A stretch of 36,005 nt of DNA from Fretibacterium sp. (GCA_024695065.1 JAILIX010000031.1:1-36005); one strand, 5' to 3'; positions 1-36,005 are shown, numbered from the stretch's first letter. Translations and numbers: made by a program. Notes: generated from the letters alone by a model not told the origin.

Positions 1-168
1 TCAATCCCAGGAGATATCCCTGAAATTGATGGGATATAAGGACAAATCGTAAATTCAATCTGCTATACGGGAATTTGGGGTAACATTTTAAGACGCCAAA
101 TTCTAAAATGGATCATTAAGCCCGTTTTTAGAGGTTCCCTAAAATCTGAATTTATAGGAGGAGATACA

Positions 169-1344
169 ATGAATAGCTCTAAAAAAGCGTTTAGTTTCTT
201 TTTAACCGTGCTTATGATTTTCAGTTTCGCCGCCTGTGGTTCTGCGGCGTCCCCCTTCACAGCTCCGAAAAAGCTGGCTGATTACCTGTACTACATGGAA
301 TACACCGACTACGCGGTTGACCTCACGACGGGCGAACAAATCAAAGGCGGCTTCGCGTGCTCCTCTGTGCGCAACGGAAACTTCTACGGCCGTAATTTGG
401 ATTTGGATTATGCCGATGTCCCGGAATTCGTAGTCAAGGTTGCCGCAAAAGAGTCTGAAGGACGTTACGCGAGTATAGGAGTGGCCGCAGTTCTCACGCT
501 AAAATCCAATGCAGTTGACAAAGTTTCGGAAGCTGAGCTGCTCGCGATGCCCAACGTGACTTTTGACGGCATCAATGAAAACGGCGTGGCCATAAACTGC
601 AACGTCGTGCCTGCCGTTGATCTGGACTTTTCCACTCTGCTCTCAACCAATTACGGCAAACCGCGCATTCATATTATTTCAGTAGTCCGCTACGTTCTTG
701 ATCACGCAAAATCCGCCGCTCATGGTGTAGAGCTGTTGAAGAATATGGACATTTACGGCGATTATGGATCCTGGGGATTTCACTGGATGCTCTCTGATGA
801 GAAGGAGACTTATATCATTGAATGTATTGACGGTGAACTTGTTGCCAGAAACGACACGGACAACATCATGACAAATTTCTATGTCAACTACGCGCCAAAT
901 ACTCCTTACGCAAAGTATGTTGCGCAGACAGGGCAGAAAGTTGCGGGAAAAATCTATGAGGGTTTTCCCATCCTTACGCCCCATGCCTGCGGAGTTGAGC
1001 GTTACGCCATACTGAAGGAGCATTACGCAGAGGGCGGAAAATCCGCTGAAGGAATGGCTCACCTGATGGAGAGTGTGAAATATACCCAATCTTATGAAGC
1101 GGGTACAGAGCCCTTCTGGTACACAGAGTTTACTGAAGGAAATCTGACAATCGCAAACGCTCCTATGGATTTCAAGGCAGCTATTCAGCACAACATTGAA
1201 ACCTACAAGCTGCACGACAGGAGCATTCAGCCCAATAACTTCTGGCATACATGGCACACATCGGTTTATGACCTGGCGAACAGGACACTCCGTTTGAACA
1301 TTCAGGAGGATTATTCGAAGCATTACGACTTCAGATTGAACTGA
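169..1344 (+). CDS. Secreted choloylglycine hydrolase-family (linear amide C-N hydrolase) protein
   Basis: 391 aa. Members of this Ntn-hydrolase family cleave non-peptide amide bonds (bile salts, penicillin V, N-acyl amides) with an N-terminal cysteine exposed by processing. Seen: a hydrophobic signal (residues 7-22) ending near C23, which could be a poor lipobox because -3 is Phe. Then C64 followed by the family R-N-x-D pattern (R75, D78), a 'FDGINENGVAI' motif near 132-142, an MTN motif (N236) and an ERYA motif (R278), matching the positions of catalytic Cys, Arg, Asp, Asn and Arg in bile salt hydrolases. The C-terminal WHT-VYDL-LRLNIQEDY segment is also typical. If C64 is the nucleophile, a pro-segment of about 40 residues must be removed after export. 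Cys-Arg spacing is 11 rather than the 16 of bile salt hydrolases, so the substrate is open. A strong AGGAGGAG precedes the ATG. It is monocistronic. Confidence 0.82.
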   Translation: MNSSKKAFSFFLTVLMIFSFAACGSAASPFTAPKKLADYLYYMEYTDYAVDLTTGEQIKGGFACSSVRNGNFYGRNLDLDYADVPEFVVKVAAKESEGRYASIGVAAVLTLKSNAVDKVSEAELLAMPNVTFDGINENGVAINCNVVPAVDLDFSTLLSTNYGKPRIHIISVVRYVLDHAKSAAHGVELLKNMDIYGDYGSWGFHWMLSDEKETYIIECIDGELVARNDTDNIMTNFYVNYAPNTPYAKYVAQTGQKVAGKIYEGFPILTPHACGVERYAILKEHYAEGGKSAEGMAHLMESVKYTQSYEAGTEPFWYTEFTEGNLTIANAPMDFKAAIQHNIETYKLHDRSIQPNNFWHTWHTSVYDLANRTLRLNIQEDYSKHYDFRLN

Positions 1345-1358
1345 TGAAATTCATTCCG

Positions 1359-1386
1359 GAGAGGGAGGGGTTCGCCCCTCCCTCTC
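1359..1386. repeat. Perfect 12-bp inverted repeat with TTCG loop
   Basis: GAGAGGGAGGGG (1359-1370) pairs perfectly with CCCCTCCCTCTC (1375-1386) around TTCG. It lies 15 nt after the hydrolase stop codon, so it may terminate that transcript, but no T-tract follows. The alternative is domain VI of a minus-strand group II intron remnant, because the next bases (1387-1440) resemble the usual domain V flank. Confidence 0.75.
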
Positions 1387-1440
1387 ACACCTGCACACCT
1401 CCGGACGTGCCGTTCGGTGTTCGTGGGTTCAGCTCCCGGA
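1359..1440 (-). mobile_element. Possible group II intron 3'-end remnant (domains V/VI)
   Basis: Read on the minus strand, this segment runs CGGGAGCTGAACCC, then CGAACGGCACGTCCGG, then GTGTGAGAGGGAGGGG and a strong hairpin. That order (GGGAGCTGAACC, a CCGAACGG loop stem, GTGTGAGAGG and a terminal hairpin) is what I recall of the domain V/VI end of bacterial group II introns. No intron-encoded reverse transcriptase is present, and the domain V stem does not fold cleanly, so only a decayed fragment would remain. The call rests on remembered motif similarity alone. Confidence 0.35.
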
Positions 1441-1748
1441 TGGTCAGGCTGAGTGCAGGGGTAAATTTTTGAAAAGGACTTTACGGGGAGTCCGAAATCC
1501 GGGACAGTTTCTCCGCCGATATCCGCAGCAGGCCGCTGTCACAGCGGGCGCCGGGAGCAAGGAAGCGCTTGCAGCCTGGGGCAGAACATCGTACCCTGTG
1601 CTGCGGATTTTTTGCATGGATGAAAGTGGGAGACGGGGTGTTCATCAACGACGCTGAAGATGACCGCGCCAGCATGGGGCAGCCCCGGAGAGCCAGGGCA
1701 GAAGCGGGGATAAAGAGAGCGAGCTGAACGTAAGGGAAAATCAGGGAC

Positions 1749-1777
1749 TTTACACTAAACAATTCGCGGGGTATAAT
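1749..1777 (+). promoter_or_regulatory. Sigma70 promoter of the leu leader
   Basis: TTTACA (1749-1754), a 17-nt spacer and a consensus TATAAT (1772-1777). Transcription should start near 1784. It lies about 340 nt upstream of leuA and is the only good promoter I see for that gene. Confidence 0.8.
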
Positions 1778-1941
1778 TCAGTCCGTTGTGAGGGGATCTG
1801 AGCCTGACAAAGCAGACCGAAACCGCAGGCCTCAGGAAGACGTCAGAGACAAGACCCCGGGCGTAAAAGCAGTTTTACAGAGAAGTTTCAGAGGCAGTTG
1901 CCGCTGCCCAAAACAGAAAATCAGGCAGGGAGGTTCGGAGA

Positions 1942-2034
1942 ATGCAGGTGTATGTTTTTGCCCTCAACAGGCTGGCACTAGGTCTAAAGGCTTCGGACTT
2001 CCGCCGAAGTCAGTTTTGTGGCGCGTTCCTTTAG
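1942..2034 (+). CDS. leuL: leu operon leader peptide (30 codons)
   Basis: ATG at 1942 is preceded by GGGAGG at 1928-1933 with 8-nt spacing, one of the best ribosome sites in the leader. The peptide includes the stretch ALNRLALGLK: Leu codons CTC (1963), CTG (1972), CTA (1978) and CTA (1984), plus CTT as the last codon. Four Leu in eight codons and two CTA codons, which look scarce in the neighbouring genes, are the signature of a leucine-sensing leader peptide. The stop TAG (2032-2034) lies in the 3' arm of the long leader stem. The product probably has no function of its own; translation speed would be the signal. The symbol is by analogy with leuL of enterobacteria. Confidence 0.68.
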   Translation: MQVYVFALNRLALGLKASDFRRSQFCGAFL

Positions 2035-2067
2035 ACCTTCATCATCGCTGCAGACAGACGTAAAGGC

Positions 2068-2097
2068 CGGAGTCCATATCATGGGCTCCGTTTTTTT
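2068..2097 (+). terminator. Intrinsic terminator/attenuator before leuA
   Basis: CGGAGTCC (2068-2075) pairs with GGGCTCCG (2083-2090; one G-U pair), with a 7-nt loop and then seven T (2091-2097). Its place in front of leuA, after a Leu-rich leader peptide, points to regulated rather than constitutive termination. Confidence 0.88.
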
Positions 2098-2124
2098 ATT
2101 CTCTGGGAAGGGGAAAAGATATCC

Positions 2125-3651
2125 ATGAGACGCATCAAAATTTTTGACACAACGCTGCGGGACGGGGAACAGTCACCGGGCTGCAGCATGGACCTGAACG
2201 AAAAAGCCACCATGGCCCGCCAGCTTGACCGGCTCGGCGTGGATATTATCGAGGCGGGATTTGCCATCGCCAGCCCCATGGACTTCAAGAGCGTGCAGAC
2301 CATCGCCGCTTCACTGTCCGAGGACACGCACTGCGTCGTGGCCAGCCTCGCCCGCGCCACCCGGGGCGACATCGACGCGGCGTGGGAGGCCGTGAAGGAG
2401 GCAAAGAATCCCCGCATCCACGTCTTCATCGCCACCAGCGACGTTCATATGCAGTACAAGCTCCGCATGACGCGGGAGCAGGTGCTTCAGAACATCACGG
2501 ACATGGTTTCCTACGCGAAGGAGAAGTGCGCGGACATCGAATTCTCAGCCGAGGACGCCTCGCGTTCCGAACCGGCGTTTCTGGCCCAGTGCTACAGCAA
2601 CGCTGTCGCGGCGGGAGCCACGACAATCAACGTGCCGGACACGGTGGGCTACTCCACCCCCCAGGAGATGGGCGACCTTATCACCTACCTCCGGGAGAAC
2701 GTCAAAGACATCGGGAACGTGGATATCTCCGTCCACTGCCACAACGACCTTGGGATGGGCGTGGCCAATTCCCTGGCCTGCGTCAGGGCGGGAGCCACCC
2801 AGGTGGAGTGCACCATCAACGGCATCGGCGAGCGCGCGGGCAACTCCAGCCTTGAAGAAATTGTTATGGCCCTGCGCACGCGGCGGGACTTCTACGACGC
2901 GGACACGGGGATAGATACCCGCCAGATTTACCGCGCCAGCAAGCTCCTCAGCAACATCATCGGCGTGCCCATCTCCCCGACAAAGCCCATCGTGGGGGCC
3001 AACGCCTTCGCCCACGAGGCCGGAATACACCAGCACGGCGTTATCGCCAATACCCAGACCTATGAAATCATGAACCCCATGGACATAGGGATCCCCCGCA
3101 GCACCCTCGTCCTTGGAAAGCACTCCGGCAAGCACGCCCTGCGCGAGCGGCTGGAGTCGATGGGCTATGAGCTCTCCGACACGGAGCTTGAGGAAGTGTT
3201 TGTGCGCTTCAAGAACCTGGCGGACAAGAAGAAGAACATCACGAGCGCCGATATTGAGGCCCTTGTTCTCCACCACAGCCGGGCCGAATCCGCCCCGTCA
3301 ATGTGCAGCCTGGTGAGCCACGTCATCAACACGGGAAAGGATATGCCGAAGATCGCCTATATCAAGATGAAGAAAGGCGACCAGGAGCTCTCGGAGGTTG
3401 TCACAGGCCCCGGCCCGCTGGATGCCTCCTTCAAGGCCATCAACAGGATGCTGGACGTGGAGGCTCATCTGGCAGACTTCAGCCTGAACGCCGTCACCGC
3501 AGGAGAGGACTCCATCGGCGAGGCGGTGGTGAAGATATCCGACGGGCAGGGCCGCACCTTCACCGGCACGGGCATCTCCACAGATATCCTTGAGGCCTCC
3601 ATTCAGGCTTACATCAACGGCATCAACAAGATGTTCGAGGCGGAGGAGTAA
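2125..3651 (+). CDS. leuA: 2-isopropylmalate synthase
   Basis: 508 aa, full length for the bacterial LeuA1 type. It condenses acetyl-CoA with 2-oxoisovalerate, the first committed step of leucine synthesis in the cytoplasm. Seen: N-terminal [16 protein letters not shown] (R12, D13), the metal site HCHNDLGMG (H204, H206), NGIGERAGN just after it, and a C-terminal leucine-binding regulatory domain from about residue 390 ending in an [11 protein letters not shown] helix. The regulatory domain implies allosteric feedback by leucine in addition to the attenuator upstream. The ATG follows GGGAAGGGG with longish spacing. Homocitrate or citramalate synthases are relatives, but length and the leuCDB genes nearby favour LeuA. 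Confidence 0.95.
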
Positions 3652-3665
3652 CGCCCCGGCTCCCC

Positions 3666-3694
3666 TTGATTGATAATTTTTCTTCTGCCATAAT
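3666..3694 (+). promoter_or_regulatory. Sigma70-type promoter upstream of the MATE gene
   Basis: TTGATT (3666-3671), 17-nt spacer, CATAAT (3689-3694), in the 76-nt gap after leuA. It suggests the MATE gene, and probably leuCDB behind it, can be transcribed independently of the attenuator. Confidence 0.6.
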
Positions 3695-3727
3695 GGCTCA
3701 TGTCAAATTCAGTCAGGGGGAATAGAC

Positions 3728-5140
3728 ATGACGGATAATCGACAAGAGGTGTTGTCCTCCAGCGGGCTTTTGGGAAATGAACGAATAGGGAAGCTGTTGT
3801 TCAGGTTTGCCGTCCCCATGATGCTCTCTCTGGTTCTGAGTGCCGTTTACAACATGGTGGACCAGATTTTCATCGGACAGGGCGTGGGCTATCTCGGCAA
3901 CGGGGCGACAAACGTGATCTTCCCTCTGATGCAGGTCGCGCTGGCGTTCGGATTTATGTTCGGCGACGGCGCGGCAAGCCATATGAACCTCTGCATGGGT
4001 GAGGGAAAAATGGACGAGGCCAGACACTCCATGGCTGCCGGCATTTCAGCCTCGCTGGCGGTTGGCCTGCTGCTCTCCGTCCTTCTGCCGCTGTTTATCA
4101 CTCCGCTGTGCCGCGTCTTCGGCGCCACAGACGCAATCCTCCCCTACGCCCTGGACTATGGCCTGATTATCTGTGCCTTCACGGTCTTCGGACTGTTCGA
4201 CGTCGTGACCATGAGCCTTATCCGCGCCGACGGAAGCCCCGGGTTCGCCATGCTGGGGCTGGTGGCCGGATGCGTGACCAACCTGATCGGCGACCCTCTG
4301 GCTATCTTCGTCCTGAACATGGGCGTCAGGGGCGCGGCCTGGGCAACGGTGCTGGGGCAAATGGTCAACGCCGCGCTGAACATCTGGTACCTGTGGGGAC
4401 ACACCCAATCCGTCCATCTGGACCGGGCCGCGTTCCGGGGCTGCTTCCGCTTCATGGGGAAAATCTCCCGGCTGGGCTTCTCCAGTTTCATCGGGCAGAT
4501 TGGCTTTGTGATTGTGCTCTTCACCCAGAACAACCTGCTGGTGCACTACGGAGCCCTGAGCAAGTACGGCGCGGAGATCCCCATGGCGGCGCTGGGCGTG
4601 ACGATGAAGTTCTTTGCCGTGCTGTTCTGCGCCGTGATTGGCGTCGCCGCAGGGGCACAGCCCATCTTCAGCTATAACTACGGCAGCCGGAACTATGGCC
4701 GTGTGATGGAGACGCTGAGGCTGGTTCTGTTCATCGCGGTGGGAGTTCTGGGCTTTGCCACGGTGTGGTTCCAGCTTGCGCCGGAGAGCGTCACAGCCCT
4801 CTTTGGCTCCGGCAATGCGCTCTACGATGAATATTCCGTCAAGTGCCTGAGAATTTTCCTCGCCTTGATTGTGCTGGACGCCTTTGAGCTGACAGGGAGT
4901 ATTTTCTTTCAGGCCATTGGCAAGCCGCTGATTGCGACGGTTTTGATTCTGTTCCGCCAGATTGTCATTCAGCTTCCGTTCATGGTCCTTTTCGCGTGGC
5001 TCTTCGGCGTGGAGGGCCTGCTCTATTCCGGGCCTCTGGACAGCTTCCTTGTGGGCACGATGGCAATTTTCTTCCTGTGGCGGGAGCGAAAAAAAATGAG
5101 ACAGGAACCCTGCCGGAGTCAGGCCATTCTGCAGGATTGA
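3728..5140 (+). CDS. MATE-family multidrug/Na+ antiporter
   Basis: 470 aa with about 12 hydrophobic segments in two MatE halves. Seen: the N-terminal [32 protein letters not shown] pattern, split here by description (PMMLS then [10 protein letters not shown]) and typical of the DinF/NorM-like branch, and a second-half repeat near [19 protein letters not shown] proteins export cationic drugs or metabolites using Na+ or H+ gradients at the inner membrane. Ribosome site GGGGGAA precedes ATG 3728. It sits between leuA and leuC, and only 31 nt separate it from leuC, so it is probably co-transcribed with leuCDB. Whether it exports a leucine-pathway compound or is there by chance cannot be told. Confidence 0.9.
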
Positions 5141-5171
5141 TTTTTTTCATGTTATTGAGGGGGTATGTAAA

Positions 5172-6512
5172 TTGTCAATGACGATGACCCAGAAAATTCT
5201 GGCCAGGCACGCGGGCCTGAGTGAAGTCCACGCGGGACAGCTCATTCAGGCGAAGCTTGATCTGGTTCTGGCCAACGACATCACCGCGCCTGTTTCCATC
5301 AATGAGTTCAGTGCGGCAGGTTTTGACAAGGTCTTCGACAAAAGCCGCATCGCGCTGGTGATGGACCACTTTACGCCCAACAAGGACATCAAGTCCGCCA
5401 CACAGTGCAGGCAGTGCCGCACCTTCGCGCGGAAGTTCGACATCGAACACTTCTACGACGTGGGCGAGATGGGCATCGAGCACGCGCTTCTGCCGGAGAA
5501 GGGCCTGGTGGCTCCCGGCGAGGCCATCATCGGCGCGGACTCCCACACCTGCACCTACGGGGCGCTGGGGGCTTTCTCCACCGGTGTGGGGTCCACCGAT
5601 TTGGGCGCGGCCATGGCCGTTGGCTACACATGGTTCAAGGTCCCCGCGGCGATTAAAGTGAAAATCACAGGCCACAAGCGCAGATACGTCTCCGGCAAGG
5701 ACGTTGTCCTGACGCTTATCGGCAAAATCGGCGTGGACGGGGCGCTGTATCAATCGCTGGAGTTCTGCGGCGAGGGGCTGAAGGAACTGACCATGGCCGA
5801 CCGGCTGACCATCGCCAACATGGCGATAGAGGCCGGCGGCAAGAACGGCATTTTCCCTGTGGATGACATCACGAGGGAATACCTGAAGGGCCGGGCCGTC
5901 CGTTCCTGGGAGCCCGTGGAAGCGGACAGCGACGCAGAATATACCAGTACCCTCGAGCTGAATCTGGACGAAATTGACTGCACGGTCTCCTGGCCCCACC
6001 TGCCGGAGAACACCCGTTCCGCGAGGGAAGGCAGGGATGTAGCCATCGACCAGGTGCTGATCGGGTCCTGCACCAATGGACGCATTGAGGACATGAAGGC
6101 CGCCGCAGAGATCTTCAAAGGCCGGCATCTGGCAAAGGGTGTCCGCGGCATCATCATCCCGGCCACCCAGGACGTTTACCGCGACTGCGTCCGGCTCGGC
6201 TACGCGGAGATCTTCCTGGACGCGGGCTGCGTCATCTCCACCTCCACCTGCGGGCCCTGCCTGGGCGGGCACATGGGCTGCCTTGCCGCCGGGGAGCGGT
6301 GCGTCTCCACCACCAACCGCAACTTCGTCGGCCGCATGGGGCACGTGGAGAGCGAACTCTACCTGGCCTCTCCCGCCGTCGCGGCGGCCTCCGGCATCGC
6401 CGGACATATTGCACACCCGGAGGACATCGTCTCTCCGGAGCATGAATGCCACGGAGGCGGCAGCGCCTCCCCTGCTGGCACTGAGACATCCTGTCTGTCG
6501 GAGGTAAAGTAA
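5172..6512 (+). CDS. leuC: 3-isopropylmalate dehydratase large subunit
   Basis: 446 aa, aconitase superfamily; isomerises 2- to 3-isopropylmalate with LeuD. Seen: substrate-binding [21 protein letters not shown] region, GSCTNGR with C300, and CGPCLGGH with C360 and C363 as the three [4Fe-4S] ligands. It belongs to the shorter, homoaconitase-like LeuC type. The core ends at [15 protein letters not shown] near residue 421, and a Gly/Ser-rich tail of about 25 residues ([11 protein letters not shown]...CLSEVK) follows, encoded by palindromic DNA and not expected in the family. I use TTG 5172 because GAGGGGG lies about 9 nt upstream; ATG 5178 is the alternative. The stop codon abuts leuD. Confidence 0.93.
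6446..6481. repeat. Nested palindrome in the leuC 3' end
   Basis: GGAGGCG (6453-6459) pairs with CGCCTCC (6464-6470) around GCAG, inside an outer TGCCA...TGGCA pair (about 6447-6480). GACA-TCC-TGTC follows. It encodes part of the unusual LeuC tail and looks like an inserted REP-type sequence. Confidence 0.55.
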
Positions 6513-7034
6513 ATGAGCGTCCTGAAAAAAGCATGCGGAACAGCGCATAAATACGGCGACCACGTGGACACCGACGTCATCATCCCCGCCCGCTATCTCG
6601 CGAGTCAGGACCCCAAAGAGCTGGCGTCCCACTGCATGGAGGACATTGACAAGTCCTTCCGTGAGAAGAACCGTCCCGGCGACATCATGGTGGCAGGGCT
6701 GAACTTCGGCTGCGGCTCGTCGCGGGAGCACGCTCCCGTCGCGATCAGGGCATCCGGCGTATCCTGCGTTATCGCGAAGTCCTTTGCCCGCATCTTCTAC
6801 CGCAATTCCATCAACATCGGCCTCGCCATCCTTGAGTGTCCCGCCGCCAGCGAGGGCATAGACGACGGCGACAAGGTGAGTGTGGACTTTGACACCGGCG
6901 TCATTAAGGACGAAACAAAGGGCACGAGCTATCAGGCCGAGCCCTTCCCGCCGTTCATCAGGGACATGATTGCCATGGGCGGGCTCATGGCCTCGCTGAA
7001 GCAGCAGGCTGAAGCCGGGAAAAGTCAGAACTGA
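6513..7034 (+). CDS. leuD: 3-isopropylmalate dehydratase small subunit
   Basis: 173 aa, the swivel domain partner of LeuC. Seen: [16 protein letters not shown] at 14-29, [10 protein letters not shown] at 66-75 (the substrate-binding loop typical of LeuD), and [13 protein letters not shown] just after. The ATG begins directly after the leuC TAA and is served by GGAGG inside the end of leuC, so translation is coupled. This is the short LeuD type (about 165-175 aa) that pairs with the homoaconitase-like LeuC. Two residues of context (leuC before, leuB after) make isopropylmalate, not homocitrate, the likely substrate. Confidence 0.94.
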
Positions 7035-7046
7035 GGAGGATATGTG

Positions 7047-8237
7047 ATGGAAAAGAACATAGCCGGGTCTCCGCGGGACGACTGCGTCTCGCTCCGACAC
7101 AGCCGACCCACCGGACGCCGCGACGCTGTCGCGCCGCGTGAGACCGCTTGTCTGGCCGTCATCCGCGGCGACGGCATCGGCCCGGAAATTACAGGCGAGG
7201 CGCTGGCCGTTCTGGACGCCGTGGCGGAGAAGTTCGGCCATAAGTTTATTTATAAAGAGGCTCCCATGGGCGGCAGCGCCATTGACCGGTTTGGCGTTCC
7301 CCTTCCGGAGGAGAGCCTGAAGACGTGTCTGGACTCCGACGGGGTGCTGCTGGGCGCGGTGGGCGGCCCCAAATGGGACGCTCAGCCCCCGGAGAACCGT
7401 CCGGAGAAGGGGCTGCTGAAGCTGCGGAACGGCCTTGGCGTTTACGCCAACCTCCGCCCGGCAAAGATGTTCCCCGCTCTGTCGGCCGCCTGCCCGCTGC
7501 GCAGGGATATCGCGGAACGCGGCATTGACTTCATCGTGGTGCGGGAGCTGATCGGCGGCGTGTACTTCGGCGAACACAGGACGGAGACGCGGGACGGAGA
7601 ACGTCTGGCATCGGACGTGATGAGCTATTCCGAGCACGAAATCACGCGCATTGCCCATGTGGCCTTCCGCACGGCCAGGGGACGCAGAAAGAAAGTCACC
7701 TCCGTGGACAAGGCCAATGTGCTCACCACCTCCCGCCTGTGGCGCGATGTGATGGAATCCGTGGCGAAGGAGTACCCGGATGTTGCGCTGAATCACCTGT
7801 ACGTGGACAACGCCGCCATGCAGCTGGTGAAGGATCCCGGCCAGTTTGATGTGATTGTGACGGAAAATATGTTTGGCGACATCCTTTCCGACGAGGCCAG
7901 CCAGATCACCGGCTCCATCGGGATGATCCCCAGCGCGAGCCTTGGAGAGCCGGGGAAGCCGGGGCTGTACGAACCTATCCACGGCTCCGCGCCGGACATC
8001 GCGGGACAGGATAAGGCAAACCCCATCGGCACGATTCTGGCGGCCGCCTTCCTGCTGCGTTACAGTCTGGGCATGGAGTCCGAAGCCTGCGCCATTGAGG
8101 ACGCGGTGAGCGCTGTTTTGAACGAGGGCTGGCGCACGGGCGACATCCTGCGGCCCGGAAGTCCGGCGGACGCCTCCGGTGGGGAACGGGCCGTCGGCTG
8201 CCGGGAGATGGGCCGCCTGATCCGCAGCCGGATCTGA
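7047..8237 (+). CDS. leuB: 3-isopropylmalate dehydrogenase with N-terminal extension
   Basis: 396 aa; NAD-dependent oxidative decarboxylation of 3-isopropylmalate to 4-methyl-2-oxopentanoate. Seen: [17 protein letters not shown], the [14 protein letters not shown] loop, [20 protein letters not shown], and [18 protein letters not shown] at the NAD site. ATG 7047 lies 6 nt after GAGGAGGA; GTG 7044 is also possible. The core normally starts a few residues before the GDGIGPE motif, yet here about 32 extra Arg/Pro-rich residues precede it, encoded by a palindromic 80-bp element (7066-7145). No in-frame ATG, GTG or TTG lies between the element and the core, so the extension should be translated. 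Last gene of the leu cluster. Confidence 0.94.
7066..7145. repeat. 80-bp element with inverted ends inside leuB
   Basis: GGTCTCCGCGG (7066-7076) is matched by CCGCGTGAGACC (7134-7145), an inverted pair with one extra base. Inside is GCGAC-GCT-GTCGC (7120-7132) and other short palindromes. The whole segment is open in the leuB frame and coincides with the part of LeuB that has no counterpart in the family. This looks like a small REP/MITE-type insertion that was kept in frame. Confidence 0.5.
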
Positions 8238-8285
8238 AGCGGCGGAACAGACGTAGCAGAGGAACACTTCTTCAGTTATAATGGC

Positions 8286-8318
8286 AGGGGCGGGAGCGGG
8301 AAGACCTTCCGCCCCTTA
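8286..8318 (+). terminator. Hairpin after leuB
   Basis: GGGGCGG and CCGCCCC form a 7-bp GC stem with an inner loop, followed by TTAGAATTTT. The tract is only moderately T-rich, so termination may be partial. A TATAAT at 8277-8282 lies just upstream and could serve dnaJ, but I see no matching -35. Confidence 0.5.
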
Positions 8319-8359
8319 GAATTTTGGCTGTATATGTAATGAGGTGCCGATTAAAGAAG

Positions 8360-9481
8360 ATGGAAGATTTATACGAACTCCTGGAGGTCCCGCGGGACGC
8401 GACGCAGGCGGACATCAAAAAATCCTATCGTCAGCTTGTGCGCAAGTATCACCCGGACGCGCACCCCGGCGACAAGGACGCCGAGGAGCGCTTCAAGAAA
8501 ATCAACGCAGCCTACTCCGTCCTGAGTGACCCGGAGAAGCGGGCCCGGTATGATCAGTTTGGCTCCGCCGATGGTCCCTCTTTTAATGGAGGGATGGGCG
8601 GAATGGACTTTGGCGATCTGTTCGGCGACCTGTTCTCTCAGGTCTTTGGCGGAGGAATGGGCCGGCGGCAGGCGGATCCCAGCGCTCCCCGGCGCGGGGA
8701 CGATCTGGAGATGGTTCTCCGGGTCACGCTTCTGGAAGCAGCGCAGGGGGTAACCCGCGATCTGGAGATTCCCCGCTGGGAGAAGTGTGAGACCTGCGGC
8801 GGCTCCGGCGCCAAACCGGGCACGAAGCCGGAAACCTGTACCACCTGCGGAGGCCGGGGTCAGGTTCAGCAGACCCAGCAGTCCCTCTTCGGGCAGTTCG
8901 TCACGGTTGTCCCCTGCCCTTCCTGCCACGGCACAGGCAAGATCATCCACGAGCGGTGTTCCGGGTGCGGCGGACAGGGCCAGGTGCGCCGGACGCACAA
9001 GCTGGAGGTCAAGGTGCCGGCGGGTGTGGAGCGCGGCACACGGCTTCGCATCCCCGGGGCGGGCGAGGCCGGCGCAAACGGCGGACCGGCGGGGGATCTT
9101 TATCTGGTCACGGATGTGGCGGCCAATGACCAGTTTGAGCGCGACGGGGCAGACCTTCATACACGCCTGGTTCTGACCTACCCCCAGGCGGTGCTGGGCG
9201 CGGAGACGGAGATTGAGACGCTGATTGACGGCAGGGAGAAAATCGCGGTCCCGGCGGGGACCTTCCACGGCCACGTCCTCAAGGTCAGGGGCAAGGGAAT
9301 GCCGCGTCTGAACCGCGCCCGTTCCCGGGGGGACCTCTACGCCCACGTCTTCATCGACATCCCCACGAAGCTGACAGACCGCCAGAAGGAGCTCATCACG
9401 GAGCTGGCCAGGGAGATGAAAGCCCCGGTCAACACAGAAGAGCCGGGCCTTTTTGATAAGGTCAAAAAGCTGTTCAACTGA
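8360..9481 (+). CDS. dnaJ: Type I DnaJ co-chaperone (zinc-finger Hsp40)
   Basis: 373 aa. DnaJ binds unfolded proteins and stimulates the DnaK ATPase. Seen: J domain with HPD at 31-33, short Gly/Phe region (GGMGGMDFGDLFGDLFSQVFGGG, described here in parts), four CxxCxGxG zinc repeats (CETCGGSG, CTTCGGRG, CPSCHGTG, CSGCGGQG), and a C-terminal substrate domain. I start at ATG 8360 (MEDLYELLEV) because family proteins begin right at the J domain. TTG 8324 or ATG 8339 would add 12 or 7 residues without a better ribosome site. dnaK and grpE are not in the window, and no CIRCE element is visible upstream. Confidence 0.93.
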   Translation: MEDLYELLEVPRDATQADIKKSYRQLVRKYHPDAHPGDKDAEERFKKINAAYSVLSDPEKRARYDQFGSADGPSFNGGMGGMDFGDLFGDLFSQVFGGGMGRRQADPSAPRRGDDLEMVLRVTLLEAAQGVTRDLEIPRWEKCETCGGSGAKPGTKPETCTTCGGRGQVQQTQQSLFGQFVTVVPCPSCHGTGKIIHERCSGCGGQGQVRRTHKLEVKVPAGVERGTRLRIPGAGEAGANGGPAGDLYLVTDVAANDQFERDGADLHTRLVLTYPQAVLGAETEIETLIDGREKIAVPAGTFHGHVLKVRGKGMPRLNRARSRGDLYAHVFIDIPTKLTDRQKELITELAREMKAPVNTEEPGLFDKVKKLFN

Positions 9482-9636
9482 GGCGGAATGGAATGAGGCC
9501 ATGCGACCGGCAGAACACCTTAATGCCGCGCCAGGCGCCGGAACGTGCTGTGTCCGTAGTTCTCTTGATGTACGCCCTTTGTTTTTGATGTTATACTTTT
9601 TCATGGTTAATATTGGTCAATAAGGGGCTGATAGAG

Positions 9637-10533
9637 ATGTCCGTAAAATATAAGGATTACTACGAAATTTTGGGTGTATCCCGCACGGCGCCGGCCGATG
9701 AGATTCGCCGGGCCTACAGAAAGCTGGCAAAGAAGTACCATCCCGATATCTGCAAAGAGAAGGACGCCGAGGCGCGTTACAAGGAAATCAACGAGGCCTA
9801 CGAGGTCCTCAAGGACCCGGAGAAACGTCAGAAGTACGACACTCTGGGAATGAACTGGCAGGCGGGGCAGGACTTCACTCCCCCGCCGGGCTGGCAGGGT
9901 GCCCCCGGGGGCGTTCATATGGAGTTCGGCGGGGACATGGGGGGCTTCAGCGACTTCTTCAAGACGATCTTTGGCAGCGGCGGGTTCTCCGACTTCTTCT
10001 CCGGCGCTCAGAGTGGAGGGTTTCGGGGTCAGCCCGTCCAGCGGGACAGCCAGGTGGACCTGGACCTGTCGCTGGAGGACGCTGTCCGCGGCGGCACCCA
10101 CACACTGGTGCTGAGCAGCCGGGGCAGCGAGCGGAGGACACTGAATGTGCGTCTGCCTCAGGGCATCACCGACGGCTCGCAGATTCGCCTTCCAGGCAAG
10201 GCGAACGGCGGCGGGGATATCTACGTGAACCTGCATCTGGCGCCGCATCCTGTCTTCTCGGTCGATGGGTATGATCTGACGCGGGAGATGAAGGTCGCCC
10301 CATGGGCGGCCGTGCTGGGCGGCGACATTCAGGTGGAGACCCTGACCGGCTCCGTCACGATGAAGATGCCCCCCGGCATTCAGGACGGGCAGCGCCTGCG
10401 TCTGCGCGGCAAGGGAATGCCCCGGCGGGATGGCGGCAGCGGCGACCTCTTTGTCCGCATCCGCATTGAGATTCCCCGCCACCTGACCGAAAAGCAGCGT
10501 GAACTGTGGCAGGAGCTGGCAAAGTTAGGCTGA
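9637..10533 (+). CDS. cbpA: CbpA-like DnaJ protein without zinc finger
   Basis: 298 aa. Seen: J domain starting YKDYYEILGV with HPD at 35-37, then a Gly/Phe-rich region (about 85-135), then directly a DnaJ C-terminal domain pair (QVDLDLSLEDAVRGG..., GDLFVRIRIEIP...). The four CxxCxGxG repeats of DnaJ are absent, so this is the type II/CbpA class. It probably works with DnaK as an alternative co-chaperone under stress or starvation. ATG 9637 follows AAGGGG with 9-nt spacing; an upstream TTG 9613 is less likely. An extended -10 (TGTTATACT) at about 9587-9595 may be its promoter. It pairs in tandem with dnaJ 155 nt upstream. Confidence 0.88.
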   Translation: MSVKYKDYYEILGVSRTAPADEIRRAYRKLAKKYHPDICKEKDAEARYKEINEAYEVLKDPEKRQKYDTLGMNWQAGQDFTPPPGWQGAPGGVHMEFGGDMGGFSDFFKTIFGSGGFSDFFSGAQSGGFRGQPVQRDSQVDLDLSLEDAVRGGTHTLVLSSRGSERRTLNVRLPQGITDGSQIRLPGKANGGGDIYVNLHLAPHPVFSVDGYDLTREMKVAPWAAVLGGDIQVETLTGSVTMKMPPGIQDGQRLRLRGKGMPRRDGGSGDLFVRIRIEIPRHLTEKQRELWQELAKLG

Positions 10534-10551
10534 GCCGGACAACACAAACAG

Positions 10552-10588
10552 ACGCGGAGGCTTCCAGGGGAGCCCCCGCGTTTTTTTT
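10552..10588 (+). terminator. Intrinsic terminator after cbpA
   Basis: ACGCGG-A-GGCT pairs with AGCC-CCCGCGT-type 3' arm (one mismatch), followed by eight T from 10581. A clear end for the chaperone unit. Confidence 0.85.
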
Positions 10589-10686
10589 ACAGCATTCAGC
10601 CCCCCAGCGCCGTGTCCAGGGCCTGACTCAGCCCTCCATGAAAACGCACCGGAGAGGAATAACCATAAAAGCATGGTATGTTAAGG

Positions 10687-10692
10687 TATAAT
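10687..10692 (+). promoter_or_regulatory. -10 box upstream of the secreted paralogue pair
   Basis: Consensus TATAAT, 38 nt before the GTG start at 10730. No good -35 lies 16-18 nt upstream, so activation or an alternative element may be needed. It follows a strong terminator, which makes it the likely start of the next transcription unit. Confidence 0.45.
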
Positions 10693-10729
10693 GGAGCCCA
10701 ATACCTTATCTGAGCAGGAGGGATTCACT

Positions 10730-11368
10730 GTGAAAAAGTTTGTTTTTGCGTTTTTCGCGGTTCTGGCACTGTCTCTGGGCTGCGCGTTTGCGGATGAGCC
10801 GGCGGCGCAGGAGGCAGAGGATAAGACGCTCAAAAAAGACGCGGCAGGGAACCCGATTGATTTAAAGACAAAGGACGGGCTTCGCATCGCCTACATGGGG
10901 ACGTTCCGCATTATGGCCGCGCCGGAAGAGGGAGGAGAGGAGAAGGTCACAGACAAAATCGTCTCCGTCTTCATGGTTAAGGCGGACAGGGACATGACCC
11001 TTTGGGTGAACGCCCAGGGCGGTGTGGACACAAAGACAAACAAGTTCAGCTGCAACGACGACTGGTGTCATATTGCCGGCAACAGCAACAGGCAGGTGGA
11101 AATCCTTGAGGATATCTGGATGCGCGTGGAGTTCTTCCATGTCCTGCCTCTGGATAAATTCAGCGAGCTGCCCCGCATTGGCCGCTTTTTCGAATTTGCC
11201 TTCGCAGAGGCCGGGAAAGAGCCCTGCAAACTGGTCTACAAAAAAATCCGTGTTCAGCCATGGAAGGTCTGGAAGGAAGTTGAGAAAAAGGTTATCGCCA
11301 TGGAGGAGGATGAGGAGGATATCGAAGACGGACAATCCGGGGATGCGCAAAAGGCTGAGGGGGCATAA
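10730..11368 (+). CDS. Secreted protein of unknown family (short paralogue)
   Basis: 212 aa from GTG 10730, chosen because CAGGAGGG lies 8-9 nt upstream and the next residues (VKKFVFAFFAVLALSLGCAFA) form a textbook Sec signal cleaved near residue 21. I do not recognise the family. The mature part has an AYMGTFR motif, VSVFMVKADRDMTLW, a GGVDTKTNKF-WCHIAGN segment and EDIWMRVEFFHVLPLDKF, then a basic stretch and a very acidic C-terminus (EEDEEDIEDG). All these motifs recur in residues 35-172 of the next protein, so the two are tandem paralogues. Stop and next start are 2 nt apart, so they are co-translated. Probably periplasmic or surface located. Confidence 0.8.
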   Translation: MKKFVFAFFAVLALSLGCAFADEPAAQEAEDKTLKKDAAGNPIDLKTKDGLRIAYMGTFRIMAAPEEGGEEKVTDKIVSVFMVKADRDMTLWVNAQGGVDTKTNKFSCNDDWCHIAGNSNRQVEILEDIWMRVEFFHVLPLDKFSELPRIGRFFEFAFAEAGKEPCKLVYKKIRVQPWKVWKEVEKKVIAMEEDEEDIEDGQSGDAQKAEGA

Positions 11369-11370
11369 AC

Positions 11371-13452
11371 ATGAAAAAGGCTTTCCTTGTTTTTCTGGCG
11401 GCGGCCGCGGTCCTGACGCTCATTCCCTGCTGCGTGTCCGCAGAACAGAATGCGGCAGCCTGTGAAACAGTGAAAAAGGATGCGGCGGGCAACGCCGTTG
11501 AACTGAGGACAAAGGACGGACTTCATATTGCCTATATGGGAACGTTCCGCCTTGCGGACGAAACGGAGAAGCCCACAAATGATGTTGTCTCCGTCTTCAT
11601 GGTCAGGGCCGACAGGGATATGACCCTCTGGACGGACACCGGCGGCGGTGTGGATACAAAGACAAACAAGTTTAATTACAGGGACAGCAACTGGTGCCAC
11701 ATTGCCGGGAACAACACCAGACAGGTCGATATTCTGGAGGATATCTGGATGCGCGTGGAGTTCTTCCACGTCCTGCCTCTGGATAAATTCGGCGAGCTGC
11801 CCCGCGTCGGACGCTTCAATGAGTTTGCCTTCGCCGAGGCCGGCCACCCCGCCACGAAACTGGTTTACCGCAAGATAAGGCTTCAGCCCGCCTCCGCCCT
11901 GAAGGCGCTGGAACCGGCTCTCGTCGCCATAGAGGACAACGACTCGGATGAGATAGAGATCCCCACAGCCTCAAAACCCAGGACGAAGGAGAACGGGAAT
12001 AAGCCGAAGCCTGATACAGCAAAGTCTGATTCAGCAACGCCTGATGCCGCGAAGTCTGAGGGCGGGAAGACCGGTGAGAAATCCGCTCCACAATCCGCTG
12101 CCGGCAAAATCTGGTTGGGACCTGTTCAGGTGACCGGGGACAACAGGGAAGACCTGGCAAAGGCGCTGGGTCTTGACAAAGGGACAATCACCTGCACGCC
12201 CGCTTCCGGAGGGAAACCGGCACAGCTGAACCTGTCCGGGGTCACCATTGAGAACCTGTTTACGGACCGTTACGACACCAGCCCCAGCCCGGCCTCATAC
12301 CACTGGTGGTCCTATGCGGCAGTGTACTCCGAGGAGGACCTGATCATCAACGTCAGCGGGCTTAACCTGATTGATACCAGCGGCTTCAGCGTAAAAGGGG
12401 CAAACCTGCACGGGATATTCTCAAGGGGGAACCTCACGATCCAGGGCGACGGCAGTTTCATCGTCCACAACGGCAATGTGACGAACAACAACAGCGTGGA
12501 TTACCGCGACAGCATTGCCGTGTATGCGGCGGGGACCCTGACTGTGAAGGACAGCGTATCGCTCCTGGCAGAGGGAGGCAGAAGCGAGCGCAACAGTGCA
12601 GGCCTGCGGGGCAACAGGGGAATCCGCATTGACGGCAGCGCTGAGGTTATCGCCTCCGGCGGCCTGGCCCTCTGCAGCTTTGGCTGCTGGGAAGGGCCCG
12701 TGGAGGTTCACGGCGGGACGCTCTCGATGTTTGGGGAAATGAGGGCCCTCGAGGGCACTCTGCTCCTTAAAGACGGTTTTACCGCCGTTACGAACACGGA
12801 GACGCCGAACGCCGAGGACAATAAAGAGAAGACCGCCGGGAGCCTCATGCCGGGAACTTACTCAGAGGAGGCAAGGACATTCAGGTATATCAAGGTCTCC
12901 GCGATGCCTGCGTCCGTGCCTCAGCCCAGTGGGAAACCTGAACCCCAGCCCGCTCCCCAAAAGGCACCGGTTCCGAAGCCCGCCGCAAAGCCCGCGCCCA
13001 GGACAGCTCCTGAGCCGGAAAAGCCGGCTGCCTCTCAAAAAACACTGACCAGGGAGAACTTCGCCGATTCTCTGTGGACGGCTGTGTCTCAGGAGTCGCT
13101 GAAAACGGCCCTCAGTTCCGGCGCGGATATCAACGCCGCAAACAGCTGGGGGAACACGGCGCTGCTTGTTGCCGTAGTGCGCAGAGAGCCGGATATCGCC
13201 TTCATCAACGCCCTGATAAAGTCCGGCGCGGATCTCAACATGGGGGATGGTTTTGGCTGCACTGCGCTGATTCGGTCCGTCAGGCGGTCCGACCCCAGGC
13301 CGGAGGTCATTGCCGCGCTGCTGGACGCCGGAGCGGACACGGCGGTGAAGGACCAGTGGGGCCACACCGCTGCCGATTACGCACAGAGGAATGGAAAATT
13401 AAAAGGCACAGATGTGCTGAAGCGCCTGGAGGCAGCCAATAAGCAGCCCTGA
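11371..13452 (+). CDS. Secreted modular protein: paralogue domain, beta-helix, ankyrin repeats
   Basis: 693 aa. Order: signal peptide (1-24); a copy of the preceding protein's domain (about 35-172); Lys/Pro/Asp/Ala-rich linker (200-242) with a KPDTAKSD-type imperfect repeat; a Gly/Asn-rich region (about 245-475) with short rungs such as GIFSRGNLTIQGDGSFIVHN and AVYAAGTLTVKDS that looks like a right-handed beta-helix of the kind seen in carbohydrate-binding domain proteins; a second Pro/Ala/Lys linker (513-556); and three to four ankyrin repeats (565-690) ending in KLKGTDVLKRLEAA. The ankyrin end resembles that of the next gene. Function unknown; an exported adhesion or scaffold role is inference. 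Start ATG 11371 lies just after the previous stop. Confidence 0.8.
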   Translation: MKKAFLVFLAAAAVLTLIPCCVSAEQNAAACETVKKDAAGNAVELRTKDGLHIAYMGTFRLADETEKPTNDVVSVFMVRADRDMTLWTDTGGGVDTKTNKFNYRDSNWCHIAGNNTRQVDILEDIWMRVEFFHVLPLDKFGELPRVGRFNEFAFAEAGHPATKLVYRKIRLQPASALKALEPALVAIEDNDSDEIEIPTASKPRTKENGNKPKPDTAKSDSATPDAAKSEGGKTGEKSAPQSAAGKIWLGPVQVTGDNREDLAKALGLDKGTITCTPASGGKPAQLNLSGVTIENLFTDRYDTSPSPASYHWWSYAAVYSEEDLIINVSGLNLIDTSGFSVKGANLHGIFSRGNLTIQGDGSFIVHNGNVTNNNSVDYRDSIAVYAAGTLTVKDSVSLLAEGGRSERNSAGLRGNRGIRIDGSAEVIASGGLALCSFGCWEGPVEVHGGTLSMFGEMRALEGTLLLKDGFTAVTNTETPNAEDNKEKTAGSLMPGTYSEEARTFRYIKVSAMPASVPQPSGKPEPQPAPQKAPVPKPAAKPAPRTAPEPEKPAASQKTLTRENFADSLWTAVSQESLKTALSSGADINAANSWGNTALLVAVVRREPDIAFINALIKSGADLNMGDGFGCTALIRSVRRSDPRPEVIAALLDAGADTAVKDQWGHTAADYAQRNGKLKGTDVLKRLEAANKQP

Positions 13453-13510
13453 CCTGCCGGACCGGTAAAATCAAATCGAAGCTGCTGCAGATGAAAGGAG
13501 ATGCTGCGTC

Positions 13511-15907
13511 ATGAAAAAAATTTTGTGTGGTTTGCTGTGCGTGCTTTTGTCGGTCCCGGCTTTCGGGGCCATTTCCGATAAAGAATTTCTGAGACTCTGC
13601 CGGAAAGGCAAGGCGGAGGAGATCGCAGCCGCGATCAGGGACGGAGCAAACCTCAGCGCCAGGAATAAGCAGAAGGAGACGCCCGTGATCATCGCAGCGG
13701 CATACAACACTTATGAGGCCGTCAAGGTTCTGGTGGATGCCGGCGCGGACCTGAAGGCCGTGGGCAGGGACGGCGAGACGGCGCTCATGGCGGCCTCAGT
13801 GAACAAGGATCCTAAAATTGTCTCAATGCTGCTTCAGGCCGGGGCGGATATTAAAACCAGAGCCAGGGATAACGTCTCGGTGATGATGGCTGCCGCGGTC
13901 AACGAAAACCCCGAAGTCCCGGCTTTACTGATAAAGGCCGGGGCGGATGTGAACACCGCAACGGAGAAAGAGGGCCTCACGCCGCTGTTTGTTGCCGCCG
14001 GGAACAATAACAATCCGGAGGTCTTCAGGATTCTGCTGGATGCCGGCGCCAACGCTGCCCTGAAGGACAAGAAGGGCCGGACAGTGCTTATGGCTGCCGC
14101 GCGGAACCGGAAGACTTCGGCTGAAATCGTCGACCTTCTCATCAAGGCCGGGGCCGACATCAACGCGGTCAACGCGGAGGGCAGCACAGCTCTGGACATC
14201 GCGGCGGACAGGCCCAATCCGGCAGCTTTTATCGCTCTGACAAGAGCCGGCGCCGATGCCGGCAAGGTCGATAAGGATGATATTTCGTATATGCTGAAGT
14301 CCACCGCCGAGAAAGGGAACGCCGATATTATCGCGGATCTGGTGAAATCCGGGGCGGATGTGAATGCAGCGGATCAGAGAGGCGAAACGCTCCTGATGAA
14401 GATCGTTGACTCCCGCGAACCCAATCAGGCGGTGATTGACGCACTGATAAAAGCCGGCGCAAACGTCAACGCGAAGGACTCCAGTGACAGAACTGCCCTT
14501 TCTCTGGCGGCCGAAAAAAGGAACCCGGCCCCAGAACTTGTCCACGCGCTGATTAAAGCCGGGGCCGATGTCAATCACAGAGACGGCTACGGCCAGACGA
14601 TTTTGATGAAAGCCGTTGGCCGCGGCGGACCGGAAGTTATTGCTGCGCTGATTAAAGCCGGGGCGGATATCCATGCTGTGGATTCCCGCGGGCGGACGGC
14701 GCTGCATATAGCCATCTCGCGCAGCCCCGAAGCCATTGGCCTGCTGGCAAAGGCCGGGGCCGATGTCAACGCGGCGGACGACAAGGGCCGGACACTCCTG
14801 ATGAACGCCCTCAGAAGCAATTCCGATCTCAAGACAATCAGGGCGCTTATCCAGGCCGGAGCGGATGTCAACGCCGCCGCCAGGGACGGGAACTGGAACG
14901 TGCTGAATACGGCGATACAATTCTGCGGCAGACAGGAAACGATAGACGCTGTCCTTAACGCCGGGGCCGACGTCAACGCGGCGACCAGTGACGGCTATAG
15001 GCCAGCCTTCTTCATCTTCAACAGGAGCAAGCCTCTTGAGCTTCTGAATTCCCTTATCGCCGCGGGACTGGACGTGAACACTGCCCAAAAAGACGGCGGG
15101 ACGCTTTTGATGAGGGCTGTGCAGAACCCGGACAAAGACTGCCGCGGCATTGTGGAGATGCTGCTTAAGGCGGGAGCGGACCCCAACGCGGCCTGTCACA
15201 AAGATGGGCGCACAGTCCTCATGCAGGCTGTGAGTCAGCAAAAGCTGGACGCCGACGTCATCACCATGCTGCTCAAAGGCGGAGCGGACCCCAACGCGGC
15301 TCTTAAGGACGGGACAACGGCACTGATGATCGCTGTGAAGCAAAACCCGGGAGGGGACATTATCCGTGCTCTGGCCGGAGGAGGAGCCAACCTCAACGCT
15401 GTGAACAGCAACAAAAGGTCGGCGCTTCACCTGGCGGCTCAAGAGGGCAGGCGAAGTCTGGAAGCCATCCGCGCTCTCATCGCCGCCGGAGCGGACGTGA
15501 ATCTGAGGGACAACCGGAACTATACGGCTTTGATGTATGCCCGCGGCGACGACGTGGAGGGGATCAGAGCTCTGCTGGACGCCGGGACGGACGTTCACGT
15601 CAGGGCCCCGGAGCAACGCACGGCGCTGTCGCTCGCGGGCACGAACAAAAATACCGTCCCGGAGGCCGTCACCCTTCTTCTGAAGGCCGGTCTGGACCCG
15701 AACGAGACGGATAAATTCGGGGATACTGTGCTGATGGCTGCCGCCCGCAACGTCGGCAACCCGGGGGTCATCGAGGTGCTGCTGGACGCCGGAGCGGACG
15801 CAGGCGTAAAGAATCCGGGCGGCAAGCGGGCCTTTGATTTCGCTAAAAAAAACAAGAAACTCGCCGGTTCCAACGCCCTGAAACGCCTGGAGCAGGCTGC
15901 CAGATAG
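13511..15907 (+). CDS. Secreted ankyrin-repeat protein (about 22 repeats)
   Basis: 798 aa. Signal peptide MKKILCGLLCVLLSVPAFGA (1-20), then essentially nothing but ankyrin repeats of 33-37 residues with the LIKAGADVNAxDxxGRTALMxA consensus; I count about 22. The end (AKKNKKLAGSNALKRLEQA) matches the C-terminus of the preceding protein, suggesting a shared capping helix. Ankyrin solenoids bind proteins; an exported one without catalytic domain likely acts as a scaffold or binding protein in the periplasm or on the cell surface. AAAGGAG precedes ATG 13511 by 10 nt. The 58-nt gap to the upstream gene has no terminator, so the genes are probably one operon. Confidence 0.88.
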   Translation: MKKILCGLLCVLLSVPAFGAISDKEFLRLCRKGKAEEIAAAIRDGANLSARNKQKETPVIIAAAYNTYEAVKVLVDAGADLKAVGRDGETALMAASVNKDPKIVSMLLQAGADIKTRARDNVSVMMAAAVNENPEVPALLIKAGADVNTATEKEGLTPLFVAAGNNNNPEVFRILLDAGANAALKDKKGRTVLMAAARNRKTSAEIVDLLIKAGADINAVNAEGSTALDIAADRPNPAAFIALTRAGADAGKVDKDDISYMLKSTAEKGNADIIADLVKSGADVNAADQRGETLLMKIVDSREPNQAVIDALIKAGANVNAKDSSDRTALSLAAEKRNPAPELVHALIKAGADVNHRDGYGQTILMKAVGRGGPEVIAALIKAGADIHAVDSRGRTALHIAISRSPEAIGLLAKAGADVNAADDKGRTLLMNALRSNSDLKTIRALIQAGADVNAAARDGNWNVLNTAIQFCGRQETIDAVLNAGADVNAATSDGYRPAFFIFNRSKPLELLNSLIAAGLDVNTAQKDGGTLLMRAVQNPDKDCRGIVEMLLKAGADPNAACHKDGRTVLMQAVSQQKLDADVITMLLKGGADPNAALKDGTTALMIAVKQNPGGDIIRALAGGGANLNAVNSNKRSALHLAAQEGRRSLEAIRALIAAGADVNLRDNRNYTALMYARGDDVEGIRALLDAGTDVHVRAPEQRTALSLAGTNKNTVPEAVTLLLKAGLDPNETDKFGDTVLMAAARNVGNPGVIEVLLDAGADAGVKNPGGKRAFDFAKKNKKLAGSNALKRLEQAAR

Positions 15908-15920
15908 GTGTTTTTAATCC

Positions 15921-15942
15921 ACGGGGCCGCCAAAGGCCCCGT
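15921..15942 (+). terminator. Hairpin after the ankyrin gene
   Basis: ACGGGGCC pairs with GGCCCCGT around GCCAAA (8 bp). The bases that follow (TCACCCTTTAT) are not a real T-tract, so it may only attenuate or protect the upstream mRNA end rather than separate the next gene. Confidence 0.5.
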
Positions 15943-15983
15943 TCACCCTTTATCAGCAGGGCTGTCGCTAAAGGGAGGGAATC

Positions 15984-17042
15984 ATGAGCTACGGTTTTTC
16001 AGTTTTGATGTTCTGTTTTTCCGCGCTGCTTCTGATTTATGCCGGGTTAGTCTCTCTGGGATTGACAGGGCTGATTCCAAAACAATGGGCCGTCCATATG
16101 AGCGATCCCCAAACCTACGCCCGGAACTTTGCCAAAATCCTTGCACTCACGGCTCTGGCTCCCGCGCTCAGCGGCCTTGCAGGGCTGTTTGGGGACGTCG
16201 AAAGGAACCCCTTTGTGCCGCTGCTGACCTTGATCCTGGGGATTGCAGCAGCCCTCTGGCTGGGGGTGCGCCTCACTGAGAAAAAGCTGTTATCCTCCAG
16301 TCAGGCCGCTGCCGTTCCCGACGAAGACGCCGAAGAAATTGAAGAAGAAATTGAAGAAGACGAACCCATCGAGCCAGCGGCCGGTATGCCGGCTTTTGAT
16401 GAGGCATTCCCCGGGCTCTGCCGCTGGCTTGCCCTGAGCCTGCTTCTGATGACAGGATTCGCGTGGGTTACGGCGTTCCGGCTGTTTGATCCGATGGCGG
16501 ACGTTTTGGGGTATGGATTCTTCGCGCTGTGGGGCGGCGCAATCATCGCCGGCGCTGTGGGCGCATCCCTTCTGCGGAAGCGCATACGGGACCTTGAGCG
16601 CGGAACGGCGCTGATCTTTCTGATGCTTTTCAGCCTTCTGACGGGCTTTATCCTCTCCATAACGATGCTGCCCTATTCCCAGGCCACGGTTGCTCAGGTG
16701 TATCTTCCGCCTCTGGCGATGTTCGCGCTGATAAGCCTGTATTCCGGAATCAGCGGCAGCGGCAGTTTCTCCTCGCTGCTTTTATGGGGGCTGGCTGCCG
16801 CTCTGGGGCTCAGGTTTTATCCTGGGACCTCGTGGGCGGCGTTCGCACTGAGTGTTGTGGTGATCCTTATCTTCGTTGCTTTGGCGGGCAAAGGCATGGA
16901 TGAAGCCCGGGCCGCCGCCGCTGAAGCCCCGGACCCCGGACAGACTGCCGTCACAGGCGCCCTGTCGTTTTTCATCGGTCTCATGTTATGCATCTCATTA
17001 TGGATACTCCTGGGGAGCATTTTTTCCAGAGACAGGAAATAA
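15984..17042 (+). CDS. Polytopic membrane protein of unknown function
   Basis: 352 aa, family not recognised. I count about ten hydrophobic segments: three before a strongly acidic loop (about residues 110-133, with EEIEEEIEEDEPIEP), and about seven after it, the last ending at the C-terminus. No transport or catalytic motif is visible. AAGGGAGGG precedes the ATG by 4-5 nt. It follows the secreted ankyrin genes and is followed 19 nt later by a zinc-ribbon membrane protein, so it probably belongs with them functionally. The acidic loop could be a docking or cation-binding site; that is speculation. Confidence 0.75.
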   Translation: MSYGFSVLMFCFSALLLIYAGLVSLGLTGLIPKQWAVHMSDPQTYARNFAKILALTALAPALSGLAGLFGDVERNPFVPLLTLILGIAAALWLGVRLTEKKLLSSSQAAAVPDEDAEEIEEEIEEDEPIEPAAGMPAFDEAFPGLCRWLALSLLLMTGFAWVTAFRLFDPMADVLGYGFFALWGGAIIAGAVGASLLRKRIRDLERGTALIFLMLFSLLTGFILSITMLPYSQATVAQVYLPPLAMFALISLYSGISGSGSFSSLLLWGLAAALGLRFYPGTSWAAFALSVVVILIFVALAGKGMDEARAAAAEAPDPGQTAVTGALSFFIGLMLCISLWILLGSIFSRDRK

Positions 17043-17061
17043 CAGAATAAGGAGCGATATC

Positions 17062-17793
17062 ATGGCGAAAAAAAGGCTTGGGTACGGCGATTTTTACTGC
17101 TGGAACTGCGGAAAGAATATCGAGAAAGGACATGACAGCTGTCCGTTCTGCGGCGCGGAATACGGGGGGGATGAAAAGTTCGGAGATGTTCCGTCGCCGG
17201 GCGCCGGAGGCGTGGGCTGGTCCCATCAGGAGAATCACCCCTCCTTCGAGGCCTCCCACCGGCGGAACCGCAGGATGTTCCAGATATTCATGGTCATTCT
17301 GAGCCTGGGTATAGGCTTTATCCTGTTTGTTCTTCCGGGAGAGCTGGAATTTAACGAGGAGGGACTGAAGATATACGCCGGGGTTCTGGCCATCGTCTGG
17401 GCCATTGACCTGATCTGGTACTTTGTCTCCAACAAGAGCAAAAAAGGCTGGGAAGGGGCTGTCATCGGCAAGGAGAAAGAGGAATACACGAGAGAGATCA
17501 GGGACGAGGACAACGACACCACGAGGACGGAACACCACACCCGCTACATCGTCCATTTCCGGAAGGATGACGGCAAAAGGGAGAAGCTGACCGTCACGGA
17601 CAGCCCGGAGTGGTATGACTATCTGAACGAAGGTGACCGCGTCCGGTATCACGGGAAGAAGTCCATGAACTACTACGAAAAATACGACAAGTCCCACGAC
17701 GAGTTTATCCCCTGCGCCGGCTGCGGCTCCCTCCGGGACGCCCGGGAAAAATTCTGCGGGCGCTGCGGCTGCATCATTCTGAAAGCCCGGTAA
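17062..17793 (+). CDS. Membrane protein with N- and C-terminal zinc ribbons
   Basis: 243 aa from ATG 17062 (AGGAG 8 nt upstream). Two zinc-ribbon motifs bracket the protein: C13/C16/C27/C30 near the start and C218/C221/C232/C235 at the end. Two membrane helices lie at about 74-95 and 103-122. Between the second helix and the last ribbon is a charged, beta-rich domain (about 125-205) with a TVTDSPEWYDYLNEGDRVRYHG stretch, here described in part, that suggests an SH3-like fold (DUF3592/DUF7489-type in appearance). Function unknown. It closes the same-strand run begun by the paralogue pair; the convergent nuclease gene ends 15 nt away. Confidence 0.75.
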   Translation: MAKKRLGYGDFYCWNCGKNIEKGHDSCPFCGAEYGGDEKFGDVPSPGAGGVGWSHQENHPSFEASHRRNRRMFQIFMVILSLGIGFILFVLPGELEFNEEGLKIYAGVLAIVWAIDLIWYFVSNKSKKGWEGAVIGKEKEEYTREIRDEDNDTTRTEHHTRYIVHFRKDDGKREKLTVTDSPEWYDYLNEGDRVRYHGKKSMNYYEKYDKSHDEFIPCAGCGSLRDAREKFCGRCGCIILKAR

Positions 17794-17808
17794 GGCTCAG
17801 AGGAAGGC

Positions 17809-18639
17809 TTACACTCCCTCCGCCTCCCCGCAGGGGGACGGGGGGATTTCTTCTCCGCGTATCTTCTCTCTCAGCTGTTCCTCAAATTCAATTTTTGATT
17901 TATAGGCCTGACGTTCCTCCTTTTGTGTGAGCTCCCGGAGTTTCCTCTTCAGGAAGAAAAGGATAACTCCGGCGAACGCCGGGTATATCTCCTGGCTTTC
18001 TATGGCCTTTATCCGCCCTTCGATGTAAGCCCGGCTGACCTTCCCCCCCTGACGCCTCATCCCCCGGACATAGGATCTGTAGGCTTCACGCCTTGCCCGC
18101 AGAAGCCCTGTTGATGTATCCAGGCCATCCAGCCCGTTGAGGTGGAGGACATCGTTGATGTCCCTTTCAAGGACTTTGTCCTCCGGGTAGGTGTATATCC
18201 TCCCCTTCTCGCTGTACCGGATCTTGTCCATGTGGTTTTTGTCATAAGGGTCTATCGTGATTTCCCGGTCTCCCTTTGAGGCGTCGCAGCACAGGATATG
18301 CCGTCCTTCCGGCCAGTCCTCTTTGTCTGCTGTCCGTCCCCCGTCACAGACCCCGATCATATTCTCATAGTCCAGAACCCGGTCCAGATTCTTGTCCACG
18401 GGGGCCCGATGTTCAATGGTTGTGCTGCCCGCGTCCCCTATCCGCCTCATGCAGTAACCGCAAAGCCCATGCTGCTCCCTGATGAGACTTTTACGGATTT
18501 TGGACTTATCCAGACTGTCAAAAGCCCTTCTCGCGGCCTGGGGGTCCTGCCTGTCAAGAAGGTACTTCCGCTCCGTTTTAACGCGGCTGATGTTGTCGGC
18601 AGCCTCTTTTGAGGGCGGCGATTTCCGGATGTAAAGCAT
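17809..18639 (-). CDS. ptuB: HNH endonuclease, Septu defence subunit PtuB-like
   Basis: 276 aa. Seen: CGYC (C60, C63), then TTIEHRAP with E76-H77, YENMIGVC with N93 and C98, and a later CC pair (117-118). This is the Cys-ligated HNH (beta-beta-alpha metal) arrangement of the TIGR02646/PtuB group, nucleases that cut DNA or tRNA when paired with an ATPase. It starts 2 nt after the stop of the ATPase gene, with GAGGA inside that gene as ribosome site, so the two are made together. No reverse transcriptase is adjacent, which argues against a retron and for a stand-alone Septu system. A Lys/Glu-rich C-terminal third has no motif I recognise. Confidence 0.75.
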   Translation of the reverse strand: MLYIRKSPPSKEAADNISRVKTERKYLLDRQDPQAARRAFDSLDKSKIRKSLIREQHGLCGYCMRRIGDAGSTTIEHRAPVDKNLDRVLDYENMIGVCDGGRTADKEDWPEGRHILCCDASKGDREITIDPYDKNHMDKIRYSEKGRIYTYPEDKVLERDINDVLHLNGLDGLDTSTGLLRARREAYRSYVRGMRRQGGKVSRAYIEGRIKAIESQEIYPAFAGVILFFLKRKLRELTQKEERQAYKSKIEFEEQLREKIRGEEIPPSPCGEAEGV

Positions 18640-18641
18640 GG

Positions 18642-19913
18642 CTATTCCTCAACAATCCACTTGTTGACTTCAAAGAATTCCCTCAGCCGCTTTGACGTGA
18701 CAGAGTCCCTGCCCAGTTTCTCCTCCGCCGCTTCCACGATTTTCTCAGCCTTCTGCAGATCATTTTCGTCAAGGGCCCCTTCAATTTCCTGCCGCCATTT
18801 CCGGAGCTCCTGCGGCATATCCATGCTGCCCTGCGTCAGTTCCACAACGTCTCCGATGTTGTAACCGTAGGCATCCGGAAGGTACTTCACGATGTCAGGG
18901 GTCTCCATGAGAATCAGCTTCGCCTCCTCCGCCGAGGAGATGACGATGGGCGAGTGCGTGGCAATGATGAACTGAACATTGGGAAATGTCGCCCGCAGCG
19001 CCCCAAGGATTCTCCACTGCCAGCGGGGGTGAAGATGGATGTCGATTTCATCGATCAGCACAACGCCCTCCAAAGCTCCCGGATCCTTCAGCCGCGGATT
19101 CAGAAGAACCGTCCGGTAGGCAAGTTCCATGATAAGGCACAGGATACTCTGATAGCCGGCGCTCAGGTTATGGATGAGATAACCCTTTTCGCCCTCGGAG
19201 AACACAAGGCGGCTTAATTTGGGCGAGAAATCAACCTGCGGCGCGGTTTCACTTTCTTCAAGCTCTTTGATGAATTTTGATACGATACGTTTAAATAAAC
19301 GATATTCTTCAATTTCATGCCTGTATTTATACTCCGCGTAATCCATGTTTGCGCACCAGTTCTGGACGGTGTCAAACACTTTCTGATCGTTCAGGCAGTC
19401 CACATTCAGGCAGTCCGCGTAGCCCTGCCGCCGCTCCACCGGACCTCCCGGCTGCTTCACCTCCTGAGTGGTGTTGAAGAAGCCTCTTACAGCGCTTTGA
19501 TAAGAGAGCAGAGGCAGGGAAGCGTCTTTGTCATTCACCAGCTCCTTCATTTTATTCGCCGCATCGAAATTGCTGGTCTCAGAGCTGTTCAGCTCTCTGG
19601 TCTGCTGGTATGTGTACTCCTCATTGCAGAAATCCAGCGTGCAGCCTATGGCTGCCGGCAGAAACTGTTCCATGCTTTCCGTTACATCCCCGACACGGCT
19701 GGAAACCATCCGGATGTCCTGTCCCTCCATCGTCCTGGCCTCCTCGGGCCAGAAACAGGAAAACAAGTGGCCCAGCGCCACACTCAGCCCCTTTAACAGC
19801 GATGACTTTCCTGCGCCGTTGTCGCCGATGATGAGATTGATCCCCGGCCCGAAGTCCAGCGCCAGGTCCTCCATACCTCTGTAATTCACAAGATGTATGT
19901 TTTTAATCTGCAT
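18642..19913 (-). CDS. ptuA: AAA/ABC-type ATPase, Septu defence subunit PtuA-like
   Basis: 423 aa. Seen: RecF/SMC-like N-terminus IKNIHLVNYRGMEDL, Walker A GDNGAGKSS (30-38), an ABC signature LSAGYQS (250-256), Walker B VVLIDEIDIHLHP (D288, E289) and the switch histidine in ATHSP (H320). This is the predicted AAA ATPase family found in PtuA, Old and retron effectors, without a Toprim domain. With the HNH partner directly downstream, Septu is the best fit: the ATPase senses phage and licenses the nuclease. ATG 19913 has GGAGG 8 nt upstream; GTG 19922 overlaps that site and is less likely. An AT-rich stretch at 20100-20135 probably holds the promoter. Confidence 0.75.
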   Translation of the reverse strand: MQIKNIHLVNYRGMEDLALDFGPGINLIIGDNGAGKSSLLKGLSVALGHLFSCFWPEEARTMEGQDIRMVSSRVGDVTESMEQFLPAAIGCTLDFCNEEYTYQQTRELNSSETSNFDAANKMKELVNDKDASLPLLSYQSAVRGFFNTTQEVKQPGGPVERRQGYADCLNVDCLNDQKVFDTVQNWCANMDYAEYKYRHEIEEYRLFKRIVSKFIKELEESETAPQVDFSPKLSRLVFSEGEKGYLIHNLSAGYQSILCLIMELAYRTVLLNPRLKDPGALEGVVLIDEIDIHLHPRWQWRILGALRATFPNVQFIIATHSPIVISSAEEAKLILMETPDIVKYLPDAYGYNIGDVVELTQGSMDMPQELRKWRQEIEGALDENDLQKAEKIVEAAEEKLGRDSVTSKRLREFFEVNKWIVEE

Positions 19914-20235
19914 TTTCAGCACCTCCGTCTGATGATGACAGCTGCTCCCTGCCGTGTCCCTGCATTCAGAACGTTCGTATACTGGCGGTGAAGTTCCTCC
20001 GGCGTGCCCCCGTTCCGGCAGCCGTCAGACTCAGGAAGCCTTCCAAAGCAACAATGCCCGTTTTCGTCATGCAGCCTCTGAAAGTTATCAATTCCTTTAT
20101 TTTCTTTGCATATTTTATCATATAAAAAATAAGGACCTCAAAAGACGAGGCGCTTCCGACTGTCAAAAAACCGGCGCAAAAATCAGAGCGTATAATATAT
20201 TAGATTTTTACGTATCCCCGGGGAGGAATTGCCGA
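19914..20235. other. Divergent intergenic region between ptuA and esterase
   Basis: Contains the start regions of both genes. Bases 20095-20135 are markedly AT-rich and hold minus-strand -10-like sites (TAAAAT) for ptuA. On the plus strand, a consensus TATAAT at 20191-20196 precedes the esterase start by 40 nt, without a clear -35. No gene is convincing between 19923 and 20190. Confidence 0.5.
20191..20196 (+). promoter_or_regulatory. -10 box for the esterase gene
   Basis: TATAAT, part of TATAATATATTAG. No TTGACA-like -35 at the proper spacing, so confidence is limited. Confidence 0.45.
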
Positions 20236-21006
20236 ATGTTTATTATGGACGACGGCATCCGGCTGAACCTTAAACTGGATATGCCGGATAGAATGACAGA
20301 GGGAAAATGTCCCATAGTGATCGTGATTCACGGTTTCACGGGACATATGGAGGAGCGGCACATCACCGCCGTGTCCAGGACGCTCAGCGAAGCCGGGTGC
20401 GCTGTTCTGCGGGCGGACATGTACGGCCACGGCAAAAGCGGCGGGGAATTCGGCAAACACACGCTGTATAAGTGGCTGACCAACGCCATGACCGTGATTG
20501 ACTATGCGCGGGACCTGGACTTTGCGGCGGATATTTATCTTTGCGGGCATTCCCAGGGCGGGCTGACCGTGATGCTGGCGGCCGCCATGAAGCACGACGA
20601 AATCAGCGGCCTGATCCCTCTCTCCCCGGCATGGATGATCCCAGAACAGGCAAGGCAGGGAATCATCCTCGGCCAGCACTTCGACCCGGACAACATCCCC
20701 GACGTTATTCCTCCGTGGCGCTACACAGGTCTGGAGGGAAATTATCTCCGCGTGGCTCAGACCCTTCACGTGGAGGACGCGATAGACCGCTATCACGGCC
20801 CGGTTCTGATTGTGCACGGCGAAGAGGACGGGGACGTGCCTGTTCATTACAGTGTGGAAGCAGCCAGACGGTACCGCAGCGCCAGGCTCGTCCTGATTCC
20901 TGGGGACACGCACTGTTACGATTATCATCTGGATAAGGTGACCGAAGCTGTCAAGGCGTGGATATCGGAGCAAATCCGCGCGCGGAATCCATATGCAGGC
21001 GGCTGA
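20236..21006 (+). CDS. Feruloyl/cinnamoyl esterase-like alpha/beta hydrolase
   Basis: 256 aa. Seen: HGFTGHMEERHI (32-43) with the oxyanion region, ADMYGHGKS (60-68), nucleophile elbow GHSQGG (S106), D198 in HGEEDGDVP and H226 in GDTHCYD: a complete Ser-Asp-His triad. These motifs closely resemble, from memory, rumen and Lactobacillus cinnamoyl esterases (Est1E/LJ0536 group), including the PLSPAWMIPE lid segment. Such cytoplasmic enzymes release ferulate, coumarate or chlorogenate esters. GGGAGG precedes ATG 20236 by about 9 nt. It stands alone, upstream of the TRAP unit with that unit's own promoter between, so co-regulation is unproven. Confidence 0.85.
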   Translation: MFIMDDGIRLNLKLDMPDRMTEGKCPIVIVIHGFTGHMEERHITAVSRTLSEAGCAVLRADMYGHGKSGGEFGKHTLYKWLTNAMTVIDYARDLDFAADIYLCGHSQGGLTVMLAAAMKHDEISGLIPLSPAWMIPEQARQGIILGQHFDPDNIPDVIPPWRYTGLEGNYLRVAQTLHVEDAIDRYHGPVLIVHGEEDGDVPVHYSVEAARRYRSARLVLIPGDTHCYDYHLDKVTEAVKAWISEQIRARNPYAGG

Positions 21007-21023
21007 AACAGGAAAAAAATCAG

Positions 21024-21051
21024 TTGACAACCTTTAAAAGTGTATTATATT
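21024..21051 (+). promoter_or_regulatory. Sigma70 promoter of the TRAP/uronate unit
   Basis: Perfect TTGACA (21024-21029), 16-nt spacer, TATATT (21046-21051). It lies 72 nt before the dctP start. This is the strongest promoter in the catabolic half. Confidence 0.78.
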
Positions 21052-21122
21052 AGTTGTGGATTCAGCGTGGAAAATCATATCAGCGCTGTTCATATTTTAT
21101 CAAAAAGCAGGAGGATGTTCTT

Positions 21123-22127
21123 ATGAAGAAAGTGCTGTTTGTTCTGATGGTCCTTGCGGTTGCAGCAGCGGCTCCCTGTGCCGGCGCGGAGCGTGTTCTG
21201 CGCTGGAATGAGGTCAACGGAGAGACTTACGGGGCTACAGTTGCGGCCCATGCTTTCGCGGACAAGCTGGCGACGCTCTCCGGCGGCGCGCTGAAGATTG
21301 AGCTGTACACGAACGGCACCCTGGGTTCGGAAGCGGAATCCATGCAGGGCATACAGATGGGCACGCTGGATATCTTCCGCGGAAACGCCTCCTCCCTGCC
21401 GAATTACGGGGCAAAGGTCATCGGCGCCACCGGCCTGCCCTATGTGTTCAGGGATATGGCTCATTTCCAGGAAGTGGCGGTCAGCCCTCTCGGCGACGAA
21501 CTGCTTCAGAGCGTTGCTGACGCCAACTGCGGGTACATTGCCCTCGGCTGGCTGGTGGAGGGGCCGCGCAGCCTTTTCATCACCCCGGATGTCTATAAGA
21601 AGCTGGGCGAGCCGGCCTCTTTCTCATTCAACATGATGTCCGGCCTCAAGATCCGTGTTCCGGAAACCGACCTGATGGTCAACACCATGAAGGCGCTGAA
21701 GGCTTCCGCGACGCCCATCGCCTACGCTGAACTTTACACCTCCCTTCAGTCCGGCGTGGTTGACGGCGCTGAGAACGGAGTCACCTCCTACATGGACAAC
21801 TCCTTCAACGAAGTTGCCCCTTATTTCATCACGGATGCCCACACCTTTGGCTGCGGCGTTATCCTTGTGTCCACCGACACCTGGAATTCCCTCAGCGATG
21901 AGGAGAAGGGCTGGATGAAGGAAGCCGCGCTCACGGCCCGCACAGCCTGCTATGAGTACAATCAGAAGCAGGAGAAATCGTGCTTCGACAGCTTTGCGGC
22001 TAAGGGCATCAAACTTCTGCCGGTGAGCGATATCGCTGAGTGGCAGAAAGCCTGCGCTCCGCTTTACGAGCAGCAGAGCGAGGAAATTCAGAAGATCATT
22101 GCCCGCATACAGGGCGGAAAATATTGA
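21123..22127 (+). CDS. dctP: TRAP transporter substrate-binding protein
   Basis: 334 aa from ATG 21123 (CAGGAGG upstream). Signal peptide to about residue 22, then a DctP fold: VLRWNEVN start, FADKLATLSGGALKIELYTNGTLGSE, GTLDIFRGNASSLPNYG, GLKIRVPET (the conserved Arg that pairs with a substrate carboxylate), YAELYTSLQSGVVDGAENG and a closing helix. These periplasmic proteins deliver carboxylate-bearing ligands to DctQM. With uxaC downstream, a uronate or aldonate ligand is likely. A terminator separates it from dctQ, which probably makes the binding protein more abundant than the permease. Confidence 0.93.
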   Translation: MKKVLFVLMVLAVAAAAPCAGAERVLRWNEVNGETYGATVAAHAFADKLATLSGGALKIELYTNGTLGSEAESMQGIQMGTLDIFRGNASSLPNYGAKVIGATGLPYVFRDMAHFQEVAVSPLGDELLQSVADANCGYIALGWLVEGPRSLFITPDVYKKLGEPASFSFNMMSGLKIRVPETDLMVNTMKALKASATPIAYAELYTSLQSGVVDGAENGVTSYMDNSFNEVAPYFITDAHTFGCGVILVSTDTWNSLSDEEKGWMKEAALTARTACYEYNQKQEKSCFDSFAAKGIKLLPVSDIAEWQKACAPLYEQQSEEIQKIIARIQGGKY

Positions 22128-22173
22128 TTCTTCTGTAATCCGCGCAGCATTATTATATTGAACGGGTAAGAAC

Positions 22174-22213
22174 AAATCTGCGCTGCAGGCTCACGACAGC
22201 GCAGATTTTTTTT
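22174..22213 (+). terminator. Intercistronic terminator between dctP and dctQ
   Basis: AAATCTGCGCTG (22174-22185) pairs perfectly with CAGCGCAGATTT (22197-22208); 11-nt loop and a T-run to 22213. A 12-bp perfect stem is strong, yet dctQ starts only 18 nt later with no room for a promoter, so read-through must supply dctQM. Confidence 0.88.
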
Positions 22214-22230
22214 GGGGAAAGGAGCCTACT

Positions 22231-22716
22231 TTGGCGGCATTTCAAACTGTATGGGAAAAAGTGGACGCTGTGGTTTTCGGCGTCGTGAAGTACGTCTGCG
22301 TATTGATTTTAACGGCTCTGGTGGCGGTGGTTTTCTCCATCTTCTTCGGCCGCTACGTGCTCAGCAGCTCTCCAATATGGGGCGAGCCCTTCTCCCTGCT
22401 CTGCCTCGTCTGGATAAGTCTGCTGGGGTCGGCTCTTGCTGTCCGTCATGACGAGCACCTTCGGGTGACCATGTTTGATGAAAAGCTGGGAAAGAAGGGC
22501 ATATTTCTGACGGAAATCCTGAGCATTGCCTGCATTGCCGTTTTCTCAGCGTTCCTGATTTACTACGGCGGAGCTCTGACCCGGAAAGGCGCTATGAACA
22601 ACATGGCCGGGATTAATGTCCCCTATTCCGTGATGTATATTTCCATGCCGGTAACCGGCGTGCTGAATCTGTTCGGCATCATCGGCAGACTGCTTGAGAG
22701 GAGAGAAGCGAAATGA
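22231..22716 (+). CDS. dctQ: TRAP transporter small permease
   Basis: 161 aa, four membrane helices as usual for DctQ (around 18-38, 50-68, 88-108, 128-150). Seen: the typical WxEPFxxLxLVWISLLGSALAVRHDEHLRV segment in slightly variant form and a C-terminal amphipathic end. It starts at TTG 22231, preceded by GGAAAGGAG 7-8 nt upstream; no better ATG lies nearby, and the weak start may lower yield relative to dctP. Its stop overlaps the dctM start by 4 nt (ATGA), so the two are translationally coupled. Together they form the Na+-driven importer in the inner membrane. Confidence 0.9.
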   Translation: MAAFQTVWEKVDAVVFGVVKYVCVLILTALVAVVFSIFFGRYVLSSSPIWGEPFSLLCLVWISLLGSALAVRHDEHLRVTMFDEKLGKKGIFLTEILSIACIAVFSAFLIYYGGALTRKGAMNNMAGINVPYSVMYISMPVTGVLNLFGIIGRLLERREAK

Positions 22717-24017
22717 CAGCCGCATCCACAGCCACTCTTATCCTGATAGGTGTTTTTCTGCTGCTGATCTTCCTCCGGGTGCCCGTTGTCTACGCCATTG
22801 GCATCGCGTCCCTGATTGATTTCTTTTATCTGGGCATCAATCCCATGCAGATGGCGCTGAAGTTCGTGAGCAACCTGAATTCCTACACGCTGCTCGCTGT
22901 GCCCTTCTTTATCCTGATGGGCGAACTGATGAGCGCCGGCGGCATCACAGACACCCTGATTGAGTTCTCCCGCCAGCTTGTCGGCTGGTTCAGGGGCGGC
23001 GCCGCGATGGTAAACGTGGCGGCGTCGTTCTTCTTTGGTGGCATCTCCGGCTCTTCCTCCGCGGACTGCGCCTCCCTGGGGCCCATAGAGATCAGGATGA
23101 TGGAGGAGCAGGGCTATGACAGGGAGTTCTCCACGTGCCTGACGATGGCCAGCTCGGTGGAGGGCATCCTGGTGCCTCCGTCGCAGAACATGGTGATCTA
23201 CACCCTTGCGGCGGCCGGCGTAACTCAGGTCTCCATCGGCCAGCTTTTCGTGGCCGGCTATATGCCGGGGGCAGTGCTGTCGCTTGTGCTGATGATCTAC
23301 TCCTATTATTACGCCAGAAAAATGAATATTCCTACCATTGGGCGCTTCAGCCCCACAGCGGCGCTGCTTGCTTTCTGCAGAGCCATATGGGGCATGATGG
23401 CTGTGCTGATCGTGGTGGTGGGAGTCATAGCCGGAGTGTTTACCACCACGGAATCCGCGGCCTGCGCCGTGGTCTGGTCCCTTGTGGTGGGGCTGTTCAT
23501 CTACAGGGGCTTCGGGATTCGCGATATCCCGAATATCTTTATAGGCGTGGTGCGGACGCTTGGCAAGGTGCTGATCCTTCTTGGTGTATCCGGGGCTTTC
23601 ACCTATCTGCTGACTTACCTCAAAATTCCCGGCAAGGTGGCGGAGCTGCTGTTCTCCATTACCCGCAATAAATATCTTATCCTCCTGATGCTGAACTTCC
23701 TGATGCTGGGTCTCGGCTGTCTTATTGAGATGGCGTGCCTGATCCTCATGCTGACGCCTGTGATACTGCCGATATGGATTCAGATGGGTCTGTCGCCCAT
23801 TCACCTCGGCATTGTCATGGTGCTTAACCTTGGCATTGGTCTTCTGACACCTCCGGTAGGCTCCACGCTGTTCATCGGCTCGGCCATTTCCGGCATAAAA
23901 ATAGAGACGCTGGCGAAAAAGATGCTGCCGTTCTATCTGACTATGGCTGTTGCGCTGCTCATAATGACCTATTTGCCGGACAGCTTCATGTGGCTTCCGG
24001 ATCTGCTGTATAAATAA
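22713..24017 (+). CDS. dctM: TRAP transporter large permease
   Basis: 434 aa, about 12 membrane helices. Seen: FLRVPVVYAIGIASL near the start, LLAVPFFILMGELMSAGGIT, GSSSADCASLGPI, LVPPSQNMVIYTLAAAGVTQVSIGQLFVAGYMPG (in parts), TTTESAACAVVWSL, and GLLTPPVGSTLFIGSAIS, all DctM hallmarks of the catalytic transport subunit. It binds Na+ and the solute and works with DctP and DctQ. The gene is followed after 29 nt by the RraA-like gene, with a good CAGGAGGG site and no terminator. Confidence 0.94.
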   Translation: MTAASTATLILIGVFLLLIFLRVPVVYAIGIASLIDFFYLGINPMQMALKFVSNLNSYTLLAVPFFILMGELMSAGGITDTLIEFSRQLVGWFRGGAAMVNVAASFFFGGISGSSSADCASLGPIEIRMMEEQGYDREFSTCLTMASSVEGILVPPSQNMVIYTLAAAGVTQVSIGQLFVAGYMPGAVLSLVLMIYSYYYARKMNIPTIGRFSPTAALLAFCRAIWGMMAVLIVVVGVIAGVFTTTESAACAVVWSLVVGLFIYRGFGIRDIPNIFIGVVRTLGKVLILLGVSGAFTYLLTYLKIPGKVAELLFSITRNKYLILLMLNFLMLGLGCLIEMACLILMLTPVILPIWIQMGLSPIHLGIVMVLNLGIGLLTPPVGSTLFIGSAISGIKIETLAKKMLPFYLTMAVALLIMTYLPDSFMWLPDLLYK

Positions 24018-24046
24018 TAAATAAGGGAAACAGGAGGGAAACTTTT

Positions 24047-24754
24047 ATGGCACTCTGGCAGAATGATGAGGAAATGTTCGCGCTGATGAAGGAGCGTCTG
24101 TACACGCCCGTTGTGGGAGATATTCTGGATCAGATGGGATACCGGCATCAGTTTTTGCCGGCTCCCATCCGTCCTCTTGTATCCCAGGTGCCGATGAGCT
24201 GCTATGTCAGCAGCGGGCAGCCCAACAACCGGATCAAGGTTGCGGGGTACGCCTGTCCGGTGCTGGAAAACGACGTCTACGGCGAGCCTGAGAAGCCCTT
24301 CGGCTACATGACGGAGGCGCTGGATCAGCTGAAGCCCAACGAGGTATACGTGGCGACCGGGGCTCATCACAGCGCCCTGTGGGGGGAGCTTCTGACCGCC
24401 AGCGCAAAGGCGCGCGGCGCGGTGGGGGCAGTGCTGGACGGATATACAAGGGATACGCCGCAGGTGCTGGAACAGAATTTCCCTGTTTTCTGCACAGGCA
24501 CATGGGCGCAGGACTCCTCGGTCCGCACTTATGTCTTTGATTACCGGTGCGATATTGAAATTGGACAGGTGACCGTCCACAATGGAGATATTGTCTTCGG
24601 CGACGTGGACGGAGTGCTGATTATCCCCAAAGAAATCATGGAGGAAGTGATTTCCCGCGCTCTGGATAAGGCCGGCAAGGAGAAGACCATGAGGAAGGCA
24701 GTGGAGGGCGGCATGCTGGTCACGGAAGCCTTCGCCAGGTTTGGCGTGCTCTGA
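24047..24754 (+). CDS. RraA-like aldolase/decarboxylase family protein
   Basis: 235 aa. Seen: YTPVVGDILDQMGYR (19-33), GELLTASAKARGAVGAVLDG (113-132), YTRD with R135-D136, and GDIVFGDVDGVLIIP near 185-199. These are the core motifs of RraA-like 4-hydroxy-4-methyl-2-oxoglutarate aldolases/oxaloacetate decarboxylases; R-D is the metal/substrate pair. It is longer at both ends than RraA itself, so RNase E regulation is unlikely. In a uronate operon lacking kdgA, a role in cleaving or decarboxylating a 2-keto-3-deoxy or 2-oxo acid is a reasonable inference, untested. Confidence 0.82.
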   Translation: MALWQNDEEMFALMKERLYTPVVGDILDQMGYRHQFLPAPIRPLVSQVPMSCYVSSGQPNNRIKVAGYACPVLENDVYGEPEKPFGYMTEALDQLKPNEVYVATGAHHSALWGELLTASAKARGAVGAVLDGYTRDTPQVLEQNFPVFCTGTWAQDSSVRTYVFDYRCDIEIGQVTVHNGDIVFGDVDGVLIIPKEIMEEVISRALDKAGKEKTMRKAVEGGMLVTEAFARFGVL

Positions 24755-24789
24755 TTCAATTTCAGGGGACAGCCGGGAAAGCAGCGCGC

Positions 24790-24843
24790 CCTTCCTGCCG
24801 GGAAGGACTTTGAAACCCTGAGGACTCAGACTGAATCCTCAGG
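24790..24843 (+). repeat. Two hairpins in front of the SDR gene
   Basis: CCTTCC/GGAAGG (about 24790-24807) and a perfect 8-bp stem CCTGAGGA (24817-24824) with TCCTCAGG (24836-24843). The second ends 17 nt before the start and just before AAAAGAGGAG. No T-tract; may stabilise mRNA or affect translation. Confidence 0.5.
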
Positions 24844-24859
24844 AAAAGAGGAGATAACG

Positions 24860-25657
24860 ATGAAATTTACAGAATCCCAGGAACGGGAGTTTGACATTCG
24901 CAAATGGTATGATTTATCCGGGCAGGTGGCGGTGGTGACAGGCGGGGCCACAGGCCTTGGGCTGGCCATTACCCGCTGCCTTGTCAGCGCGGGGGCAAAG
25001 GTGTGCGTTGCCAGCCGCGGAAAGACAGAGAACACCGAAGAAGCGCTTCGCCCGCTGGGGGACGCTGTTTCGAGCTATTCCTTTGATGTTACGGAGACGG
25101 ACAAGGCGGAATCTCTGGCAGAACAGGTTGTCCGCGACCACGGCAGATTCGATATTCTGGTGAACAACGCGGGGAACCACTGCAAAAAGTTCATATGGGA
25201 CATGACCGTGGAGGATTACCGCCGCGTGCTGGACGTCCATCTGGTCGGCGCTTTTGCCCTGACGAAAGCGGCAGTTCCCTTCATGAAGAAGCAAGGGAGG
25301 GGCCGCATCCTGTTTCAGGCCAGCATGACCAGCTATATCGGCCAGCCCATGGTGGCGGGTTACTCCACGTCAAAGGCCGGTATCCTTGGAATGATTCACA
25401 CTCTGACGGCTGAGCTGGCCGAGTTCGGCATTACGGTCAACGCTATTGCCCCGGGCTGGATAGATACGCCCATGTTCCATAAGGCCACGGATAACGATCC
25501 GCCGCGTCTGGCAAAGATAATGGGGCGCATTCCCGCCAAATCCGTTGGGGATCCGATGGATGTGGGCATGACGGCGGCGTTCCTCTGCAGCGATGCCGCG
25601 CGTTATATCACCGGAAGCTGCATTCCCGTGGATGGAGGAGCCCTTATCGGCTTTTAA
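24860..25657 (+). CDS. SDR oxidoreductase, probable sugar-acid (fructuronate/gluconate-type) reductase
   Basis: 265 aa classical short-chain dehydrogenase. Seen: TGGATGLG nucleotide motif (27-34), NNAG (102-105), catalytic S155, Y168 and K172 (YSTSK), and PGWIDTPM after it. It resembles gluconate 5-dehydrogenase and 2-deoxy-gluconate 3-dehydrogenase in style, with an N-terminal extension before the Rossmann core. It is followed by uxaC with only 5 nt between, so it is the natural candidate for reducing D-fructuronate or D-tagaturonate made by UxaC; no UxuB/UxaB long-chain dehydrogenase is present in the window. The ATG has AAGAGGAG 6 nt upstream. Confidence 0.85.
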   Translation: MKFTESQEREFDIRKWYDLSGQVAVVTGGATGLGLAITRCLVSAGAKVCVASRGKTENTEEALRPLGDAVSSYSFDVTETDKAESLAEQVVRDHGRFDILVNNAGNHCKKFIWDMTVEDYRRVLDVHLVGAFALTKAAVPFMKKQGRGRILFQASMTSYIGQPMVAGYSTSKAGILGMIHTLTAELAEFGITVNAIAPGWIDTPMFHKATDNDPPRLAKIMGRIPAKSVGDPMDVGMTAAFLCSDAARYITGSCIPVDGGALIGF

Positions 25658-25662
25658 GGAAA

Positions 25663-27099
25663 ATGAAGCATACCTTTGACGAAAATTTGTACCTGACCAA
25701 CGAAACAGGCCGGCATCTGTACCACGATTACGCGGAGCATCTGCCCATCATCGATTACCACTGTCATCTGAATCCCAGGGAGATTGCCGGGGACCGCGAG
25801 TTTGAGGATCTGGGAGAGATGTGGCTGAGCGGTGATCACTACAAATGGCGCTGTATGCGTACCTTCGGCATTGATGAGCGTTATATCACCGGAGAGGCGG
25901 GGTATCGTGAAAAATACAGGGCGTTTGCGGAAATTCTGCCGAAACTGGCGGGAAACCCGATTTACATCTGGTGCGCGCTGGAACTGAAGCGATATTTTGA
26001 CATCAGCGAGCCTCTTGGGCCTGAAAATGCCGATGATATCTATGAGCGCACAAAGGCCCTTATCCGTGAGAAGCACATCACGCGCCGGTGGTGCATGGAG
26101 CGTTCCAATGTGCGCCTTGTCTCCACCACGGAGGATCCCATTGACGATTTGCATTATCACCGTCAGATCGCGGAAAGCGGATTCAAAACCCGTGTCATAA
26201 CCGCTTTCCGTCCCGATAAGGCAATGTTCATCGATAAGCCGGGCTTTTCGGATTATATCCGCCGTCTGTCTGAGGCAGCGGGCATGGCCATAACATCGTT
26301 CCAGGAGCTTCTTCAGGCTCTGGAGCTGCGGCTGAAATATTTCCGCCAGGTCACGGGAACGACGGTCAGTGACGACGGTATTCCATTCTTCGCGTGGGAA
26401 CCCTTTACGGATAAAGAAGCGGACGCTGTGTTCAGAAAGGGGCTGTCAGGAGAGCCGCTGACCTTCCGGGAGGAAAACCTGTACCGCAGCGCATTCCTCT
26501 TTAATATGGGGCGCCTCTATAAAAGGAACGGGTATGTCATGCAGCTGCATATCGGGACCTATCTTGACGCCAACACAACGCGCGTGGCGCGTATAGGGCA
26601 GTCCACGGGGTTTGACTGCTGCGACGACGCCACAGCCGTGATGAGCGTCGGGAAACTGCTGGATGCCCTGACCGCGGCGGAAGAACTGCCTAAAACAATT
26701 CTGTATCCGCTGGACGGGACAAAAATTGAGTCCTGGGCAATTCTGGCCGCAGGGTTCTGTGACGCGTCAGGAGCGGGGCTGAGCCTCAGCGGGACAAAGG
26801 GCAGGGTTCAGCTGGGCGCGCCCTGGTGGTTTAACGACACCGCCTACGGAATCCGACGCCAGTTTGAATCCTGCGCGCCGCTTTATCCCCTGTCCCTTTC
26901 CGTCGGAATGCTGACGGACAGCCGCAGTTTCATCAGCTATCCGCGACATGAGCTGTACCGCCGCGTACTGTGCGATTATCTGGGAGATTTGGTGGAAAAG
27001 GGAGAGTACTTCTCCGGCGAGGAAAACCTCAGAGAAATGATTGAAAACATCTGCGTGAGGAACGTCAACGAATTCTTCGGCTTCGGCGTGGAGCTGTAG
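25663..27099 (+). CDS. uxaC: Glucuronate (uronate) isomerase
   Basis: 478 aa, full length. Converts D-glucuronate to D-fructuronate and D-galacturonate to D-tagaturonate. Seen: DYHCHLNPREIA (H33, H35, the amidohydrolase-fold metal pair), WLSGDHYKWRCMRTFGI, GYVMQLHIGTYLDANT-type segment and the C-terminal LGDLVEKGEYF...NICVRNVNEFFG ending, all diagnostic of UxaC. The ATG lies 5 nt after the SDR stop, with AAGGA overlapping that stop. Last gene of the plus-strand unit, ended by a shared bidirectional terminator. Confidence 0.95.
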   Translation: MKHTFDENLYLTNETGRHLYHDYAEHLPIIDYHCHLNPREIAGDREFEDLGEMWLSGDHYKWRCMRTFGIDERYITGEAGYREKYRAFAEILPKLAGNPIYIWCALELKRYFDISEPLGPENADDIYERTKALIREKHITRRWCMERSNVRLVSTTEDPIDDLHYHRQIAESGFKTRVITAFRPDKAMFIDKPGFSDYIRRLSEAAGMAITSFQELLQALELRLKYFRQVTGTTVSDDGIPFFAWEPFTDKEADAVFRKGLSGEPLTFREENLYRSAFLFNMGRLYKRNGYVMQLHIGTYLDANTTRVARIGQSTGFDCCDDATAVMSVGKLLDALTAAEELPKTILYPLDGTKIESWAILAAGFCDASGAGLSLSGTKGRVQLGAPWWFNDTAYGIRRQFESCAPLYPLSLSVGMLTDSRSFISYPRHELYRRVLCDYLGDLVEKGEYFSGEENLREMIENICVRNVNEFFGFGVEL

Positions 27100-27115
27100 C
27101 CGTTTCAAAAATCAG

Positions 27116-27151
27116 AATAGTGGGCTGAGACATCAGGCCCACTATTTTTTT
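27116..27151. terminator. Bidirectional terminator between uxaC and uxaA
   Basis: AATAGTGGGC (27116-27125) pairs with GCCCACTATT (27137-27146), followed by a T-run to 27151. On the minus strand the stem is followed by CTGATTTTTG, so it can serve both converging units, better on the plus strand. Confidence 0.85.
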
Positions 27152-28397
27152 ATCTTTCGCACTCCCGGCAAGGGAGGACTTCCTTCTCCTGATATTTATA
27201 AATGATGTGGAACTCGTGATGTCCCAGCGCCTCGCTTTTGCTTGGCGTGCCGGACGCGACGTCCCCCACCAGCCGCGCCAGATCGGAAGCGCTTTCCTCT
27301 ATGCTGCGGGAGCCTTCCAGTATTGTCCCGGCATTGAAATCCATGTCGCCGGACATTCTGGCATATGTATCCGCATTGCCTGTTATCTTGATGCAGGGGG
27401 CCACGGCGTTGCCAACAACATTTCCACGGCCTGTGACGAGAAAAACGATATGGGCGCCGCAGCTTGTCAGATCCATCAGGCCCTCATTGTCGCTGGGATT
27501 CGTGATGCCAAAGTCCATGTAATAGGGATCCGGCGTGGAATCCAGCAGCCACAGTCCCGGGAAGGCCGGCCTCTCCGAGACTTTCAGCACGCCCTGAATC
27601 GGCTTTGTCCCGCTCTTGATCACCGCGCCCATGCTCTTTTCCTCAATGGTCGAGAGCCCGCCGGCGAAATTGCCGGGGCTGATGGAGTACTGGCGGGCGT
27701 GCTGGCAGTAGGCCAGCGCCTTGTCATAGGTATACCTCAGCTGCTGCCGCACCTTTTCATTGGCCGCGCGGGATTCCAGATATTGGTCCAGCCCCACCGC
27801 TTCTACAATCTCCTCAAAAATTGCCGTGCCGCCCTGCTCAATCAGCCGGTCAAAGAAACGCCCGGCAACCACGTTCCCGGCCAGCCCGCTGGTGTAGTCG
27901 CTGCCTCCGCACTCTCCGCCTATGACAAGATCGGCAAATGACATGGGGACCCGCGGCGTTTCCTTCAGCAAATCCAGGGCTGTCCGCGTCCACTCAAGGC
28001 CACAGTGAACAGAAGGATGGGTTCCGCCCTTATCCTGAATGAAAAACCATTCAGCAGGCTTTCCCTCTTCAGCCGCGATTTTAGCCAGCCACTCCGGCTG
28101 CATATACTCACAGCCAAGGCCCACCGCCAGCACCGCCCCCACGTTGGGATGACGGATCAGGCTGATTATCTGCCGGACCGCATACTGATTGTCCGTGCAT
28201 CCGTCAAAGCCTATAAGCTCCACATCAGGGCTGCCGCTGCGCCTGACAATCTCACGCGCCACGAACTCCGCGCACTTGACCGTGTAAACAACCAGCAGAT
28301 GATTGCGGATTCCCTTTGTCCCGTTGGCCCTTGCGTATCCCAGCCATTCCGGCACCCGGCCGTCCGGAGTTTTGGAAAGGTTGAATTGATTATTCAT
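27150..28397 (-). CDS. uxaA: Altronate dehydratase large (catalytic) subunit
   Basis: 415 aa from ATG 28397 (AAGGA 8 nt upstream); upstream in-frame codons overlap the small-subunit gene and are unlikely to be used. Seen: FxGYxRxNGxxGIRNHLLV opening (GYARANGTKGIRN), GFDGCTDNQYAVRQI, LGCEYMQPEWL, GGECGGSDYTSGLAGN, GGLSTIEEKSMGA, and LTSCGAHIVFLVTGRGNVVGNA. These match the D-galactarate/altronate dehydratase C-terminal domain, an iron-dependent enzyme forming 2-keto-3-deoxygluconate. In E. coli UxaA the SAF domain is fused at the N-terminus; here it is a separate gene overlapping by 8 nt. Galactarate or another aldonate is possible as substrate. Confidence 0.87.
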   Translation of the reverse strand: MNNQFNLSKTPDGRVPEWLGYARANGTKGIRNHLLVVYTVKCAEFVAREIVRRSGSPDVELIGFDGCTDNQYAVRQIISLIRHPNVGAVLAVGLGCEYMQPEWLAKIAAEEGKPAEWFFIQDKGGTHPSVHCGLEWTRTALDLLKETPRVPMSFADLVIGGECGGSDYTSGLAGNVVAGRFFDRLIEQGGTAIFEEIVEAVGLDQYLESRAANEKVRQQLRYTYDKALAYCQHARQYSISPGNFAGGLSTIEEKSMGAVIKSGTKPIQGVLKVSERPAFPGLWLLDSTPDPYYMDFGITNPSDNEGLMDLTSCGAHIVFLVTGRGNVVGNAVAPCIKITGNADTYARMSGDMDFNAGTILEGSRSIEESASDLARLVGDVASGTPSKSEALGHHEFHIIYKYQEKEVLPCRECER

Positions 28398-28722
28398 ATT
28401 TCGTGTCCTTAGGCGCCCCCGTGTGAATATCCAGGTGGCTGCTCCTTTCGTCGTAAATGCTCCGTATATTGTGCAGGTGAACCCACTCGCCGGCCCGTAT
28501 GTCCGTTGTGGCCTGACCGATGACAACCTCGTACTTTATTATTTTTTCCCCGTCCGCGATGTCCCTCAGTGCCAGCTTATGGCCCCTGGGAATTTTCACG
28601 GCCGCCTCAGACTGCAAAGACGCCGCCTCCCCCAGCAGCCGGACGCTGCCGGGCTGAAGCTCATCCAGCGCGGTTGCGACGTTGTCCTTTGGGGAAATCA
28701 CAAAAGCCCGCTGCATGGACAT
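28390..28722 (-). CDS. Altronate dehydratase small subunit (SAF domain)
   Basis: 110 aa. Seen: AFVISPKDNVATALDEL start, the IPRGHKLALRDIADGEKIIKYEVVIGQAT core and IRAGEWVHLHNIRS end, which is the SAF domain found at the N-terminus of UxaA/GarD proteins. It forms a two-subunit dehydratase with the overlapping downstream gene. ATG 28722 has a GAGGCGGAAG ribosome site in the end of the upstream SDR gene, 8 nt away; ATG 28716 is a possible alternative. Split UxaA genes are common outside Proteobacteria. Confidence 0.88.
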   Translation of the reverse strand: MSMQRAFVISPKDNVATALDELQPGSVRLLGEAASLQSEAAVKIPRGHKLALRDIADGEKIIKYEVVIGQATTDIRAGEWVHLHNIRSIYDERSSHLDIHTGAPKDTKYE

Positions 28723-28730
28723 CTTCCGCC

Positions 28731-29480
28731 TCAGTATCCAAAGGCCAGGGCGCCGCCGTCCACGGCAAAGTCCTGACCGGTGATGTAGGACGCGCCGGGA
28801 CCGATAAGGAACCGCGCCATGGCCCCCAGATCACGCGTATCGCCATACGCGTGAAACGGCATGCGGCTGAGAATTTTCTTCTCCCTCTCCCCGTCCACAA
28901 TCTGCTGGTTCATTTTGCTGCGGAACCAACCCGGAGCAATTGAGTTGACGCAGATGTTGTCGCCGGCCCATTCAACAGCCAGAGCACGTGTCATGGAAAG
29001 CACGGCCCCCTTGCTTGTGCAGTACGGCACGACCTCGGAGAACCCAAGGTGAGCGCTCATGCTGGTGATATTGATGATCCGTCCTTTGCCTTCGGCCTTT
29101 TTCAGAAACGGGTAGCAGAGGACGCTCATCTGAAAGACATATTTGACGTTGACATCCATAATCATGTCAAACTTATCCATCGGGAAGGTCTCGGCACGGC
29201 ATTTGTGGGAAACGCCGGCGTTGTTCACCAGGAATTCAAGCGTTCCGCCGTTGTCCGCAGTGACAGTGTCAATGAACGCCTTCATCCCCTCTGTATCGCC
29301 GATGTCGCCCGCAGCATGTATAACGCCCTGCGCGCTCTCTCCGCAGCCATCCTTGGGTCTGCCTGTGCGGCTGACGACGTACACCTTCGCGCCGGCTTCC
29401 GCCAGAACATTGGCAATCTGAAACCCGATCCCGCTGGATCCGCCCGTAACAATGCCTGTCTTTCCGCTGAGTTCCGACAC
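28731..29480 (-). CDS. SDR oxidoreductase, sugar-acid catabolism
   Basis: 249 aa from a GTG start (29480) with GAGGAGG upstream. Seen: TGGSSGIG nucleotide motif (12-19), NNAGVSH, NITSMSAHLGFSEVVPYCTSKGA with the Y-x-x-x-K pair, and PGWFRSKM. It is of the gluconate 5-dehydrogenase type and the second SDR of the locus. It sits between the enolase-type dehydratase and split altronate dehydratase, so it may reduce tagaturonate to altronate, or oxidise an aldonate before dehydration. Sequence alone does not say which direction or substrate. Confidence 0.85.
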   Translation of the reverse strand: MSELSGKTGIVTGGSSGIGFQIANVLAEAGAKVYVVSRTGRPKDGCGESAQGVIHAAGDIGDTEGMKAFIDTVTADNGGTLEFLVNNAGVSHKCRAETFPMDKFDMIMDVNVKYVFQMSVLCYPFLKKAEGKGRIINITSMSAHLGFSEVVPYCTSKGAVLSMTRALAVEWAGDNICVNSIAPGWFRSKMNQQIVDGEREKKILSRMPFHAYGDTRDLGAMARFLIGPGASYITGQDFAVDGGALAFGY

Positions 29481-29534
29481 TTTCCTATTCCTCCTCAGGC
29501 GAACCGCCGCTGTATGCTGCCTTAAATTATATAC

Positions 29535-30659
29535 TCATTTCCGGTATTCCTGGCACACATAGCTGCGGCAGGCCCTGTCTATCAGATCCCAGTCCAGCTC
29601 AGCTCCCACTCCAGGTTTGTCCGGCACATGAATTATGCCCTCGCCGTCGATAGGCAGGGCGCCCTTCATGGGCAGGCGGTAGTTATCCTCCGGCACGAAA
29701 TACTCGAAGAATTCGCAGTTCTTTACAGCGCAGCTGACGTGCAGGTTCACCATGTCCATGTAGTTCATGGTGGTGGTATGCACCTCACAGTTCATGCCAA
29801 AGGCCTCGGCAAGGTGGGCAATCTTGAGTGTCCCCGTGACGCCGTCCTTCCATGACACGTCTGCCCGTACAATGTCCGCTGCCCTCTGGTTTATGACCTG
29901 CGCAACGCCCCAGTGACAGCCGCGGGTTGTCTCTGTGGCGGCGATGGGGATATCCAGCGCCGCGCAGAGCTGAGTGTACTTGTTCAGCTCAAAATCACGG
30001 AACGGCTCCTCAAACCACTTGAAATCCAGTCTCTCCAGCTGCCGGCCGACGCGTATCGCGTCCGCGAGAGTGTAATCTCCCACGGGATCGGAGAACAGCA
30101 TGAAATCCGGGCCAAGCTCCCTGCGCAGGGCTTCGTGAACCTTCATGTCAAAGTCCGCCGGACCGTAGGGATGTGCCTTGTAGCCCCTGATGCCCCTGCT
30201 TCGGTAGTAAATGGCCTCGTCGACGTAATCCTGCACGGAGGGAAGGAAATTGCCGCTGGCATAGACCGGAAGGCTGTCACGGTAAGCCCCGATATATTTA
30301 TAAAGAGGAAGACCGGCTTCCCGGGCGCATATGTCCCACAGCGCGACATCAACCGGTCCGGGGAGGAATACCGGGAAGAACGCCTCGTGGCGGTCGATGA
30401 CCCAGAATTCCTGAAAGATTGCCTCCCTGTCATGGGGATCCCTGCCCAGAACCACCGGAGCGATACTCTCCTGAAGATAGCTCTCGCTGACTGCGCCGCT
30501 GCGCGCGGCCATACATGTGGCGATCCCCTCAATGCCGGTGTCCGTCGTCAGCCTGATGACGATGACGTCCCAGCCCATTTTGGCTCCGCCCTGCCGCTTC
30601 TCGTCAAACAGGCACTTGCCGCGCTCGACCCACCAGGACTCGAATTTTGAAATGATCAT
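29535..30659 (-). CDS. Enolase-superfamily sugar-acid dehydratase (mandelate racemase subgroup)
   Basis: 374 aa. Seen: N-terminal capping domain, then the barrel with K161-A-H163 at the end of strand 2, metal ligands D191 (SDPVGD), E217 (WFEEPF) and E243 (ATETTRG), and the D267...H294 dyad (VRADVSW, CEVHTTT). This is the mandelate-racemase layout used by acid-sugar dehydratases, with His replacing the second Lys of the usual K-x-K. The operon partner is altronate dehydratase, so a D-aldonate, mannonate or aldarate dehydratase is expected; I cannot name the substrate. Start ATG 30659 has only a weak GGACGGG site. First gene of the minus unit ending at 27150. Confidence 0.82.
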   Translation of the reverse strand: MIISKFESWWVERGKCLFDEKRQGGAKMGWDVIVIRLTTDTGIEGIATCMAARSGAVSESYLQESIAPVVLGRDPHDREAIFQEFWVIDRHEAFFPVFLPGPVDVALWDICAREAGLPLYKYIGAYRDSLPVYASGNFLPSVQDYVDEAIYYRSRGIRGYKAHPYGPADFDMKVHEALRRELGPDFMLFSDPVGDYTLADAIRVGRQLERLDFKWFEEPFRDFELNKYTQLCAALDIPIAATETTRGCHWGVAQVINQRAADIVRADVSWKDGVTGTLKIAHLAEAFGMNCEVHTTTMNYMDMVNLHVSCAVKNCEFFEYFVPEDNYRLPMKGALPIDGEGIIHVPDKPGVGAELDWDLIDRACRSYVCQEYRK

Positions 30660-30780
30660 GTTATCACCCGTCCGATTAAAATTAAATTGCCCGCCTGAAC
30701 AGCACCGCTGAAAAATCCGGAATAAAAGGCAGAAAGAGCAGACAGGGAAACAGCAGCGCTCAAAACGGCACCGTCTTCCC

Positions 30781-30796
30781 GATAAAAGCTTTTATC
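30781..30796. promoter_or_regulatory. Perfect 16-bp palindrome, possible operator
   Basis: GATAAAAGCTTTTATC reads the same on both strands. It lies about 120 nt upstream of the dehydratase start, in the only long gap of the catabolic region. The size and symmetry suit a dimeric repressor or activator; no cognate regulator gene is in the window. Confidence 0.45.
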
Positions 30797-30912
30797 CGGC
30801 AATCCGCACCGAAGCACTGTGACAGGCATCCTGATTCCTGACCCCTGAGGCATAATCTCCTGCGCCTGACATCAAACGGACAGGGACCATTGTCAGACCT
30901 GTCACGCAACAA

Positions 30913-30942
30913 GGACCGCCGCCTCAAAACGAGGGGCGGTCC
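30913..30942 (-). terminator. Terminator-like hairpin after the ABC unit
   Basis: GGACCGCC (30913-30920) pairs with GGCGGTCC (30935-30942), extended by CCTC/GAGG with one bulged G; 12 bp in total, AAAAC loop. On the minus strand it is followed by TTGTTGCG, a weak T-tract. It lies 35 nt after the binding-protein stop. Confidence 0.6.
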
Positions 30943-30976
30943 GGCGCATCAAAGTAAAAAAAACTGACCGAAGAGG

Positions 30977-31906
30977 CTACTTGTACTGAGCAACGTTGGA
31001 GGCATCGACGGTGGCAACGCCGGTGTCAACGACCGCGCCGCCAAGGTCCTTGCCGTTCTCCATATCAACCACCGCGTCGATGGCCATGGAGCCCATGATG
31101 TTGGGGTTCTGCGCCGCGAAGGCCAGAAGCTCCCCGCCCTCAACGTGGGCAATGTTGGAGTCGGACTTGTCCCAGCCCACGCAGTAGATATTGGTGCCGT
31201 TGTTCTTAGCATCCTTCACGGCCGCGGCAGAGCCGTTGGTAGCGCCGTCGTTCGTTCCGTAGATAGCCACAACGCCGTTGTTGATGAGGGTGTTGGCAAG
31301 CTCCTGTGCCTTGGAGTTGTCGCCGTCGGAGTACTGGCGCTCGCCCATCACGAACTTCGTCCCCTTGAACACGGACGCGAATCCGTCATAGCGGTCCTGG
31401 CAGGACTGCACGCCGGCCTGGGCGTCCACGATGCCGATGGTTCCCTCGGTCACACCGTTCTTCTCGAAGAGTTTGGCAAGGTACTCCCCAATCTGCTTGC
31501 CGCCGGCGAAGTTGTCTGTGGCGAAGGTTGCGGAAGCCTTCAGCGTCGCAGGAGCATCCACGTAGATGATCTTGATGCCGGCGTCCATGGCCTCCTGAAG
31601 CGCACGGTTGGCGGAGGTGCTGTCGTTGCAGGCGATGATGATGTAGTTCACGTTGTCCGCCACGGCGTTCTGAATTTTCTCGATCTGCTGCTGGTTGTCC
31701 TTGGTCTCAGGGGCAAGCCAGACCATTTCGATCTCATTCCCGGCCGCATTGAGTTCCTTGACGCGATCCTCGGCCGCGTTCTTCAGGCGGACCCAGTGCA
31801 CGTCCATCTGGTCCATGGTGATGAGGCCGATCTTCGTCTTGACGCCCGCAAAGGCCATCGAGGCAACGCAGAGAACTACCAAAAGAGCCGCAAGAAACTT
31901 TTTCAT
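30977..31906 (-). CDS. Ribose-type ABC transporter sugar-binding protein
   Basis: 309 aa. Signal peptide MKKFLAALLVVLCVASMAFA, then a type 1 periplasmic binding fold: KIGLITMDQMDVHWVRLKNAAEDRVKEL, the QQQIEKIQNAVADNVNYIIIACNDS helix, IIYVDAPA, GIVDAQAGVQSCQDRYDGF, YGTNDGATNGSAAAVKDA and GWDKSDSN. Binds a monosaccharide for the permease and ATPase encoded upstream. Its last place in the unit, 94 nt after the permease, contains a small GC stem (GCCGG/CCGGC). GGAGGAG precedes the ATG. With D-lyxose isomerase in the unit, a pentose or hexose aldose is the likely ligand. Confidence 0.93.
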   Translation of the reverse strand: MKKFLAALLVVLCVASMAFAGVKTKIGLITMDQMDVHWVRLKNAAEDRVKELNAAGNEIEMVWLAPETKDNQQQIEKIQNAVADNVNYIIIACNDSTSANRALQEAMDAGIKIIYVDAPATLKASATFATDNFAGGKQIGEYLAKLFEKNGVTEGTIGIVDAQAGVQSCQDRYDGFASVFKGTKFVMGERQYSDGDNSKAQELANTLINNGVVAIYGTNDGATNGSAAAVKDAKNNGTNIYCVGWDKSDSNIAHVEGGELLAFAAQNPNIMGSMAIDAVVDMENGKDLGGAVVDTGVATVDASNVAQYK

Positions 31907-32000
31907 AGCAACTACTCCTCCTTAAGAGTTTGTTTATTGTGAGAGCCGGCGATGCGCACTCCGGCCCCTGAAGCCGCAGATAACACCCATAATATTTTAT

Positions 32001-33002
32001 TTAAGCCGTTTTTTTCTTCCCGATGATGCCGCTGCGCCGCAGAATGTCGAACAGGACGCAGGCCACGACGATGACGCCGATGATGATGTTCCGCATGGCC
32101 ACAGGAACGTTTGCCAGGGTCAGCCCATTCTGCAGAATCGCCCACACCGACGCGCCCGCGATGACCCCCACCAGGAGACCGCTGCCGCCCAGCGTGGAGA
32201 TGCCGCCGATGACCGCCGCCGCGACACCGTACATCTCATAGCTCATGCCCGCCTGCATGGAACCCATGCCCGCCGCCGCCATGGTAATAAGCCCCGCCAT
32301 GAAAGAGCAGAACGCGGAGATGGTGTAGGCGATGGTTGTGGTCTTAAACACGTCAACGCCGGAGAGCCGCGCCGCGTCCACGTTGGAGCCGACAGCGTAG
32401 ATGTGCCGTCCGGTGGCCGTATAGCTCATGATGTAGTAGAACACCAGCCACACCAACAGGCAGATGATAACGCCGTAGTACAGGTATCCCACCCTGCCGT
32501 AGTAGAACAGGTCGCGGAACAGGTCCTTCAGGCCGCCCGTGCCGATGTCGCCGGTGTTGTAGTTGTTGTTGACGAGCTGGGCTATGCCGCGGCAGATGGT
32601 CATGGTCCCAAGGGTGCCGATAAACGGCGGCAGCTTGAATTTCCCGACCAGAACCCCGTTGCACAGCCCCACGCTCAGGCACGCGATGAGGTCAATCACG
32701 ATGGCCAGGATGACGTTCACGCCGCTGCACACCAGCGTTGCGGAGATCATGGCGGACATGCCCAGCACGGAGCCGATGGAGAGGTCGATATTGCCCGTGA
32801 TGCAGACAATGCCCTGACCGATGCCCACCAGCAGATAGGGGCAGATGGAACGCGCCAGGGACATCAGGTTATTGGGTCTGATGAAGTTCGGGTTCATATA
32901 GGCAAAGATGAACATCAGGACCACGACGCCCACGAAGGCCGTAACGACGGATGCCACTCCCGGCCTGGACAGGAAGCTGCGGTTGCTTTTCTCTATGCTC
33001 AT
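32001..33002 (-). CDS. Ribose-type ABC transporter permease
   Basis: 333 aa, RbsC family, about eight to ten membrane helices. Seen: NFIRPNNLMSLARSICPYLLVGIGQGIVCITGNIDLSIGSVLG (in parts), NGVLVGKFKLPPFIGTLGTMTICRGIAQLVN, and the coupling-helix region TATGRHIYAVGSNVDAARLSGV, all hallmarks of this family. It forms the inner-membrane channel of the importer. GAAAGGAG precedes the ATG, 30 nt after the ATPase gene. The binding protein gene follows downstream. Confidence 0.94.
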   Translation of the reverse strand: MSIEKSNRSFLSRPGVASVVTAFVGVVVLMFIFAYMNPNFIRPNNLMSLARSICPYLLVGIGQGIVCITGNIDLSIGSVLGMSAMISATLVCSGVNVILAIVIDLIACLSVGLCNGVLVGKFKLPPFIGTLGTMTICRGIAQLVNNNYNTGDIGTGGLKDLFRDLFYYGRVGYLYYGVIICLLVWLVFYYIMSYTATGRHIYAVGSNVDAARLSGVDVFKTTTIAYTISAFCSFMAGLITMAAAGMGSMQAGMSYEMYGVAAAVIGGISTLGGSGLLVGVIAGASVWAILQNGLTLANVPVAMRNIIIGVIVVACVLFDILRRSGIIGKKKTA

Positions 33003-33032
33003 GGTTTCATTCTCCTTTCAATCAGGCGGCAC

Positions 33033-34556
33033 TCAGGCGGACGCGGCGTTGTCGCCGAACCGGGTCGCGTAAGTCATGATTTCCTCTTCAGTGGTGCTGC
33101 GCGGGTCCACCGTGCCTGTGACGCGCCCGTTGCACATGACGATAATACGGTCGGAAATGCCCATGACCTCCGGCAGCTCAGAGGAGACGATGATGACCCC
33201 CACGCCCTGTTTTTTCAGACTGTTGATAATCTCGTATATCTCCACCTTCGCCGCCACGTCGATGCCGCGGGTGGGCTCATCGAAGATGAGGACGCGGGAC
33301 TCCCGCGCCAGCCACTTCGCCACCACAACCTTCTGCTGGTTGCCGCCGGAGAGACTTCCTGCTTCGGCCTCCGGACCGGCCATTTTTATGGTCAGTGCGT
33401 TCTTCCCCTTCTCAATCATCGCGTTCTCAGCAGCCCTGTTGATGCGCCCCGTGCGGCTGCCCAGAGTAATGATGTCCAGATTCGGCAGGGCAATATTGTC
33501 GCGGATGGAGAGCTTCGTGCAGAGCCCCTCCTTCTTGCGGTCCTCCGGCGCCAGCACGATGCCCTGACGGATAGCGGAACCGGGATTGTGGATGTCCAGC
33601 GCCTTGCCGTCCAGAATCATCTCCCCACTCTCCTTGGGGTCTGCGCCGAAGATGGCCCTCATGGTTTCCGTGCGCCCCGCTCCCACCAGCCCGGAGAATC
33701 CCAGCACCTCCCCCTCGTACAGATCGAAGGACACGTCGCGCACCATGCGGCCAGCGTTGAGGTGCTTCACCTCCAGAATCTTCCTGCCGCGCGGCACGGT
33801 CTCCCTCGGGAACTGGTTTTTCACCTCGTGCCCCACCATGTTCGCGATGATCTGCTCCATCGTGAAGTCCTCGAAGCGGCCCTCGGTGATGTACTTCCCG
33901 TCGCGCATGATGGTCACGTCATCCACGATGTGGTGGAGTTCCTGAAGACGGTGGCTGATGTAGACGATGGCCGTGCCCATGGCCCTCAGCTCCCGGACGA
34001 TGCGGAACATCTCCGTGATCTCCGCGTTGGACAGCGCCGACGACGGCTCGTCCATAATCAGGATGCGGGCGTTGATCAGCAGGGCCCTGGCTATCTCCAC
34101 CATCTGTTGGCGGCCTACGGTGAGATTCCCCACGGATTCCTCCGGGTCCATGTCGTGGATTCCCAGCCTGGCAAGCTGCTCCTCGGCCTGACGGTTCATC
34201 TCCGCGTTGTCCAGCCGTCCGCCGCTCTTGATGAGCTCGCGGCCAAGGAACATATTAGCCGCCACAGAGAGGTGCTGGCACATGTTCAGCTCCTGATGGA
34301 TAATGGCCACGCCCAGAGACTGAGCCTGCCGGGTGGTGAGGTCCCCCTCAATTTTTTTGCCGAATATAGTGATGTCCCCGGAGTCTCGGGTGTAGACACC
34401 GGAAAGTATCTTCATCAGCGTGGATTTGCCGGCGCCGTTCTCACCCAGCAGGGCCATGACCCGTCCTGCCTGGAGGTGGAGGTGAACGTCGTCCAGGGCC
34501 TTAACGCCCGGAAACGTCTTGGTGATGTGTTCCATTGAAACGACGTATTCGCTCAT
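33033..34556 (-). CDS. Ribose-type ABC transporter ATPase (two ABC domains)
   Basis: 507 aa, RbsA/MglA family with tandem nucleotide-binding domains. N-terminal domain: Walker A GENGAGKST (38-46), signature LTVGRQQ, Walker B ILIMDEPSSAL. C-terminal domain: degenerate P-loop GLVGAGRTE as usual in this family, intact signature LSGGNQQK and DEPTRGIDV. Powers import together with the permease and binding protein downstream. AAAGGAG precedes ATG 34556. The 64-nt gap to the D-lyxose isomerase gene upstream has no terminator, so all are one unit. Confidence 0.95.
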   Translation of the reverse strand: MSEYVVSMEHITKTFPGVKALDDVHLHLQAGRVMALLGENGAGKSTLMKILSGVYTRDSGDITIFGKKIEGDLTTRQAQSLGVAIIHQELNMCQHLSVAANMFLGRELIKSGGRLDNAEMNRQAEEQLARLGIHDMDPEESVGNLTVGRQQMVEIARALLINARILIMDEPSSALSNAEITEMFRIVRELRAMGTAIVYISHRLQELHHIVDDVTIMRDGKYITEGRFEDFTMEQIIANMVGHEVKNQFPRETVPRGRKILEVKHLNAGRMVRDVSFDLYEGEVLGFSGLVGAGRTETMRAIFGADPKESGEMILDGKALDIHNPGSAIRQGIVLAPEDRKKEGLCTKLSIRDNIALPNLDIITLGSRTGRINRAAENAMIEKGKNALTIKMAGPEAEAGSLSGGNQQKVVVAKWLARESRVLIFDEPTRGIDVAAKVEIYEIINSLKKQGVGVIIVSSELPEVMGISDRIIVMCNGRVTGTVDPRSTTEEEIMTYATRFGDNAASA

Positions 34557-34620
34557 TCAACTGCTCCTTTCTGACGCATTCCCTGGCTTTTCACCATTGA
34601 AAAGCCGTTGCGGAGCGTGA

Positions 34621-35304
34621 CTAATCCTTTGCTTTCGGGTACTCGTTGCAGAGCAGACGATAAGGCGGCTCATCCTCTTCAATGGTGGGGAAGCGGCCCA
34701 GCGGCTCATAGAATCGGTTATCCGTGTTGTCGTCGTTGCACATGGAGACTTCGCCGATGATGGCATAGCCCGTCCCCGGCTGGATGGAGAACTCGTGATA
34801 GTAATAGGGATAGAGGGAGAGAGACTGGCCCGGCTTCAGGATGATTTCGCTGCCCGCGGGGACCGTGTACTCACGGCCGTCACTGAATATCTTTACGTCC
34901 GACGTGTCCAGCCCCTCGTCCTTATCGGCGTTCCAGAGACGGAACACGATGTTGCCGCCGCCGCGGTTGATGATATCCTCCATCTTGTTCCAGTGGAAGT
35001 GGTTGGGCGATATCTGCCCCTCCTTCAGCATCATTATCTTCTCGGCGTAGGTCTTGGTGTATTTCTTGTTGTGAACGTTGCCGTTGCGCAGGGTGATGAG
35101 GTAAAGGCCCTTTGTGTCGAAATGCCCCTCGCCGTAGTCCGTGATATCCCAGCCAAGGGCGTTGTCACGGACTTCGTCGTACTCATGCCCCATGGATTTC
35201 CACTCCTCCGGCGTGAAACTGAGGAACGGCGGCAGTTCAAAGCGGTGTTCCTTCAGTCTTGCCTCGAACTCCCGGATGCACTTGTTGATCTCTGAACGCT
35301 TCAT
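34621..35304 (-). CDS. D-lyxose ketol-isomerase (cupin type)
   Basis: 227 aa from ATG 35304 (GGGGGAG 6 nt upstream); a longer frame reaches back over the ribosome site and is not used. Seen: MKRSEINKCIREFE start, PPFLSFTPEEW, and the cupin metal ligands H102, H104, E109 (PNHFHWNKMED) and H170 (YYYHEF). These match D-lyxose isomerases, which interconvert D-lyxose and D-xylulose and often D-mannose and D-fructose. It lies between a DUF4432 epimerase-like gene and a ribose-type importer, which fits a pathway for uptake and isomerisation of an aldose. Confidence 0.87.
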   Translation of the reverse strand: MKRSEINKCIREFEARLKEHRFELPPFLSFTPEEWKSMGHEYDEVRDNALGWDITDYGEGHFDTKGLYLITLRNGNVHNKKYTKTYAEKIMMLKEGQISPNHFHWNKMEDIINRGGGNIVFRLWNADKDEGLDTSDVKIFSDGREYTVPAGSEIILKPGQSLSLYPYYYHEFSIQPGTGYAIIGEVSMCNDDNTDNRFYEPLGRFPTIEEDEPPYRLLCNEYPKAKD

Positions 35305-35326
35305 GAAATTCTCCCCCTGTTGTTTT

Positions 35327-36005
35327 TTATAAATATTTTTCCTTAAACACGGCAACCGCCGTGTCTATTTCATGCTCGCCGCTCAGCACGGTAAACGTCA
35401 GGACGTTTTTCTCCTTTTCAAACGGGGCCAGTTTGTGCACCGTGCCGCGCTCCTCGTGCCACGGACGGCCGTAGACGCTGGAGTTTGCCGGCTCAAACCC
35501 GACAACATAATCCCCTGAAGCGATGGATTTCCATTGCATGAAGTACGGCAGATTCTTCACGTTCCACGATATTTTCATCCCCACATTCATGTGGGCGGCG
35601 ATAACCTCCGTGTTTCCCCCATCATCGGTTATGAGGTCATGAATGAACACGTACTCCGGCTCGTTGTCCTTCGGCAGTTCCATGCGGTCGTATCTGTCCT
35701 CGTGACCTTCGCTGTTCGCATCACGGGGAGTCACCTTCCTTGTGGGGATGTAAAACCGTGTGTGCTCGTTCAGGAAGGGCCAGCCGAAATTGATATGGTA
35801 CAGCAGCATCAAAGGCTCGTCACGGAACGCCTGATTCTCGAACTCATCCGTGAGGGTTACGACTCTTGTGCCGTACACCGTCTCGATGGAGCGGCGCAGA
35901 ACGATATTTTCTCCAAAAAGCGACGCCTCGCGCATTTCGCCGGAGACCTTTAAATGGTACTCGTCCCCTTCCCAGAAGGCATCGCCGCACATATGCTCGG
36001 CCGGG
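35327..36005 (-). CDS. DUF4432 / aldose epimerase-like protein (partial)
   Basis: The 3' part of a gene, about 226 codons; the frame stays open through the window edge, reading PAEHM before the first internal Met (35992), so the true start is outside. Seen: WEGDEYHLKVSGEMREASLFGENIVLRR, PLMLLYHINFGWPFL and a VVGFEPANSSVYGR segment near the end, characteristic of the DUF4432 branch of galactose-mutarotase-like proteins. Probably an aldose or keto-sugar mutarotase/epimerase acting on the same sugar as the D-lyxose isomerase, whose gene begins 22 nt downstream. Confidence 0.8.
   Translation of the reverse strand, partial: PAEHMCGDAFWEGDEYHLKVSGEMREASLFGENIVLRRSIETVYGTRVVTLTDEFENQAFRDEPLMLLYHINFGWPFLNEHTRFYIPTRKVTPRDANSEGHEDRYDRMELPKDNEPEYVFIHDLITDDGGNTEVIAAHMNVGMKISWNVKNLPYFMQWKSIASGDYVVGFEPANSSVYGRPWHEERGTVHKLAPFEKEKNVLTFTVLSGEHEIDTAVAVFKEKYL

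Follow-up and report, generated by a model that had tools for sequence, protein, structure and literature searches.

A candidate cluster of exported, domain-shuffled proteins and two membrane proteins in Fretibacterium sp.

The locus and its five products

The stretch of DNA analysed here, referred to as the window (36,005 nucleotides, Fretibacterium sp., GCA_024695065.1 JAILIX010000031.1:1-36005), spans in full contig C53 of the metagenome-assembled genome G000 (2.0 Mb). Between positions 10730 and 17793 it contains five plus-strand ORFs, G1 to G5 (Table 1), separated by gaps of 2, 58, 76 and 19 bp, which confirms the close same-strand arrangement proposed in an earlier sequence-only reading of this DNA. 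The probable intrinsic terminator located 3' of dnaJ was read from the sequence (an inverted-repeat search reported it on the minus strand only), and its position indicates that G1–G5 begin a new transcription unit. The five genes are probably carried on a single transcript. No sigma-70 consensus promoter was found when searched for at the locus, and an Rfam search of the window gave no match.

Table 1. Features of the five-gene locus (nucleotide positions in the window; the G2 modules are given in residues)
Feature	Position	Strand	Description
Probable intrinsic terminator 3' of dnaJ	10554-10589	+	GC-rich hairpin, one mismatch, then T run
G1	10730-11368	+	212 aa; GTG start preceded by GGAGG; signal peptide, one SYD domain, acidic tail
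G2	11371-13452	+	693 aa; exported fusion of SYD, beta-solenoid-like module (predicted) and ankyrin
G2 modules		+	SYD ~31-190; linker; beta-solenoid-like (predicted) ~247-475; Pro-rich linker; three ankyrin repeats plus cap ~561-691
G3	13511-15907	+	798 aa; exported ankyrin solenoid, ~21 repeats
G4	15984-17042	+	352 aa; membrane protein, 3-TM module, acidic loop, 7-TM Bax-inhibitor-1-like module
G5	17062-17793	+	243 aa; membrane protein, two TM helices, two zinc ribbons

Comparison with a second genome of the same genus (G001) gave dN/dS values of 0.17 for G2, 0.21 for G3, 0.20 and 0.29 for the two halves of G4, and 0.17 for G5. G2–G5 are therefore real genes under purifying selection. The values for four flanking genes were lower (0.06–0.15).

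A mobile or defensive nature of the locus was also considered. PADLOC models matched the five proteins only through generic, ankyrin-driven profiles, and a defence system was rejected as none of the matches went beyond ankyrin. A phage or plasmid origin was likewise rejected: no SYD or G5 relatives were confirmed in viral contigs, PHROG gave no match for G1, G4 or G5, and no G5 was found on plasmids. Convergent with the five genes and directly downstream of them (17809-19922, minus strand) lies a Septu-type pair, consisting of a PtuB-like HNH protein and a PtuA-like ATPase (PADLOC, 149 and 375 bits, respectively); a PtuB fragment, 76% identical, is present in G002, a further genome of the genus, near the same dnaJ locus (L182 11289-11603).

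As the sequence-only reading had stated, the first three products carry signal peptides. In each of G1, G2 and G3 a hydrophobic signal spans residues 1–26 and ends, as read by eye, in a signal-peptidase-I-like motif (AFA-DE, VSA-EQ and AFG-AI, respectively). The same reading had linked these proteins through two shared pieces, a paralogue domain and an ankyrin C-terminal cap, and only one of them held. The N-terminus of G2 matches G1 at 65% identity. The cap, however, is 45% identical between G2 and G3, and its identity to ankyrin proteins encoded at other places in the genome is up to 46–47%; being equally similar to those, it was rejected as a specific link between G2 and G3.

The C-terminus of G2 contains three ankyrin repeats (PF12796, 49 bits), and G3 is ankyrin throughout (PF12796, 332 bits in ten stretches), with a full-length homologue, 69–70% identical, in G001. 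G3, with its repeats behind a signal peptide, has the make-up of an exported ankyrin protein. G000 encodes about eight ankyrin proteins including G3, and six further exported ones, their signal peptides judged by eye, are encoded on five other contigs. In Bdellovibrio, the ankyrin protein Bd3460 is exported to the periplasm, where it binds other proteins, namely periplasmic enzymes, and exported ankyrin proteins can act as periplasmic DD-endopeptidase inhibitors (PMC4686830). G3 is similar to Bd3460 in combining ankyrin repeats with signal-peptide export, but it has about 21 repeats instead of six. Moreover, an endopeptidase gene adjoins Bd3460, whereas neither the window nor the surroundings of the corresponding set in G001 contain a recognisable peptidoglycan endopeptidase gene.

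The region of G2 between SYD and the ankyrin repeats matches PF14262 (Cthe_2159) with 19.5 bits, under the cut-off of 25.8. This profile gave no match at E ≤ 0.1 on the G001 homologue of G2, and the module had no match among PDB sequences. An AlphaFold model of full-length G2 (mean pLDDT 65, with low-confidence linkers) presents a separate sandwich, repetitive short strands at 247–475 and ankyrin-like helices at 561–691; the strands at 247–475 are regular, many blocks having a pLDDT of 70–93. In the structure search with G2, the matches listed fit the SYD sandwich only and none reached E ≤ 0.001. A beta-helix identity for the module was not adopted from this search, as no beta-helix appeared among the matches listed. 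Residues 247–475 are predicted to be beta-solenoid-like and would probably bind polysaccharide. Both cellulose and polygalacturonic acid are ligands of Cthe_2159 beta-helix proteins (PMC6712302). The G2 module shares with these proteins, which occur in rumen Clostridia and anaerobic fungi, a repetitive pattern predicted to be a beta-solenoid, export, a gut or rumen setting and the weak profile match, but differs from them in scoring under the Pfam cut-off and in lying between a predicted Ig-like domain and ankyrin repeats.

The two remaining proteins correspond to the ten-helix protein with an acidic loop (G4) and the two-helix protein with two zinc ribbons (G5) of the sequence-only reading. 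G4 has about ten hydrophobic helices, arranged as a 3-TM module (residues 1–98), an acidic loop (DEDAEEIEEEIEEDE) and a 7-TM module (~139–352). Its seven-helix C-terminal half passes the curated cut-off of the Bax inhibitor-1 family (Bax1-I, PF01027; YetJ, YccA) with 35.2 versus 34.1 bits, and the G001 counterpart scores 46.2 bits. In G001 the two halves are separate genes, encoding a 94-aa 3-helix protein and a 227-aa Bax1-I protein, and they are also separate genes elsewhere outside the genus; G4 is a fusion of what G001 encodes as two genes. In contrast to the family, G4 lacks both gate aspartates and is joined to the 3-helix module and acidic loop. An alignment of G4 and four relatives shows these aspartates (in TAWD and YLDF; D171 and D195 of YetJ) replaced by G/N and G, respectively. 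Calcium leak by the known mechanism is therefore unlikely, and it is doubtful that G4 is a BI-1-type calcium-leak channel. A canonical PF01027 paralogue in the same genome (190 bits) matches YetJ in the PDB and retains the gate aspartates. At L096, L104 and L105, members of the G4-type clade are present while the rest of the set is not. At L105 3618-4608 and L104 5200-6200, a Bax1-I-like gene devoid of the gate aspartates lies beside a conserved 106-aa gene whose product resembles, by eye, L-rhamnose mutarotase; L105 additionally has sugar ABC transporter neighbours.

G5 consists of a zinc ribbon, two TM helices, a soluble stretch similar to DUF2500/DUF7489, at a level below the cut-off, and a second zinc ribbon, the ribbons having the form CxxC...CxxC. 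It is found away from SYD in G057, G058 and G067 (71% identity). Distant homologues (33% identity) with unrelated neighbours are present in genus g3 (L107 7481-8173, L108 7390-8082). The absence of any known family, claimed earlier for the locus as a whole, holds for the domain shared by G1 and G2 but not for G3, an exported ankyrin protein, nor for G4, a Bax1-I relative.

The SYD domain across Synergistota

SYD is the name given here to the domain common to G1 and the N-terminus of G2. It had no domain-level match in Pfam, NCBIfam or PHROG, and none among PDB sequences, which were searched also with a profile. A profile search of Synergistota was positive in 38 of 188 genomes. The domain was found only in this phylum; a scan of genome_contigs with closer sequences reached close relatives only, those with names being mostly Synergistaceae or Synergistales from goat and deer. 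AlphaFold, run on 35 SYD sequences, produced a sandwich of about nine strands plus a C-terminal helix (pLDDT 83), according to which SYD is predicted to be an Ig-like beta-sandwich. Foldseek gave no match to this model at E ≤ 0.001. The nearest folds include Ig-like appendage domains, MPT63 and DUF4352-type lipoproteins, with best E-values of 1.5e-3 (a phage lipoprotein), 9e-3 (DUF4352) and 1.3e-2 (MPT63). The secreted Ig-like domains of the DUF4352 and MPT63 type, from bacterial and phage proteins, rank with the structures that the SYD model resembles best, but SYD is set apart from them by the lack of a profile match, by the lack of a structure match at that threshold and by its tandem exported genes, seen in Synergistota only.

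SYD genes are usually in tandem across the phylum. In the sister genus they mostly stand alone or as tandem pairs, and neither ankyrin genes nor G4 or G5 lie near them. The tree places G1, G2 and the G001 fusion in one clade (SH-aLRT 97), indicating that the SYD pair arose by independent duplication within the genus; the alternative, that G1 and G2 are orthologues of the two tandem copies of the sister genus, was rejected on the same grounds.

Other SYD proteins are fused to different partners: a C-type lectin in G067 and G060 (PF00059, 58–60 bits) and PDZ in G007 (80 bits). In G067 and G060 the lectin fusions are accompanied by a stand-alone exported C-type-lectin-like protein (L091 11030-13838, L093 115-1581). 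In nine genomes from two families (G006, G007, G009, G011, G013, G027, G060, G067 and G169), SYD adjoins two conserved genes, one encoding about 430 aa, with no Pfam match, and the other about 290 aa, with weak TPR matches. This gene pair is the conserved neighbourhood of SYD, and it differs from the arrangement in the window. Seven of the nine genomes have two more genes in common (~370 and ~400 aa), one of which matches FlgT_N weakly, and in the cluster of G067 and G060 CsgG-type proteins take their place (69 bits in G067). A family name was sought for the conserved tandem-SYD cluster and none was found. Its loci include L091 6390-9885, L141 4093-7372 and L145 3406-6742, and also L093, L139, L140, L142, L143 and L144. 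In G067, the regions L091 3100-5796 and 14305-17129 encode CsgG-domain/TPR proteins together with exported proteins that look FlgT-like by eye, and the SYD cluster also contains two exported ankyrin proteins; among the other SYD-bearing loci examined, this genome was the only one with ankyrin genes nearby.

Distribution of the set within the genus

To validate the five genes as a set, the sequence-only reading had proposed a gene-neighbourhood search, and its outcome was mixed. All five families are together at one locus (L074) in G001, but SYD, the solenoid module and G5 are absent from the congeneric G002 and G003 (81% and 100% complete, respectively). In genomes outside the genus the parts are found apart from one another, the five genes never being found together. 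The whole set is carried by two genomes only, G000 and G001. The order in G001 is the end of G1, G2, the 94-aa 3-helix gene, the 227-aa Bax1-I gene, G5, a 153-aa exported protein, a 196-aa ankyrin protein and G3, so that two extra genes stand between G5 and the giant ankyrin gene at the far end. G1 is represented there by its last 19 residues (KVIAMEEDEDVGTDDEAKD*), at the contig edge and directly upstream of G2.

The chromosomal site also differs. In G000 the set follows leuA-leuCD-leuB-dnaJ-dnaJ, where G001, G002 and G003 have other genes, and in G001 it lies beside ackA-htpG, a site only partly readable in G000, whose ackA-htpG contig stops just past htpG. As the set is at different sites in the two genomes, its adjacency is unlikely to be mere leftover synteny. 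A joint function is favoured by its presence as a unit at two sites and its absence as a unit elsewhere in the genus, two genomes being a thin basis.

Interpretation of the cluster

Our tentative preference is to regard the locus as a cluster specific to the genus, made up of exported binding proteins with shuffled domains and of two inner-membrane genes co-inherited with them. SYD would be the N-terminal module of exported proteins whose other end binds a ligand. In G2, SYD is joined to the solenoid-like module and then, through a Pro-rich linker of envelope type, to the short ankyrin unit. G2 would most likely be an adaptor in the periplasm or at the cell surface, with SYD docking to the envelope or perhaps pairing with G1, the solenoid possibly holding a glycan and the ankyrin unit possibly recruiting a protein. 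In that compartment, the long exported ankyrin solenoid of G3 would probably hold on to protein clients. G4 and G5 would be inner-membrane proteins carried along, which may take part in handling exported proteins. The exported binding scaffold with membrane partners suggested by the sequence-only reading survives here in its components, three exported binding-type proteins and two membrane proteins, but not as a general system.

It is also quite conceivable, if not the reading we adopt, that the genes have no joint function, a tandem SYD pair, one exported ankyrin member and two unrelated inner-membrane genes having come to lie side by side in a variable region. The separate occurrence of the parts outside the genus would be expected of such a neighbourhood, as would the different gene order in G000 and G001, with two extra genes between G5 and G3 in the latter, and the six additional exported ankyrin proteins in the genome. 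The flank in G000 is variable, the leu-dnaJ segment being conserved in G001–G003 with a different sequel, and a PtuAB-type pair is adjacent. Nevertheless, two chromosomal sites carry the five genes as a group, and G002 and G003 lack them jointly. The inhibitory activity of exported ankyrin proteins on periplasmic DD-endopeptidases (PMC4686830), together with the several exported ankyrin paralogues per genome, raises the idea of a self-protection set, in which the ankyrin proteins would block envelope-degrading enzymes as Bd3460 does and the remainder would place them at the wall. We consider this improbable: neither the cluster nor its flanks showed a recognisable gene for a peptidoglycan hydrolase or a toxin, no defence model matched except the generic ankyrin profiles, and the repeat number of G3 is far from the six of Bd3460.

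A unit centred on G4, for membrane-protein quality control or ion homeostasis with the exported proteins as sensors, could be proposed from the Bax1-I scores of G4 and its G001 counterpart, both above the cut-off. It is very improbable, given that the gate aspartates are replaced in all five clade sequences examined, that the same genome has a canonical copy and that the clade occurs without the rest of the set. A more ambitious extension of the preferred cluster reading, rather unlikely in our judgement, is that SYD is the docking module of an undescribed, Synergistota-wide envelope display platform, in which lectin, PDZ and solenoid-ankyrin fusions would add specificities and from whose ancestral operon the version in the window would have departed, gaining membrane genes of its own. 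This extension rests on the tandem SYD proteins that accompany the conserved gene pair in distant relatives.

The envelope biology of Synergistota has been little studied. An exported domain that was seen in this phylum alone, with varied binding fusions, offers a starting point for learning what its gut and rumen members bind, and the gene pair conserved next to SYD in distant relatives is a clear experimental target.
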